From positions 1 to 60,187 of the forward strand of contig PCBK01000147.1 of the NCBI GenBank assembly GCA_002731275.1: a stretch of DNA of 60,187 nt. The letters are read 5' to 3'. Positions 1-60,187 of this stretch are shown here, in pieces. How positions within the stretch are numbered: position 1 is the stretch's first letter; each line of letters begins with the position of its first letter. The DNA is from Deltaproteobacteria bacterium. Its GTDB lineage: Bacteria > Myxococcota_C > UBA6777. Position numbers and translations under genes: made by a program. The notes beneath the pieces are model-generated. The model had not been told where the DNA came from. It saw only the letters and a program-made list of their open reading frames with translations, and did not search any database.

Positions 1-1050
1 CCATTGAAGCTTGCTGTGCTGTTTCTTGGTGTTGCGTGCGTGCATTCTCACATTGTCTCTCCGCCCGGTAAAAAGGGCGGCCCCATTGAAGCCAATGTGA
101 TTCTTCTGGGTGTTGAGCATTGCCTGGAGCGCCTCTCCGCCCGGTAAAAAGGGCGGCCCCATTGAAGCACCATGTCAATGTGGGGGTTTTGCATGATGAG
201 GAACTTGGACCTCTCCGCCCGGTAAAAAGGGCGGCCCCATTGAAGCCACAGTGTCCACATAGCCAACCGCTTTGATCGTGCCTGGAATCACCAACAAGAA
301 CAGCTCTCCGCCCCGTAAAAAGGGCGGCCCCATTGAAGCTGTCAGACACGGGAACCTGCTCGTAACGAGCCTTTCGGAGCTCTCCGCCCGGTAAAAAGGG
401 CGGCCCCATTGAAGCCATTATTTCGGGTGCATACATCTCCAACCCATCAGCTAGTAGCCTCTCCGCCCCGTAAAAAGGGCGGCCCCATTGAAGCGTGGGT
501 CGTTCTGTGTTGTCGTGTCGAGTGCGCTGACTTTGAACTCTCCGCCCCGTAAAAAGGGCGGCCCCATTGAAGCTCACCGTCGGTGAAAGCACCATCGACG
601 TTGTACATGTACACTCTCCGCCCCGTAAAAAGGGCGGCCCCATTGAAGCTCAAGTGTTTCCGGATCTATCGACGAAAAAATCGGCTCTTTGCTCTCCGCC
701 CCGTAAAAAGGGCGGCCCCATTGAAGCCTTTTTCTTCGGGGTGGACGTCGGTTGTAGCCAGTGACCACAACGGTTATCTCTCTCCGTCCGGTAAAAAGGG
801 CGGCCCCATTGAAGCTCATGATACCACCTCATCAGATAGGGCGAGCTGGCCGGTGGTTTTGTTGATAAGACTCTCCGCCCGGTAAAAAGGGCGGCCCCAT
901 TGAAGCGCCAGGTTGGACACCGCCGTGAAACAAAACAGCTTCTCTCCGCCCGGTAAAAAGGGCGGCCCCATTGAAGCCGCACGAAGTCGCGCTCGATGTT
1001 CTCGACATTCAGCCCTCTCCGCCCGGTAAAAAGGGCGGCCCCATTGAAGC
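1..1050 (+). CRISPR. CRISPR array, distal portion (13 full repeats + 1 partial)
   Basis: A 36-bp repeat (begins CTCTCCGCCC, ends CCCCATTGAAGC) occurs at 57, 133, 211, 304, 380, 459, 538, 614, 692, 780, 871, 942 and 1015; bases 1-10 are the last 10 bp of another copy. Spacers are 46, 40, 42, 57, 40, 43, 43, 40, 42, 52, 55, 35 and 37 bp and differ from one another. Inside the repeat CCGCCC and GGGCGG (repeat positions 5-10 and 19-24) form a hairpin, followed by an 8-nt ATTGAAGC end like the 5' handle of type I/III crRNAs. That orientation means transcription rightward, with leader and any cas genes left of the window. Two alleles exist: G or C at repeat position 11; the copy at 780 has T at position 8, which still pairs as G-U. 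No cas gene follows. Subtype cannot be assigned. Confidence 0.96.
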
Positions 1051-1146
1051 CCAAAAGAAAAGTGCAAAATGCCAACTCACACCGATCTCTCTATGTGAGA
1101 AGTTTCTCAATTTCCAAACAAGAGATATCCAAAGAGGAGATGTGTG

Positions 1147-2313
1147 ATGTTCAATATTCGTATGTGGCGTTTGGTGTTGTATGTCACTGTTCTGGTATCG
1201 TTTTCTTCTTCTGTGGTGGAGGCCAAGGTATCGAAGGACTCCTGCTGTACAAAGTCCACAGCTCACCCAACGACGAAACCATCGCCATCTTCTGCTCCTC
1301 ATACAACAGGACGTGTACGATGGCGCTCTTTGAAGGGCATGTCCATATCCACGATCGCACGTGGTGAGAAGGGTGCCCTCTGGTTGGGGACATCCTCTGG
1401 AACAATCGTGAAGATCGATGAGACTGGGAAGCGTGTGTGGTCTTCTCGTATGGCTGGTCCACTGACAGGTCTGTACAGGCATCCTTTGACTGGGGATATG
1501 TTGGTGAGTCTGCGCTTTGGTATGCTTCGTAGTGTCGGAAAAAAGGGACAGAAGAAGTGGAACGTTCGTTTGATGGAGGCGTTGACAAGCTCACCTGTAT
1601 GTACACAAAAGGGGGTGTGTTACGTTGGAGGCCATGACATGATGCTTCGGGCATTTGATGCGAAGGGCAAGGTCTTGTGGGAGAAGACCTTGATGGGGAA
1701 GATCGTCGCGTCCTCTACCCTCTCGACACAGGGGCACGTATACACACCTGTCGTTTCGGGGTTTGTGTATGCTCATCAGAGCGTGAACAAGGGAAAGAAG
1801 TCGACGACAAAAGGAGCGTGGGGGAGGCGCGTGTGTCGACGTATCACTGGCGCAGTGGAGGTTCGCTCTGATGGCTATGTGTGGGTTCCATGTGCGAGCG
1901 CGATTGGCAAGAAGTCCGGCAGTATTGTCGCGTTGGATGCTGTTGGTAAGCCTCGCTGGTCCTTCTTTGCCAAAGGGGCGATCTTGTCGAAGCCTATAGA
2001 AGGGGAAAAAAAGAGCCTCTACACGGTAGATGATCGGGGATATCTGTACAAAGTCTCTTCAAAGGGGGTGATGCTCTGGAAAAAAGCTCTCGGGGCAGCG
2101 CTCTCATTTGTTGTACGTGACCCCAAAGGGAACGTGTATGTTGGTGATGCGCGTCACAGAGTGCATTCATTTACAGCGACCGGAAAGCGTCGGTGGAGAG
2201 TGCTTTTGGAAGGATATGTGACCGCTCCGCCTCTGTTTGTACCTGGTACGAACAAGCGCAAGGGTACACTCTATATTGCTACAAGCAAGGGACTTTACGC
2301 CCTCCATCCATAG
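1147..2313 (+). CDS. exported PQQ-like beta-propeller protein
   Basis: 388 residues. An N-terminal signal peptide (hydrophobic stretch LVLYVTVLVSF, cleavage probably after VVEA) is followed by a Ser/Thr/Pro linker and then repeated blades of the type 'G.L.A.D..GK..W', as in PQQ-like/outer-membrane BamB-like propellers (for example KVLWEKTL, KPRWSFFA, MLWKKAL, RRWRVLL). No catalytic residues are evident, so a binding or scaffolding role outside the cytoplasm is the most that can be inferred. The ATG at 1147 is preferred over the GTG at 1144 because GAGGAG lies about 7 nt upstream. It starts 96 bp past the last CRISPR repeat and converges on the lipoprotein gene downstream. The mature protein is very basic. 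An ordinary cytoplasmic quinoprotein dehydrogenase is unlikely, as no dehydrogenase signature is present. Confidence 0.8.
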   Translation: MFNIRMWRLVLYVTVLVSFSSSVVEAKVSKDSCCTKSTAHPTTKPSPSSAPHTTGRVRWRSLKGMSISTIARGEKGALWLGTSSGTIVKIDETGKRVWSSRMAGPLTGLYRHPLTGDMLVSLRFGMLRSVGKKGQKKWNVRLMEALTSSPVCTQKGVCYVGGHDMMLRAFDAKGKVLWEKTLMGKIVASSTLSTQGHVYTPVVSGFVYAHQSVNKGKKSTTKGAWGRRVCRRITGAVEVRSDGYVWVPCASAIGKKSGSIVALDAVGKPRWSFFAKGAILSKPIEGEKKSLYTVDDRGYLYKVSSKGVMLWKKALGAALSFVVRDPKGNVYVGDARHRVHSFTATGKRRWRVLLEGYVTAPPLFVPGTNKRKGTLYIATSKGLYALHP

Positions 2314-2362
2314 TGTCTGTGGTTTGTCGAGGGGAGGAGCCATGGGGAGTGAAAGAGGAGCT

Positions 2363-2824
2363 CTATGGGGAGCATGTGCCTGCTCGGAGGCACGCAGTGT
2401 CGATCGGTTGAGGTTTCTTCCAGCAATGGTTTTCAACACTGCAAAAGGGGAGCGCCTTGTAGGTCTCACAATCTTCTTGTCCCTTACAAGTCGGGATACA
2501 CAACCCCTCTCCACCTGAATGAATGTCACACATCCATTTTGTCGGACACTCTGTGTGTGCTGTACATGGCCTCGTACAGATCAACGCTCCTGCCCCAGAA
2601 GGTTCGATACAACGGCCTGACTGACACTCTACGGAGTTGGTACACTCTGCGCCCCAAGGCAACCCTGTGGGGACATCTGGAGCTTGATCCACCGTGGAGG
2701 CGTCTGTTTTGGGGGCTTCGATGTGGGTTGTTTGGGCGTTCGCGCCTTCCTCTGGAAGACCACATCCTACGAGGACAAACAATGACACGAACATGAGAAA
2801 GATGAGCGGTGATGTGAGTTTCAT
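2363..2824 (-). CDS. small Cys-rich lipoprotein (Dickkopf-like repeats)
   Basis: 153 residues from the ATG at 2824, which is preceded by GGAGG at 6 nt; a longer frame begins upstream but lacks such a site. The signal peptide ends in the lipobox LVGC, so the mature protein should be lipid-anchored. After a Thr/Asp/Pro-rich linker come paired cysteines in the pattern C..S.EC.SGRC and C....DC, resembling the Dickkopf-type Cys-rich modules common in Myxococcota surface proteins. No enzyme motif is visible. It lies downstream of the FG-GAP propeller gene on the same strand, separated by a strong hairpin, so it may be transcribed separately. Function unknown. Confidence 0.72.
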   Translation of the reverse strand: MKLTSPLIFLMFVSLFVLVGCGLPEEGANAQTTHIEAPKTDASTVDQAPDVPTGLPWGAECTNSVECQSGRCIEPSGAGALICTRPCTAHTECPTKWMCDIHSGGEGLCIPTCKGQEDCETYKALPFCSVENHCWKKPQPIDTACLRAGTCSP

Positions 2825-2843
2825 ATCGAGCCTCCAAGAGCCG

Positions 2844-2872
2844 AGGAGCCAGCCCGTCACGGGCTGGCTCCT
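2844..2872 (-). terminator. 12-bp perfect hairpin between two minus-strand genes
   Basis: AGGAGCCAGCCC and its exact reverse complement flank a 5-nt loop. It lies 6 bp beyond the end of the propeller gene and just upstream of the lipoprotein start. There is no clear T-run on either side, so it may be a factor-dependent terminator or an mRNA-stabilising structure rather than a classical intrinsic terminator. Confidence 0.5.
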
Positions 2873-2878
2873 TGTGCC

Positions 2879-4480
2879 CTATGACCGGGGACGAGAGGGA
2901 CGCAAGAGACCTACGAGCAAGAATCCCAACCAAAGCAGCGAGTAAGGTGTCGGTGTGTGGTCCGTCTGTGTACTACAACCGAGCGATGTATTCGGTGTTT
3001 GCTGTGTGGGGTCTGTGCCTGTCTTTGTGTTCTCAACAGGTGTGGTTTGTTTGGGTGTAGGGGTCGCGTTAGAGGTGGGTTGAAGCTGTGCTGGTTTGTA
3101 GACATTTGCGAGGGAGCCCGATTGTTGCGCGCTACCTCTGAATGTCACGCCACCACCGAATCGTTTGGGATCGCCGAGGCGGAGGTCTTCGAAGATCTTG
3201 AGTTGTTTGTTATGTGTGGCAAACAAGATGTCTGCGCGACCGTTGTTGTCGAGGTCTGTGACGGCTGGTGTGGCGTACACGAGTTGCTTGCTGTGGACGG
3301 GGTAGCCGATGGTTGTGATGCCCCATTTTTGGAAGACATATACACTCCCGGCCTGTGTGACGACGACGAGTTCTTTGTGGGCGTCTGTTGTGATGTCTGC
3401 GGCGACTGGGGAAGCTGTGACTGCGCCATCGACTTTTCTCGGCCAGCCGGGGAGGTGTTTTCCTTGTGTGTTGATGCCGTAGACGAAACCCTTCTGTGTA
3501 CCGACGAACAGGTCGAGTTTTCCGTCTCTGTTGAGATCGGCCCAGGTGGGGGTGGCGATGACCTGTCCACGGACCATTTGTGGGAAGCCTTCTTTGATTT
3601 GAGCATTGGGCGTGAACAGGAAGATCTTTCCTTTTGCAGTCGCGACGACCAACTCACCTTGTCCATCGCCATCAAAATCCCCAAGACTTGGAGAGGCGAA
3701 GACAGGTTCTTTGAGTTGATGTGGGAAGGCTGGCAGTGAGTCACCATTTGCGTGAAAGACGTGGATCGCGCCTTTGTTACTGATCGCGACGATCTCGCGT
3801 CCATTACTTGCGCGTCCATCGAGTTCACCGACGGCTGGGGAGGGGACATAGATGGACTCTGTGATGGGGAGTGTGGGGCCGAGATCCTTGGGGAATCCCT
3901 TTCTCATATCCCCATCGCGTTCGAGGACGACGAGTTTGCTATTTTGGGTCGTGAAGATGACTTCGTTTTGTTTGTCTCCGTCGAGGTCTGCGAGGATAAT
4001 AGCGCCACGGATCTCACCAGGGATCTCTGTGCGTCGGACCTCTTTTCCTGAAGTAGAGAGGACGTGCAGATAACACTTTCTTTTGCCTTGTTCGGCGTCA
4101 CAAGAGGCGATGAGCAGCTCGACTTTGTCGTCTCCGTCGAGATCGCCGATTGTGGGGATGGCGCGACCAACACGCGCTGAGAAGGACCAATCCATCGTCT
4201 TACTGTAGACATGGATGCCTGTCTCCGATTCACTGGTGATGATCTCTGGAAGACCGTCTCCGTCGAGGTGGGCTGTGAGCATCGCGCCAAGAACGGGGGA
4301 TTGTAGGGTGACATTCTGCTTTTGTTTTGGAGTGACTTTGCGTTTGTATTGGGCGGTCAGGACCGGGTACAACTGTTTGGTGACGTACTGTTTTTGTGGC
4401 ATCAACTGCGCAAAGGGTGTGGACGCAAAGGTGACGAGTGAGACGATGAATGTGCCGATTGTGAGTGTGTAACGAAGCAT
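2879..4480 (-). CDS. exported FG-GAP/VCBS propeller protein with MYXO-CTERM-like tail
   Basis: 533 residues from the ATG at 4480 (GGAG about 8 nt upstream; an earlier in-frame ATG at 4522 has no good site). A signal peptide ending around TPFAQ is followed by repeated 'DLDGD' segments (DLDGDDKVELL, DLDGDKQNEV, DFDGDGQGEL, DLNRDGKLDL, DLDNNGRADI), the calcium-binding loops of FG-GAP/VCBS repeats in integrin-like beta-propellers. The C-terminus has a Thr/Pro/Gln-rich linker, one Cys (SLGCS), a hydrophobic helix (LLWLGFLLVGLL) and an Arg tail: the layout of MYXO-CTERM surface-sorting signals. A role in surface adhesion or ligand binding is inferred; no catalytic domain is seen. Confidence 0.82.
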   Translation of the reverse strand: MLRYTLTIGTFIVSLVTFASTPFAQLMPQKQYVTKQLYPVLTAQYKRKVTPKQKQNVTLQSPVLGAMLTAHLDGDGLPEIITSESETGIHVYSKTMDWSFSARVGRAIPTIGDLDGDDKVELLIASCDAEQGKRKCYLHVLSTSGKEVRRTEIPGEIRGAIILADLDGDKQNEVIFTTQNSKLVVLERDGDMRKGFPKDLGPTLPITESIYVPSPAVGELDGRASNGREIVAISNKGAIHVFHANGDSLPAFPHQLKEPVFASPSLGDFDGDGQGELVVATAKGKIFLFTPNAQIKEGFPQMVRGQVIATPTWADLNRDGKLDLFVGTQKGFVYGINTQGKHLPGWPRKVDGAVTASPVAADITTDAHKELVVVTQAGSVYVFQKWGITTIGYPVHSKQLVYATPAVTDLDNNGRADILFATHNKQLKIFEDLRLGDPKRFGGGVTFRGSAQQSGSLANVYKPAQLQPTSNATPTPKQTTPVENTKTGTDPTQQTPNTSLGCSTQTDHTPTPYSLLWLGFLLVGLLRPSRPRS

Positions 4481-4531
4481 TGTATTTTCTCCTGTATCGA
4501 GTGTGTGTTGTGTTGGGTACATGAGCGCAGA

Positions 4532-7033
4532 TCATTCAGAGGGTCTGTTGGACCATCTGCTCCATACTCTGCTGCTTCGTTTTTTACGGTGCCATGAGCT
4601 ACTCGAAGACAACTCATTGGGGGACGTGATCGTGAATGAGTGCCACAATGGGCTCGACTCAATGGGCCACTGCCAGTAATCAGATTGTTGGTAGGGGGTG
4701 ATGACTGTAAAGGGCATTGTCGTACCGGAGACTTGTGTACTTGTCCCTGTAAACTTTTCGCTGCTGTAAAGTGCCGTTGTGACGGTCTCTGAACACACAC
4801 CACAGAAGGCGTTTGTGTGGATCTCAGGGCTTCCTGTGAGGTAGGGGATCGTGATGTAGGCGTCAAAGAGCGATTGGTGAAGGCCGAGGAGAGGGTTACT
4901 CGTAGGCGTCGCCAGATCGACTGTTAGGACAGTGTACTTCCCGCTACTATGAGAACCTGCTGCGCCTGATGTGTTCGACGCAAAGGGGTAGGTTCCAGAG
5001 CCTGCTGGGGGAAGGGCGTCTTTTGTGTCGCTGAAAATAGTCACAGTAACGGGTCCCGAGCCGCTGCTGTTTGTGTCTGTCGAGCTGCCGGCAGCTCTGG
5101 AGGTCTTTGAGGACAGCGTGATGGTTGAACCGCCAACGAGGTTGGGGATACGCACATGGAAGGAGTGTGTATAAGAAGATCCTCTCGCGAGTGCTTCGAT
5201 GTAGAGTTTGATCTGTGTGACGTATTCGACGTTGCTGATGGTTGTGGTTTGGACCTGACTCTTGATATGGACGACAAAGTCGTTGTAATCCCAGTCGTTG
5301 TTTGCCGAGCCGATCGCGTCTTCGTATCCGATGATGATGTTTCTCGTCTTGGGGACGCAGTTTGTGAGAATCTGTGTCACACTGCTGTACCCGGACTGTG
5401 CGCCACTTTGGTCTTGTGCTTTGACGCGGTAGTAGTAGGTATTCCCGTGGACAACGCCTTCATCGATGTAGGGTGATGTCGTGATGAGTGAGCCGCTGAG
5501 GGGGACGTAGGAGCCGGCGGTGCCTGTTGTACTGCGTTCGAGAATGTAGCCAGCGATGTCGTATTGTCCGTTGGCATCGGAGGCGAGGAAGGAGACTTTG
5601 TTTTGACAGCTGTCGACCACGGCAGAGAGGGTTGGTGTGTCAGGTGCTTGGTTGGTGGTGTTGACCTGGATGTCGATGTCTTTTTGTGAGATGTCGCCGC
5701 CACTGTCTGTTGCGTTGACACGGAGTTTGTATATACCTGGGGTGATAGCGGAGGTGGGGGAGCAGCTGATACTGTAAAGTGTGAGACCTGTGGGTGTCGA
5801 TGTACACCACGCGGGGAGGTTGAGCAGGCTGGAGGCGGTGATCGTCCCACCATCAGGATCCGCGATCGAGACCGTGAAGGCAAAGGTCGTGTCCTGTGAA
5901 CCAACACGTGTGCCGGCAGGTGTGATCGTAGGTGGTTGTCCTTGTGAGACGGAGAGGGTGATGATCTTTTCACCGGTCATTTTTTGTGTGGGGTGGTTGT
6001 CCTTGGCGATGAACTTCACTGTGTGCACACCGACGTCTGCGTTTGTGGGGATCCAGCACCACTGCCACGTTTTTGGGTGACTTTGGAGTCCTCCTGGAGG
6101 GGCTGTTGCGTTGGCGAGCTGTGGTGCGACTGTGAAGATAAGTTTGTCACCTGCGTTGAAGTCCGAGCCTGTGACATCGATACAGATCTGTTGACCTGTA
6201 AGGAGAGAGTGGTTGATGTTGGTCTCTGAGAGCGTGACGACAGGGGCCTGGTTGCTACAAGTGGAGTGGACGATCAGAAGGATATCCATGTCACCATGTG
6301 CGCCCTGTGCGTCTTCGACATGGGTTTCGACGACCCACATACCTGCTTTGGGGCTGGGCCATGTGATGGTCCCAAGCTGGTCGATCGTCATCTGGCTGGT
6401 GACGCTGGGGTCTCGTGTGTTGGGTGTATACTGTAATGTATAGGTGAGCGCGTGACTTTCGGGATCTGTGACGTTCATATTGATCTGCCAGGGGACACCC
6501 TGGCAGGTCTCGAAGTAGATCGGGGAGTTGATACTTGGTCCCTGATTGGTCGTCGTGTTAGAGAGTTCGACGTCGGCTTCCAGGTGCCATGAGGTGTTGT
6601 AGGTCCCGACTGCACCTGAAATCCAGCAACAGGATGTCCAGTAAGCGGTCTTGGTCCCTGCGGTTGAGTAGGTGTGTGTGATCACCGTTTTATACGAGAT
6701 GACCCCTGCGCCACCGAGTGAGGCTTCTGGGTCTTCGATGGTTGTGTAGGATTCGATGGAGACAGATTGCCCATCGCCGAAGTTGAGCGTCCCAAGGCTC
6801 GCGCCTGCTGTACTTGCGAGCATCCCTGTTCGATCCGTCGTGTCGTTAAAGAAGTAACCCCGACGAAAGCTCGTCGTCATCGTGAATGTGACCTTCTTAC
6901 TGTTATTCGCATCGATCTTATACGTCAAGATACCGCCGCGATAGTGGGAGGCTGACGCCATCCCCATCGAACCGAACATCAATACGAAGCCGATCACCCA
7001 ACATAACCAATTACCTGCACTGCTTTTTCTCAT
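4532..7033 (-). CDS. large exported protein with Ig-like, fibronectin III and LruC/DUF4842-like domains
   Basis: 833 residues; start chosen for GAGGAAGAG just upstream. A signal peptide (to about MASA) is followed by an N-terminal region beginning SHYRGG, then cadherin/Ig-like repeats (for example ITWPSPKAGMWVVETHVEDAQG, given in part) at roughly 160-460. A fibronectin type III-like unit at about 465-560 has YILERS and NTYYYRVKAQD. A region from about 565 has the DWDYNDFV motif typical of LruC/DUF4842-type surface domains. Overall this looks like an extracellular adhesin or matrix protein. The extreme C-terminus is Ser/Arg-rich without a clear anchor. It is followed 51 bp later by the FG-GAP protein on the same strand, suggesting co-expression of two surface proteins. 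The exact ligand is unknown. Confidence 0.78.
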   Translation of the reverse strand: MRKSSAGNWLCWVIGFVLMFGSMGMASASHYRGGILTYKIDANNSKKVTFTMTTSFRRGYFFNDTTDRTGMLASTAGASLGTLNFGDGQSVSIESYTTIEDPEASLGGAGVISYKTVITHTYSTAGTKTAYWTSCCWISGAVGTYNTSWHLEADVELSNTTTNQGPSINSPIYFETCQGVPWQINMNVTDPESHALTYTLQYTPNTRDPSVTSQMTIDQLGTITWPSPKAGMWVVETHVEDAQGAHGDMDILLIVHSTCSNQAPVVTLSETNINHSLLTGQQICIDVTGSDFNAGDKLIFTVAPQLANATAPPGGLQSHPKTWQWCWIPTNADVGVHTVKFIAKDNHPTQKMTGEKIITLSVSQGQPPTITPAGTRVGSQDTTFAFTVSIADPDGGTITASSLLNLPAWCTSTPTGLTLYSISCSPTSAITPGIYKLRVNATDSGGDISQKDIDIQVNTTNQAPDTPTLSAVVDSCQNKVSFLASDANGQYDIAGYILERSTTGTAGSYVPLSGSLITTSPYIDEGVVHGNTYYYRVKAQDQSGAQSGYSSVTQILTNCVPKTRNIIIGYEDAIGSANNDWDYNDFVVHIKSQVQTTTISNVEYVTQIKLYIEALARGSSYTHSFHVRIPNLVGGSTITLSSKTSRAAGSSTDTNSSGSGPVTVTIFSDTKDALPPAGSGTYPFASNTSGAAGSHSSGKYTVLTVDLATPTSNPLLGLHQSLFDAYITIPYLTGSPEIHTNAFCGVCSETVTTALYSSEKFTGTSTQVSGTTMPFTVITPYQQSDYWQWPIESSPLWHSFTITSPNELSSSSSWHRKKRSSRVWSRWSNRPSE

Positions 7034-7103
7034 GTTCTCTTCCTCATGTGTTTTTCTGGTCGCGTCCGCTTGAGGTCATTGGTGACTCCTTTGTTCGATA
7101 AAT

Positions 7104-7137
7104 GACTCATGGTCATGATCAAAATGACCCATGAGTC
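7104..7137. promoter_or_regulatory. imperfect inverted repeat in a 299-bp intergenic region
   Basis: GACTCATGGTCAT and ATGACCCATGAGTC pair with a single bulged base around a 7-nt loop. It lies between the caspase gene end and the start of the Ig/FN3 protein gene on the minus strand. It could be a terminator without a long T-run or an operator. The rest of 7034-7332 is A/T- and G-rich sequence in which nothing else is recognised. Confidence 0.4.
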
Positions 7138-7332
7138 CGAAGGGAATCACCGCCCAACTCCTTACTGAGAGCTTCTTTTATCAAGAAGCGTGCCAAAGGT
7201 GTATGGAAGGTATAAATCATGAGATATATAAATGAAGAGATGCTTTGGTGAGGAGGGGAGGGTCAACATGGGGCGTGGATTCTTTGGGGGGGTGCAGGTT
7301 ACTGCAAGAAAAAAAGTATACAGGAAAAAAGC

Positions 7333-8985
7333 CTAATAGGTCCCGAGGGTAGTGGTGGGGTTTGTGATGGGTGGAGGAGAGAACACTGGTTTCTTGGTTG
7401 GGTGTTGTTTGTTCGCGAGCTTGTAAGAGCGTGGATGATTGGAGGTGAGTGTGTTAGCTTCTTTGAAGATGCGTTTGTTGTGTATGTCTATTGCTTTTTT
7501 GAGTGACTCTGAATATTGATACATGAAAACACCTCCCAACAAGGACGTGCCTATCGAGGCACCCATTATCCCCATTCCTGCGATAAATGTAGGCTCAGGA
7601 AACCGACCTGGGTTGCCTTGGGAGAGGGGAAGAACGGCGACACAAAAACCCAACGCAATAAGAACACCCGAACCGATAAAACTCCCAGTAACCACACGCA
7701 GTTTCCACATATTTTCGCTGATTTTCTTGTGGGATGTGGTTCCTCTTTGGAAGAGTTTCTCAGGATCCAAAGGATTGTGTTTGGTGTTGTTTTTGTATAA
7801 CGAAATTCCGCCAAAGCTGCTAAACTTGGGGGAGATTATATTTCTTCTTACAAAGTCCACCTTATCTACTGTTTGTATCCCTTTGGTCTCGAAGCGATGC
7901 CACTTGAATTGCTTTCTCGCGTGTTTGGTGAGTGTCAGCCTTTGGTGCTTTTTGAGTTCGATAGGTGTTCCGTAAGTGGTTGTGCCTTGTCGCCAGTGGA
8001 GCATGTATCGCCCTGGACGTAAAGCGAGCTGTAAACTCGTCCCTCGTACTTTTTTGAACTCCGCGAAGAGCGAACGCTCCTTGGCATCCCAGATAAAGAA
8101 TTGCCCTTCTAGGGCGGAGGTTACATGGAGGTGTGATTGGGAGTTGTTGAGGGAGGCGAGGACAAAGCTACCTTGACCTGACAGCTTCTTCAAAAATCTC
8201 GCTCTTTGAGGACCGTGGGAAGAGAAGATCGTACGTTTGAGTGATCTGGCGTAGGCGTATTGATACGTCTCTTCTAACGTGACGAGCCCGTTCTTATCGT
8301 CGTCTGCGGCGCCTCTCATGCCAGATGCCAGATAGTGTGTGAAGATCCCGCCGCGTAGTTTTTTATCTTCATGGGCATTTTCTTGTGGTCCTGCTGCGGT
8401 GATGATGACTTCGCCTTTGGCCGCTGTCGAGAGCTGAATAAAGGGAACATGGAACTCTTTTTTCTGACGTCGAAGTCCTTTCATCTTGGTTAACGCGCCA
8501 GACTCACATGCGTCAAAGATCCCAAGCCTTAAATGGGCACCTGTTGAGCGAAAGAGTTGATGGAGGCGTGTAAAAGACAGCGATGTCTTGCCCATGAGCA
8601 GATGTTCATCCTTTGCGTGACCGGAGTAGTAAACAAACAAAATGGCTTTGCGTGTTGGTCGCTGTGCATGCCATGTTTGGATGTGTTTACGAATATCTTT
8701 CATGGCTTTGATGACATCTTGTGCCTTTTGATTGAGGAGCAACCACGTGTGCCGTTTCTGAAAACCCGAGACCTGGACGAGTACATCGCGTATCTTTCTC
8801 GCGTCGGCTTCAGCCCATTGAAGAGGTTTGCCGCGACCTCCTGCACTATTATTTCCTATAAGCAACGCATACCGACGAATGGTCGAAGGTCTGTCTTTTT
8901 TGGTGCTGGACCACCCTGTTGTGGGGATGGCAATGCAAAAGAGTGCAAGAAGACCCACTTGTGCGAAGATATGTTTGTGTAACAT
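7333..8985 (-). CDS. caspase-family (peptidase C14, metacaspase-like) protein with C-terminal membrane segments
   Basis: 550 residues. An N-terminal hydrophobic segment (5-22) is followed by a caspase p20-like domain: RRYALLIGNN opening strand (38-46), catalytic His in YYSGHA (His123) and catalytic Cys in DACESGA (Cys160). Both dyad residues are present, so it should be an active cysteine peptidase cleaving after basic or acidic residues; the specificity is not predictable here. The middle region (about 290-400) has no recognised family. Two hydrophobic helices near residues 460-510 suggest membrane attachment. It lies 15 bp after the anti-sigma gene and is the last gene of the sigma/anti-sigma/caspase operon, so its expression is probably controlled by that ECF sigma factor. 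Target and trigger are unknown. Confidence 0.88.
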   Translation of the reverse strand: MLHKHIFAQVGLLALFCIAIPTTGWSSTKKDRPSTIRRYALLIGNNSAGGRGKPLQWAEADARKIRDVLVQVSGFQKRHTWLLLNQKAQDVIKAMKDIRKHIQTWHAQRPTRKAILFVYYSGHAKDEHLLMGKTSLSFTRLHQLFRSTGAHLRLGIFDACESGALTKMKGLRRQKKEFHVPFIQLSTAAKGEVIITAAGPQENAHEDKKLRGGIFTHYLASGMRGAADDDKNGLVTLEETYQYAYARSLKRTIFSSHGPQRARFLKKLSGQGSFVLASLNNSQSHLHVTSALEGQFFIWDAKERSLFAEFKKVRGTSLQLALRPGRYMLHWRQGTTTYGTPIELKKHQRLTLTKHARKQFKWHRFETKGIQTVDKVDFVRRNIISPKFSSFGGISLYKNNTKHNPLDPEKLFQRGTTSHKKISENMWKLRVVTGSFIGSGVLIALGFCVAVLPLSQGNPGRFPEPTFIAGMGIMGASIGTSLLGGVFMYQYSESLKKAIDIHNKRIFKEANTLTSNHPRSYKLANKQHPTKKPVFSPPPITNPTTTLGTY

Positions 8986-9000
8986 GTCAGATTCCCCTTT

Positions 9001-9759
9001 TTACGATGGTCGGTTCATGACGAACCTGATGAGATAGGTGCACTGTTCTGTGCGAGAAAGTTGTTTGTGATGTGTCTTGTGTTGTTCTTGACGGATGTCT
9101 TGGTGTGAGAGTGCTTTGTGTGAGAAGCAGCTCCAGATCCACTCTGGACCGTCGGAAGGGCCCTCTACGAGCAAGCTACCAGGTAACAACTGTGTTTTGT
9201 TGGCTGTTAAGTACAATCCTGGTTGTGATGCTTCTGATGGGTAGATCGGCGTGATGTTCCCTTTGTTGTCTTGATGCCACACGAGCAAAAACCCGCTCTT
9301 TCCCCATTTGTAAGCCAGTCGCAGTGCAGAGCCGTTGATAAATGTATCCCCTGAATGTGCTTGCTTGACTTGTCCCTCATGTTGGTGGGCGACATAAATT
9401 TTGGGTACGTGTGTACCTTTGATGGAGAGTGTTTTATTTGATTGTGGATGTGGGCGGAGTGAACGCCACGAGATGAATCCCAGGCCAACGACGAGAACCA
9501 AAGAAAGAGCCCAACTCCACCTCACGAACGCAAACATTGACGTTGTCGCCTCAGGTGTCTTTGGGATAGGTTGGCTGCTGTGTTCTTCTTGCCAGCTTTT
9601 GGCGATCGTTTGGAGATTGTGTTGGCATTGTGTGCAATTCTCGATATGTGCGGTCATACATTCTTTTTCTTCTTTTGGAAAAAGGTCGAGATGGTATCTC
9701 TCCAGCCGATACTCCGAGTAACACGTTTGTGTGTCCATCTGTTTGTTATCCTTTTTCAT
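9001..9759 (-). CDS. zinc-finger anti-sigma factor with DUF4384-like periplasmic part
   Basis: 252 residues. The N-terminus has the zf-HC2 signature H-x3-C-x2-C (His38, Cys42, Cys45), which in this family binds zinc and clamps the cognate ECF sigma factor. A single membrane helix at about 82-97 (ALSLVLVVGLGFISW) separates it from an exported domain containing ALRLAYKW and GFLLVWHQD, resembling the DUF4384 domains often found with caspases and ECF systems. The gene overlaps the sigma gene by 14 bp, indicating translational coupling, and is followed by the caspase. The ATG at 9759 is assumed; an internal ATG at codon 8 is possible. Confidence 0.85.
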   Translation of the reverse strand: MKKDNKQMDTQTCYSEYRLERYHLDLFPKEEKECMTAHIENCTQCQHNLQTIAKSWQEEHSSQPIPKTPEATTSMFAFVRWSWALSLVLVVGLGFISWRSLRPHPQSNKTLSIKGTHVPKIYVAHQHEGQVKQAHSGDTFINGSALRLAYKWGKSGFLLVWHQDNKGNITPIYPSEASQPGLYLTANKTQLLPGSLLVEGPSDGPEWIWSCFSHKALSHQDIRQEQHKTHHKQLSRTEQCTYLIRFVMNRPS

Positions 9760-10282
9760 TGAGCAATCGTTTTCCTTTTTCGCTCGCGATTGACAGGTAC
9801 AACCGGACTTGGTTTCTTGTGATCCCCATGACCTCCGCGATCTCTTCTTGTGTCATACCGCTCACATGGCGGTGCAACAAAACTTCTCGTTGTTGTTGTG
9901 GGAGGTGTTCCATCAGCTGCAAAGCCGCCATATGTTCTTCGACACTTGATGGTCCGAGTTGATTGGAGAAGGATTGATGACCCTCTTCAAGTGCTGCTTG
10001 TAAGGGAGCGAACCATCGCTTCTCTTTTTCCAGGACCTGGAGGCATTGGGTCATTGTGATCTTGTACAGCCAAGGGAGGATGTCTTCGGGGACGCCTCTG
10101 TATTGCTCGATATACCGGAAGATGATGCTAAAGATCTCTTGTAGAGCGTCTTCTACCAAGTGCTCTTCACGCAGAATTTTGCGGCAACGTCGACGTATTG
10201 TTGGTAGATACTCTTTGTACACCGCTTCCGTTTTCTTCTGTACGCTGCTTTGTTTGTTCCAGATTTTCGACAATATCGACAC
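9746..10282 (-). CDS. ECF-type RNA polymerase sigma factor
   Basis: 178 residues, the normal size for sigma-70 group 4. Region 2 carries VEDALQEIFSIIFRYIEQYRG and PWLYKITMTQCLQ (quoted in parts), and region 4 carries HLPQQQREVLLHRHVSGMT followed by the helix-turn-helix EEIAEVMGITRNQVRLYL. The start is a GTG at 10280-10282 with GGAAG 7 nt upstream. It directs transcription of an unknown regulon, probably including its own operon, and is held inactive by the membrane anti-sigma encoded next. The linker between regions 2 and 4 is somewhat long. Confidence 0.92.
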   Translation of the reverse strand: MSILSKIWNKQSSVQKKTEAVYKEYLPTIRRRCRKILREEHLVEDALQEIFSIIFRYIEQYRGVPEDILPWLYKITMTQCLQVLEKEKRWFAPLQAALEEGHQSFSNQLGPSSVEEHMAALQLMEHLPQQQREVLLHRHVSGMTQEEIAEVMGITRNQVRLYLSIASEKGKRLLNEKG

Positions 10283-10603
10283 GTCTTGACTTCCATCTTG
10301 TGGGACCGTTCATCCATCTTTCGCGAGTGGCTTTATTTGTATAGATGAGCGTCGTCCCACCTTTTGGTAAAAAAGATGCGAAAAAAACAATCACCTCAAA
10401 GAGTGTCTGTCTTTTTTGAAAATGAGTGCTTGTTTTTTTGGGGATTCGTCAAGGAGGTCGCTACAGTGAACAACCAGATGAAGACGATGATGTTTTGGGG
10501 AGAGGGAGTTCAGGCGAAAGTCGAGACGTGAACGGTGAAATGGTACGTGCGGAATTCGTGGAACCATCCAGACTGTGCCAATGTCTTTCAGGTGGTTTGG
10601 TGC
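10283..10603. other. 321-bp intergenic region, no supported gene
   Basis: This region lies between the ECF sigma start and the end of the epimerase gene, both on the minus strand, so it should hold the sigma operon promoter; no clear -35/-10 pair was picked out. On the plus strand a strong AAGGAGG precedes a 21-codon frame starting GTG at 10466, which is too short to claim as a gene. Confidence 0.5.
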
Positions 10604-11602
10604 TTACAAAGACCCCAGAGGTTTTTGTGAACGTGTGTCTGTCATATCATGGCCTAAGAGTGAGGGCGCTGCGACCTTGAGGGTCTCTTGGACTGCGATG
10701 TGCAATGGTGTTGCGTTGACGCCAAACGTCTCGCGAAATGCGCTGTCATCGATCTCGTAGGGAACTTCCCATTGATATAACATCTCAGGCACACCTCTCA
10801 TAAAGGGCATAAAGAGACCCATCACGTGGAACATCCACTTCGGCAATTTGGTCATCTTTCCACTGTGTCCGGTCGCATCTGCGAATGTCTTGATCAACGT
10901 TCTCGTCGTCATTCCCGCGTTGACAGGTAAGTGCCAAATGTGACCATCAGCCTTGGAAGATGTCCCAAGGATCGCGAGGCCACGTGCGACATCTGGGGTG
11001 AAGCTGTAGCTCCGTGGAAGATCTGGATTCCCAACGTATTCGAGTGACTGGCCTTTTTGGAGGCGCTCAAAGAAGCGAGGAGAGCAGATCATGGACAGCT
11101 CACTCTCCGGTCCAAAAAAGTCCGACGCCCGGCCTGAGGTGAAGTTCAAGTCACCTCTTTGATGAGCCTCTAACATCTGCTCAACGAGGTCTTTTCGCAA
11201 AGCACCTTTTTGGCTACATGGTCTCATCGGCATACTTTCATCGAAGGGGGAGTGATCAGGACGTCCATACATATAAAGGTTATCCAACGTGACGAGCTTC
11301 GCACCTGCGCGGATCGCTGCGCCCATGATCCCATGAAAGAGAGGCTGGATGATCCCGTCCCATTTGTGGTACTCGACGGGATTCGCACAGTGATAGATGA
11401 CCTCTGCGCCCTTGCACACAGTGTCCATGAACGCAGCATCTGTCGCGTCACCACGACACCATGTCAATCCAGGGCGCGCCGGGCCTGCCTCACCACGTCT
11501 GACAATCCTGACCTCAAGACCGCGCTCCAACAACTCTCCTGCGAGCTTGCGACCGACCTGACCTGCGCCGATAACAACGTGAATTCCGTGTGTTGTGTTC
11601 AT
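10604..11602 (-). CDS. NAD(P)-dependent epimerase/dehydratase-family protein
   Basis: 332 residues from the ATG at 11602, chosen because the Rossmann motif follows at once (VVIGAGQVG, a GxGxxG nucleotide-binding loop) and GGAG lies upstream; the open frame extends 30 codons further without family similarity. The extended SDR pattern is visible: [22 protein letters not shown] after the fold's second half, LDNLYMYG in place of the usual Ser/Tyr region, and a Lys four residues later is not obvious. The substrate is unknown; nucleoside-diphosphate-sugar or small carbonyl chemistry is typical of the family. It is divergent from a LysR regulator, the classic arrangement for a regulator and its target. 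Confidence 0.8.
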
Positions 11603-11780
11603 CTCTTTATGCTCCTGTCCCGACGTCGTGTTGTTGACGTACGTTCGGTGTTGACGTGAGTACCGACGCCTTTCTTTTTGGGTCTTCCTCACGTTTTATG
11701 TTCTCTGTTGTGTTCTTGTCTTCTCACAAACGATTCTATGTGTTGCGTGTGTGCAGATCAATAGATATATATGCATGTTT

Positions 11781-11800
11781 GTTTTGCGTGAATGCAAAAC
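11781..11800. promoter_or_regulatory. perfect inverted repeat upstream of the LysR gene (candidate operator)
   Basis: GTTTTGC-N6-GCAAAAC is a perfect 7-bp inverted repeat, 47 bp before the LysR start and in the divergent region shared with the epimerase gene. Its even symmetry does not match the standard T-N11-A box, so assignment as the LysR-type binding site is inference from position. Confidence 0.45.
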
Positions 11801-11847
11801 GATGACCTAGAGTGTGTGAGTGGCTCAAATAGACGAGAGAGGTGTGT

Positions 11848-12741
11848 ATGCGTGATATATCCTGGGATGATATGAGATTGGTGATGTTGTTGGCCCGTGA
11901 AGGATCGTTGTTAGGGGCGGCGAAGACGATGGGGGTGAACCCTTCGACGATTGGTCGGCGCCTGGAGGCGTTGGAGTCGTCGCTTGGTGTGCGTATCTTC
12001 GATCGGACGAGACAGGGCGTCTTGAAAACAGCCGTCGCCGAGGAGCTGTTGCCTTTTGTGGACGCGGCGGAGCAGGCCGCCGCAGGGTTTATCCGCGCCG
12101 CCGAAGGTTTTGAGCGAGAGATCGAAGGTCTCGTCCGGATCAGCTCGATCCCAGGCGTGGCGAGTTATTTACTCGCGCGGTGGATGAAGGAGTGGATCGT
12201 GCGGTATCCGAAGCTTCAGATCCAGCTCGATTCGTCAGCGAGCTACGTGGACTTGACACGCCGAGAAGCGGACATCGCGCTGCGAGCGTATCGCCCGCAA
12301 AGTGGCGATCTGGTCGCGGTCAAATTGATTGAGGCGAAGATGGCTATCGTCGCATCGCCAGCATTTGTAGAAGAGGTCGGTGTGCTCTCTGAGCCGGCAA
12401 GCATTCCGTGGATATCGTGGGGGCCTGCGATGGCACACTTACCAGACGCCCTCTGGTTGCGAGAGAGTGTACCTGAGGCGCAGATCGTCTTGCGGACGGA
12501 TTCCATCGATGTCCAAGTCCAGGCGTGTCTTGCAGGGGTTGGAGCGTTACTTGTGGCTGAGTCTTTGGCCCAAGAGATGGGGCTTGTCAAGATGCCTCTT
12601 GCAGGCGAATTGAAGATTCGCTTCGAGGATTTTCCTGCAGGTGCGTTGTGGCTCGTTGGCCACAGAGCGCTTCGCCATGTGCCTCGTGTTGCGGCGATCT
12701 GGGACATTCTCATTGAGCAATTCCAGCGTGGGGGGATTTGA
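11848..12741 (+). CDS. LysR-family transcriptional regulator
   Basis: 297 residues, the usual size. The N-terminal winged helix-turn-helix covers about 5-65 (GSLLGAAKTMGVNPSTIGRR is the recognition region, shown in part of the motif), and a substrate-binding domain follows (LVRISSIPGV, DIALRAY). The ATG at 11848 is preferred to the GTG at 11842 because GAGAGG lies 5 nt upstream of it. Divergent from the epimerase gene with a 245-bp shared upstream region, so it probably controls that gene and itself. The inducer is not predictable. The two genes appear richer in G+C than their neighbours by eye. Confidence 0.92.
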   Translation: MRDISWDDMRLVMLLAREGSLLGAAKTMGVNPSTIGRRLEALESSLGVRIFDRTRQGVLKTAVAEELLPFVDAAEQAAAGFIRAAEGFEREIEGLVRISSIPGVASYLLARWMKEWIVRYPKLQIQLDSSASYVDLTRREADIALRAYRPQSGDLVAVKLIEAKMAIVASPAFVEEVGVLSEPASIPWISWGPAMAHLPDALWLRESVPEAQIVLRTDSIDVQVQACLAGVGALLVAESLAQEMGLVKMPLAGELKIRFEDFPAGALWLVGHRALRHVPRVAAIWDILIEQFQRGGI

Positions 12742-12764
12742 GTTTCCGTTGTTTCTTTGCGAGT

Positions 12765-12800
12765 CAACGATCGTAGGGGGCATTTTCTCAACGATCGTTG
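12765..12800 (+). terminator. hairpin after the LysR gene
   Basis: CAACGATCG (12765-12773) pairs with CGATCGTTG (12792-12800) around an 18-nt loop, 24 bp after the LysR stop. No T-run follows, so it may instead be two copies of a self-complementary AACGATCGTT-type site. The remaining 12801-12974 holds the upstream region of the next gene. Confidence 0.4.
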
Positions 12801-12974
12801 AATATTAGGTGAGAATGTGATGAGACGTACACTGCTTTTTGAGGGTAACATCTTTATCTTGATGCATTTTTTGTCGTCTGTCTTATGTATGGAATGGAGC
12901 TTGCTCTAAGGAGGTGTGCACTTTGGGCTGCTGCAAGGAAATAAGCGCAGCCATCAACTCAATGGAGACAGCTC

Positions 12975-14303
12975 ATGAAAAGAATCGTTTTGTTGGCATT
13001 TGTTGGATTGGTTACTTTTTCTTCAAGCGCGATCGCCTCGAAGTCGAAAGACGCATACTGTAGTGTCGCGAAGTATGCATCGAAAGATTACGTCTACTAC
13101 CCAGCTGCATCCATTGGGAAAATGTTTGTCGTTGGACACGCAGTTCTCTCGCCATTGTGGGTTTTTAAGACCTTTCAACGAGGGTTGACGATCAACAGCG
13201 CAGCGAAGATCCCGCCTGCGAGTAAGGTTCTTAAAATGACAGGGAAATTGCCTTATCTCGGCATTGCAGCGCGAACACTCGTTCCCTTTATGAAACAAAC
13301 GAGCAGTATCGTAAACAGATCACGTGTGAAGATACGGCTCGGTGGCGCTACCATGCAGCGATCTGTGCGGACAAACACAGACTTCGATGACTTTTATCGT
13401 GGGTTTATAAAGTGGAAGAAACGTTGGAAATACTTCTTCCTTACGTATCAAGCATTTCGTATCTCAACGCTCGCTGTATGTGGGAAGGCAAAGGTCTTTT
13501 TTGTCGAGTTCTGTATCCGCAAAGGGCTCAAAACAAAATGTGGTGGGCTTGACGATGATGAGGGTTTTGTACTCCACGACAAAGAGAGCGGACAGAACGT
13601 CGCAAGTCTCGACCTCAATCAGTGTTCAACCTCAAACGAAGCGCAGGCAGGCAAATTTGTCGCTCTGGCGAAAAGCCACAGTGGACTGTTTGCGAAGGCC
13701 ACGAATGACATGAAGAGACTCTCCGCTTTTCTGAAGAAGTCACGTCCCACTGCCGAAAGAATCGCACGAGTTCTCAAGCCCCTCATTCAACCGATCAAAA
13801 AGACACACAACCTGATGAAGAAGGTCGATCTCTTTTTGAAGGGGCTCGGTGTCTTCACACCGAGCATCACGAAAGTATTGAGGCAGCGAATCTGTGTGAG
13901 CTTTAAGTACCCCAAGCCCGTCAAGACGTGTACCAAAATCAAAGTCTTCGGTAAAAAGAAGCGTGTGTGTGCTGTCAAGGTGAAGATGAAGAAGAAGAAG
14001 TTTTGTACGCGAGTGAAAACCGCCCTCAAGGATATGAGCAAGTTAGCAAAGCCCGTCCAAAAGCCGATGGACAAAGCGATTAAAGCGCTCATCAATCCTA
14101 TCATCAAAAAGGTGACAAAGCACGTTTTGAAGCTCGACCTTGGACCCTTTGAAAAAGTCCAGCGGACATTAACCAAAGAACTCTCCAAAATGAGCACCAT
14201 CATGAAAGGACTCGATGCGTTGATGGATATTCCTCTCAAACAGTACAAAACACAGTTTGATGCCATTGGTCGGAAGATCGACAGCTACAAGCAAAGCACC
14301 TGA
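12975..14303 (+). CDS. exported basic helical protein of unknown function
   Basis: 442 residues with a clear signal peptide (VLLAFVGLVTFSSSAIAS) and GGAGA about 6 nt before the ATG. No family was recognised. The mature part is Lys-rich; the C-terminal half (about 230-440) is predicted by eye to be mainly helical with Lys/Phe/Leu heptad-like spacing and includes a Lys-rich Cys-containing patch around residues 325-350. There are several Cys residues, compatible with disulfides outside the cytoplasm. It is followed by a good intrinsic terminator and appears monocistronic. Confidence 0.75.
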   Translation: MKRIVLLAFVGLVTFSSSAIASKSKDAYCSVAKYASKDYVYYPAASIGKMFVVGHAVLSPLWVFKTFQRGLTINSAAKIPPASKVLKMTGKLPYLGIAARTLVPFMKQTSSIVNRSRVKIRLGGATMQRSVRTNTDFDDFYRGFIKWKKRWKYFFLTYQAFRISTLAVCGKAKVFFVEFCIRKGLKTKCGGLDDDEGFVLHDKESGQNVASLDLNQCSTSNEAQAGKFVALAKSHSGLFAKATNDMKRLSAFLKKSRPTAERIARVLKPLIQPIKKTHNLMKKVDLFLKGLGVFTPSITKVLRQRICVSFKYPKPVKTCTKIKVFGKKKRVCAVKVKMKKKKFCTRVKTALKDMSKLAKPVQKPMDKAIKALINPIIKKVTKHVLKLDLGPFEKVQRTLTKELSKMSTIMKGLDALMDIPLKQYKTQFDAIGRKIDSYKQST

Positions 14304-14333
14304 TTTGCTTTTGTTGGATGTGTGTCCGAATAG

Positions 14334-14357
14334 AGCGGCTTCACAGCCGCTTTTTTT
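14334..14357 (+). terminator. intrinsic terminator
   Basis: A 7-bp stem AGCGGCT/AGCCGCT with TCAC loop is followed directly by seven T residues, 30 bp after the stop of the upstream exported protein. Confidence 0.9.
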
Positions 14358-14491
14358 GTTTGCATGGAGAGGCTGTCTCTCGGTGTAGGGGAGTCTTTGT
14401 CAATCTTATGTTGCGAATATTTCGCATGTGTCGTACTATGCTCGGGTCGAAACAAGGCTTTTTGTTCCTTTTCTTTGTGTGGAGTTTTATC

Positions 14492-14950
14492 ATGGCAACA
14501 ATATCTCCCTATACTTGGCCTAATCGCGTACAAGAGATCCTCTTTGCACACCTCGATGAGCTTGAAGAGGCGTTCTCCGATCTCTCCCCCGAGTGGTTTG
14601 AGTCGCAAGAAGAAATATGTGGAAAGAAACCCATCTCACACGAGAGGTTGCTCGATGGGATTCGTACTGGGCGACTTAATGGTCCACTGTCGGCTCTTCC
14701 TGCCGAGCTTATGGTAGAACACAAGGTGCTGCCCATCCAATTTGACCAAGAAAACTCATTTGTCTCCGTGTTGACATCACTCGACTTTGACGATCTGGAC
14801 GCGTTGCGCACTGTCCACTCCTGTGCAAATGTACGAGAGTTACGTGTATACCGTACGTTGGATGTTGTCCTGGAGACGATCTTTTCGGTGCTCTCCTCAG
14901 AGCTCTCCCTGGAAGAAGATCTCTACGAGTCGATGGGATACTTGCAGTAA
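14492..14950 (+). CDS. solitary MshEN/GspE-N-like domain protein
   Basis: 152 residues from the ATG at 14492 (GGAG 8 nt upstream); the open frame reaches back across the terminator and that part is not likely to be translated. The C-terminal two-thirds resembles the second half of the type II secretion/pilus ATPase N-terminal domain: LPAELMVEHKVLPIQF then a strand, SLDFDDLDALRTV and a final helix, the same order seen in the PilB of this window. The ATPase part is absent, so it cannot power secretion; binding of a partner or a nucleotide second messenger is the likely role. The residues before 50 are not recognised. Convergent with the lipoprotein gene that follows. Confidence 0.68.
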   Translation: MATISPYTWPNRVQEILFAHLDELEEAFSDLSPEWFESQEEICGKKPISHERLLDGIRTGRLNGPLSALPAELMVEHKVLPIQFDQENSFVSVLTSLDFDDLDALRTVHSCANVRELRVYRTLDVVLETIFSVLSSELSLEEDLYESMGYLQ

Positions 14951-14961
14951 TGGTGTGAGGG

Positions 14962-16683
14962 TCAGGGAGTGAGGAGGAAGCCCTGACAGAGGGAAGGTTT
15001 GCATGTCCCTGCGAGTGGGGAGGGGCGGCAGAGTAAGCCCGCCTGACAACGCTGGCGACAACGTTCTCCTTGTTTGGGGAGCGTCGTACACTTTCGAAGT
15101 CCGTTTGTGTCGGGCAAACAGGCGAGTGTTGTGGGGCATTCATTTCCTATGGGACAGTCACCTCCTGTAGAGGCGTGGACTTTGCAGGTGTTGGAGGTGG
15201 CCTCACAGTAATGTCCCGACGCACAACTTCCGATGTAACAAGTCTCTCTAGCAGAAGGCAGTGATGCACACTGTTTGCTCTTGCAATACAATCCCGCGGC
15301 ACATTCTTCGTCGACGGCACATGCTTGTTGTAGCGTCTTGAGAGGACGACAGCGCGGCGTTCCACTCTCCTGAAGGCAAGTCAGTCCCAGTGCACAAGCA
15401 GGTGATGCTTGGCGACAGTGATCTCCATCCGTTGGGAGAGATTGGCAGGTAGAGGTGGTCGCGTCACACTGATAAGGGGCTTGGCATCCCGACTCACTCG
15501 TACAAGAAGCGTTCAGCGCCGGACGCTTGGTGCAGACCTGTTTGTGACAGTAAAACAACCCAGGTGTGAGGCAGTCTTCTGTTTGTTGACAAAATGCGCC
15601 CTCTTTGGAAGCTGCGAGGCAGAGGCTCCCTTGCAGGCGTTGTTGATGGCAAAAGAGTCCATCAACACAGTGCCCAGAGAAGGCGCAGGTGCTCTTGTTC
15701 TCTTGGGCTTTGACACAGATCTCCTCGGTGGGATGGCAGGCGAAGCCCGGTTGGCATTGTCTATGGGTTTGACAGGTTTCGCCTTCTTTGTGTGGAGAGG
15801 TACAACGCTGTTCGATACAGGCGAGGCCAGCGCGACATTCATGATCAGAGACGCAGCGCTTCTCTTGTTCGAGTGGTGCACGACACTCCTTTGTATCTCC
15901 GGGATGAAGGGGGCAATGAAGTCCCTCTTGGCAGGGGGTGTTGCGACAGTCCTCACCTTCGGCCGCGAGTCGAGCACAGACGACCTCTCCACCTCCAAGG
16001 AAGGAGGACACACATTGCCCCATATGTGCAGCGCACGAGAGTCCGCCTCGCTGGCTCTTGCAGGTATCACCCACACTTAGCGCTTTGTCGACAAATACTT
16101 TGCGACATACTTTTTTCAGTTGTTCAGGGGCGAGCGCGCTACACGAAGACTCTTGCTGAAGCGCTGCTTCACACATCTGCATATTCTCTGAAGAGAGGGC
16201 GATGTGTCCTTGTGTGACCCCACGAAGTTCTTCGACAAAGGTGTTCTTCTCGCAGTCGTCAGTGAGGGCTCGTGTGCAGGCTTGTTGGCTGGCGAAGCGG
16301 AGTCCTACACCACCACAGCAAGCCATGATATGTTTGCATCGGAGGTTGGCGATTCTCGGACAAATCTCTTCTGGGGTGAGAGGTTGTGACGTTTCAATGC
16401 TCGCTTCTTGGGGAGGTTGATCTTGGGCGCCGGCATCTGCGATTGGGGATTCGTTAGGGCTCTCGGAAGGGGGTGAATCCATACCTATATTTTCGACAGT
16501 AGAGTCAGGCCAACTTTTTGTGCTTTCAGAGGCTGATTTGTCAGCGACACCACCACCATCCATGTGTTGGCCTGACTCTGGGGAATTCTTGTTATTGCCA
16601 CAATCACAAGAGGATGCGAGGACAGCGAGACATACGAGCGCGATGAAGAGAGTTGTTTGTGGGAGGAGTGTGTTGTATTTCAT
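14962..16683 (-). CDS. large Cys-rich lipoprotein with Dickkopf-like repeats
   Basis: 573 residues from the ATG at 16683 (AAGGA about 8 nt upstream). The signal peptide ends in the lipobox LASSC. An acidic Ser/Pro linker to about 110 is followed by a Cys-bearing helical segment (CPRIANLRC, MACCGG) and then more than ten modules of the form C....C..GL.C....C with pairs such as GLHCPLHPGDTKEC and GLYCKSKQC. This pattern is shared by many Myxococcota outer-surface proteins; its function is unknown. It is divergent from the PA14 protein gene, with the promoters expected in 16684-16876. Confidence 0.8.
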   Translation of the reverse strand: MKYNTLLPQTTLFIALVCLAVLASSCDCGNNKNSPESGQHMDGGGVADKSASESTKSWPDSTVENIGMDSPPSESPNESPIADAGAQDQPPQEASIETSQPLTPEEICPRIANLRCKHIMACCGGVGLRFASQQACTRALTDDCEKNTFVEELRGVTQGHIALSSENMQMCEAALQQESSCSALAPEQLKKVCRKVFVDKALSVGDTCKSQRGGLSCAAHMGQCVSSFLGGGEVVCARLAAEGEDCRNTPCQEGLHCPLHPGDTKECRAPLEQEKRCVSDHECRAGLACIEQRCTSPHKEGETCQTHRQCQPGFACHPTEEICVKAQENKSTCAFSGHCVDGLFCHQQRLQGSLCLAASKEGAFCQQTEDCLTPGLFYCHKQVCTKRPALNASCTSESGCQAPYQCDATTSTCQSLPTDGDHCRQASPACALGLTCLQESGTPRCRPLKTLQQACAVDEECAAGLYCKSKQCASLPSARETCYIGSCASGHYCEATSNTCKVHASTGGDCPIGNECPTTLACLPDTNGLRKCTTLPKQGERCRQRCQAGLLCRPSPLAGTCKPSLCQGFLLTP

Positions 16684-16876
16684 CGGACGATCCTTGTGCA
16701 CAGTGGATGATGTTACTTTATGATTGTAGTGTAATGGTCAGGCGTTTGCTAGAGCGTTTGCAAAGATGTTGTTCGTTCTTTTTGGGTGATTTCCTGCTGT
16801 GTCTGGACATTCTAGGGCGGGCATGTATGGTAGGGGGCTATGTTTGCGTCAAACCAAAAACGAAAGGTCCTGATGG

Positions 16877-18235
16877 ATGATCGAACCAATCATCACCAAG
16901 CTCAAACAACAATGCCCAGATCTTCTCGATATCTATGTCCCCACAAAGGAAGGATATATCTCTGTTCTTACTTTTTCCGGTGATGAGGACTCCTCCGAAG
17001 GTCAAGCACACCTCGAAGAGCGCGTTGTCGCTGGACAATTACAAATGATTGTCGGTGCACACGATGTCGCCAAAGAGCAGGCGCTTTTGACGACGCTCTC
17101 ACAAGAAGGCGGGTGGTCTGACCTTGGGCTCTCTCCGGTCATCCTCACGGAGAGTGAACATCAAGCGATCCAGGCTGCGCAGTCTGGGGAGACGTACTCG
17201 GCACGTCAGGCGATCGATTCTTTGCTCAAGAAGACGCACGATCCATACGTCGTCCGTCGTCATCTCTTGGCGATACTCAACGAGAACAAGCGCGTGTTAG
17301 ATGGGATTGAGTTGGAATTTCCGACCTCCGGGACACAGGCGCTGTGTGTGGTCCGCAAACTGGAGGTGCTCTTTCAGCAGATCGTCGAGTGGACCTTTGC
17401 ACTTTACGAGCGTCCCTTTCAGGGGAGTCTCGATGAATGGAGCTATTTTGAGGCCCAGTTTTGTGGTGCGGGACGGTTGTATCGCAGGCAGATGGCGCTC
17501 GTAAGGGGGGCGCTCCAAGCGCTGCGTGAGAGACACACTGCGCTCTCTCCTTTGATGACACAAACATACGGCGATAATGACCTTGAGTTCGAAGAGATCG
17601 TATATGATTTGTCCCTCGCGCTCAAACAATTACGCGAGCAGGTGATGTTGCGTTATCAGGTGCACGCACTTGAGAAGAGGCGCTCACGGCTCTGGATGAT
17701 CGTGTTGGCGTCTGTCTTTTCGCTCGCCGCAGTCGGCGCAGTCGGGGGGTATGTTTATTGGTGGAGCTCGTTTTTGCAGCCTGTCAAACTCTCCAAGGCC
17801 CAACAAGCCGCTGTGGGCGGTGTCATTGGACACTACTACAGAGGGACGCGTTTTGAGACCTTCATGACGAGGCGGACAGATGTCAAGATCGATATGCTTT
17901 GGCCACGTTCTCCGGCTGCTGGACTTAAAAAGGACGCGTACAGTGTACGTTGGGAGGGATTCCTTCACGCACCCCAACAAGGAAAATATACATTTTGTGC
18001 CCGGTACGACGACGGTGTGCGCTTTCAACTCGGTGGGGTAGACATCGTCAACGATCGACGCCCCGGTAAAATGCGCACCAAGTGTCGGGTCGTGAAGATG
18101 CGCCCTGGTTGGCACCCCGTTAAAGTGGAATACACCGATTACAAAGGGCTTGGCTATATCAAGCTGCTGTGGAAGCCGCCTTTTAAACGCAAGCTGCAAT
18201 CGATCGACAAAAAACGCTACTGTTGTCGAAAGTAG
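16877..18235 (+). CDS. single-pass membrane protein with exported PA14 domain
   Basis: 452 residues without a signal peptide. The first 265 residues look cytoplasmic and mostly helical. A transmembrane helix spans about 272-294, with RR just before it, so the C-terminus should be outside. Residues 315-445 form a PA14-type carbohydrate-binding domain: GHYYRGTRFE, SVRWEGFLHAPQQGKYTF (part), DDGVRFQLGG and HPVKVEYTDYKGLGYIKLLW (part). PA14 domains bind glycans in glycosidases, toxins and adhesins. The inverted layout (large cytosolic part, exterior binding domain) suggests a transmembrane sensor or linker; no signalling domain was recognised. Confidence 0.8.
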   Translation: MIEPIITKLKQQCPDLLDIYVPTKEGYISVLTFSGDEDSSEGQAHLEERVVAGQLQMIVGAHDVAKEQALLTTLSQEGGWSDLGLSPVILTESEHQAIQAAQSGETYSARQAIDSLLKKTHDPYVVRRHLLAILNENKRVLDGIELEFPTSGTQALCVVRKLEVLFQQIVEWTFALYERPFQGSLDEWSYFEAQFCGAGRLYRRQMALVRGALQALRERHTALSPLMTQTYGDNDLEFEEIVYDLSLALKQLREQVMLRYQVHALEKRRSRLWMIVLASVFSLAAVGAVGGYVYWWSSFLQPVKLSKAQQAAVGGVIGHYYRGTRFETFMTRRTDVKIDMLWPRSPAAGLKKDAYSVRWEGFLHAPQQGKYTFCARYDDGVRFQLGGVDIVNDRRPGKMRTKCRVVKMRPGWHPVKVEYTDYKGLGYIKLLWKPPFKRKLQSIDKKRYCCRK

Positions 18236-18253
18236 AGCAGAGCGTTTTTGACA

Positions 18254-19978
18254 TCACCAGCGGTACTGTTCGGGGATCAGACGTTCGATGTTTTTGTAGC
18301 GAGCTTCTTGGAGATTGTAGTCAGGGCTGTACAGTTGAAACAGCATCAGGTAGGCGAGGGCGAGAGAGGTGAGGAGGAGTGTGATCGCACGACGTTTGTA
18401 TCTTCCGATAAAACCTGCAAATGCAATATACGCACACAATAAAGAGAGCGCGACAAAGTAGATAGACATCGCCCAACCCGGCGGGAGGTGGAAGAGGTTG
18501 CTCGGGGCGAGACCTCGTTTGAGCATTGGGATGAGGATGTCGTTAAAGGGAAAGTTCGAGCTCTCCGGTAGATGAGGGAACAAGACAGCCGCCAGCGCGT
18601 AAAAAATGATGGACCAGATCGCCGTAAAGGACAAAAACAGGGTCAGCCGGTTGCCGTGTCGCCTGTACAACTGGTCGGCAGCCCAGATCGCCGCGAGGAA
18701 GCAGAAGGGCAGTAAGTTCGCGATGTAACGGGGACCTACGGTCCATCCTCCACGTGGGTTGTGCATCGTCGTGTTGTAAAACGACCACCACGAGATCAAG
18801 CCAAACAGCCAAAGCCCCCAAAAGCGCATCCCTCTCCGACGCAGCAACATCACGATCGCTGGAACGACGAGGAGCAAAAAAGGCGTCCAAAACAACAACC
18901 CATATGAGGGCAGAATGTACGCGTGTAGGAGGTGACTCCATGTTGGGCTTCGAAAACCCATCACGCCCTGTGCGTTGGCCGCGCGAAAGGGGGCGTAAAG
19001 TAGATGGCTATAAGGCGTCGTAAAGTACGAACCAAAGGCGACCTTGTGATACCACATCACGGCCCCAACGGGGATCGTGCTGCCCAAGAAGATCACCCAC
19101 AGATGCCACCGAACACCCCAAAAGAAGAAAAACGAACGCCAGCCTGTTGGCAGAGGCTTTTGTATGTATTTTTCTGGCAGTGGAGGTCGGATCCACAGCC
19201 CCACAATCGCGAGGAAGACACCTGTGAAGACTGCGGAGTATTCGACTGCGATCGCCAAGCCCAAACAGATCCCCACCAAAAAGGACAAGGAGATCCGTTT
19301 GAAGATCCCACGAGGAGGCGCGATCAATAACAAAAAGACCAACCACAACATCGAGTTCGAGAAGGAGTGACTGCTCACAGTGATCGCATATGGATACATC
19401 ATCGAGCCGAACATGTACGTGAAGTACCCGACGACGATGACATAGCGGCTTCGACAGATCGCGAGCAAGAAGGCGTAAAAGAACAACGACGCAAACCACG
19501 TCGGCAAGATCGTCCCAAATAAACGCGCGAAGTAAGTCGCCTCGAACAGGCTCGGTGGTCCCCGTGAGATAGTCTTTTTGTACAGACCGTAGACTGGTCC
19601 AAGCATCAACGCCATCCCTGGTGATTTTCCAGGGTAGGTGAAGACCGCCGGTGCATTCGGACCATCTTGAGGCCCTTTCTTGCGACCCGCGAGGTCTGTG
19701 ACGCGACACCACCAGCGCGAGCGGATCTTGTTGATATGAAGCTCTCCGTACAATCCAATCGACGCCATCCCCAAGACACGCGTCTTCTCATTGGGGGAGT
19801 CGAGCGAGGCCGATGAGCCTGGAAGATCTTCGTAGAAAGGGATCAACCACAGGAGAAAAAACAGACTCGCGAGCGCGACAAATACGTGATGACGCCATTG
19901 TAACGGACGTGGGTGGACGTCTTCTGGATCGTAGAGCGAGTCCGCTGTGTAAAGAGAGGAGGGCGCTTGCTTTGTCAT
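18254..19978 (-). CDS. polytopic membrane protein resembling PMT/ArnT-type glycosyltransferases
   Basis: 574 residues with about a dozen hydrophobic helices spread from residue 32 to 545. After the first helix comes an exported loop with SASLDSPNEKTRV and an acidic/aromatic stretch, the position where GT-C enzymes keep their catalytic Asp. Later loops are short. This layout fits dolichyl/undecaprenyl-phosphate-sugar transferases (GT39/ArnT-like), but sequence identity to a named family is not evident, so the assignment is tentative. It begins within the last bases of the preceding gene (4-bp overlap ATGA), so the two are translationally coupled. Confidence 0.65.
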   Translation of the reverse strand: MTKQAPSSLYTADSLYDPEDVHPRPLQWRHHVFVALASLFFLLWLIPFYEDLPGSSASLDSPNEKTRVLGMASIGLYGELHINKIRSRWWCRVTDLAGRKKGPQDGPNAPAVFTYPGKSPGMALMLGPVYGLYKKTISRGPPSLFEATYFARLFGTILPTWFASLFFYAFLLAICRSRYVIVVGYFTYMFGSMMYPYAITVSSHSFSNSMLWLVFLLLIAPPRGIFKRISLSFLVGICLGLAIAVEYSAVFTGVFLAIVGLWIRPPLPEKYIQKPLPTGWRSFFFFWGVRWHLWVIFLGSTIPVGAVMWYHKVAFGSYFTTPYSHLLYAPFRAANAQGVMGFRSPTWSHLLHAYILPSYGLLFWTPFLLLVVPAIVMLLRRRGMRFWGLWLFGLISWWSFYNTTMHNPRGGWTVGPRYIANLLPFCFLAAIWAADQLYRRHGNRLTLFLSFTAIWSIIFYALAAVLFPHLPESSNFPFNDILIPMLKRGLAPSNLFHLPPGWAMSIYFVALSLLCAYIAFAGFIGRYKRRAITLLLTSLALAYLMLFQLYSPDYNLQEARYKNIERLIPEQYRW

Positions 19979-21201
19979 GGTCTCCCCTCCGTTCGTGGAT
20001 GAGGTCTACTGGTCGGGCGCTTGTGTGGACGTTTTTTTACCGACTTGGTCGTGGATTTGTCTCGTTTGTTTGGCTTGGTCGTTGGTTTGTGTTGCTTGGC
20101 CTTCTTGGTCGTTGGTTTGGTCGAAGGTTTTCGTCGCTTGTTGGGCCTTGCTGTTCGTGTGGAGGGGTGGCCTCTTTTCACGATGATTGGACGCGAGGTC
20201 GGACGCGCTTGGCTGCGTCTTTTGGGGGAGACCTTGAGACGAGGGTATCTGTCGACCAACTTTTTGATGCGTTTTTGTAGGGCTCGTTCGAGGGCTTTTT
20301 TGGGCTGGTAGGCGACGACTTGGACACAGAAGGCTTTCGCGCCGTTGTTTTTTGTCCAGATTCTCATCGAGATCCCGCCACGAGAGAGGGCGACATCGCC
20401 TCCTTTCCAGTATTGGCTGTGCCAGAACGAATGGTGTTCGATCCAACGATCCATGAGCGTCTTGTGAAGTGTGGGGACAAAGCGCCGTGGAGTGCGCGTC
20501 TTCGATTTGATTTTGTCGGGCCATTGGCGCAGTTGAAGCTGCACACGCATGGGGGTGTATGAACCAACACGTTTGCTGAATCCATACCCAATCCGCACAC
20601 CATCTTGCATCGGGACAGGAGGGAAGTGGACCTCTGTCCAGCCGTTGCTTACGGGGTGGATACGAACACACTTGTATCGATCGCCGCCAGAGGGGAAGTC
20701 CGGTAGAGGACCGGCCCATCGCCAACGATGACCAAATCGGCATCGACTTCCGCGCCACCGGCATGGTTTTCCATTCATCAAGTAGGTGGCTTTGCGAGCG
20801 TTGGCGTTGAGATGTCGTTGGACGCCATTGTGAGGGTGACATCGTCTGACGCGAAAGAGTCGACGCGCACCAAACAGCCACTGTTTGCATTGCCAGCGCG
20901 GTGTGAGCTGTCCCTTGAGGCCTGTACGGACGTGTTCGATCAACCAGAAGGGACGTTGACCTTCGAGGACTGTAGAGGGGAGTCCTTTCTCTGGGATCAT
21001 CACCTGTTGGGGGAGTGGAGAGAGCCATCTGGCTGATTCATCACTGAAGACAGCTTCTCCTTGTCGATGTTGAAAGGAGACGTACATGTGGGCCTGGAGG
21101 AATGCAAACCATTCTGAACACCATAGGACGGCGACAATACCAATGATGAGGCATGTCATCATGACCGTGTACGTGCGTTTTGAGAAGTCTTTGACGCTCA
21201 C
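19975..21201 (-). CDS. membrane-anchored protein with long basic Thr/Lys/Pro repeat tail
   Basis: 408 residues. One transmembrane helix near residues 14-31 (VMMTCLIIGIVAVLWC) is followed by an exported region with several Cys, Trp and Arg (about 100-310), unlike any family recognised. From about 325 the chain becomes repetitive and basic, with units such as KPTTK, TTKPNKRDK and RPTSRP, and is surely disordered. It overlaps the following polytopic protein gene by 4 bp, so both are likely made together and may work on the same envelope substrate. The tail could bind acidic glycans or peptidoglycan; that is inference from charge only. Confidence 0.7.
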   Translation of the reverse strand: MSVKDFSKRTYTVMMTCLIIGIVAVLWCSEWFAFLQAHMYVSFQHRQGEAVFSDESARWLSPLPQQVMIPEKGLPSTVLEGQRPFWLIEHVRTGLKGQLTPRWQCKQWLFGARRLFRVRRCHPHNGVQRHLNANARKATYLMNGKPCRWRGSRCRFGHRWRWAGPLPDFPSGGDRYKCVRIHPVSNGWTEVHFPPVPMQDGVRIGYGFSKRVGSYTPMRVQLQLRQWPDKIKSKTRTPRRFVPTLHKTLMDRWIEHHSFWHSQYWKGGDVALSRGGISMRIWTKNNGAKAFCVQVVAYQPKKALERALQKRIKKLVDRYPRLKVSPKRRSQARPTSRPIIVKRGHPSTRTARPNKRRKPSTKPTTKKAKQHKPTTKPNKRDKSTTKSVKKRPHKRPTSRPHPRTEGRP

Positions 21202-21323
21202 AGATATTCCTTGTACTTGTGTGTGTGAATCGAGACCGCGATCAGGCTAGCGACAATTGAGAATGTTGGCAAGGTTGTATGCAAAAAATGATGGGACTTT
21301 TCCAGGTGTGTGGAAAACACGCT

Positions 21324-23900
21324 CTAAAGATCGATGGGATTGGTGAGGGGGTCAGGGTTGTTGGCGTATTGTGTGGGCTGTGTCCCAGGCAAAAAGACCT
21401 CAAAGACAAAATTGGTGAAGTTCGGTGGAGCGAGCAATCCAGAGCTTGGATCGATCTTCACAAATTGGATGTCATCGGGGATGGCGAAGGGTTTGATCGG
21501 GAGCGTTTGTCCGCCTTTGTCGATGTGTAGTTGTTTCATAAAGTCGACGAAGATCGGCAAAGCGGTGTTGCTCGCGTGACTACCGATGGTGAGTCTTGTT
21601 TGGTCGTCGTGCCCGATCCAGACACCTGTGCAGACATCTGGTGTATAACCGACAAACCACGCATCGCGGACCTTGTTGGTCGTCCCTGTTTTTCCGGCGA
21701 TAGGACGTTTGAGGACGCGTGCACGCCTCGCAGTTCCCTTGCGCACGACATCTTGTAGCAAGTCGTTCATGATATAGGCGACGCCAGCGCTGAGGACGCG
21801 TCTTGGGTTTGTCAAACGTTCGTAGATGACGCGATCATCATCGTCCAGGATACGCGTCACAAAGACCGGATCGTCGTAGATGCCTTGTGCGGCGAACGTC
21901 GCGTAGGCGTTGGTCAATTCGAGAGGTTGGACGGAGGAGGCGCCGAGGGCCAGTGGGAGCACAGGCGTCAGCTTGGAATGAATCCCCAACTTTTGGGCAA
22001 ATTGGATCACACGTTCAGGTGTCATCCTTGAGAGCACACGGACCGCGACTGTGTTAATCGACTTGCTGAGGGCTTCGCGGATACGAACAGGTCTGTTGAG
22101 GTAACGCTTGTTGTCGTTTTTGGGGATCCAGCGTTTGCCTTTGGTGACGACTTCGAAGTAGGCGTCGTTGATCTGGCTGGCTGTGGTGTATTGTTGTGAT
22201 TGGATCGCGGCAGCGTAGACGATGGGCTTAAACGTCGATCCTGGCTGTCTTTTGGCCTGTACAGCCCTGTTAAACGAGTTGCTGCGAAAGTCTCGTCCAC
22301 CCACAAGCGCCCGGACTCTGTGTGTCATGGGCTCGATCATGATCAACGCACCTTGTAGCTTGGGTTGCTGTTCAAGAGAGAACTCTTGGGGTGTATTGGG
22401 GTGGGGACGAACCCAGATCAAGTCTCCTTTGGAGAGGAGTTTCTTGCGATGGACAGTGCGCTGTGTGCCATTTTTGAGAGGTCGTTTGGTGGCCCATGAG
22501 AGCGATGACCAGGGGATAACACCTTTCTGCTGGCCTGTGGAGATGTGGACACCTTGTGAGGAGGTATGTGTGACGAGAGCCTGTCGTCGCTTGTCTTTGG
22601 GGAGAGCGCGTGTTTGTTTACGCAGATAGGCGAGCTCTTTGGTGTAGTGTTTCGCTGGGATGTGACGGATAGGGCCTCTGTACCCATATCGTCTGTCCAG
22701 TTTTCGAAGCCCCTGGCGCATCGCGCGCTTTGCGAGACGTTGTGCGCGCGGTGAGAGCGCGGTCTCGATCCGTAAACCTTTGCGGTAGAGCATGTTCAAG
22801 GCTTCGATTCGTCGCTTCTTTGGGTCTTTGATGCGTGTTGAGAGATAGCGTTCGAGTAGGACGATGGCACGTCGACGAACTTCCTCTGTGTAGTAGTCGC
22901 TGGAGAACGGAGGAGGAGGAGGGGGTTGAGGTGTCGCGATCGGCTTATTGACGTGTTGTGTATACGTCTTTTGGTCGATGTATCCTTCGTGCCACATCCT
23001 CTTGAGGACATAATCCCGGCGTCGTTTGGCGAGTCTTTTGCTGTGGACGGGGTTGTAGTATTCGGGGTGTTTGAGCATCCCGGCGAGGATCGCGCACTCA
23101 TCGAGCAAGAGTTTTTGTGCAGGTTTATTGAAGTAGTATTTGGCGGCCTCTTGGATGCCATAGCGTCTATTGCCGAAGTTGACCTGGTTGAGATACAAAA
23201 AGAGGATATCGTCTTTGGTCAGGTTACTCTCGAGTCGGCGCGCGAGGATCGCTTCACGTATTTTGCGTTTGTATGTTTGCTGGGGAGAGAGTAGGAACGT
23301 CTTCACGACCTGCTGTGTGATGGTCGAGCCCCCATGTCGTGAACCTGTACGCTTCCAGATATTGCGCCAAAACGCGCGGGCGATACCGAGGTAGTCAATC
23401 CCTTGGTGTTTGAAGAAGTCTGCGTCTTCTGCGGCGACGATGGCTTGTATCATGTGTTTGGGGACTTCGTCGTATGCGATGGGGGTGCGGCGTTGGTGGG
23501 CCAGCTCCATCGCGATGGAGCCATCCACCGCGTATACACGTGTGATCAAGAATGGTCTGTAGTCCTTGAGTGTCTTGAGTGTCGGAAGATCATGGCTGAG
23601 GTGCCAAAAGAGCCCTGCTATCGCGAGGAGCGCGAGAAGGCCGAGCAAAATACAGGTTGTCGCGATGCGTTTCAACCAACGTATACGTCCAGCTCGTTTG
23701 GCTTGTGCTGCGAAGGGGAGCGCGCGTTCGGGGATGGTGTCTGCGTGATCGTCAGTGTGCAGGTCTTCGTCGTGATGAGCAAGCAAAGAGGGAGCGATGG
23801 GTGGAAAGGCTTCGTCCAGTGCTTCTTGTGAGAGCGTGGGGAGCGGAGCATTTGCGACCAACGATGGTGTCGATTCCGACGGTGTTTGTTTCGACGTCAT
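21324..23900 (-). CDS. penicillin-binding protein 1A-type bifunctional transglycosylase/transpeptidase
   Basis: 858 residues. A cytoplasmic acidic/His-rich N-terminus is followed by a membrane helix at about 79-99. The GT51 glycosyltransferase domain shows EDADFFKHQG (catalytic Glu158), GGSTITQQVVK and REAILARRLE. The transpeptidase domain has all three motifs: GSTFKP (SxxK), SKSIN (SxN) and KTGTTNK. Between them lies an OB-like segment. The enzyme polymerises lipid II glycan strands and cross-links them in the periplasm. It is about the normal length for PBP1A, and the end (LTNPIDL) looks complete. It is transcribed toward the polytopic protein operon but 122 bp away. Gene symbol withheld because PBP1A paralogs are common. 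Confidence 0.95.
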   Translation of the reverse strand: MTSKQTPSESTPSLVANAPLPTLSQEALDEAFPPIAPSLLAHHDEDLHTDDHADTIPERALPFAAQAKRAGRIRWLKRIATTCILLGLLALLAIAGLFWHLSHDLPTLKTLKDYRPFLITRVYAVDGSIAMELAHQRRTPIAYDEVPKHMIQAIVAAEDADFFKHQGIDYLGIARAFWRNIWKRTGSRHGGSTITQQVVKTFLLSPQQTYKRKIREAILARRLESNLTKDDILFLYLNQVNFGNRRYGIQEAAKYYFNKPAQKLLLDECAILAGMLKHPEYYNPVHSKRLAKRRRDYVLKRMWHEGYIDQKTYTQHVNKPIATPQPPPPPPFSSDYYTEEVRRRAIVLLERYLSTRIKDPKKRRIEALNMLYRKGLRIETALSPRAQRLAKRAMRQGLRKLDRRYGYRGPIRHIPAKHYTKELAYLRKQTRALPKDKRRQALVTHTSSQGVHISTGQQKGVIPWSSLSWATKRPLKNGTQRTVHRKKLLSKGDLIWVRPHPNTPQEFSLEQQPKLQGALIMIEPMTHRVRALVGGRDFRSNSFNRAVQAKRQPGSTFKPIVYAAAIQSQQYTTASQINDAYFEVVTKGKRWIPKNDNKRYLNRPVRIREALSKSINTVAVRVLSRMTPERVIQFAQKLGIHSKLTPVLPLALGASSVQPLELTNAYATFAAQGIYDDPVFVTRILDDDDRVIYERLTNPRRVLSAGVAYIMNDLLQDVVRKGTARRARVLKRPIAGKTGTTNKVRDAWFVGYTPDVCTGVWIGHDDQTRLTIGSHASNTALPIFVDFMKQLHIDKGGQTLPIKPFAIPDDIQFVKIDPSSGLLAPPNFTNFVFEVFLPGTQPTQYANNPDPLTNPIDL

Positions 23901-24006
23901 GTGTATCCCTCAGACGAGCTTGATTCCGTAGTTTGGATGCGCTATGTTTGTTGCCGATGTCGATCGTCTGTTTGTGTATAACCTGCTTGATAAGGGAATG
24001 ATAGAT

Positions 24007-24201
24007 ATGGATAACAAACAAAAAGAAACATATGCCTGGTATATCATCGGGGGCTGTGTACTTGTGATTGTGCTGGCTTTGGTCATTTCGAGGTTTACGC
24101 ACAAAAAAGAGCACCATCCACCCAAAAAGCGACATGCCTCTCATGTCCTCATCCAATCCCCACAACAATCGCCTCTTTTCTCATATTCCCGGCACTCGTA
24201 A
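24007..24201 (+). CDS. possible small single-pass membrane protein
   Basis: 64 residues. A start ATG with AAGGGA upstream, then one hydrophobic helix (WYIIGGCVLVIVLALVI) and a basic, His/Ser-rich tail. It sits alone in the otherwise empty 368-bp region between two divergently oriented minus/plus neighbours. Its short length and lack of homology make it uncertain; the positive-inside end suggests the tail is cytoplasmic. Confidence 0.4.
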   Translation: MDNKQKETYAWYIIGGCVLVIVLALVISRFTHKKEHHPPKKRHASHVLIQSPQQSPLFSYSRHS

Positions 24202-24268
24202 GTATCACCGCGTTGATGAAAAAACGATGAAGAGACTGTGAAATTGTCCTCTCATCAACTGCAAGATG

Positions 24269-25867
24269 TCAGTGATGGGGAAGATGTTTTCGTCTCCATC
24301 CGATGAGAAGAGCGAACATCAACAAGAAGGGGAGAGGGGAGAGGTTGCCGTCGTGACTTTCGCAACCACAACCTGTCTTCTGTGCACAAAATCCAAACTC
24401 ACAAAATTGCCCTGAGGGACAGTCCGCGTCGGCCTTGCAAGATTGGAGCTGTCCTGCGTCTGGGACTTCCTGTTGAATCGGCCAGCATGCGCTTTGATTG
24501 ATACACTTGTAACCAGAGGGGCACTCGGCTTTGGTCTGGCACAACTGGGAACACCTGTATTCTCCGTTGAGTCGGACACAAAGGTTGCTTTCGCAGTCTT
24601 CTGGTTTGGTGCAGCCTTGTGTACCGAAGGGGAGCTTGGCGCAGGGAAGATCGCCATCTTTACAGTCGTCGTCTTTTCCGTTGCCGCAGATCTCTTGTTG
24701 GTTGGGATGGACAGAGGGGTCGGCGTCATTGCAGTCTTGGATACCTGAGCAATTTTGTCCAAAGCCAAAGCCATCCTTGTCGTTGTCTGTACACTGTTGC
24801 GGGACGTTGCAGTTCTCGTCGGATTGACCGTTGCAGTTGTCGTCTTTTGCGTTGCCACAGATCTCCTGCGCGGTGGGTTTTGTTTCACCCTGACAGGAGC
24901 CCCACTTTCCACCACTACAGATCTGTGTTCCATCGTGACAGCTGCCCTGACTGCGGGTCGCAGGGGGACCTGTGTAACAGGGCTGTGTGTCACCATCTTT
25001 GCAGTCACCTGTCGGAGAGCAGCCTTCATCTTTTTGTCCATTGCAGTCGTCATCCTGACCATTTCCACAGGTCTCTTTGGAGGCGGGTTTGGTTTCTCCT
25101 GCGCAGGGGCCCCATGTTCCGACACTACACGTTTGCTTGCCACCTTTGCAGATCCCGACGCCGTTGGTGTTGGCGGGACCTGTGTAGCAATTTCTTGAGA
25201 GGCCTTCGTCGATCTGTCCATTGCAGTTATTGTCGAGATTGTCACAGATCTCGTTGCTGTTGTTGGGTTTGGGTTTGCAGATCAGTTTGCCGCCCTGGCA
25301 TGTGGTGGTTCCAAATTGGCAGGGCGCGCTGATACCTGTTCCACAACTTCCGCCGGCGTCGGGGTTGCCTTCATCGACGTCGCCGTCGCAGTCGTTGTCT
25401 TTGCCATCGCACTTTTCAGCAGAGGGTTTGGTTTCGCCCTGGCAGGAGCCCCATTTGCCGTTGCTACAAGACTGCCTTCCGTCTTTACAGACACCTTTAC
25501 TGCGGGTGTTGGCGGCTCCTGTGTAACAGGCTTTTGTCTGTCCAGCGCTGCACTCCGGTGGCGGACCTCCGCAATTGCTACAGACTGTATAGTATCCAGA
25601 GACCCAGCCCGTTTTACCGCCGTAAGAGATTTTGTACCAGGTTGTGTTCCCCTTGATATTTTGTCCTGACGTTGTTGTGCTGAGGACTTTCAGACAGGCA
25701 CCTTCAGGCACGCCGCCGAGTACAGAGCTGCTCGTGTTTGCGCTAGAGCGGATATTCAGATTTGAGCCGCCGAGGTTGGCTGTTTTGACATAGGTGCAGG
25801 CTGCCTGTGCCACGTGTGGCAATCCGACACAGAGCAGAAGTGACAAGAGAAATGACCTGATTAACAT
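24269..25867 (-). CDS. exported SH3b + MopE-repeat protein with MYXO-CTERM signal
   Basis: 532 residues. Signal peptide to about AQA; a bacterial SH3 domain at about 25-95 (LNIRSSANTSSSVLGGV, TTWYKISYGGKTGWVSG in parts); then repeated modules combining a 'C.TG...T.G.C..G..TC..G.WG.C' segment with a CDGKDNDCDGDVDE-type acidic loop, the putative metal-binding motif of MopE-like proteins. The C-terminus has GCGCES, a hydrophobic helix and Arg/Lys/His, a MYXO-CTERM signal that should send it to the cell surface. AAGGTG lies 6 nt before the ATG, only 9 bp after the previous gene: last gene of a three-gene tandem family. Confidence 0.87.
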   Translation of the reverse strand: MLIRSFLLSLLLCVGLPHVAQAACTYVKTANLGGSNLNIRSSANTSSSVLGGVPEGACLKVLSTTTSGQNIKGNTTWYKISYGGKTGWVSGYYTVCSNCGGPPPECSAGQTKACYTGAANTRSKGVCKDGRQSCSNGKWGSCQGETKPSAEKCDGKDNDCDGDVDEGNPDAGGSCGTGISAPCQFGTTTCQGGKLICKPKPNNSNEICDNLDNNCNGQIDEGLSRNCYTGPANTNGVGICKGGKQTCSVGTWGPCAGETKPASKETCGNGQDDDCNGQKDEGCSPTGDCKDGDTQPCYTGPPATRSQGSCHDGTQICSGGKWGSCQGETKPTAQEICGNAKDDNCNGQSDENCNVPQQCTDNDKDGFGFGQNCSGIQDCNDADPSVHPNQQEICGNGKDDDCKDGDLPCAKLPFGTQGCTKPEDCESNLCVRLNGEYRCSQLCQTKAECPSGYKCINQSACWPIQQEVPDAGQLQSCKADADCPSGQFCEFGFCAQKTGCGCESHDGNLSPLPFLLMFALLIGWRRKHLPHH

Positions 25868-25876
25868 GCTTTCACC

Positions 25877-27124
25877 TTACGATACGTTCGGATGTTTTGT
25901 TTCTCGGACGCTACGTTGCCGGAGGTATAGGAACAGGCCCAACACCAAAAACAGGCTGGCAGGCACGGGGGCATCAGGTTGGCTTTGGCAACCACAGCCT
26001 TTTTCGGTGCACACGCCAGCTTCACAGAAGGCCCCTCTTGGGCAATCTCCATCTATTTTACAGCTACTACTGTCGGGGACTTTGTCTTTTGGCCAACAGG
26101 CTGTTCCTCCAACGCAGGTGAAGTCGGTCGCACAGTCTGCGTCAGTTTGGCAGGCGCGTGAGCAGAGCGATTCTTCGCCCAAACGAGCGCAAACGTTGGT
26201 CGCACAATCATCAGGTTGTGAACAAGCTTCGCCTTCCTGTTTCTTTTGCCCTGTACCACTACAGCCTTCGTCTGTTTGTCCATTGCAGTTGTCATCTTGG
26301 TTGTTGCCACAAGTCTCTTGGGAGGCTGGGGGGACTTCTCCTGCGCAGGTGCTCCACTTACCGGCGCTACAGGTCTGTGTTCCACCTTTACAGGTGCCGA
26401 TCCCGTTGGTGTTGGGAGGGCCTGTGTAGCAACCTCTTGAGAGGCCTTCATCGATCTGTCCATCGCAGTTGTTGTCGACGTTGTCGCAAATTTCGTTGTT
26501 TCCTGGTTGGCTGGCTTCGCAGACGAGTTTGCCGCCTTTGCACGTATTGGTGCCTTGTCCACATGCTCCGCCTGTACCTGCGTTACAACTGCTGCCGCCG
26601 CCGGGGTTGCCTTCATCTACATTGCCGTCACAGTTGTCATCAAGGCCATTGCATGACTCTGTTGTGGGGATGACTTCACCTGTGCATGCTCCCCATTTGC
26701 CACCACTACATGACTGTGAACCACTTTTACAAGCGCCTTTGTCTTTTGTCGCGTCCGGACCGGAGTAACAGGTGCGTGTTTGGCCATCTGTGCAGTCTGA
26801 AGTCGAACCTCCACATGTACTACAATCTGCGTAGTATCCGGAAATCCAGCCTGTGTTGTTGTTGTAGGTGATTTTGTACCAAGTGGTATTCCCTTTGACG
26901 TCCTGTCCTGACGTGGTCTTGTCGAGGACTTTCAGGCAGGTGCCATCGGGCACTGTTCCAACGGGGGATTGGTTTGTGTTGGAGGAGGGGCGAATGTTGA
27001 GATTACCACCACCCAAACGAGCGAGTTTGATGTAGTCACAAGCCTGGGCATGTACGTCGCCTGAAGGCCACAAAGAACATGTCATACACAACAAAAAAGA
27101 GAGCACAAATACATTCTTAAGCAT
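25877..27124 (-). CDS. exported SH3b + MopE-repeat protein with MYXO-CTERM signal (paralog 2)
   Basis: 415 residues, a shorter paralog of its neighbour with the same order: signal peptide, SH3b domain (LNIRPSSNTNQSP, TTWYKITYNNNTGW), MopE-type Cys/Asp modules (NGLDDNCDGNVDEG, DNVDNNCDGQIDEG), a Cys-rich segment and a GCGCQS + hydrophobic helix + Arg ending. The SH3b domain may bind peptidoglycan; the acidic loops are thought to bind divalent metal. It lies between the other two paralogs (36 bp and 9 bp), so all three are probably one transcript. Confidence 0.86.
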   Translation of the reverse strand: MLKNVFVLSFLLCMTCSLWPSGDVHAQACDYIKLARLGGGNLNIRPSSNTNQSPVGTVPDGTCLKVLDKTTSGQDVKGNTTWYKITYNNNTGWISGYYADCSTCGGSTSDCTDGQTRTCYSGPDATKDKGACKSGSQSCSGGKWGACTGEVIPTTESCNGLDDNCDGNVDEGNPGGGSSCNAGTGGACGQGTNTCKGGKLVCEASQPGNNEICDNVDNNCDGQIDEGLSRGCYTGPPNTNGIGTCKGGTQTCSAGKWSTCAGEVPPASQETCGNNQDDNCNGQTDEGCSGTGQKKQEGEACSQPDDCATNVCARLGEESLCSRACQTDADCATDFTCVGGTACWPKDKVPDSSSCKIDGDCPRGAFCEAGVCTEKGCGCQSQPDAPVPASLFLVLGLFLYLRQRSVRETKHPNVS

Positions 27125-27160
27125 GGGAGAGAGTGACTCCTCGTTGGGGGAAGCGATACG

Positions 27161-29314
27161 TTACTTGCGATTGGTGGAATGGGGAGTCCTTCGGAGTTGA
27201 CGCCACATAAAGAGTAGACAACCCAAAAAGAGCATGACAGGGAGTCCTGGATCGGGTTGCTCGGACTGGCTTGAGCATCCACAACCACCGCGCACCTGGA
27301 AGCATTTTTCGCCACTCGCGCTGTCACAGTTTGACTGTGTTGTGCCCGAAGAAGGCCAGCAGGCCTGTTCACCAACACATTCAAATCCTGTGGGACACTC
27401 TGCCGACAGCTTGCAAGGTTGTGAACATCTGTTGACACCGCCTTTGTTGGCGCAGAAGTTAGTTACACAATCACTTGCCTGTGTACATCCGGCCTGACCG
27501 ACTTGTAACTTGGTCGTCGTGTTGGAGCAGGGGAGGTCGCCGTCCTTACAATCTTCGTCTTTTCCGTTGCCACAGACTTCTTCTTTGTTGGGGTGCATAT
27601 TGGGATCGTTGTCGTTACAATCTTGAAGACCGATACAACTGTTCCCTACACCGTAGCCATCTTTGTCATTGTCGACACAGGTGTCGCTGCCACTGCAATT
27701 TTCGTCTGTTTGTCCATCGCAGTTGTCATCTTGTGCGTTACCACAGAGCTCTTGTGAGGCTGGGAGGACTTGGTTTTGGCACGCGCTCCAAGTGTTGTTT
27801 TGGCAGGTTTCGAGGCCCTGTTTGCATGTGCCTACACCTTGTGTTCCGGCGGGACCTGTGTAACAGGGGCGGGTCTCGCCAGCTGTACAAGAGCCGGAAG
27901 TGTTGCAACCTTCATCGACATTCCCATCACAGTTATCGTCGAGCTGGTTATTGCAGAGCTCTTGGTTTGTGGGTTTGACTTCACCGTTACAACTTCCCCA
28001 CTCTCCGGCGTTACAAGTCTGTGTGCCACCTTTACAAGAGCCGATCCCGTTGGTGTTGGGGGGGCCTGTATAGCAGTCTCTTGAGAGACCTTCATCGATC
28101 TGCCCATCGCAGTTGTTGTCGACGTTGTCACACAGTTCAGTGCCACCGGGTTGGTTGGCTTCACAGACGATCTTCCCGCCTTTACATTGCTTGGTGCCCT
28201 GTCCACATGGTCCGCCAGTTCCAGTGGTACAGCTTCCGCCAGCGTCGGGGTTGCCTTCGTCTACACTGCCGTCACAGTCGTTGTCTTTGCCGTCACACTT
28301 TTCGGCGGAGGGTTTGGTGTCATTCTGACATGCGCCCCATTTGCCGTTGTTGCAGGAGCGTTTTCCGTCTTTGCAAACACCTTTATTGCGGGTGTTGGCG
28401 GCCCCTGTGTAGCAGGCTTTTGTTTGTCCTGCGTTACATTCTGCGGGAGGACCACACGATGAACAGTCCGCGTAGTAGGCGGAGATCCAACCTGTCGCGC
28501 CGTTGTGGTTGATCTTGTACCAAGTGGTGGTGCCCGAGATGTTTTGTCCTGACGTCGTTTTGGAGAGGACTTTGAGACAGACGCCATCACCAACTGTCCC
28601 AACAGGGGATTGGTTGGTATTGGAAGAGGGGCGGATGTTGAGCTGTCCGCCTTGTAGACGAGCTGTTTTGATGTAGTCACAATTGGTGGGGGGAGGGGGG
28701 TTGGTTGAGCCACCACTTTGGCAGGTTGTCGATGGGTATCCTTTGTAGCTACCTTTGCTGACCCAGTCGTTGTGGACGAAGGGGCAGCGATGTGTGCTGT
28801 AACTCGACGCTGTGTTGACCTGGAAGTGCAGGTGAGGTCCTGTCGAGCAACCACTCGAACCTACTTTTCCGAGACGGTCGCCACATTTGACGTTTTGCCC
28901 CACTTTGACCTGCACCGTCCCTTTCTTCATGTGGAGGTAGTACGAGTGTTTTCCATCGGAGTGCTGAATCTTTACGTAGTTTCCGTTGCAAGGTGAACAG
29001 CTGCCACTGGTGCAACGATCGGCTTGGCCATCGGAGGCTGAGACGACTTTTCCTGGCGCGGCCGCTGTGATCCAGACGCCAGCGTCCATTTTGGTCCATC
29101 GTCCATAGAGACCGTAGTCGCTACCTGCGTGGTTGTCATATGTGTGAGAGCCTCCGTTCCAGTCGCGCTTTGCGCCGGAGGAACGATTGGTATCGTAGTA
29201 GGCTGTGATCACAGTGTCTTTGGTTGGGAGTGGGTAGGCAAATTTGGTTGCAGCTTCGGCGTGTCCCACAAAGAGACCGCAAAATAGCAGGAAGGCAAAG
29301 AATCTCGCGCTCAT
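27161..29314 (-). CDS. exported M23 metallopeptidase fused to SH3b and MopE repeats, MYXO-CTERM
   Basis: 717 residues from the ATG at 29314, chosen because a normal signal peptide (FFAFLLFCGLFVGHAEA) begins there; an upstream in-frame ATG would add 16 non-signal residues. Residues 25-170 form an M23 (LytM/lysostaphin) domain: His62 and Asp66 in NHAGSD, the YYLHMKKG strand and His161/His163 in HLHF, so the zinc site is complete and a peptidoglycan endopeptidase activity is expected. Then come SH3b (about 215-280), several MopE-type modules and a GCGCSS MYXO-CTERM ending. First gene of the tandem operon; the others seem to be derivatives that lost the peptidase. Confidence 0.9.
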   Translation of the reverse strand: MSARFFAFLLFCGLFVGHAEAATKFAYPLPTKDTVITAYYDTNRSSGAKRDWNGGSHTYDNHAGSDYGLYGRWTKMDAGVWITAAAPGKVVSASDGQADRCTSGSCSPCNGNYVKIQHSDGKHSYYLHMKKGTVQVKVGQNVKCGDRLGKVGSSGCSTGPHLHFQVNTASSYSTHRCPFVHNDWVSKGSYKGYPSTTCQSGGSTNPPPPTNCDYIKTARLQGGQLNIRPSSNTNQSPVGTVGDGVCLKVLSKTTSGQNISGTTTWYKINHNGATGWISAYYADCSSCGPPAECNAGQTKACYTGAANTRNKGVCKDGKRSCNNGKWGACQNDTKPSAEKCDGKDNDCDGSVDEGNPDAGGSCTTGTGGPCGQGTKQCKGGKIVCEANQPGGTELCDNVDNNCDGQIDEGLSRDCYTGPPNTNGIGSCKGGTQTCNAGEWGSCNGEVKPTNQELCNNQLDDNCDGNVDEGCNTSGSCTAGETRPCYTGPAGTQGVGTCKQGLETCQNNTWSACQNQVLPASQELCGNAQDDNCDGQTDENCSGSDTCVDNDKDGYGVGNSCIGLQDCNDNDPNMHPNKEEVCGNGKDEDCKDGDLPCSNTTTKLQVGQAGCTQASDCVTNFCANKGGVNRCSQPCKLSAECPTGFECVGEQACWPSSGTTQSNCDSASGEKCFQVRGGCGCSSQSEQPDPGLPVMLFLGCLLFMWRQLRRTPHSTNRK

Positions 29315-29506
29315 GTTTCCATCCCAACATCTTGTGTGAGAACAGGCAAAAAATTTTTCCATTCAAACAATTAACACAGACATATTACACGTTTCGGACG
29401 CCTTGATCAAGACGTGTTTGATTCTTGAATATGTGAGAAGAGAGTGGGTTTGGAGAGAGAGTCTGGATTGTACGGAGGGATTGTTTGTAGAGGAGCAGAG
29501 GGGATG

Positions 29507-30847
29507 TTAGCGAGCTTCAGGTTTTCTTTCAGCTGGCTTTGTGGGTGCGGCTTTGCGTGCAGCAGGCTTCGCGGGCGCAGCAGCCTTACGCTCAGCGGGG
29601 CGTGCAGCAGGCTTCGCGGGAGCAGCTTTGCGCTCAGCAGGGCGTGCTGCGGGTTTTGCGGGAGCAGCTTTGCGCTCAGCGGGGCGTGCAGCAGGTTTCG
29701 CGGGTGCAGCAGCTTTACGCTCAGCTGGTTTTGCAGCAGGCTTCGCAGGTGCAGCAGGCTTCGCGGGCGCAGCTTTACGCTCAGCAGGTTTTGCAGCGGG
29801 CTTCGCGGGCGCAGCTTTTCTTTCAGCAGGACGTGCAGCAGGCTTCGCAGGTGCAGCAGCTTTGCGCTCAGCGGGGCGTGCAGCAGGCTTCGCGGGCGCA
29901 GCAGCTTTGCGCTCAGCTGGACGTGCAGCGGGTTTTGCGGGAGCAGCTTTTCTTTCAGCAGGACGTGCAGCAGGCTTCGCAGGGGCAGCTTTACGCTCAG
30001 CGGGGCGTGCAGCAGGCTTCGCCGGAGCAGCGGGTTTTGCGGGAGCAGCTTTTCTTTCAGCGGGGCGTGCAGCGGGTTTCGCGGGAGCAGCAGCTTTGCG
30101 CTCAGCGGGGCGTGCAGCGGGCTTCGCAGGTGCAGCAGCTTTGCGCTCAGCAGGGCGTGCAGCGGGTTTTGCGGGTGCTTTTCTGTCTGCAGCTTTGCGC
30201 TCAGCTGGTTTGCGTGCTGCTGGTTTTTTGCCGAGGAGAGCGTCGGTTTTCTTCTTCGCTTCTTCAGCTTTTTTCTTGGTGTCGTCTGCTTGTGTTTTCA
30301 GCTCGTTTGCGTTCTTTTTGGCGTCGCTTGCTTTGGTAATGGATGCTTTTGACTTTGCAGTTGCGGCATCTTTTTTGAGCTTTTCAACGCGTTTTTTGGC
30401 GCTTTCGACGAGGCTACGAACTTCGTTGAGCTGTGTTTGGATGGCGTCGAATTTCGCTTTGTTCGCTTTGGTTTTCTTTGCGCCTTTTACAGCTTTTTCT
30501 ACGTCAGCAGCGAGTTTCAGCGTCTCGGAGGATGAGACGTTGACTTTTTCGAGGACCTTCACGGCTTCGTCAGCCATTTTGTGGATGGCTTTGACTGCGA
30601 GTGCGCGTTCGGGGCCAAAAGTCGCAAAGTACGCGAGTGTCATGCTTGTGAACATGAAGATCGTCGCGAGGACAGCCGTAAGTTTAGCGAGGAAGGGAGC
30701 ACTACCACTACCACCAAACATGGTTTGTGTTGCGCTACCTCCAGTGACAATACCACCGCCTTTTCCGGCCTGTAGTAGGATGGCGACGATCATGATGAAA
30801 CAGGTGATGACATGAACCACTTGAATGAAGTTCGCGAGAAAAGTCAT
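29507..30847 (-). CDS. secG: SecG translocon subunit with ~350-residue coiled-coil and Ala/Lys/Pro repeat extension
   Basis: 446 residues from the ATG at 30847 (GGAGAAGG nearby). The first ~75 residues are SecG: two membrane helices around a GKGGGIVTGGSATQTMFGGSG loop (part), the conserved cytoplasmic segment of this translocon subunit. Known SecG proteins are about 70-120 residues; here a Lys/Ala-rich helical region (about 85-200, likely coiled coil) and then at least 15 units of the type AKPAARPAERKA follow. The tail is basic and disordered, and its topology puts it in the periplasm or cytoplasm depending on SecG orientation. The order pgk-tpiA-secG is widely conserved, which supports the identification. 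The DNA of the tail is highly repetitive. Confidence 0.88.
   Translation of the reverse strand: MTFLANFIQVVHVITCFIMIVAILLQAGKGGGIVTGGSATQTMFGGSGSAPFLAKLTAVLATIFMFTSMTLAYFATFGPERALAVKAIHKMADEAVKVLEKVNVSSSETLKLAADVEKAVKGAKKTKANKAKFDAIQTQLNEVRSLVESAKKRVEKLKKDAATAKSKASITKASDAKKNANELKTQADDTKKKAEEAKKKTDALLGKKPAARKPAERKAADRKAPAKPAARPAERKAAAPAKPAARPAERKAAAPAKPAARPAERKAAPAKPAAPAKPAARPAERKAAPAKPAARPAERKAAPAKPAARPAERKAAAPAKPAARPAERKAAAPAKPAARPAERKAAPAKPAAKPAERKAAPAKPAAPAKPAAKPAERKAAAPAKPAARPAERKAAPAKPAARPAERKAAPAKPAARPAERKAAAPAKPAARKAAPTKPAERKPEAR
29541..30225. repeat. tandem ~42-45-bp repeats within the secG tail
   Basis: Repeated units containing GCTTTGCGCTCAG and GCAGGCTTCGCGGG encode the Ala/Lys/Pro/Glu/Arg tail. 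Units vary by point changes and by 3-bp length differences. Such a tract is prone to slippage or recombination. Confidence 0.85.
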
Positions 30848-30888
30848 GGAGCCTTCTCCGTACACACGATAGGTGAAATGAAATAGAG

Positions 30889-31650
30889 TTATGATTGAAA
30901 ATGGACCAACTGGCGAAATGAGTCGACCTTCAGGGATGCGCCACCGACAAGTGCACCGTCGATATCGTCTTCTTGCATCAACGCGACGACGTTGCTGGGT
31001 TTCACGCTTCCGCCGTACAAAAGGCGAACGCTGTTGGCTGTATCTTGATCCACCAATGTCGCGATTTGTTGTCGCAGAAAGTGATGGACTTCTTGTGCTT
31101 GTGCTGGGGTTGCTGTTTTACCAGTGCCGATGGCCCAGATGGGTTCATAGGCGATGGTGAGGGTTTTGGCTTCCTCGGCGGACAAACCTTCGAGGGCGGC
31201 CTTGAGTTGTGCCTCGACACGAGAGAAGGTCTGACCACCCTCTCGCTCTTCGAGACTCTCGCCAATACAGACGATGGGGAGAACGCCTTCAGCGCGGAGC
31301 GCGTCGCTCTTTTCGCGGATAAATGCGTCACTCTCTTCAAAGTATTGGCGTCGTTCGGAGTGCCCAACGATCGCGTATGTACAGCCCACAGCTTTGAGCA
31401 TCGCAGGAGAAACTTCTCCCGTGTACGCGCCACTTGGTTGGGGATGTACGTTTTGTGCTGACAGCTGGATGGGGCTGTCTGCGATGACCTGTGAGACTGC
31501 GTGTAAAGTCACAGTCGTTGGGGCGATCACGACGTCGACGTCTGGTGTCGAACCGACAGCCTCGACGAGCTCCTTGGCAAACGCTACGGATTCGTCAAGT
31601 GTTTTGTTCATTTTCCAGTTGCCGGCGATCAAAGGTCTTCGTTGGCTCAT
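30889..31650 (-). CDS. tpiA: triosephosphate isomerase
   Basis: 253 residues, full length. It interconverts dihydroxyacetone phosphate and glyceraldehyde 3-phosphate. Signature pieces are GNWKMN (substrate Lys), VGHSERR (catalytic His region), AYEPIWAIGTGK (catalytic Glu and flexible loop) and LLYGGSVKPSN (phosphate-binding). It starts 27 bp after pgk and precedes secG by 41 bp; the three form the common glycolysis/secretion gene string. Confidence 0.97.
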   Translation of the reverse strand: MSQRRPLIAGNWKMNKTLDESVAFAKELVEAVGSTPDVDVVIAPTTVTLHAVSQVIADSPIQLSAQNVHPQPSGAYTGEVSPAMLKAVGCTYAIVGHSERRQYFEESDAFIREKSDALRAEGVLPIVCIGESLEEREGGQTFSRVEAQLKAALEGLSAEEAKTLTIAYEPIWAIGTGKTATPAQAQEVHHFLRQQIATLVDQDTANSVRLLYGGSVKPSNVVALMQEDDIDGALVGGASLKVDSFRQLVHFQS

Positions 31651-31677
31651 GGTGTGGCTCCTGTCAGTATGTGACGT

Positions 31678-32907
31678 TTATGCGTCTTCGTGGAGGGCTG
31701 CACGTCGGGCGGCGCGTTGGAACACTGCTTTCAGCGCGGGCAACTCCTTTCCTTCCAAGAAGGAGAGGGAGGCGCCTCCACCTGTCGAGATGTGGCTGAC
31801 TTGTTCGCTGAAGCCAAACTTTTGCACCGCTGCGGCGGAGTCTCCACCACCAACGATTGTGTTGGCATCGGTCTCTGCGAGAGCTTTTGCGATGGCTCTT
31901 GTACCCTCCGCAAAGGATGGCCACTCAAACACACCCATCGGTCCATTCCAGAAGACGCTCTTGGCTTCGGCGATCTCTTTACTGTAGATGCTACGTGTGA
32001 CAGGTCCAATATCGAGACCCATCTCGCCTTCTTCGAAGGTGTCCTCTGTGATACGACAATCCGCGTCTTTTTGGAACGCCTTCGCGACAACGTGGTCAAC
32101 AGGCAAGAGGAATTCCACATTTTGAAGACGAGCGCGTTCGAGCAGTTGCCGCGCGAGCTGGAGTTGTTCGGTCTCTACAAGCGAAGCACCAACATCTTCC
32201 CCTTTTGCCTTCAAGAAGGTGTACGCCATCGCGCCACCAATGAGGATCGTGTCACAACGCTCAAACAGGCTGCTGATCAATTGGATCTTGTCGGAGACTT
32301 TGGCGCCGCCAAGGATCGCAACAAAGGGTTTCTCTGGGTTTGTGTAGAGTTTTCCAAGGATTTCGATCTCTTTTTTGACCAAAAATCCGACGCCACAAGC
32401 GCCCTCCACAAAATCAACCATCCCCGCAGTGGAGGCATGGGCTCTGTGGGCTGTTCCGAATGCGTCGTTGATATAGACATCTGTGTAGGAGGCGAGTTGA
32501 CGACAGAAGCTCTCTTCGTTGCTCTTCTCTGAGGGATCGAAGCGCAAGTTTTCGAGGAGCAGGACATCACCGCTGCGCATATCGTGTACGAGCTTGTTGG
32601 TCGCATCTCTGATGGGGTAGTCGGAGAGAATGACGTCGTGATCGAGCAGCTCCGCGAGTTTTTTCGCGACAGGCTCCAGGCTAAATTTTTTGTCCAGCTT
32701 GCCTTTTGGACGTCCAAGGTGGGAGGCGAGGATGACACGCGCAGAGCGAGCGAGTGCGTAGTTGATCGTCGGTAGCGCCGCACGTAGACGTGTGTCGTCT
32801 GTCACCACGCCGTCTTCAACAGGGGCGTTCAGATCGAGGCGGATAAAGACATTTTTATCGTGGAGATCGAACTGATCGATACTTGGTATCTTTTGCATAT
32901 CTATCAT
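31678..32907 (-). CDS. pgk: phosphoglycerate kinase
   Basis: 409 residues, normal length. It transfers phosphate from 1,3-bisphosphoglycerate to ADP. Typical motifs are VFIRLDLNAPV, ASHLGRPKG, ENLRFDPSE, NDAFGTAHRAHAS, AILGGAKVSDKI, FWNGPMGVFE and VGGGDSAAAV. The ATG at 32907 has GGAG 10 nt upstream; a second ATG three codons later is possible. First gene of pgk-tpiA-secG. Confidence 0.97.
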   Translation of the reverse strand: MIDMQKIPSIDQFDLHDKNVFIRLDLNAPVEDGVVTDDTRLRAALPTINYALARSARVILASHLGRPKGKLDKKFSLEPVAKKLAELLDHDVILSDYPIRDATNKLVHDMRSGDVLLLENLRFDPSEKSNEESFCRQLASYTDVYINDAFGTAHRAHASTAGMVDFVEGACGVGFLVKKEIEILGKLYTNPEKPFVAILGGAKVSDKIQLISSLFERCDTILIGGAMAYTFLKAKGEDVGASLVETEQLQLARQLLERARLQNVEFLLPVDHVVAKAFQKDADCRITEDTFEEGEMGLDIGPVTRSIYSKEIAEAKSVFWNGPMGVFEWPSFAEGTRAIAKALAETDANTIVGGGDSAAAVQKFGFSEQVSHISTGGGASLSFLEGKELPALKAVFQRAARRAALHEDA

Positions 32908-33031
32908 CAAAGAGAGTCTCCAAAGGCAACACCAAAAGGAAGCTCAACTTCCCTTATCAAAAGCCCAAATTGTGTATGACTTTCGATGGTTTTTGGTTTT
33001 CGTATTACACTCGCGTGAAATAGGCCCTAAC

Positions 33032-33060
33032 CTTCTATCATTCCATCCTCATAGAGTCAA
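33032..33060 (-). promoter_or_regulatory. candidate promoter of pgk-tpiA-secG
   Basis: On the minus strand TTGACT and TAGAAG are separated by 17 bp, about 125 bp before the pgk start. The match to the -10 consensus is partial. This lies in the 344-bp region 32908-33251 between the divergent pgk and dcd genes; nothing else is recognised there. Confidence 0.35.
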
Positions 33061-33251
33061 GCGAAAGCTGTGCAACAACTTGTACGTCCCCTCACTGTGT
33101 CATGGATGCTTTGTCATCATTTGTCTTTGTCGTTGGAAATGTTGGCCAGAGTGCGATAAAGTGTGTGTACATTACATTCATCCACAACGGGTGGTCTGGC
33201 CTTGGTCTCTTGCGTAGCGGTGAGGTCGGCTCCCTCAAACGAAAGGTGTGT

Positions 33252-33770
33252 ATGCTCATGAGTATTTTGACCCGCGACGAGATCATCCGTGAAGTTGAGA
33301 GTGGACGTATCAAGATCGATCCCTTCGTCAAAGATGCTATTGGACCCGCCTCCATCGATCTACGTCTGGACAACAAGTTTCGCGTCTTCAAAAAGATCAA
33401 CGAGACCTTCGATATCACCGAAGACGCCAACTACGAACACGTCACCGAATATCTCGAAGTCGACGATCGCTTCTTGTTGCTCCCTGGTGAGAGTGTCCTC
33501 GGCATCACCCTCGAACGTTTGACCTTGCCTGGAGATGTGTGTGGTTGGCTGGAAGGGCGTAGTCGATTCGCGCGTGTGGGGTTGACTGTTCACGTCACCG
33601 CTGGCTTTATGCAGCCGGGCATCTCCAACAAACAGGTGCTTGAGATCAACAACGTCTCCCCCATCCCACTGTACCTGTATCCTGGGACATTTATTTGTCA
33701 GTTCATCTTCCAAAAATGTATCGGAGAAGCTCAATATCAAGGACGTTTTGCCGATCAACTCAAGCCGTAG
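33252..33770 (+). CDS. dcd: dCTP deaminase
   Basis: 172 residues from the ATG at 33252 (AAAGG 5 nt upstream; an ATG two codons later is equally plausible). The dUTPase-fold motifs are present: GPASIDLRLDN, WLEGRSRFARVG, VHVTAGFMQPG and VLEINN, where the Glu corresponds to the catalytic Glu of deaminases. It converts dCTP to dUTP (or dUMP if bifunctional) for thymidylate synthesis. The window also contains the reductase that supplies deoxynucleotides, but far away. An open frame reaches 150 bp upstream, without support for translation. Confidence 0.92.
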   Translation: MLMSILTRDEIIREVESGRIKIDPFVKDAIGPASIDLRLDNKFRVFKKINETFDITEDANYEHVTEYLEVDDRFLLLPGESVLGITLERLTLPGDVCGWLEGRSRFARVGLTVHVTAGFMQPGISNKQVLEINNVSPIPLYLYPGTFICQFIFQKCIGEAQYQGRFADQLKP

Positions 33771-33800
33771 AAGGTGCCCGATTCGTTTGTGTCGCGTGCT

Positions 33801-35345
33801 CTATTTGTTGGGTTTGTAGCGCAAAATGAAGACGATCTCGAGCGCGCGCCGTCCAGGAGGAGGGGGGAGTGGGAGTCGCCAAAGCACCCGCTGGATGCAC
33901 GGCATGGACCAACCTGTCGCCTGTTTATGGACCCCTCCAACTTTCACGATCCGACCGCTTGGCGCGATATGAATGCGTACGAGCGTGCTTGTGTGTCCCT
34001 TGCGATAGCAAAAAGAGAGGGGGCGTCTCATCATTTGTAATGAGATGTTGAGCGAGTAGTGGTAATTGCTCGGTAGTGGTGGGGGTTGTTTGGGCGGCTT
34101 TGGTCCCTTTGTCAGTCGCAGAAGATGTGCCTGAGAGATGGGGCCGATCAACGCCTTGCCTGCGATCCATGGGCCTTTGGGAGGGAAGTGGACCATCAGA
34201 TCGCCTTCCTCTGCGCCGGGTGTCACGATCGCGAAGGGCTTTTGAGGGAGGCGCAGGCGCAGTAACGCGCGATCCCATATGTCAGGCATCCCACCTCCTT
34301 GTAATCGGATCGAGACGACCTTGTCTTTTCGCGAGACAAAACGCGGAAAGTGTCGCTTCCTGATGTGATCTGAACCCCACATGTATCCGATCACATTGCG
34401 CTTTTTTTTGAGTCTGTGGTGGATCGCTTGGAGGCTGAAGATCTCACGTAAGCTATACAGCCAGCACCGATAGTGACGGACTTTTTTGCGAAGACGCAAG
34501 GACATATCACTTGCGACGACGTCGAGGCGAGCGCGTCTTCCCTCTGCATCCTGGTAGTGGCGGGCGAGCTTGATCGTCCTGATCAACTCTTTCAAATACA
34601 GCGGCGAGTAGGAACGACCGAGCATAAAGGCGTTGAGCACTTCGAGCAGCCGATACGCCCACCTGCGCTTTTTGTGGATGTACAGATCGAGAAGCGTTTG
34701 CTGGCCAGAGACGAGCAAAGAGAGCAGTTTTTTGCGTTGGGTCCGGTTGGTCAAGAGCGACTTACGAAGACGCCATGTCTTCCAAAGTTTTCTCATCCAC
34801 CGGACATCTCGCCTGGAGAGACGTTTTTTCTTGAGCTCCGTGACAAACGCCTCCAGCGCGAGATGGGTGACGCCTGAGAGCGCGATCCCGTCTTTGCCAG
34901 GTGTCCATAACTCATTGAAGAAACGATAGTGTTCGATGATGTTGTGATTGTTGCCAAAGAGCAAAAAGAGATTGCCCTTTTTGTGTTGATCGATGCGGCT
35001 CTGTAACCAACCGAGGACCTGCCCTTGCTGCGCGTAAAAACGACCTTCATCGCGGGCTTTTTTGATCCACATGATGGCTTCTTTGATCGTGCGTGGGTAG
35101 TGTCGGCGCTTGCTTGGGGGTTGTCTCTTGATGTGCCTTTGGACGTAGCTCTCGCATTCACTCTCGTTGGCTGGAAAGTAGATCCCAGCGCGAAAAGGCT
35201 TGATCTTGATGTTGTCGACATTGAGCGTGGGGGCTGCAAGCGCAGGTAAGGAGTAGAGGCTGGCGCACAAAAGAACAAACCAAAGGACAATGGAGTGGGA
35301 CGCCTTGGGGCGTGTTTGGTTGGCAATACGTTGTTGTGTGATCAA
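33801..35345 (-). CDS. exported protein: ChaN/TraB-like domain plus AgmX/PglI-like C-terminal domain
   Basis: 514 residues with a signal peptide (VLWFVLLCASLYSLPALA). Residues about 120-350 include FLLFGNNHNIIEHYRF and GYMWGSDHIRKRHF, two His-containing motifs in the places where ChaN/Tiki/TraB-fold proteins keep theirs; similarity is weak. The last ~90 residues (MMRRPLSFCYRKG, PSGRIVKVGGV, MPCIQRVLWRLPLPPPPG) match the AgmX/PglI-type C-terminal domain used by myxobacterial gliding and TonB-like proteins, including the two conserved Cys. The protein is strongly basic. Convergent with dcd. The function is not certain. Confidence 0.62.
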   Translation of the reverse strand: MITQQRIANQTRPKASHSIVLWFVLLCASLYSLPALAAPTLNVDNIKIKPFRAGIYFPANESECESYVQRHIKRQPPSKRRHYPRTIKEAIMWIKKARDEGRFYAQQGQVLGWLQSRIDQHKKGNLFLLFGNNHNIIEHYRFFNELWTPGKDGIALSGVTHLALEAFVTELKKKRLSRRDVRWMRKLWKTWRLRKSLLTNRTQRKKLLSLLVSGQQTLLDLYIHKKRRWAYRLLEVLNAFMLGRSYSPLYLKELIRTIKLARHYQDAEGRRARLDVVASDMSLRLRKKVRHYRCWLYSLREIFSLQAIHHRLKKKRNVIGYMWGSDHIRKRHFPRFVSRKDKVVSIRLQGGGMPDIWDRALLRLRLPQKPFAIVTPGAEEGDLMVHFPPKGPWIAGKALIGPISQAHLLRLTKGPKPPKQPPPLPSNYHYSLNISLQMMRRPLSFCYRKGHTSTLVRIHIAPSGRIVKVGGVHKQATGWSMPCIQRVLWRLPLPPPPGRRALEIVFILRYKPNK

Positions 35346-35562
35346 TGCTCGTCACCTTCTGTCGGGATGATATTGTCTACCCAATACAGTATCGGCGTGG
35401 TCGTTGTGGTTCCATTTTATGATGGAGGGGGGAGGGAGAGCTTGTCAAGAGTATGGTCACAACAAGGAAAAAGCCTTCGAAAAGTTTGAGGTCGGGTTGG
35501 GGACGCGTTACATTTAATGAAGACAAAGCCATGATGCTCGTCAACAACACAGGAGGATGAGA

Positions 35563-36780
35563 ATGTTGGACGGACGAGAGATCCTGCTTGGGGTCTCAGG
35601 AAGTATTGCCGCGTATAAAGCGGCTGAGCTTGCGCGCCTGCTGATCAAAAAGGGCGCAAATGTACAAGTCGTGATGACACGCTCAGCTTGCGAATTTATC
35701 ACGCCCTTGACCTTCTTTTCGCTCACAGGAAGACAGGCCTATTCAGAGCTCTTTAGTGGCGGAGAAGAGGTCGCAACAGCGCACATCTCACTCGCCCGTC
35801 AAGCTGATCTGACGATTGTCGCACCTGCCACCGCGCGTACTCTCTCGCGGATCGCGACAGGTTCTGCTGAGGATCTCCTCTCTACCGCAATTATCGCAGC
35901 GCATGGGCCTGTTATCCTCGCGCCCGCGATGAATCCCCAAATGTACCAGCATCCCGGTGTGCAAAACAATCTTCGAACGCTCCAGTCATGGCCCCAATAC
36001 CATATCGCTCCTCCTGGAAGTGGGGAGATGGCCTGTGGCGAGTTTGGTCTGGGGCGTCTCGCCGAACCTGCTGATTTGGTCGCTTTTTGTGAGTCTGTGT
36101 TGCGAGGTGATGTGCAAGATCTCGTGGGGCATCGTATCCTTGTCACCGCTGGTCCCACCCTCGAAGACATCGATCCTGTCCGCTATATTACCAACCGCTC
36201 CACCGGGAAGATGGGGTTCGCGATCGCAGAAGCGGCGGCAAAACGAGGTGCAGACGTGACGTTGATCACCAGCGTGCACACATTACCGATCCCTGCAGGC
36301 TGCCGCCCCCTATTTGTCCGCTCTGCGGCGGATATGGCCGAAGCTGTCCACGCACACGTTGAGGACGCCTCGATGTTGATCATGTCCGCCGCTGTCGCAG
36401 ATTACAAGCCCAAGGAGGTCGCGGACAAGAAGATGAAAAAGAGTGATGATGCGCTCTCGATTCCGCTCGCGCGGACGTTGGATATCCTCGCCTCACTCAC
36501 ACCTTCTCGACATCGTGTCACTGTTGGCTTTGCTGCAGAGACCCATGACGTCGTCAGCTACGCGCAGGGCAAACTCTCTCGCAAGAAGGTCGATATGATC
36601 GTCGCCAACGATGTCTCAAAGGCCGGCAGTGGTTTTGGTACTGAGACCAACGAGGCGATCTTTGTGCGCCCTGATAAAGAACCTGAACATCTTCCTCTGC
36701 TGAGTAAGAAGCAGGTCGCATACGATCTCCTCGATAGAGCCAAAGAGATCTTTGCCCTGCACAAAGAGGCGCGGACATGA
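35563..36780 (+). CDS. coaBC: bifunctional phosphopantothenoylcysteine decarboxylase / phosphopantothenate-cysteine ligase
   Basis: 405 residues from the ATG at 35563; AGGAGG is 6 nt upstream, while the ATG at 35557 touches it. The CoaC half (1-190) binds FMN and shows GVSGSIAAYKAAEL, the PAMN-x2-M motif and GEMACGEFGLGRLAEP with the active Cys. The CoaB half (190-405) shows TAGPTLEDIDPVRYITNRS, STGKMG, SAAVADY and KKVDMIVANDV. The enzyme performs two steps of coenzyme A synthesis. Its stop overlaps the next start by 4 bp (ATGA). Confidence 0.97.
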   Translation: MLDGREILLGVSGSIAAYKAAELARLLIKKGANVQVVMTRSACEFITPLTFFSLTGRQAYSELFSGGEEVATAHISLARQADLTIVAPATARTLSRIATGSAEDLLSTAIIAAHGPVILAPAMNPQMYQHPGVQNNLRTLQSWPQYHIAPPGSGEMACGEFGLGRLAEPADLVAFCESVLRGDVQDLVGHRILVTAGPTLEDIDPVRYITNRSTGKMGFAIAEAAAKRGADVTLITSVHTLPIPAGCRPLFVRSAADMAEAVHAHVEDASMLIMSAAVADYKPKEVADKKMKKSDDALSIPLARTLDILASLTPSRHRVTVGFAAETHDVVSYAQGKLSRKKVDMIVANDVSKAGSGFGTETNEAIFVRPDKEPEHLPLLSKKQVAYDLLDRAKEIFALHKEART

Positions 36781-38441
36781 AGCGAGTGTTGTGTGGTTTG
36801 ATCTGCTTGTGTCTCTGTGTGGTGTCAACTACGCATACTCAGGCTGCGAAGCGTAGGCGTTCATGGAGTGGAAAGCGTACGGGGATCTCGGCCATTCGTC
36901 GGAGCGCAAAGCGCGTGACGTTGATGAGATGGGTGTACCGGATCCGCCTTGGGAGTGCGCGACTTCAACGTATCGCCGGGCGACAGCTCGCGCAGATGAG
37001 GGAGACACGATCCATTCCCTACATGCTTGGACTTCTTCACATGAAAGAGGCGAAGATGAGGCGAGGTGGCGTACTCGCGCTGATGGCCTGGAGATTGCCT
37101 TGGAGTGTGGATGCGATACGTCCGTTGCTTCGGGATGCTGATTTGGGAGTTCGGCTCGCGGCAATCGAAGCTCTTGGGGTCCTGAAAGATCAGGCCTCAT
37201 CGCGTCTACTGTTGCGTCGCGTGAAGGTTGGGAGCGTGGCTGAGAAGATCGCTGCGCTACGTGCACTTAGCGCGATTGGAGACCCTTCTGTTCTGCGAGA
37301 CCTCCCCACACACAAAGGGCGCCTTGCTGTCGTCACCTCGCTCGCGAAGGCCTCTCTCGGAGATAAAGTCTCACAACAGTGGTGGGCGGCGCGTGTGTGG
37401 ACACAACCTCGACTCGGTAAACAGCTCGGTAGGTGGCCTGGTGCGTGGAGCGCGTCACTGTTGCGTAAGGGATTAATGAGTCCTGTGCGTAAAAAGCGGA
37501 TCTTTGCGGTGCGTTGGATGAAGATGAGATACGAGAAGGCGCGCGCTGGGAACTTCCGCAAGGCCTGCCAGATCCGTCGTCTCACGTCGTATACGTGTAA
37601 CAGTATTCGGGCGTACTTGCGGATGGGACCGCCTTCGAAAGTTGATGTCCCAAGACCGTTCTTCTTGATGAAGAAAAACGCTTTGTCTTCAGCGCTCTCA
37701 AATATCCACACAACACACAAGAATAGACAGGCGCGTTTGCAAGCGATCAGCGCGAGAATGCTTGGAACGCCATATCAATTGGACGCGTTGGGGGAGGGGC
37801 CACATGGCCAGTACGATAAAGACCCCATCTTCTCCTTCAAGCGCCTCGACTGTGTGACGTTCTTGGAAGAGAGCGTCGCGCTGGGGCAGCATTCTGGTCT
37901 GAAGCGTGCGATCGCGTACACCCAAACTCTCCGCTACATCAAAGGAATGGTTGGATATCGATTTCGTCGTCATCTCCCGATGGCGCAATGGATTCCGGGT
38001 TTGATTCGCAAGAAGGTGTTCGTCGATATTACCCGTCGTGTTGGAGGAACTGATACACGCACACTCGTCAAGGTCATCTCAAGACGTAGCTACGCAGCTC
38101 GTTCGGCGAGACGTTTTGTCAGGCGGATGGGCGCTCGACGCCTTGTCAAAGGGACCTTCAAGCTCCCATATCTGTCGCTCCAAGATGCGATCAAGCACCA
38201 CAACAAGATCCCTGTAGGAGCGATTATCAGTATGTTACGACCTTCCAAGCCATACTCTCCCGGACAGATTTTCCACCAAGGGCTGATCGTGCGTCTCAAA
38301 CAAGGGCTGCATATCCGCCATGCCACAAAGGTGTGGGGAGGGATTGTCGATACACCTCTTCGTTGGTATCTGCGCAGTCTGCTTCGCTACCGCCGCCCAG
38401 TCCTCGGGATTCATCTCCTTCAACATCGCACCCAACCTTGA
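36777..38441 (+). CDS. exported HEAT-repeat protein with DUF1460 (NlpC/P60-like amidase) domain
   Basis: 554 residues. A signal peptide (to about HTQAA) is followed by HEAT-like helical repeats at about 60-200 (RDADLGVRLAAIEALGVLKD in part) and a C-terminal DUF1460 domain from about 320: LGTPYQLDALGEGPHGQ, FKRLDCVTFLEE (catalytic Cys) and HQGLIVRL with HIRHATK (catalytic His). DUF1460 proteins act on cell-wall peptides. The 4-bp overlap with coaBC indicates translational coupling, an unexpected pairing of coenzyme A synthesis and a wall enzyme. The protein is very basic. Confidence 0.8.
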   Translation: MKRVLCGLICLCLCVVSTTHTQAAKRRRSWSGKRTGISAIRRSAKRVTLMRWVYRIRLGSARLQRIAGRQLAQMRETRSIPYMLGLLHMKEAKMRRGGVLALMAWRLPWSVDAIRPLLRDADLGVRLAAIEALGVLKDQASSRLLLRRVKVGSVAEKIAALRALSAIGDPSVLRDLPTHKGRLAVVTSLAKASLGDKVSQQWWAARVWTQPRLGKQLGRWPGAWSASLLRKGLMSPVRKKRIFAVRWMKMRYEKARAGNFRKACQIRRLTSYTCNSIRAYLRMGPPSKVDVPRPFFLMKKNALSSALSNIHTTHKNRQARLQAISARMLGTPYQLDALGEGPHGQYDKDPIFSFKRLDCVTFLEESVALGQHSGLKRAIAYTQTLRYIKGMVGYRFRRHLPMAQWIPGLIRKKVFVDITRRVGGTDTRTLVKVISRRSYAARSARRFVRRMGARRLVKGTFKLPYLSLQDAIKHHNKIPVGAIISMLRPSKPYSPGQIFHQGLIVRLKQGLHIRHATKVWGGIVDTPLRWYLRSLLRYRRPVLGIHLLQHRTQP

Positions 38442-38612
38442 CCGTCACATATCTTCATATCTGCACATGACAAGGTCGTCTGCCTTACAGCCACATACAA
38501 TTCGTACGTGCAAAAGCGCAACTGCTGTGGCATAATCATATGTTTGTCATTACGACGAGATGATTTTGTCGTGTGAAAGTGACGCCTACGATTTGCTTCT
38601 GGAGGACCTCGG

Positions 38613-39416
38613 ATGCGTTTGGTACGAATGGGATGGATGTGTTTGTTATGTATGAGTGTATTGCTGGCATGTTCAGATCCGCCAGCCAAAAACGAGAAGG
38701 TGAGCGAGAAGAGCTCTGAACCTGTCGTCGAGAAGAGCGTCGAACCTGCTCCTGAGCCTGTCGTTGATGCCGGGCCGGAAGTGGCGCCTGAACCTGAGCC
38801 TGACGAATCCAAAGATCCTCCCCCTATCGCAGATGGTGTAAAGGTGCGGATTGTCCACGTGACAGACGGCGACACTGTCTACGCCCTGACGCGTATCGGC
38901 GGGTGGGCGAGTCGTATTCGTCTCTTGGGCTTTAACGCTCCTGAGTGTACCAAGAAGAAGTCCGGCTCCTTCTCCGTTTGCAACGGTGATATCGAATACT
39001 TTGGGGTTGAGGCATACAAAGCTCTTCAGGCGATCTACACAAAGTATCGAGGAAAACAGTTCTTGCTCACCTGCGTCAACAAAGGAGATGAGTGTGAGAA
39101 GGACGTCTTCGATCGATATCTCGCCTATCTCCAAACACCAGACGGTGAAGATGTCGGTGAGCTCTTGATGAAACAGGGTATGGGATGGGCCTTTACCAAG
39201 TTTGAATCGACCAAGCGTGCCGATTATTGCAAGGCCGAGGCAAACGCGATCCGCAGCAAAGTTGGGATGTGGAAACAGGGTGGGCGGACGTTTGTGAAGG
39301 GGAAAATGAGCAGCGACACGCGCAACTGGTATTACAGCAGCAAGGCTGGAAAAAGTCACGACGCGCTCTGTTCGCAGGCGCTAGGGTCATCCTTCCAGGA
39401 TCTGGCGGGAGAGTAA
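38613..39416 (+). CDS. lipid-anchored thermonuclease-like (SNase) protein
   Basis: 267 residues; GGAGG lies 8 nt before the ATG. The signal peptide ends in a lipobox (VLLAC). A Glu/Pro/Val-rich linker (about 20-75) leads to an SNase domain: VTDGDTVYAL, IRLLGFNAPEC, FDRYLAYL (catalytic Arg) and MKQGMGWAFTK, with the Asp, Arg and Glu needed for Ca-dependent nuclease activity. Extra Cys pairs suggest disulfides. It would be an envelope-attached nuclease degrading extracellular or periplasmic DNA/RNA. birA follows 43 bp later. Confidence 0.88.
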   Translation: MRLVRMGWMCLLCMSVLLACSDPPAKNEKVSEKSSEPVVEKSVEPAPEPVVDAGPEVAPEPEPDESKDPPPIADGVKVRIVHVTDGDTVYALTRIGGWASRIRLLGFNAPECTKKKSGSFSVCNGDIEYFGVEAYKALQAIYTKYRGKQFLLTCVNKGDECEKDVFDRYLAYLQTPDGEDVGELLMKQGMGWAFTKFESTKRADYCKAEANAIRSKVGMWKQGGRTFVKGKMSSDTRNWYYSSKAGKSHDALCSQALGSSFQDLAGE

Positions 39417-39459
39417 GTCCCAGTCTTTGTCCATCACAAGACAAAAGGAGATTGTTTCG

Positions 39460-40236
39460 ATGAGTCCAACGTTACAAGAATTACAAAGCGTGGATTCGAC
39501 CAACCGCTATCTTCGCGAGGAGGTGGAGTGGGGGCGGATCTCGCAAGGTGCAGTGTGGGCTCGTGAACAGACCGCAGGGCGTGGTCGTCGTGAGCGCGAT
39601 TGGAGCTCACCAAAAGGAGGGCTCTACCTCTCTGTTTGCACACCTGTAAAGGACATGTTACCGCCGCTGTTTGGTGTCTCTGTTGGGCTCTCTGCTGTGC
39701 AGATGTGTCGGATGTGGACGCAGGATGTTGGGCTCAAGTGGCCTAACGATTTGTTGCTGCGTGTCGAAGAAGAGGGGCTACTTGTCGAGAAAAAATATGG
39801 AGGGATCCTCGCATCTTACGTGCAGGCTCCGAATGGAGAAGGGCACGCGGTTGTGGGGATTGGCCTCAATCTACGCACGCCGATCGATGTGGAGCTTGGG
39901 GCCCATGCGATGCGGCCTGGACGACTCGTCGATGTCGTCGATGACTTGCCCCCCATCGAGGAGATCTCGAAGACACTCTCTCAGATGATCTTCAAGGGAT
40001 TTGAGAAGTTACTGGATCAACAACGTCCCATAGCACAACGTCAGGCGACGTTGATGCACGAGTGGGAGACGTACGTTTGGACTGTTGGGAAGAGAGTCCG
40101 GGTGTTGTTATCTGGAGAGACATTGGAAGGGGACGTTGTAGGTCTTTCTCAGATGTGTGAGTTGATCGTAAGAGATGATGCTGGTGTAGAGCACACTGTA
40201 CGTGCAGGTGATTGTGTGCACATGCGCGCTATGTGA
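39460..40236 (+). CDS. birA: biotin-[acetyl-CoA-carboxylase] ligase (class I, no DNA-binding domain)
   Basis: 258 residues from the ATG at 39460, with AAGGAG about 10 nt upstream; an earlier in-frame ATG at 39427 is less supported. Motifs are DSTN, GRGRRERDWSSPKGGLY (part), LKWPNDL and VVGIGLNL; the C-terminal SH3-like cap follows. It biotinylates carboxylase carrier protein. The N-terminal repressor domain of E. coli BirA is missing, so it is unlikely to regulate bio genes. Converges on the kinase gene. Confidence 0.94.
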   Translation: MSPTLQELQSVDSTNRYLREEVEWGRISQGAVWAREQTAGRGRRERDWSSPKGGLYLSVCTPVKDMLPPLFGVSVGLSAVQMCRMWTQDVGLKWPNDLLLRVEEEGLLVEKKYGGILASYVQAPNGEGHAVVGIGLNLRTPIDVELGAHAMRPGRLVDVVDDLPPIEEISKTLSQMIFKGFEKLLDQQRPIAQRQATLMHEWETYVWTVGKRVRVLLSGETLEGDVVGLSQMCELIVRDDAGVEHTVRAGDCVHMRAM

Positions 40237-40270
40237 AGAGCGCAAATGTTCTGAGATGATAGGGGGTTGT

Positions 40271-42736
40271 TCAATAGGGGAGCGTGTGTGTCTTCTCTTT
40301 GGGTGTATCGTGTCGAAGAGGGGTGATGTGTTGTGTGTCCTCTTCGATGGGGAAGGATGGAGTGCGCATCATAAAGAAGACGAGGGCAAGGAGCGCGAGA
40401 AGCGCGACAAGACCACCGAGTATCAGCAGGTATGAGCTGGACGATTTTTTCTCCGTGAGGGGAGGGTGTTTGAATGCCCTTGTGGAGATGTGTCGGCGCT
40501 GAGAACGATCATTTGTAGTGACACGATCAGTCGATTGGATACGTGGTCCGTGCTTGTCATCGGGGTTGTGCGCGCGGTTGCTGCCCGTCTGTGTGAAGGC
40601 GCGATTTGCGCCTGTTTGTGTGCGTGTAAATGTCTTATTAGCCCCTGTCTGCATCCGCGGAAGGGCTTTGTTACCGCCTGTTTGTGTGCGTGTAAATGCC
40701 TGGTTTCCGCCTGTCTGTGTTTCTGGTGGGCGGACTGTGCGATTGGTGTCGGAGCCTCTCTTTGGAAGCGTTCGCAGTCTTGGGGCAGAAGACGTCCTTC
40801 GGCTCTCTGGTGGGGTGCGCCGCTTCTCTGGTGAGGTGCGCCGTTTCTCCGAGGAGTCGATCGAGATCGCTGATTCGAGGGCGATTGGGCTGATCGCATT
40901 TGGAGGTGTCGGAGAGCGAAGTGATGTCTCTTGTAGAGAGAGAGGTGCTACAGGTGGGATATCTTCGTCGGCGAAATCGTGTGCAAGGTACCGATCCGAA
41001 GAGGGTGTGCGACGACTTGGTGAGAGACCTTCTGGTAGATTGTTTTGTTCTTGTTGTTTTTGTTTCTCTCGAAACATCATTCGACCGACAATGACGGGTT
41101 GGTCAGTCGTTTCCGGGTGCTCTTCAAAGTCTTCGAGGCGTGGTTCTGCGTGGGTGGAGTTGAGCAGCGGCAGATCCGGGGAGAGATAGTGGGCGAACCG
41201 GTCCAATGCATGTGCGAGCTCATGCCACAACATGTCCATGGAGGCGGGGCGATCTTTTGGGTCTTTCGCGAGCGTACGCTGTACGAGATCTTCGAGCTCT
41301 GGTGGGTAAGGAAGATCGCTACGTGCGAGAGAGAGTGTGGGCGGATCTGCGTAGACGTGTCGCAGCATGATTTGGTAGGCGCTGCTTCCCTCGAAGGGCG
41401 GTTTACCTGTGAGGATTTCGTAGATAATGACACCCATAGAGTAGATGTCCGCGCGGTGGTCGCTCTCGCCCTCGCCTGCTTGCTCAGGGGCCATGTATCG
41501 GGGCGTCCCGATGGTCATTCCTGTGCGCGTGAGGCGCTGATCCTCTTCGCTCGCGACCATCTTGGCGACCCCAAAGTCGAGGATCTTAATGCACTCATCT
41601 GGTTTGGTGCGTCGGAGATGCTCGACGATGAAGATGTTGTCTGGTTTGAGGTCGCGGTGAAAGATCCCGCGAGAGTGGGCGAAGCCGATGGCGTCACAGA
41701 CTTGATGGATGACTGAGCGGATGAAGTTCATGGTGAGCAGGTCAGGGTGGTCCTCGAAGACCTCTTCGAGACTGATACCTTTGAGGAACTCCATCGCGAT
41801 GAAGAAGCCGACACCTTCTTCGAAGCCAAAATCGTGGACAAAGACGATCCCTGGGTGTCGGAGTTGGTTTTGTGCTTGTGCTTCTCTGTGAAAGCGACGG
41901 ACTACGCGTTCATTTGTGCTGAGGTGTGTGCGCAGGATTTTGATCGCGGCGTCTTTGCCGTTATCGAGGTTGGTCGCCATGTAGACGAGCCCCATGCCGC
42001 CTTCTCCGAGCTTTTTTTCGAGACGGAAGTGCCCAACTGTTTTGCCTATCAGTGGGTCGGCGTTGCGCAAATTCATGGGGGAGCCGCAACGTGTACAGCG
42101 CTCGTTGTATGCGGATTCTAGGTGTCCACAAGCCGGACAGGATTGGACTTCGAGCTTGGGAGGAGGGATGTCGTAGCTCGATGGAGAGGCGTCGAAGAGT
42201 TGCGCGGACGGGAATCCTGAAGGCGTCGCTGTTGGCGGTGCTGCTGGGGGGAGCGTATCCTGGCTGGGAGAGCGTTCGCTTTGGTAGTGGAGCTGGATTG
42301 CGTTGATCACGGCGCTTGGAGTGGAGATGCCTATCGCGAGTTGGTCGGCCTGTGCGTAAAGCTTGATGGCGTCGAGTGTTTTTTGGTCGAGTGGGTTTGG
42401 CAGCACGAGGTGCAGCGCATGATCATGGGGGTCGAGCTTGATGGGAAGAAAGGATTGCTCCATCATTAAGAATAGTGGAAATTGATGGAGTAACTGCAAG
42501 TCGATGGGGAGCGTTATCAGCTCGTGTTCGTACCAGAAGGGGAGGCCGAGTTGGCGTGCGATTGATTGGTAGAGTTCTTCTTCTGAGATAGGGCACAAAC
42601 CCATGAGAATCTCGATAAGGCGGCCACCCTGACTTTGCTGGATGGAGAGCGCCGTTTGCCAATGGTGGCGTTCAATGAGACCATCATCCACCAAGAGGCT
42701 TACAAATTGTTGAGATTCGTCAACGGGTTGGTTCAT
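40271..42736 (-). CDS. Ser/Thr protein kinase with N-terminal MshEN-like domain, zinc ribbon and C-terminal membrane helix
   Basis: 821 residues. Residues 1-150 match the MshEN/GspE-N domain; the 24-residue signature spans Arg39 to Gln62, but Gly at positions 3 and 10 of the motif is Ile and Cys. A four-Cys zinc ribbon (Cys200, 203, 214, 217) precedes a complete kinase domain at about 235-515: GEGGMG loop, Lys266, HRD (360-362), DFG (387-389) and GTPRYMAPEQ. After a Pro/Ser-rich linker come Thr/Gln/Asn repeats (TRTQTGGN-type) and a single helix (YLLILGGLVALLALLALVFF) near 770-790. It is probably an active membrane-tethered kinase whose N-terminal domain senses a ligand or partner; targets are unknown. 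Convergent with birA. Confidence 0.9.
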   Translation of the reverse strand: MNQPVDESQQFVSLLVDDGLIERHHWQTALSIQQSQGGRLIEILMGLCPISEEELYQSIARQLGLPFWYEHELITLPIDLQLLHQFPLFLMMEQSFLPIKLDPHDHALHLVLPNPLDQKTLDAIKLYAQADQLAIGISTPSAVINAIQLHYQSERSPSQDTLPPAAPPTATPSGFPSAQLFDASPSSYDIPPPKLEVQSCPACGHLESAYNERCTRCGSPMNLRNADPLIGKTVGHFRLEKKLGEGGMGLVYMATNLDNGKDAAIKILRTHLSTNERVVRRFHREAQAQNQLRHPGIVFVHDFGFEEGVGFFIAMEFLKGISLEEVFEDHPDLLTMNFIRSVIHQVCDAIGFAHSRGIFHRDLKPDNIFIVEHLRRTKPDECIKILDFGVAKMVASEEDQRLTRTGMTIGTPRYMAPEQAGEGESDHRADIYSMGVIIYEILTGKPPFEGSSAYQIMLRHVYADPPTLSLARSDLPYPPELEDLVQRTLAKDPKDRPASMDMLWHELAHALDRFAHYLSPDLPLLNSTHAEPRLEDFEEHPETTDQPVIVGRMMFREKQKQQEQNNLPEGLSPSRRTPSSDRYLAHDFADEDIPPVAPLSLQETSLRSPTPPNAISPIALESAISIDSSEKRRTSPEKRRTPPESRRTSSAPRLRTLPKRGSDTNRTVRPPETQTGGNQAFTRTQTGGNKALPRMQTGANKTFTRTQTGANRAFTQTGSNRAHNPDDKHGPRIQSTDRVTTNDRSQRRHISTRAFKHPPLTEKKSSSSYLLILGGLVALLALLALVFFMMRTPSFPIEEDTQHITPLRHDTPKEKTHTLPY

Positions 42737-43087
42737 ATGGGCATATATCCACCTGACTCTTCTTGCGAGCCAGTCGAAGTTTGCACATTGGCAAATTAGT
42801 CTTGTCTACTCTAAGAGCTTAAGATAGCGAAAGTCACCAAAGAGGTCAAGGGTCGATTGGGACTTGGTCTTGTTTGTGGTGGAAAAAGAAAAGGGAAATG
42901 AGATGTCTTTTTGTGGGAGAAAGATGGGTTTTGGTTTGGTGGAAAATGGGCATGGTGGGGGTGGGTTGACATTGTATAGTGTCGAGGGTAGAAAAGAAGG
43001 CGATATTTGGTGGCGTTATGGCGCGGCAGAGGCGGTCTTTTTTTGACGTTCTGTCGTCGTTTGTTTTCATAAAGAAGGAGGCTCGGG
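42737..43087. other. 351-bp divergent intergenic region
   Basis: The region between the kinase and ribF carries the candidate ribF promoter described separately; a G/T-rich stretch precedes it. No gene or structured RNA is recognised. Confidence 0.5.
42966..42994 (+). promoter_or_regulatory. candidate promoter of ribF-pilB
   Basis: TTGACA (42966-42971) and TAGAAA (42989-42994) are separated by 17 bp, about 93 bp before the ribF start. The -35 is perfect and the -10 partial. Confidence 0.5.
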
Positions 43088-44026
43088 TTGGAGCGTTTCC
43101 CTGGATACCAGACTCTACCACAACCCCTCAGTGGATCTGTTGTGACGATTGGTAACTTTGACGGTGTGCATCGTGGTCACCAAGCGATCCTTGCGCAAGT
43201 TATCGAGAAGGCGAAAACACTTGGTGTTCCTTCTGTTGCATACACTTTTCAACCCCATCCCGCCAAACTCTTTCGACCACAGCTCGCCCCTCCGCTGATC
43301 AGTACATACACACAAAAGCTCGACTTGCTCGAATCGTATGGTATTGATATTGCGGTTGAGCAGCCATTTACACGCGAATTTGCGCACTACTCCCCCGAGC
43401 GGTTTGTCACCTCCATTTTGCATGAAACACTCGGAGCGCGTGAGATCTTTGCGGGGTTTGACTTCTCATTTGGCAAAGGCGGAAAAGCCGATGTCCAGTT
43501 TTTACGGGAGCTATGTGAGCCATATGGCATCAAGCTTCACGTCATCCAACCGCTGTCTTTTGAGAGCATTGTAGCCTCAAGTACAAAAGTGCGGGAGTTT
43601 GTCCTGGCCGGAAAAGTCGCGGGAGCAGCGTTATTGCTCGGTCGTCCCTTTGTACTCTCTGGACACGTCGTGCAAGGCGATCAGCGAGGGCGCACGCTGG
43701 GATTTCCGACCGCAAACCTCGACGCGGAGCAGGAGCTTCGACCTGCGAGAGGGGTGTACGCATGTTATGCGCTTCTCCAACAACAACGCCTCCCTGCTGT
43801 CGTGAATATTGGGATGCGTCCTACCTTTTCAACCGAACACGTCACAATCGAGGCGCACCTGCTAGACTTCCAAGGTGACCTGTACGGGAAGCCCTTGACC
43901 CTCGAATTTGTCGAATATTTACGCGCCGAAAAGTCTTTTGACTCCGCCGAGCTTCTGGTCGAACAAATTGACAAAGACATCGAATGCGCGAAAGATATAC
44001 TCATTCCATCTGGAGATAGTCACTAA
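43088..44026 (+). CDS. ribF: bifunctional riboflavin kinase / FAD synthetase
   Basis: 312 residues, typical length. The start is a TTG at 43088: AGGAGG lies 8 nt upstream and no ATG fits. The nucleotidyltransferase half shows VVTIGNFDGVHRGHQ and TFQPHPAKLF; the kinase half shows GHVVQGDQRGRTLGFPTAN (part), RGVYACY and VNIGMRPTF. It makes FMN and FAD. pilB follows 36 bp later, so the two could be co-transcribed. Confidence 0.95.
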   Translation: MERFPGYQTLPQPLSGSVVTIGNFDGVHRGHQAILAQVIEKAKTLGVPSVAYTFQPHPAKLFRPQLAPPLISTYTQKLDLLESYGIDIAVEQPFTREFAHYSPERFVTSILHETLGAREIFAGFDFSFGKGGKADVQFLRELCEPYGIKLHVIQPLSFESIVASSTKVREFVLAGKVAGAALLLGRPFVLSGHVVQGDQRGRTLGFPTANLDAEQELRPARGVYACYALLQQQRLPAVVNIGMRPTFSTEHVTIEAHLLDFQGDLYGKPLTLEFVEYLRAEKSFDSAELLVEQIDKDIECAKDILIPSGDSH

Positions 44027-44062
44027 CTTCCCAGGCAGAGATTGTTACGAAAGGAACTCGGC

Positions 44063-45820
44063 ATGGCCAATCAAGATAAACCCAAAAGTAATCGGCGTCG
44101 TTCGTTGTTGGTGCGCGAGTCCGCGCTCTCGACACATGTGCAAAAAGCCCAAGAGGATAAAAAACAACGCGGCACGCGTACTGGGAAATCCCTCCTGAAA
44201 CAAGGTGCTTATGACGAGAGTGAGTTGGCAAACTTTCTCAGCAAGCAGTACAAGGTTCCAGCTGTTAACCTCGATGATTTCGAGATCGAAGACGATGTAC
44301 TCAAGCTGATCCCACGTGACATCGTGATGAAGCACCAGGCGATCCCCCTTAGCCGTGTTGCAAACTCGCTCATCGTCGGTATGGTCGATCCCTCCAATAT
44401 CTTTGCGATCGACGACTTGAAGTTTATCACAGGCTACAACATCGATGTTGTCGTCACGACAGAATCTTCCTTCGAAGCCGCACTCGACAAGTACTATCCC
44501 CAACCCGAGCAATCATCTGGACACGATGACTCCTTGCCCGAATTCACCATGGAAGATCTCATGGATGAATTTGAAGAGGATGAGGTCGATTACGTCGATG
44601 ATGAAAACGACAACACCAATATCTTCGACCTCGAAAAATCAGCAGAAGATGCACCTGTCGTCAAACTCGTCAACTTGATCTTGCTCGACGCGATCCGCAA
44701 AGGCGCCTCCGATATTCACGTCGAAATCTACGAGAAAGAGATGCGTGTTCGTTATCGCGTCGATGGTGTCCTCTACGAGGTGATGAAGCCTCCCTTCAAA
44801 TTGCGCCACGCGATCACCTCTCGTCTCAAGATTATGTCACAGCTCGACATCGCTGAGCGACGTCTGCCCCAGGATGGTCGGATCAAACTCAAGCTCGGAA
44901 AAGGCCGCGAGATGGACTTCCGGGTCTCTGTCCTCCCGACGCTCTTTGGTGAGAAAACGGTCCTTCGTCTGCTCGACAAATCGAACCTCCAGCTCGACAT
45001 GACCAAGCTCGGCTTCTTCCCACAGCAGATCACTGACTTTCAAGATGCGATCGGTCGACCCTTTGGGATGGTCCTCGTTACAGGTCCTACAGGATCCGGA
45101 AAGACGACGACACTCTACTCCGCGATGTCCGACCTCAACAAACCCGGTGTCAATATCTCTACCGCCGAAGACCCCGTTGAATTTAACCTTATGGGAATCA
45201 ACCAGGTCCAACAGCACGATGATATTGGACTGAACTTTGCGGCCACATTGCGTTCCTTCTTGCGTCAGGATCCAGACATCATCATGGTGGGGGAGATTCG
45301 AGACTTTGAGACCGCCGAGATCGCGATTAAAGCAGCTCTCACCGGTCACCTTGTCCTCTCTACTCTTCACACCAACGACGCGCCAAGTACGGTCAACCGT
45401 CTGCTCAACATGGGTATCGAACCCTTCCTCGTTACAGCTGCGACAAACCTCATCCTCGCACAGCGTCTTGGACGTCGTATTCACGGTGACTGTTCCCGTG
45501 TCATCGATGTGGATCGCGAGACCTTGCTCGAACTCGGTATTCCCGAAGAAGAGATCGGTACCTTCGATGTCAAAGAGGGTGCAGGCTGCGATATCTGTTC
45601 GGGTATGGGTTACAAAGGTCGTATGGCCTTCTACGAAGTTATGCCTATGTATGATGGTCTCAAAGACATGGTCCTCAGTGGTGCCTCCAACATGGAGCTG
45701 AAGGCGACAGCGATGCAGCTCGGTATGTACACCCTCCGTATGTCTGCGCTTGCACGCTTGAAAGAGGGCTTCACGACCATCGCAGAAGTTGTACGTAACA
45801 CCGCGCCTGACAAGTTTTAG
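44063..45820 (+). CDS. pilB: type IV pilus assembly ATPase PilB
   Basis: 585 residues from the ATG at 44063 (AAGGA 7 nt upstream). The N-terminal MshEN domain carries a good 24-residue signature, Arg39 to Gln62 (GKSLLKQGAYDESELANFL in part) with Gly at motif positions 3 and 10, so c-di-GMP binding is plausible. The ATPase has a Walker A GPTGSGKTTT, Asp box, Walker B GEIRDFET and His box STLHTNDA. The zinc site is unusual: the first CxxC is HGDC, while the second is CDIC. The protein powers pilus extension. pilT follows; pilC is not in the window. Confidence 0.96.
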   Translation: MANQDKPKSNRRRSLLVRESALSTHVQKAQEDKKQRGTRTGKSLLKQGAYDESELANFLSKQYKVPAVNLDDFEIEDDVLKLIPRDIVMKHQAIPLSRVANSLIVGMVDPSNIFAIDDLKFITGYNIDVVVTTESSFEAALDKYYPQPEQSSGHDDSLPEFTMEDLMDEFEEDEVDYVDDENDNTNIFDLEKSAEDAPVVKLVNLILLDAIRKGASDIHVEIYEKEMRVRYRVDGVLYEVMKPPFKLRHAITSRLKIMSQLDIAERRLPQDGRIKLKLGKGREMDFRVSVLPTLFGEKTVLRLLDKSNLQLDMTKLGFFPQQITDFQDAIGRPFGMVLVTGPTGSGKTTTLYSAMSDLNKPGVNISTAEDPVEFNLMGINQVQQHDDIGLNFAATLRSFLRQDPDIIMVGEIRDFETAEIAIKAALTGHLVLSTLHTNDAPSTVNRLLNMGIEPFLVTAATNLILAQRLGRRIHGDCSRVIDVDRETLLELGIPEEEIGTFDVKEGAGCDICSGMGYKGRMAFYEVMPMYDGLKDMVLSGASNMELKATAMQLGMYTLRMSALARLKEGFTTIAEVVRNTAPDKF

Positions 45821-45906
45821 TGGGTTTGGCATCGCGGTATGTTCCCTGCTATGATTGTGGGGGACAACGCGGTCTTCTTCTTGAGGTTTGAGGACGCTAT
45901 GAGGAA

Positions 45907-45928
45907 AAAGCCCTTTACGAGGGGCTTT
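45907..45928 (+). terminator. weak hairpin after pilB
   Basis: AAAGCCC and GGGCTTT enclose an 8-nt loop, 87 bp after pilB, without a T-run. It lies in the 247-bp gap before pilT and could limit read-through. Confidence 0.4.
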
Positions 45929-46067
45929 GATTGCTGTTTCTTAACCTCCCCCCTTATGTGTGGACACTACCTGCACACTCATCTTTGTTTTCGCTTCGTA
46001 TCCACCGCGTGTAGACAGTCATTTTTTCTTTTGACATCCTTTGTCTCATTCTATCATTGGAGTGGAT

Positions 46068-47207
46068 ATGTCTGACGATACCCTGCAGCCCTCCGAAAGC
46101 AACGTCACCCTCAAGCAGCTCCTCAGAGAGATGGTGCAACACGACGCCTCTGACCTTCATATCACTGTAGGATCGCCTCCTTGTCTTCGCGTCCATGGGA
46201 ACCTTGTGAGTCTCAACTATCCCCCCATGAAGCCCAGCGAGACCAAGCAGCTATGTCTGAGTGTCTTGAAAAAGGAACAGAAGGAAGAGTTTGGGCGTAG
46301 TCTGGAGCTCGATCTGTCTTTTGGTGTAAGAGGGCTCGGTCGCTTTCGCGCCAACTTGTTCATGCAACGAAGCGCTGTGAGTGGGACATTTCGAAGTATC
46401 CCATTTAAAATTCGTACACTTGATGAGCTTGGTGTTCCCAAGATTGCGAGTGAACTAGCTCGTCGACCCAATGGGTTGGTCCTCGTGACAGGACCAACCG
46501 GAAGCGGCAAATCGACGACGCTGGCTGCTTTGATCGATATTATCAACCACCAAAGGTATGGTCATATCGTAACGATTGAAGATCCGATTGAGTATCTGCA
46601 CCAACATCGCAATTGTATCATCAACCAACGCGAGGTTGGGACAGATACTCACTCCTTCTCGATTGCAATTCGTCGCGTGTTGCGTCAGGACCCCGATGTC
46701 GTGCTGATTGGTGAGATGCGCGATCTCGAAAGTATCGAGGCCACACTCACCCTTGCAGAAACGGGTCACCTCGTCCTCGCCTCACTGCACACGAACTCTG
46801 CCATCCAGACGGTCAACCGAATCGTCGATGTCTTCCCACCCCATCAGCAGCAACAGATCCGTATACAACTCTCCTACGTCCTCGAAGGCGTTATCTGTCA
46901 GCAACTCATGCACAAGGTCGGTGGGGGACGGATTCTCGCGAGTGAGGTGCTCATCTGCAATCCTGCCATTCGAAACTTGATTCGCGATGACAAACTTCAC
47001 CAGATCTACACACAAATGCAGGTCGGACAAGGCAAACATGGTATGATGACGATGAACCAATCGCTATACGACCTCTACATGAGAAAGCTCATCTCCTGGG
47101 AAGACGCTCTAGGTCGTAGTCCCGACTCTACTGAGCTAAAACAGATGACAACCCATTCCTCTGCGCAGAAGATGAAGTCACATCCCCGTTCCCCGAAAGG
47201 CAGCTAA
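46068..47207 (+). CDS. pilT: type IV pilus retraction ATPase PilT-like
   Basis: 379 residues from the ATG at 46068 (GGAG 5-8 nt upstream). It has no MshEN domain, as usual for PilT. Motifs are SDLHITVGSPP, TGPTGSGKST (Walker A), VTIEDPIEY (Asp box), RQDPDVVLIGEMRD (Walker B) and LASLHTN (His box). It depolymerises the pilus for twitching; PilT/PilU cannot be told apart here. The last ~25 residues are Ser/Lys-rich and poorly conserved. Confidence 0.93.
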   Translation: MSDDTLQPSESNVTLKQLLREMVQHDASDLHITVGSPPCLRVHGNLVSLNYPPMKPSETKQLCLSVLKKEQKEEFGRSLELDLSFGVRGLGRFRANLFMQRSAVSGTFRSIPFKIRTLDELGVPKIASELARRPNGLVLVTGPTGSGKSTTLAALIDIINHQRYGHIVTIEDPIEYLHQHRNCIINQREVGTDTHSFSIAIRRVLRQDPDVVLIGEMRDLESIEATLTLAETGHLVLASLHTNSAIQTVNRIVDVFPPHQQQQIRIQLSYVLEGVICQQLMHKVGGGRILASEVLICNPAIRNLIRDDKLHQIYTQMQVGQGKHGMMTMNQSLYDLYMRKLISWEDALGRSPDSTELKQMTTHSSAQKMKSHPRSPKGS

Positions 47208-47310
47208 CGACCCACGTATGTGAAACCCATAGTTTCGTCGATTTTTCTGTATGTGGGCGTTCGATGAACCCTGCTACAAGTAAGCATTGCATCCAAAAGT
47301 GGAGTGTGTG

Positions 47311-50300
47311 ATGGCCACATTAAAAAGTTTCGAAAGTATCCCTTGTTGGCAACAATCTCGTGAACTCAATTGTGCTCTCTACGAGATCATTGAGTCCAGT
47401 CGTCTCGCAAAAGAGGGCGTGCTATCTCAGCAATTGCGTGAAGCCGCGTTGGATGCGATGTCAAGTATCGCACAAGGTATCGAAGAAGCCGATGAATCCT
47501 TGCTGCAAAGGCTGATGCAGTCTGTTGGAGCTGTCTGCAAATTTAAGTCCTTGTTGTACCTCTGCCTCGATTTGGAGCTTGCGCAGCCTGCTGTACTCGA
47601 AACACTCCTCGACGCCAGCGATGCTTTGCGTAGCGCGTTGTTAACGTGGCGTGTGCAAATTCTCCAGGGACTTTACGAGCCTGTGACCAAAACGGTCGGA
47701 CACGCTGGTGGGACTGCTGCGCTGGCTCCAACACCTCCTCCTGCCCAAAAGCCTCAAGCTGCGCAACCCCAAGCTGTGCAACCCCAAGCTACGCAACCCC
47801 AAGCTGCGCAACCCCAGGCTGCGCAACCCCAAGCTACGCAACCCCAAGCTGTGCAACCCCAGGCAGTGCAACCTCAGGCTGCACCCGCAGCAAGACCTCC
47901 CCAAGCGATGCCACCCCAGACGACACCGTCTTCTGCGCAGCTTCCTGCATCTGGAGGTGCTGGACAACCTCCGTTGCCAGCGAATCTTCCACCTCTTGTG
48001 CCTGCTGGTATGCCTCCTATGCCTGCGATGCCACCTGTTCCTGCGGCCAATATGTCCGGGCAACCACTGATGCCCCCCAATATGTTGGCGACACTACCAC
48101 CTCTTCAAGCACCTCAGCAGCCTCCTGTTGCACAAGCACCTCAGCAGCCTCCTGTTGCACAAGCTCCTCAGCAGCCTCCTGTTGCACAAGCTCCTCAACA
48201 ACCTCCTGTTGCACAGCCTGCTCCGGTACAGCCTGCACCTGTGGCTGAGGAACCTGCGACAGCAGCGCCTGTGTCAACGACAGAAGCGCCTTCAGGTCCT
48301 GCGAGTGCACTCAAGCCCGAAGAGTCCTCTGAAAGTGCAACACCAGAGCCACAAGCCGAAGCACAAAGTCAGGAAGAATCCAATGAGGCTGCAACCGAAG
48401 AGCCTGTTGTTGAGCAAGAAACACCGAAGAAAGCACCTGCTGTGACACATGAGAGCGAGACTGTGAAGGCTCCTGCTCACGTCGAGAAAGCAAGCGAAAA
48501 AGGGTCCGAAAAAACACCAGCCCCAACAACGCTCTCTGGTGTTCTCGACAGTGTGACAGCAGGAGGGGATATGCTCGCGGCGCTGGATTCGGCGATCGCG
48601 ACGGGTGAATTTGCCACAACCAAGAAAAAAGACCTCACGCCAGAGCTACCACAAGCCGATGAAGCGGAGAAAAAAGAATCCAGTCCCACAGAAGAGGCTG
48701 ATGAAAAGGCCGCCAGTGTCGCGACACAAAGCTCCGAAGAGTCAGCAGATGATGACGCCACAAAAGCTGCTGTCAGTGACGCAGATGAGGACGCAAAACA
48801 GCCTCAGGAGGAAGACGAGACCTCTGCGCCTGAGACTTCGGCAGAGAGCGCGACTTCTGAGGATACGACAGCGAAGGCGACTGATGGGACCTCTGAGCCT
48901 GCGAAAGAAGCTGCCGATGCTGGGACTTCCACGGAAGAGCCTGCAGGGGAAAAGGTGGTAGAGACATCCGCAACGAAGGATACAGCCGAGGAGGCCGGTG
49001 CGACAACTGCGACCTCTGAGGCTGCGTCCGAATTGGATGCTGCGCAGGTGTCTGGGGAAGCGGACACATCGTCCGAGAAGGAAGATAAGCCCGACGCAGA
49101 GACCGAAGCTGCTGTTGAGACAAAAGACTCTGTAGAGGTTGGTACACCAACGGACTCAGGTTCTGTCCAAGAAGAAGACGAGACGATCAACACAGACAAC
49201 ACAAGTCTTCCAAAGGAAGAGGAGGCGTCTTCTACGACCTCCATACAAATCAATCACGTTGGTGACGAAGGCGGTTCGACGCTCAAGTACGATTTCAAGA
49301 CAGAAGACCTTGAGGCCAACATAAAGGCAAACGGCGGTGAGCTGCCTCCTGTCCACTCCGTCGAGACGCTGCAATCGACACAGGGAGATGATGAAGAGCT
49401 TGTGGGCGATGAGACGATCCAGGCAAATGCCGACGGGATGGTCTTTACACAGGAAAGTCTTGACGCTGTCCCGACGCCTGATACGGGAGGGGGGGCTGAA
49501 ACACCTGCGCCGCCATCGACGCCGATCCCTGGTGGGATTCAGCGTGATGAGATGACCCAGCAAATCCGTGTCGATCAAGCTCTCTTGCAGCCCCTTGTGA
49601 CCTCGTTTTCTGCAGAAGATCTCGACGCGGACTTGATCTTTGAAGATGTTTTACAATCTTTAGAGGGAGAGGAATACAAGGTTGTTGAGATCCTCAGCCA
49701 CATCAAGAGACTCTTTTGGACGCCTCTTCAAGAGACTTTACAGGGCGGAAAATTCGAAAACATTGTCGCATTTTTGCACTCCATCAACCTGACCCCTATA
49801 CGTCGCGCGATTCGAGAGACAGCACAACAAACGCTTACATCTATCTCCGACATTTATGGCCAGGAGCTGGAGAGCGTTGCGGACGAAACTGGCTTGACAG
49901 ATGGAGAAAAGCAATTATATCAATTGACCGGCGAACGCGAAGAGCGCTTGCTGGGTGATCTGCGTATGCCATTTCGTGAATTTGTCGAACGTCTTGAGCA
50001 ACTTGACACTGCGCTCGACGAGATGCTCAACGTCTTGACTGAAGAGGTCTCTGCCAAAATCGGACATCAAAGACCTTTACTGGCGTTGCCCATTGTCGAA
50101 AAAATAGGCAGCATCGAAGAAGCAACTGGCATTGAGTCTTCATGGAATATTGTGCTTGAAGCAAGTCGGTTAGGATTGACCTCTTACGCGGCTGAAGCAC
50201 CTGATGAAGTCCAAGCCTTCGAGCACGCTATGGAACAATTCATATCCCAGTTTGGTCCGACATACAGCGCAATCCTTGTGCGTGTGTTGGAGATCTGGAG

Positions 50301-50343
50301 CGACCGACTTATGCCACCACTCAAGGCGATCTCACCGTCTTGA
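47311..50343 (+). CDS. 23S rRNA-intervening-sequence-type four-helix bundle fused to long disordered repeats and a helical C-terminal domain
   Basis: 1010 residues from the ATG at 47311 (GGAG 6 nt upstream). Residues 1-125 resemble the 23S rRNA-intervening sequence (S23/IVP) bundle: CWQQSRELNCALYEI, LSQQLREAALDAMSSIAQG and LMQSVGAVCKFKSLLYLCLDL, in the family's order. Then come five-residue AVQPQ-type repeats, Pro/Met-rich sequence, four APQQPPVAQ repeats and about 400 acidic Ser/Thr/Ala/Glu residues, all likely disordered. The last ~250 residues are helical (FEDVLQSLEG, FVERLEQLDTALDEMLNVL) without a known family. It follows pilT by 103 bp. S23 proteins elsewhere are about 120-residue single domains, so this is a major elaboration; its role is unknown. 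Confidence 0.8.
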   Translation: MATLKSFESIPCWQQSRELNCALYEIIESSRLAKEGVLSQQLREAALDAMSSIAQGIEEADESLLQRLMQSVGAVCKFKSLLYLCLDLELAQPAVLETLLDASDALRSALLTWRVQILQGLYEPVTKTVGHAGGTAALAPTPPPAQKPQAAQPQAVQPQATQPQAAQPQAAQPQATQPQAVQPQAVQPQAAPAARPPQAMPPQTTPSSAQLPASGGAGQPPLPANLPPLVPAGMPPMPAMPPVPAANMSGQPLMPPNMLATLPPLQAPQQPPVAQAPQQPPVAQAPQQPPVAQAPQQPPVAQPAPVQPAPVAEEPATAAPVSTTEAPSGPASALKPEESSESATPEPQAEAQSQEESNEAATEEPVVEQETPKKAPAVTHESETVKAPAHVEKASEKGSEKTPAPTTLSGVLDSVTAGGDMLAALDSAIATGEFATTKKKDLTPELPQADEAEKKESSPTEEADEKAASVATQSSEESADDDATKAAVSDADEDAKQPQEEDETSAPETSAESATSEDTTAKATDGTSEPAKEAADAGTSTEEPAGEKVVETSATKDTAEEAGATTATSEAASELDAAQVSGEADTSSEKEDKPDAETEAAVETKDSVEVGTPTDSGSVQEEDETINTDNTSLPKEEEASSTTSIQINHVGDEGGSTLKYDFKTEDLEANIKANGGELPPVHSVETLQSTQGDDEELVGDETIQANADGMVFTQESLDAVPTPDTGGGAETPAPPSTPIPGGIQRDEMTQQIRVDQALLQPLVTSFSAEDLDADLIFEDVLQSLEGEEYKVVEILSHIKRLFWTPLQETLQGGKFENIVAFLHSINLTPIRRAIRETAQQTLTSISDIYGQELESVADETGLTDGEKQLYQLTGEREERLLGDLRMPFREFVERLEQLDTALDEMLNVLTEEVSAKIGHQRPLLALPIVEKIGSIEEATGIESSWNIVLEASRLGLTSYAAEAPDEVQAFEHAMEQFISQFGPTYSAILVRVLEIWSDRLMPPLKAISPS
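47752..47880 (+). repeat. 15-bp coding tandem repeats (AVQPQ-type units)
   Basis: About eight to nine copies of CAACCCCAAGCTGCG-like units with codon-preserving variants, inside the S23-like fusion gene. Confidence 0.85.
48106..48213 (+). repeat. 27-bp coding tandem repeats
   Basis: Four copies of a 27-bp unit including CCTCAGCAGCCTCCTGTTGC; the first two are identical, later ones differ by single bases. They encode Pro/Gln/Val repeats. Confidence 0.88.
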
Positions 50344-50455
50344 GACAGCAGGGAATGAAACGTCCTGTTGTCTCGTTATCGTTTGTGAAGGGCCCCAATA
50401 CGAGAGCATGCTCCACGTGAGCAAGCTACAACCACCCGGCGAGGAGAGGTACCTG

Positions 50456-51475
50456 ATGGCAGCTGCGAAAAGAAAACCTAAAGTCATCGATGTTGATATC
50501 GATGAAAAAGAAACCCAAGCTCCCAAAGAGACGAAAAAAACAGCCAAACAACCTTCAGCTCCACCCTCCAAAGCTTCGAAATTGCCTGTGAAGCGAGCGA
50601 AGAGCTCGTCTCGTGATGTCGCGCCGCTTGACTCTCTTCAGCGATACTATCGAGAGATTGGTCGGCACCCACTGCTGACAAAAGAGGAAGAGTACGAGCT
50701 CGCCGTTGAGTTCTCCGAAAACCAAGATCCACAACTAGCCTACCGCTTGATCACCGCAAACCTCCGTCTTGTCGTGAAAATTGCGATGGAGTACAAGAGC
50801 GCTGTGACCAACCTGCTCGACCTGATCCAAGAAGGCAACATCGGTCTGATGCAGGCTGTGAAGAAGTTCGATCCATTTAAAGGGATCCGCCTGTCTTCGT
50901 ATGCGCAGTGGTGGATTCGTGCATATATCCTCAAGTATCTCGTAAACAATGCACGGATGGTCAAGATCGGGACCACACAAGCGCAGCGAAAGTTGTTCTT
51001 CAACCTACGCAAGGAGAAAGAGAAGCTCGAAGCGCTTGGGTTTAAACCCGAGCCTGCGTTGCTCGCCGCGCGACTTGATGTAAAGGTCGAAGAGGTCACC
51101 GAGATGGAGAAGCGACTCTCGCGCTCTGATGTCTCTCTCGACCAACCTGTGGGTGACGAACAAAAGAGCAAAGTTGCCGACTTTATGGCTGATACAGGGG
51201 TCGATGTTGAGGGCGATGTGATCGAATATGAGCTCCGGAGCCAGATCCGTGGGCACATGGATGAGTTTGCAAAGAGTCTCAAAGAACGTGAGCTCGTTAT
51301 CTGGTACGATCGTTTGACATCTGATGAACCAGTCACTCTTCAGGAGATTGGACAACGGTTTGGGGTCACGCGAGAGCGAGCCCGCCAGATCGAAAAAGAA
51401 ATTACACTTAAGTTTCGAGATTACCTGCAAAAACGCATGCCCGATCTCGACGCCCACGATATGCTCAATTCGTAA
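50456..51475 (+). CDS. rpoH: RpoH-type (sigma-32 family) RNA polymerase sigma factor
   Basis: 339 residues from the ATG at 50456, with GAGGAGAGG upstream; the open frame begins much earlier but would overlap the previous gene. A Lys/Ser-rich N-terminal extension (1-60) precedes region 1.2/2 (SLQRYYREIGRHPLLT, NLRLVVKIAMEY, SSYAQWWIRAYIL), the RpoH-box-like QRKLFFNLRKEKEKLE, region 3 and region 4 (TLQEIGQRFGVTRERARQIE). It likely directs heat-shock or developmental genes; myxobacterial paralogs with specialised roles are known, so the symbol denotes family rather than proven role. Confidence 0.88.
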   Translation: MAAAKRKPKVIDVDIDEKETQAPKETKKTAKQPSAPPSKASKLPVKRAKSSSRDVAPLDSLQRYYREIGRHPLLTKEEEYELAVEFSENQDPQLAYRLITANLRLVVKIAMEYKSAVTNLLDLIQEGNIGLMQAVKKFDPFKGIRLSSYAQWWIRAYILKYLVNNARMVKIGTTQAQRKLFFNLRKEKEKLEALGFKPEPALLAARLDVKVEEVTEMEKRLSRSDVSLDQPVGDEQKSKVADFMADTGVDVEGDVIEYELRSQIRGHMDEFAKSLKERELVIWYDRLTSDEPVTLQEIGQRFGVTRERARQIEKEITLKFRDYLQKRMPDLDAHDMLNS

Positions 51476-51770
51476 CCTGTCCCGCCCAAATCCCTTCTTT
51501 TTCTTCCATTTTCTCAAAAGTGTTAATCTGAATAGTCACTCTCTGGAGGGCTTGCACTCCAAACAAGGGGCACGCATGTCTTGCGTTGTGCGATGTCTAC
51601 TCAATATGGACGTCGATGTGTATTCTTTTTTGAGTCGTAAAGCATATCGATATTGGTGGCTTATTGGATTTGAGTGGAACTTTTGAGGTGCGGAGTGGAC
51701 CAAATGGCATTATAGTTGCTAGTAAGAGCCAACAGCAAAACAAGTCATGGTAAGATGGAGGAATAAAACG

Positions 51771-52688
51771 ATGCAAAAACAGAATGTTTCTTTGTTTGTG
51801 TTGGTGTTGGTTGGGTTGTGCGCGTTTGCGTTTTCAGCGGAAGCGAGACGCGTGAGGAAAAAGATCTCGCCGAATAAGGTGGCCTTCCACAAGGGCGAGT
51901 TGATTCGCTACAAGATCAAGATCGGTGAAGTTGACGGTGGGTACAGCTACCTGTTTGTGAAGGATGTGAAGAAGGCTGACAAAGACCTGAAGATGAAGGC
52001 GACTATGAAGTTTCGTACAAACGCTTTCTTCGACAAGATCCATCGTGTGAACAACAAGTTCACGTCCTTTTTTGCGATGTTGGGCAAGCGCTTTTTCCGC
52101 TACCGTCTTGATGTTGATCAGGCGGGTTGGATTCAATTGCGTAAACTTTCCTTTGACTCCAAGCCAAAAGCAGGGCGTTTAAAGCTCTCTGTGAAGTCTG
52201 GGCGAGGAAAGAAGTATCGCAACTACAAGTACGAGAAGAAGAAGGCCAAACGCAAGTTTACGCGCTCCTGGAAGAGAAAGTTGCGTGTCCCAAGAGACAC
52301 CTTCGATCTCGTCAGTGGGATTTATCATGCTCGCGCATTGCGTTACAAGAAGGGCCGAAAGTTCTCCTTTCACGTATACTCTGCTGGCAGGCTTTGGAAG
52401 TTGACTGGGAAGATGGTTGGAAAAGAGCGCTTTTATTCAGCGCTGGGTCCACGAACCACCTATAAGCTCGAAGCGAAGGCTTATTGCTTGACACGTCCTC
52501 AATCCTCACGTGTGTTGAGAGTGTGGTTGACTGCGGATCACTTGCGCATTCCGCTTCGGATTCAGGGAAAGGTCCCCTATCTTGGTTACGTCACAGCGAA
52601 CATCGCTGGTTACCGAAAGAGCCTCAAGAGTCGTTACATTGATGGTCGTCACCGTGGACGTCTTCGCAACTTGTTCGGTCGCTTTTAA
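51771..52688 (+). CDS. exported DUF3108-type basic protein
   Basis: 305 residues from the ATG at 51771 (GGAGG 9 nt upstream). Signal peptide (LFVLVLVGLCAFAFSAEA). The body follows the DUF3108 order: FHKGELIRYKIKIGEVDGG, then strands with HRVNNKFTSFF and RYRLDV, and DTFDLVSGIYHARAL, then KVPYLGYVTANIAGY near the end (pieces quoted). DUF3108 proteins are outer-envelope/lipid-facing beta proteins of unknown function. Very rich in Lys/Arg. The next gene starts 49 bp later and is likely in the same operon. The gap 51476-51770 before it has no gene. Confidence 0.75.
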   Translation: MQKQNVSLFVLVLVGLCAFAFSAEARRVRKKISPNKVAFHKGELIRYKIKIGEVDGGYSYLFVKDVKKADKDLKMKATMKFRTNAFFDKIHRVNNKFTSFFAMLGKRFFRYRLDVDQAGWIQLRKLSFDSKPKAGRLKLSVKSGRGKKYRNYKYEKKKAKRKFTRSWKRKLRVPRDTFDLVSGIYHARALRYKKGRKFSFHVYSAGRLWKLTGKMVGKERFYSALGPRTTYKLEAKAYCLTRPQSSRVLRVWLTADHLRIPLRIQGKVPYLGYVTANIAGYRKSLKSRYIDGRHRGRLRNLFGRF

Positions 52689-52737
52689 GCGCGAGAGTGT
52701 GTCGATGGATGGGATGATCGAGTTTGGAGGTAGAGAG

Positions 52738-53268
52738 ATGTTACAACAAAAGAGTCAATACAATCTGGTCTTGTCGCTGTGTGCGATGTGTCTGTTTGTG
52801 TTTGGTTTCAGTGGTACCGCAGGGGCATGGAAGAAGAAAGGCACCCCTAAGTGGAAGACGAAAAAGCGAACCTATGCATCTTTATACATCGCCCAAACAC
52901 CGTTTCCGGGCTCAGCCTCCACGGTCCGGAAGCTCAAGCACAAAGCGTGGAAACACCGTAAGCGTGTGATCCGTTGGGGTGGTGGTCGGCTCAACTTGCA
53001 CTTTATGTTGTTTGTCGACAAAGGGCGCATTTTGGGCACAAGCCGTCTATATATGGTCCTGTTCAAGCCTGGCAGTCGCTCCAAGTACTTCGGCTCACAG
53101 ATCCTACGTGTCAACCGCAAGACACGGCGTTTGACCTCACCGATCTCTTTTGCTGGCAGTAAGCTCAAACGAGGAAAGCGTTACGAGCTCAGAGCCATTC
53201 GTATTCGTGGCCGTGGCAAGAGACGTTACGAGCAGACGATCGCACGCACATACTTCCGTTTAAAATAG
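52738..53268 (+). CDS. small exported basic protein, unknown
   Basis: 176 residues from the ATG at 52738, with GGAGG 7 nt upstream; a longer open frame overlapping the previous gene is not supported. Signal peptide (LVLSLCAMCLFVFGFSGTAGA) then a Lys/Arg-rich domain whose alternating hydrophobic pattern (LNLHFMLFVDKGRILG, YELRAIRI) suggests an all-beta fold. No family recognised. Its charge resembles that of the upstream DUF3108 protein. Confidence 0.7.
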   Translation: MLQQKSQYNLVLSLCAMCLFVFGFSGTAGAWKKKGTPKWKTKKRTYASLYIAQTPFPGSASTVRKLKHKAWKHRKRVIRWGGGRLNLHFMLFVDKGRILGTSRLYMVLFKPGSRSKYFGSQILRVNRKTRRLTSPISFAGSKLKRGKRYELRAIRIRGRGKRRYEQTIARTYFRLK

Positions 53269-53386
53269 CGCTCAGGCGAGGCTGCTGGTATATTTGTCTC
53301 CGCAAGCGTTCCTGCACAAGAGTGTAGGGATATGGTGACAACTTTTGTGCGTACATCGATCATGATGTGCGCCTATTTGTAGCGGG

Positions 53387-54052
53387 TTGGCTGTGAACGT
53401 CCAATTTTTTCATCCCCATCCTCTTTTCGTTTTGCTCTCCAATACATTCAAAGAAGCCGCGCAGGGACAAGACGCTGCGTATCTTTCGATCCTCGGCGCG
53501 GTGAGTGTCTGTGGGTTTATCTACGCGTTTTTTGGGTACCGTGTGTACAAGTGGGTGTTGGTGCTCTCTGGGGTCTTGCTCGGCCTGGTGTTGACATCAC
53601 ATATCATTGATCTCGTGCAGATTCCACCATCTAACCGGACACAGGTCCAGGTCGTGTTGGGGGTGATCTTGTCTATCGTTGGGGGGATCGCAGCGCCTCG
53701 TCTCTTCCACCTGTTTACCTTTGCGTTGGGAGGTGGATCGTTGGTGCTTGCGATTGGACCGTTGGTGAAGGTTGTGCCTCCGACTTACAGCTGGCTTGTG
53801 CTCGTTGTGGGGTTCGCGGCGGGCGGGTTCTTTGCCTTCCTGTTGATGCGGACGACCCTGATCGTCGCGACGTCAATCGCAGGGAGTTACATCTTGTGTA
53901 CAGCGCTCTTTGCGCTCGGAGTCCGGTTTGAGATCATCATGGACAACTTCAACTTCCTGATGTTCTACGCTGTGTGGTTCTTGCTTGGTTTGTTTGCGAT
54001 CTCCTCTCAGCTTCAACAAAAAGACACCAACCCTATCGGTGCGATCGGCTAA
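53387..54052 (+). CDS. TMEM198/DUF4203-like multi-pass membrane protein
   Basis: 221 residues with seven hydrophobic helices from about residue 30 to 210. The small-residue-rich helices (GVLLGLVLTS, SIVGGIAAPRLFH, GGGSLVLAIGP) fit DUF4203/TMEM198-type proteins. The start is a TTG at 53387 with a poor ribosome site; a GTG two codons later is an alternative, so the start is uncertain. Function unknown. Confidence 0.65.
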   Translation: MAVNVQFFHPHPLFVLLSNTFKEAAQGQDAAYLSILGAVSVCGFIYAFFGYRVYKWVLVLSGVLLGLVLTSHIIDLVQIPPSNRTQVQVVLGVILSIVGGIAAPRLFHLFTFALGGGSLVLAIGPLVKVVPPTYSWLVLVVGFAAGGFFAFLLMRTTLIVATSIAGSYILCTALFALGVRFEIIMDNFNFLMFYAVWFLLGLFAISSQLQQKDTNPIGAIG

Positions 54053-54132
54053 CACGTGCCTGCCTCTCAAACGACTCTCCACCCAACGACTTGAGCGCTT
54101 TTCACATTCACCTCTTTTTACGGAGTGGGATC

Positions 54133-54615
54133 ATGCCATTGGTGATCTTTGTGGGATTGCAAGCTTCTGGAAAGAGTACTTTTTTCAAGCTTCATTTCGA
54201 TCCTACGCAACCCTACATCAGCAAAGACGCGATGAGCGGAAGTGGCAAGGAACAGCGGCTGCAACGAAGGGTGCGTGCGTACCTTGAAGAAGGCCGCTCT
54301 GTCGTTGTGGACAATACACACCCAACACCGATGTGCAGGCAGGCGCTGATCGAGCTTGGGAGGGCGTATGGCGCCCCGGTTTGGGGCGTGTATTTTGAGA
54401 CGTCCTTGGAGGATGCGCTGAAAAGGAACGCGCTGCGATCTGGAAGACAACGTGTGCCTGAAAAGATCATGATCACGCAACATCGCAGGATGATCCCTCC
54501 TCAAAAAAGGGAGGGGTTTGACAGAATTTTTCTAGTCTCAATGAAAGAGCCTTTTGGTTTTACGATCCAAGAACTCGATCCTGCGATTGATTCGGCTGAC
54601 AGGCAGATCGTCTGA
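54133..54615 (+). CDS. small P-loop kinase (AAA_33 / polynucleotide-kinase-like)
   Basis: 160 residues from the ATG at 54133 (GGAGTGGG upstream); the open frame also begins earlier, overlapping the previous gene. Walker A GLQASGKST, then PYISKDAM and the RRVRAYLEEGRSVVVDNTHP segment with conserved Asn-Thr, and a lid region with RSGRQRVPEK. This matches the AAA_33 phosphotransferases related to the kinase half of T4 polynucleotide kinase. The substrate (nucleic acid end, tRNA or small molecule) cannot be stated. Confidence 0.85.
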   Translation: MPLVIFVGLQASGKSTFFKLHFDPTQPYISKDAMSGSGKEQRLQRRVRAYLEEGRSVVVDNTHPTPMCRQALIELGRAYGAPVWGVYFETSLEDALKRNALRSGRQRVPEKIMITQHRRMIPPQKREGFDRIFLVSMKEPFGFTIQELDPAIDSADRQIV

Positions 54616-55343
54616 GAAGTTTCATAACAGTTCATAAATGCTGTGGATATTCGACATCTGTGTGTAGAGATGGTGATCTACTTGATCGGGTTTTTGAGGG
54701 AAATGAAGCGACTTTGTACAATGTGTGTTGAAGGACGGTGTAAGCGTAGTTGTCTGATTTATCAGTGTTATTTGGCAGAAATGTCACAAGTCTGCCGGAG
54801 ACCATTTTTCTTTTTTTAATGAAAACGCTGTGCTGCATTGATTGTGAGGTGTTTATTATGTGTTGGGGAGAGAGGGGGTAGGTAGGGGGGGGATGACATT
54901 TTTTAATCTTTGTATGATGCTGATATAAAAGATTTATTTTCTATGTAGGGGGCCGCTTTTTGAGGGAAATGTGGTTGACAATCGAATCACGGTTCCAGTA
55001 TGCTCGCATACATCTTGTGGTCTTCACAAAACTCATACACAACAAGTAGTCATCACAACATGGACCAAACACAAAGAATGACATCCATACAGCACTCCTA
55101 CGCAGAACGCCTATTTTCTGCACATTTGTCCAGACACATTCTTTGCAACGTACAACATCTTGTTGTTGTAAATTTTACAGGCCCCAATATCTTGATATAC
55201 CATCCACCACATTCGAATACTTAAAGACGAGAGAAGTCTTTTCGGCGATACATCATCGACTAGATGGTGACATATACAGATCTGTCTTTTCTGATGTGCC
55301 GGGTCATCGGGAAAGACAAACATTCCACCAGCGGGGAGCTTAG
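54616..55343. other. 728-bp intergenic region before nrdA
   Basis: A/T-rich region holding a candidate promoter (listed separately) and a ~340-nt untranslated leader before nrdA. No B12 box and no convincing NrdR pair were found by eye. Short frames here lack support. Confidence 0.6.
54975..55004 (+). promoter_or_regulatory. candidate promoter of nrdA
   Basis: TTGACA (54975-54980) and TATGCT (54999-55004) are separated by 18 bp, in a region otherwise free of genes; the first base of nrdA is about 340 bp downstream. Confidence 0.5.
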
Positions 55344-58121
55344 ATGCAGATCGAGAAAATCAAAAAGCGCACAGGACATATCGTAGATTTCCAGCCAGAC
55401 AAAATAACAACAGCCATCCTCAAAGCGATGCGCGCGGTACGCGGACGAGTGGATGAGGAGTCTATCTCCGAGCTCACGACCTATGTACTCGACGCCATCG
55501 ATAAGCTCTACGGTCGACGTATTCCCGATGTCGAAGGTATCCAGGACCAAGTCGAGCGCGCGTTGATGGAGCGTGGTTATTTTGATGTCGCGAGAGCCTA
55601 CATCTTGTACCGCGAACGTCAGCGCTCCATGCGTCTCGAACAACGAACACGCATCGAAGAGAAGATCAAAAAACACGATCTGATGGTCACCAAACGCAAC
55701 GGTGAGCAGGTCGCGTTCGACGAACACAAGATCGAGCGCGTGCTGCGATACGCTGTCCGTGGCTATGAAGGTGTGATCGATGTCGAGAAGCTGTTGAATA
55801 AGTGCCGAGAAGGGATCTATGAAGGGATGCCCACTGCGGAGATCGCACGTCTCGCTGTGATCACAACGAGAGCCTTCATCGAAGAAGATCCCAGCTACGA
55901 CGTGATCACCACCCGCTTGTTCCTCTCTTCATTATATAAAGAGGTGATCCGCGAGAAGTTTAACAGCGACGATCTCAGCAAGAGATATCGTGAAGCCTTC
56001 AAGCGCAATCTCCAACTCTGCATCGATTCTGGGCGTATGGACGCGAAGCTGTTGAATTTTGACATGGAGACGATCACAAGCGCGATCGATCCCGGTCGTG
56101 ACAACGTCTTCGCCTACCGTGGTCTGCAAACACTTTACGATCGTTATCTGCAAAAAGACGCTGATGGTCAGTGCCTTGAATCCCCACAAGGTTTCTGGAT
56201 GCGCGTCGCGATGGGACTTAGTGTCAACGAACCCAACAAAGAAGAGACCGCGATCAAGTTCTACCAACTGCTCTCCTCTTTGCGCTTTGTTTCCTCGACG
56301 CCTACGCTGTTCCACTCTGGTACAACACACCCACAGCTCAGCTCCTGTTACCTGACCAAGGTCGATGATGATCTCGATCATATCTTCAAGTGCATCGGAG
56401 ATAACGCGCGTTTGTCAAAGTGGTCTGGTGGACTTGGTAACGACTGGACAAGCATTCGTGCGATGGGTGCTGGAATCAAGAGCACTGGTGTTGAGTCCCA
56501 AGGTGTTATTCCCTTCTTGAAGATCGCAAATGATACGACCGCAGCGATCAACCGCAGCGGAAAAAGACGTGGCGCGACATGTGCGTACCTCGAAAACTGG
56601 CACCTCGATATCGAAGACTTCCTCGATCTGCGCCGAAACACTGGTGACGAACGACGTCGTACACACGACATGAACACAGCAGTTTGGATCCCCGACTTGT
56701 TCATGAAACGTGTCTTGGAGAACAAGACATGGACGCTCTTCTCACCTGATGATGTGCCTGAGCTGCACGAATTGTACGGAGAGGCTTTCGAGGCTCGCTA
56801 CCGTGAGTATGAAGCAGATGCTGAGTCCGGTAAAATCGAACTCTCTCGTCGCATCAACGCCGGTGATTTGTGGAAGAAAATGATCACCCGTTTGTTCGAG
56901 ACCGGACACCCCTGGATCACATTTAAAGATCCTTGCAACGTCCGCTCACCACAAGACCATGATGGTGTGGTGCATAGCTCCAACTTGTGTACGGAGATTA
57001 CACTCAATACGTCTGCCGAGGAGACTGCAGTTTGTAACCTCGGCTCCGTCAACCTCTCGCGACACATCAAAAATGGCAAACTGGATCATGCGTTGATCGA
57101 AGACACTGTCACAACAGCGATGCGTATGCTCGATAATGTCGTTGATATCAACTTCTATCCCACACCTGAAGCTCGCCACTCAAACTTGCGCCATCGTCCT
57201 GTTGGCCTCGGCGTCATGGGCTTCCAAGATGCACTGTACGCCCTCGACTACTGTTTCGATAGCGAAGAAGCCATGGACTTTGCCGATGAGAGTATGGAGT
57301 TGATCTCCTACTATGCTATCCTCGGTTCCTCAAGGTTGGCCGAAGAGCGCGGTGCGTATGAGACATTTAAAGGTTCGAAGTGGGACAGAGGCTTGCTCCC
57401 TGTCGACACCATCGATCTTCTCGAAAAAGAACGCGGTGTGCCCATCGAAGTCATCCGCGAAGGTAAACTCGACTGGACACCTGTCCGCGAGTCCATCAAA
57501 CAACACGGAATGCGTAACTCCAACTGCATGGCGATCGCACCTACAGCGACCATCTCCAACATCAGTGGATGCTTCCCTGCGACGGAGCCCATCTACAAAA
57601 ACTTGTACGTCAAGTCCAACATGAGTGGTGAGTTCACTGTCGCAAACTACGCGCTGATCGAAGATCTCAAAAGTCTGGGTGTCTGGAATCCCGTCATCCT
57701 CGAAGAGATCAAATTCTACGATGGCGCGATCCAAAATATCGAGTCGATCCCCCAACACCTGAAGGACAAGTACAAGACTGCCTTCGATATCGATGCTGAG
57801 TGGTTGATTCGCGCTGCTGCACGTCGAGGAAAGTGGATCGACCAGAGCCAATCCCTCAATATCTTCTTGCAGACGACTTCTGGACGACGTATCTCCGAAG
57901 TCTACCAATATGCCTGGAAGATGGGCCTGAAAACGACATACTATCTCCGTACAATCGGTGCCTCCAGTGTGGAAAAGAGCACCGTCGATATGGGGCGTTT
58001 CAAGCAAAACGGCAACGCACAAGGGCTCGGAATGCAACAAGCGCAAGCAGAGCCTCCTGTCCCTGAAACCAAAGACGCTTTTTGCGATCTATTGGACCCA
58101 ACTTGCGAAGCTTGCCAGTAA
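55344..58121 (+). CDS. nrdA: class I ribonucleotide reductase, large (alpha) subunit, with two ATP-cones
   Basis: 925 residues; GGGGAG 6 nt before the ATG. Two N-terminal ATP-cone domains (about 1-95 and 110-200) are the allosteric activity sites. The catalytic core has the active Cys in LSSCYL (Cys335), NLCTE (Asn547, Cys549, Glu551), VCNLGS, and the radical-relay Tyr pair in TTYYLRT. The C-terminus ends CEACQ, the redox shuttle. The enzyme reduces ribonucleoside diphosphates. Paired with a downstream small subunit of the Chlamydia-like Ic type; doubled ATP-cones are also a Chlamydia-like trait. nrdB starts 267 bp later. Confidence 0.96.
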   Translation: MQIEKIKKRTGHIVDFQPDKITTAILKAMRAVRGRVDEESISELTTYVLDAIDKLYGRRIPDVEGIQDQVERALMERGYFDVARAYILYRERQRSMRLEQRTRIEEKIKKHDLMVTKRNGEQVAFDEHKIERVLRYAVRGYEGVIDVEKLLNKCREGIYEGMPTAEIARLAVITTRAFIEEDPSYDVITTRLFLSSLYKEVIREKFNSDDLSKRYREAFKRNLQLCIDSGRMDAKLLNFDMETITSAIDPGRDNVFAYRGLQTLYDRYLQKDADGQCLESPQGFWMRVAMGLSVNEPNKEETAIKFYQLLSSLRFVSSTPTLFHSGTTHPQLSSCYLTKVDDDLDHIFKCIGDNARLSKWSGGLGNDWTSIRAMGAGIKSTGVESQGVIPFLKIANDTTAAINRSGKRRGATCAYLENWHLDIEDFLDLRRNTGDERRRTHDMNTAVWIPDLFMKRVLENKTWTLFSPDDVPELHELYGEAFEARYREYEADAESGKIELSRRINAGDLWKKMITRLFETGHPWITFKDPCNVRSPQDHDGVVHSSNLCTEITLNTSAEETAVCNLGSVNLSRHIKNGKLDHALIEDTVTTAMRMLDNVVDINFYPTPEARHSNLRHRPVGLGVMGFQDALYALDYCFDSEEAMDFADESMELISYYAILGSSRLAEERGAYETFKGSKWDRGLLPVDTIDLLEKERGVPIEVIREGKLDWTPVRESIKQHGMRNSNCMAIAPTATISNISGCFPATEPIYKNLYVKSNMSGEFTVANYALIEDLKSLGVWNPVILEEIKFYDGAIQNIESIPQHLKDKYKTAFDIDAEWLIRAAARRGKWIDQSQSLNIFLQTTSGRRISEVYQYAWKMGLKTTYYLRTIGASSVEKSTVDMGRFKQNGNAQGLGMQQAQAEPPVPETKDAFCDLLDPTCEACQ

Positions 58122-58128
58122 ACATGTC

Positions 58129-58147
58129 TTGGGTGTTTCGCACCCAA
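58129..58147 (+). terminator. short hairpin between nrdA and nrdB
   Basis: TTGGGTG and CACCCAA with a 5-nt loop, 7 bp after nrdA; no T-run, so partial attenuation at most. 58148-58388 has no gene. Confidence 0.4.
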
Positions 58148-58388
58148 CGCCCCCAAATCTCATATTTGTCTGATGCACTCATCTCCTTTGGCTCTTGCCC
58201 CTTGTTGGGGCTGTTGTCATGATACTTCCCTCCCATATCGACAGACTTTGTGCAAAAGCTCTGTGACGTCTCGGAGGTTATCGTCTCTTTTCCAGGGAAT
58301 GAGTCATCGTTACCCCCTTCATGTTCTTCTTACCCTTTCTTTGATTGCGTTTTGAGCGATATTGATAAAAACGCGAGGAGTCTCACCT

Positions 58389-59393
58389 ATGCAAAGAAAA
58401 AAAATTCTCAATTGCGGAAACACCGATCCCAACAAAATTCTCCCTATCCAATACTCTTGGGCTCGTGAATACTACAAAGCTGGTGTCGCAAACACCTGGA
58501 CTCCCGAAGAAGTCCCCATGCAGCAAGATGTTGAGTTGTGGAAAAAATCGGGCGGCTTGAGTGATGACGAGCGTCGCATGATCCTCTGGAACCTCGGCTT
58601 CTTTTCAACTGCCGAGAGCTTGACCGCAAACAACATCGTCCTCGCGATTTACCAACATGTCACCAACCCCGAGTGCCGACAGTACTTGCTTCGTCAGGCA
58701 TTCGAAGAGGCGATCCACACCGACACATTCATCTACTGCTGTGACTCCCTTGGTCTCGACCCTGACGAAGTCTACAACATGTACATGACTGTCCCCAGTA
58801 TCAAAGAAAAAGACGACTTTGTCGTCGATATGACCAAGTCTTTGTTCGATCCCAACTTCAAGACTGACAGTGTTGAGAACGTGCAAAAGCTTCTTCACGA
58901 TCTCGTCGGATACTACGTGATTATGGAAGGTATATTCTTCTACGCTGGCTTTGCTATGATGTTGTCTTTGTTGCGCAACAACAAGATGGTCGGTGTCGGT
59001 GAACAGTTCCAGTACATTTTGCGTGATGAGTCCGTCCACTTGGCTTTTGGTTCTGAGTTGATCAACACCATCGTCTCCGAGAATCCAGAGGTCTGGACAG
59101 AAGAGTTCCGTAACAAAGTGACAAACAACATCAAACGTGCGGTCGATCTTGAGCACGCGTACGCTGTGGATTGTTTGCCCCGTGGTATCCTCGGACTCAA
59201 CGCCGACTTGATTCGTAACTACCTTGAGTACATCGCAGACAGACGTCTTGAGCGTATCAACCTCGCGAAAGTGTACAACACCTCCAACCCATTCCCTTGG
59301 ATGAGTGAGATCATCGACCTGCGTAAAGAGAAAAACTTCTTCGAGACGCGTGTCACTGAGTACCAAACAGGTGGCCAACTCAGCTGGGATTAA
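58389..59393 (+). CDS. nrdB: class Ic ribonucleotide reductase, small (beta) subunit with Phe at the radical-Tyr site
   Basis: 334 residues from the ATG at 58389 (AGGAG 8 nt upstream). Metal ligands line up with the Chlamydia trachomatis protein at a constant offset of 13 as I recall its numbering: Glu76, Glu107, His110, Glu180, Glu214, His217. The Tyr that carries the radical in E. coli (Tyr122) is Phe114 here (AIHTDTFIY), and ligand 76 is Glu rather than Asp. These are the hallmarks of subclass Ic, which uses a Mn(IV)/Fe(III) cofactor in place of a Tyr radical. It receives electrons from nrdA's partner Tyr pair. The C-terminus (QLSWD) ends with the usual aromatic/acidic tail that docks on the large subunit. 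Confidence 0.95.
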   Translation: MQRKKILNCGNTDPNKILPIQYSWAREYYKAGVANTWTPEEVPMQQDVELWKKSGGLSDDERRMILWNLGFFSTAESLTANNIVLAIYQHVTNPECRQYLLRQAFEEAIHTDTFIYCCDSLGLDPDEVYNMYMTVPSIKEKDDFVVDMTKSLFDPNFKTDSVENVQKLLHDLVGYYVIMEGIFFYAGFAMMLSLLRNNKMVGVGEQFQYILRDESVHLAFGSELINTIVSENPEVWTEEFRNKVTNNIKRAVDLEHAYAVDCLPRGILGLNADLIRNYLEYIADRRLERINLAKVYNTSNPFPWMSEIIDLRKEKNFFETRVTEYQTGGQLSWD

Positions 59394-59455
59394 CCTGGGA
59401 AAAGAAGGGCACACTCCTCCTCCTCAACAAGCCTCACAATCACTCCAGCCCCTTG

Positions 59456-59509
59456 TCCGATATATACGAGAGCTACTCGAATGCTGATCCGGCGGACGTT
59501 GCACCAGCG
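59456..59509. repeat. 54-bp mosaic repeat, copy 1
   Basis: Begins TCCGATATATACG and ends GGCGGACGTTGCACCAGCG; diverged in the middle. First of four copies downstream of nrdB. Confidence 0.8.
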
Positions 59510-59516
59510 CAGCTTC

Positions 59517-59595
59517 GCCTCTTTGAAAAAGGGGGGTTTTAGCCGATATATACGGGGGATGCTATAAATCTGCTCCGGCGGACGTTGCACCAGCG
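59517..59595. repeat. 79-bp extended repeat, copy 2 of the 54-bp core
   Basis: The core (59542-59595) is preceded by 25 bp (GCCTCTTTGAAAAAGG... to TTTTA) shared exactly with copy 3. The added part can form a CCTCTTT/AAAGGGG hairpin with one G-U pair. Confidence 0.88.
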
Positions 59596-59617
59596 GGCGG
59601 CCGCTGGACCCCGGTTG

Positions 59618-59632
59618 AACCCCTTCGGGGTT
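59618..59632. other. short AACCCC/GGGGTT hairpin between repeats
   Basis: 6-bp stem with a TTC loop between repeat copies 2 and 3; unexplained. Confidence 0.45.
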
Positions 59633-59680
59633 AGGGCTTTACCACCTACAAAACTCTTCTTGGAGGGGCTTCTCTTCGTG

Positions 59681-59733
59681 GCTGATTTGCTTCGTACGCT
59701 TTTCAACATACGCTTCAACAAACTCTCCACCCT
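59681..59733. repeat. 53-bp second repeat family, copy 1
   Basis: Starts GCTGATTTGC and ends CAAACTCTCCACCCT; same length as the copy at 59838-59890; its last 23 bp recur at 60126-60148. Confidence 0.85.
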
Positions 59734-59735
59734 TT

Positions 59736-59814
59736 GCCTCTTTGAAAAAGGGGGGTTTTAGCCGATATATACGGGGTATGCTATAAATCTGATCCGGCGG
59801 ACGTTGCACTTGCG
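59736..59814. repeat. 79-bp extended repeat, copy 3 of the 54-bp core
   Basis: Nearly identical to copy 2, including the 25-bp leader; core at 59761-59814. Confidence 0.88.
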
Positions 59815-59837
59815 TCCAAGGCAAGCGCCCTCGTCGG

Positions 59838-59890
59838 GCTGATTTGCCTCGTGCGCTTTGCAACATACGCCTCAACAAACTCTCCTCCCT
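59838..59890. repeat. 53-bp second repeat family, copy 2
   Basis: Differs from the copy at 59681 by a few substitutions; ends CAAACTCTCCTCCCT. Confidence 0.85.
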
Positions 59891-59905
59891 GTCGCTTCGC
59901 GACTT

Positions 59906-59934
59906 CCCTCCTCTCAAGCCTTTCGAGAGGAGGG
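59906..59934. repeat. 10-bp stem hairpin cassette in the mosaic
   Basis: CCCTCCTCTC and GAGAGGAGGG around a 9-nt loop occupy the place of the 25-bp leader before copy 4. The same arm and loop recur at 60164-60187 and are cut by the window end. Confidence 0.8.
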
Positions 59935-59942
59935 GCCATTTG

Positions 59943-59996
59943 TCCGATATATACGGGGAATTCTAGGTTTTTGGTCCGGCGGACGTTGCACTTGTG
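59943..59996. repeat. 54-bp mosaic repeat, copy 4
   Basis: Starts TCCGATATATACGGGG and ends CGGACGTTGCACTTGTG. The section from 59997 to 60125 holds unique sequence, then a third partial second-family copy (60126-60148) and the truncated hairpin. No gene is supported in 59394-60187. Confidence 0.8.
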
Positions 59997-60187
59997 TCTC
60001 CGCAAACTCCCCTGGCCATCCTATATGCTCCCCTTCTTTCTGGCGGATATAGCAAGCCATATCCTTGCATTCCCTTCTACTCGCACACTTGCAGTGGGTT
60101 TTTTGCGTCTTCACTTGCAATCATCCGCCTCAACAAACTCTCCACCCTGAGCCTTCGGCTCTTCCCTCCTCTCAAGCCTTTCGAGAG

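Follow-up and report, generated by a model that had tools for sequence, protein, structure and literature searches.

A SecG variant with a predicted helical stalk and a long cationic repeat tail in a small one-family bacterial phylum

The locus described here raises the question of whether a 446-aa protein can be a genuine SecG and, if so, what might be served by the long extension that follows its two transmembrane (TM) helices. The window, meaning the whole stretch of 60,187 nucleotides that was analyzed, contains an uninterrupted open reading frame (ORF) at 29507..30865 on the minus strand. Its likely ATG start at 30847 is preceded by a Shine-Dalgarno-like sequence, GGAGAAGG, a good ribosome-binding site. 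The resulting 446-codon secG gene (29507..30847, minus strand) encodes a SecG core, a helical stretch of approximately 130 residues and an Ala/Pro/Lys/Arg repeat tail of 240 residues, the same succession of helical region and repeats that the initial annotation had read from the sequence.

Identity and genomic context of secG

Residues 7 to 74 matched the SecG profile PF03840 over all of its length (positions 1-70 of 70; E = 1.8e-17; 63.6 bits against a cutoff of 29.2), and the NCBIfam secG model TIGR00810 was likewise matched well above its cutoff (E = 1.4e-18; score of 66.7 against 30.9 [30.85]), so the earlier naming of the gene as secG is upheld. This is the single SecG match in the genome, and it adjoins tpiA. 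Using phmmer, the nearest solved relatives by sequence were E. coli SecG chains (E = 2e-8), while a Foldseek comparison of the core with T. thermophilus SecG (5ch4_G) gave a probability of 1.00, a TMt of 0.74 and an rmsd of 3.2, yet an E value of only 0.49. The AlphaFold model shows the two-TM SecG plan, with core helices at residues 2-28 and from 50 to at least 77 and a Gly-rich loop between them. TM helix 1 (residues 2-28; 30764..30844, minus strand) is assigned from the AlphaFold helix and the profile match. The loop (residues 29-49; 30701..30763, minus strand) has a GKGGG...FGG pattern conserved in three genera and is cytosolic in known SecG (PMC8082313). By every test made, the 446-aa protein is the SecG of this organism.

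The genes directly upstream on the same strand are tpiA (triosephosphate isomerase; 30889..31650), which was aligned with the tpiA genes of two other genera (loci L002 and L003), and pgk (phosphoglycerate kinase; 31678..32910), named from its sequence. The pgk-tpiA-secG context described previously is therefore present, and the same order is found at L172 and L173. Downstream of secG, at 27161..29362 on the minus strand, lies a gene for a secreted protein with M23 peptidase, SH3_3 and MopE-motif matches in Pfam, and an apparent counterpart, judged by eye, follows secG in genome G003 (L173:2-2188). This protein belongs to a run of three consecutive secreted proteins (24269-29362) with SH3_3 and MopE copper-binding motifs, one with the M23 peptidase; all three end in GCGC or similar, a hydrophobic stretch and Arg, resembling MYXO-CTERM sorting tails. 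At the ends of the window, a CRISPR-like array (57-1068) consists of 13 copies of an approximately 36-nt repeat, CTCTCCGCCCGGTAAAAAGGGCGGCCCCATTGAAGC, spaced 71 to 93 nt apart with unique spacers, with no cas genes evident in the ORF list of the window, and imperfect direct repeats of 54 to 83 nt cluster near the contig end (59427-60187).

To place the organism, searches with the window genome at the level of family, order, class and phylum were compared, and all returned the same five genomes of one family, with sizes of 6.6 to 10.75 Mb. In the database used, the genome thus belongs to a small one-family phylum and not to Myxococcota, the group in which a search for homologs of this length had been suggested; in two SecGs labelled myxobacterial (L024 and L039), the tail is of ordinary length, at 66 and 71 aa. 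A tpiA scan returned 80 named loci from mixed phyla with best matches 45 to 55% identical, a spread over many phyla that could not place the organism. No relative emerged from a scan of genome contigs in which the SecG core was the query, and a plasmid search gave no match.

The stalk and the repeat tail

AlphaFold, run on an alignment of three sequences, predicted TM1 at residues 2-28, one continuous helix at 50-122, two further helices at 130-167 and 170-205, and a disordered tail. In window coordinates (all minus strand), TM2 (approximately residues 50-77) together with stalk helix A, which continues it to residue 122, spans 30482..30700, stalk helix B spans 30347..30460 (pLDDT of 85 to 94) and stalk helix C spans 30233..30340. 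Starting from the sequence of another genus, that of genome G001, the helices fell at 51-122, 128-168 and 171-210 with pLDDT near 90. The three-helix model is thus obtained from both reference sequences, whose stalks are only 23 to 29% identical, the two runs being built on the same three sequences and so not fully independent. Foldseek searches with the stalk returned generic helical bundles alone, and the best VIA-align score (Z = 12.1), again to unrelated helical bundles, lies within the range of that tool for common helical arrangements and under the Z that it treats as informative for shapes of this kind. The region had been described as a coiled coil; its helical character stands, but it is better called a bundle of three predicted helices that carries on from TM2.

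The disordered tail (29510..30229, minus strand; 240 aa; net charge of +52) is built of the repeat type AKPAARPAERKA, with 13 exact AKPAA[RK]PAERKA units and two partial PAERK units, which makes the earlier count of at least fifteen a fair one; the copy number comes from a 200-contig assembly and could be wrong by several. The tail is nearly devoid of aromatic and large hydrophobic residues. At the DNA level, 12 of the 13 exact units are distinct. Codon differences between units were 296 synonymous against 22 nonsynonymous, a bias far from neutral even though the unit pairs compared are not independent, and 318 of 392 base differences fell at position 3 of the SecG codons. This concentration fixes the SecG reading frame and supports a real, selected coding frame for the tail; the repeat is under constraint at the protein level. 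A 424-aa ORF on the plus strand (29541-30815) was rejected as the gene, because it is the third codon positions of the SecG frame on the minus strand that vary.

SecG proteins of the same three-part architecture occur in two other genera of the family, at 364 and 360 aa and with the order pgk-tpiA-secG kept. Misassembly is thereby ruled out as the source of the fusion and a mis-joined gene or frameshift was rejected, in agreement with the initial annotation; the junction between SecG and stalk sits in nonrepetitive DNA. The repeats of the two other genera, QPAVRPT and PAKREAAPAPARRAA, differ from that of the window, and the tail in G001 is composed of Arg, Gln and Pro, nearly without Lys. Across the three sequences, identity between genera is 45 to 57% in the core and only 23 to 29% in the stalk. 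Architecture and charge, not letters, have therefore been kept, and the extension was retained while the letters of the repeat turned over. The other two of the five family genomes, G002 and G004, lack SecG in their assemblies, and the only tpiA of G004 lies in an unrelated context (groES and others; L171) and appears foreign; neither genome is thus informative on SecG.

To assess how unusual the extension is, the tail after TM2 was measured in 88 SecGs. The tpiA scan of named genomes supplied the majority, and the remainder came from a survey of 193 genomes in which the highest-scoring matches were read, so that a long tail elsewhere could have escaped. The three family SecGs have 366 (window), 283 and 280 aa after the core, with net charges of +66, +33 and +52, respectively, whereas the other 85 have tails of 0 to 109 aa with net charges of -20 to +11; the median over all 88 is 52.5 aa. 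The exceptional length claimed for this protein is thus borne out. Open-frame lengths overstate tails: the longest listed outside the family, 403 aa in G179, holds an actual tail of 45 aa, and one of 310 aa in G176 holds a tail of 58 aa. Ordinary SecG tails are already of low complexity and rich in Ala and Pro. The tail exaggerates this known tendency of SecG ends; what is new is the helical part and the charge, and the 446-aa protein is a new variant of SecG. No earlier description of a SecG extension or tail, or of a large periplasmic domain on SecG, was found in the open-access literature.

These comparisons bear on whether the extension has any specific function. A dispensable Ala/Pro-rich SecG end could have grown by repeat slippage, and the low-complexity tails of ordinary SecGs (median near 52 aa), the change of repeat type between genera and the presence of the repeat on another protein of the same genome would all fit such drift. 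We nevertheless consider it unlikely, as the repeat units diverge almost only at synonymous sites, the positive charge is consistently extreme and the conserved three-helix stalk is not of low complexity.

Membrane side of the tail and a second carrier of the repeat

As the TM1-TM2 loop of SecG is cytosolic (PMC8082313), homology places both termini, including the C-terminal tail, in the periplasm; we infer the same for the tail of the window SecG, whose core carries its positive charges in that loop. An Omp85 marker was present in all five family genomes, making a diderm envelope, and with it a periplasm, likely.

Genome wide, the AKPAARPAERK motif and APAKPA repeat recur in only one other protein, a 676-aa DUF4340 protein (L122:6371-8401) that combines a AKPAARPAERKA tail like that of SecG with a His-rich HHGHDHGHG segment and whose gene adjoins an ABC_transp_aux (GldG-like) gene. 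Since it has just one hydrophobic segment, at the N terminus and flanked by mixed charges, this protein is probably membrane anchored with an extracytoplasmic body. DUF4340 orthologs are present in each of the five family genomes and have Pro/Ala tails with a net charge of +9 to +43 at their ends. The match between a SecG tail and the DUF4340 tail is clear in G000 and holds within the genus for G003 and G004, but SecG-tail tripeptides in G001 had no significant match to the DUF4340 tail of that genome, and a general rule of matching SecG and DUF4340 tails within each genome was rejected. The single APAKPA match (GrpE of G000) and the PAERKA matches (a SecA-like protein of G001; G002:C197) look like chance. 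Given that two unrelated membrane proteins carry the same kind of tail, a common periplasmic ligand would be the simplest explanation.

Several other proteins were noted during these searches. A membrane-anchored 408-aa protein without a Pfam match (19975-21201) has a long Thr/Lys/Pro/Arg tail (net charge of +17 in its best 40-aa stretch), a further case of a membrane protein with a cationic tail. At L124 (G002:C79), an apparent diadenylate cyclase, CdaA/DisA-like by eye, is extended at its C terminus by several hundred disordered residues, which open with a AEKKPAEKKAAEKK stretch. The SecA-like protein at L123 (G001:C139), also recognized by eye, looks shortened or divergent and is possibly a second SecA.

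If SecG were inverted or of unusual topology, the basic tail would be cytoplasmic and could bind ribosomal RNA or DNA at the membrane. In composition it is like a histone H1 tail, its strong basicity suits the positive-inside rule, and there is precedent in the basic tails of some YidC/Oxa1 proteins, which bind ribosomes. Inversion of SecG topology is, moreover, still entertained (PMC6776908). We regard this reading as improbable in view of the homology of the termini, the position of the charges in the core and the absence of any Pfam match to a histone H1-type profile at E<=1, the resemblance being compositional. Nucleic acid binding is unlikely, as the C terminus is periplasmic by homology and the other carrier of the repeat is membrane anchored and probably extracytoplasmic. 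The suggestion that a histone-like tail binds nucleic acid or anionic lipid is therefore narrowed: an anionic envelope component stays plausible, while nucleic acid is unsupported. The stalk-tail SecG also offers a natural test of the disputed inversion model; if the tail is periplasmic, an approximately 366-residue basic domain could hardly flip in each translocation cycle, and inversion would be hard to maintain.

Possible function and comparison with known systems

The reading that we favor, at a probability of roughly one-half, is that the Sec translocon is tethered, through a periplasmic stalk and a disordered cationic arm, to either peptidoglycan or the outer membrane. SecG would be lengthened on its periplasmic side, with TM2 running unbroken into a helix of approximately 45 residues that packs with two more helices to form a stalk of an estimated 6.7 nm (0.15 nm for each of 45 residues). 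From the stalk tip would hang a Pro/Ala repeat arm, disordered and strongly basic; at the 124 to 240 residues seen in the three known cases, it would, if extended, span tens of nanometers and could bridge the distance to peptidoglycan or the outer membrane. Its most likely role would be that of a flexible tether that works by electrostatic attraction and keeps SecYEG near an anionic component (peptidoglycan, lipopolysaccharide or anionic lipid), confining the translocon and exiting proteins to the vicinity of the wall or of sites of outer-membrane assembly. Several points weigh against such a tether. A positive C-terminal tail must be exported against the positive-inside tendency, and the consequences of a tether may be mild, as E. 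coli does not require SecG (PMC8082313). The nearly Lys-free G001 tail with its lack of a significant DUF4340 match, the two family assemblies in which SecG is missing and the mixed charges around the one hydrophobic segment of DUF4340 also count against it. More tentatively, the matching tails of SecG and of the DUF4340 partner of the GldG-like ABC system could form a lineage-wide envelope address module, with both complexes docking on the same periplasmic ligand, which would place protein export and the ABC system at common envelope sites.

Alternatively, the stalk and basic tail might handle substrates at the channel exit, binding unfolded and often acidic preproteins and acting as a chaperone or ratchet against back-sliding in the manner of PpiD/YfgM. 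The tail would begin near the exit on the periplasmic side, AlphaFold predicts the stalk helices with confidence, and translocation-promoting periplasmic partners of SecYEG exist in PpiD/YfgM (PMC9643414). Such a role is doubtful. That an unrelated DUF4340 protein bears the same repeat points to a general envelope ligand and not to nascent chains, and the tail contains hardly any aromatic or bulky hydrophobic residues with which to hold unfolded chains.

Returning to the tether, a stalk and basic arm fixed on SecG in a phylum suggest that the core channel itself can be envelope tethered, as otherwise seen for SecDF/YidC. TonB and TolA pass from an inner-membrane anchor into an extended periplasmic segment, Pro/Lys-rich in TonB and helical in TolA. 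The window SecG would work like them in pairing a membrane anchor with a periplasm-spanning arm, but it has no ExbB/TolQ-type anchor and no C-terminal receptor domain, and no TolA or TonB domain was matched in Pfam at E<=1. A periplasmic function on SecG also has functional parallels at the translocon. PpiD and YfgM similarly provide a periplasmic module at SecYEG but are separate TPR/PPIase-domain proteins and not SecG fusions (PMC9643414). The E. coli holotranslocon contacts BAM through periplasmic domains, a link from translocon to outer membrane that is only proposed for the SecG tail, and that bridge is built by other subunits, SecDF and YidC (PMC7695460). Compared with ordinary SecG, of which the 110-aa E. 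coli protein is an example, the window SecG shares the two TM helices, the Gly-rich loop, the pgk-tpiA-secG operon and a low-complexity C-terminal tail, and it differs in having 366 aa after the core, a three-helix stalk and a charge of +66.
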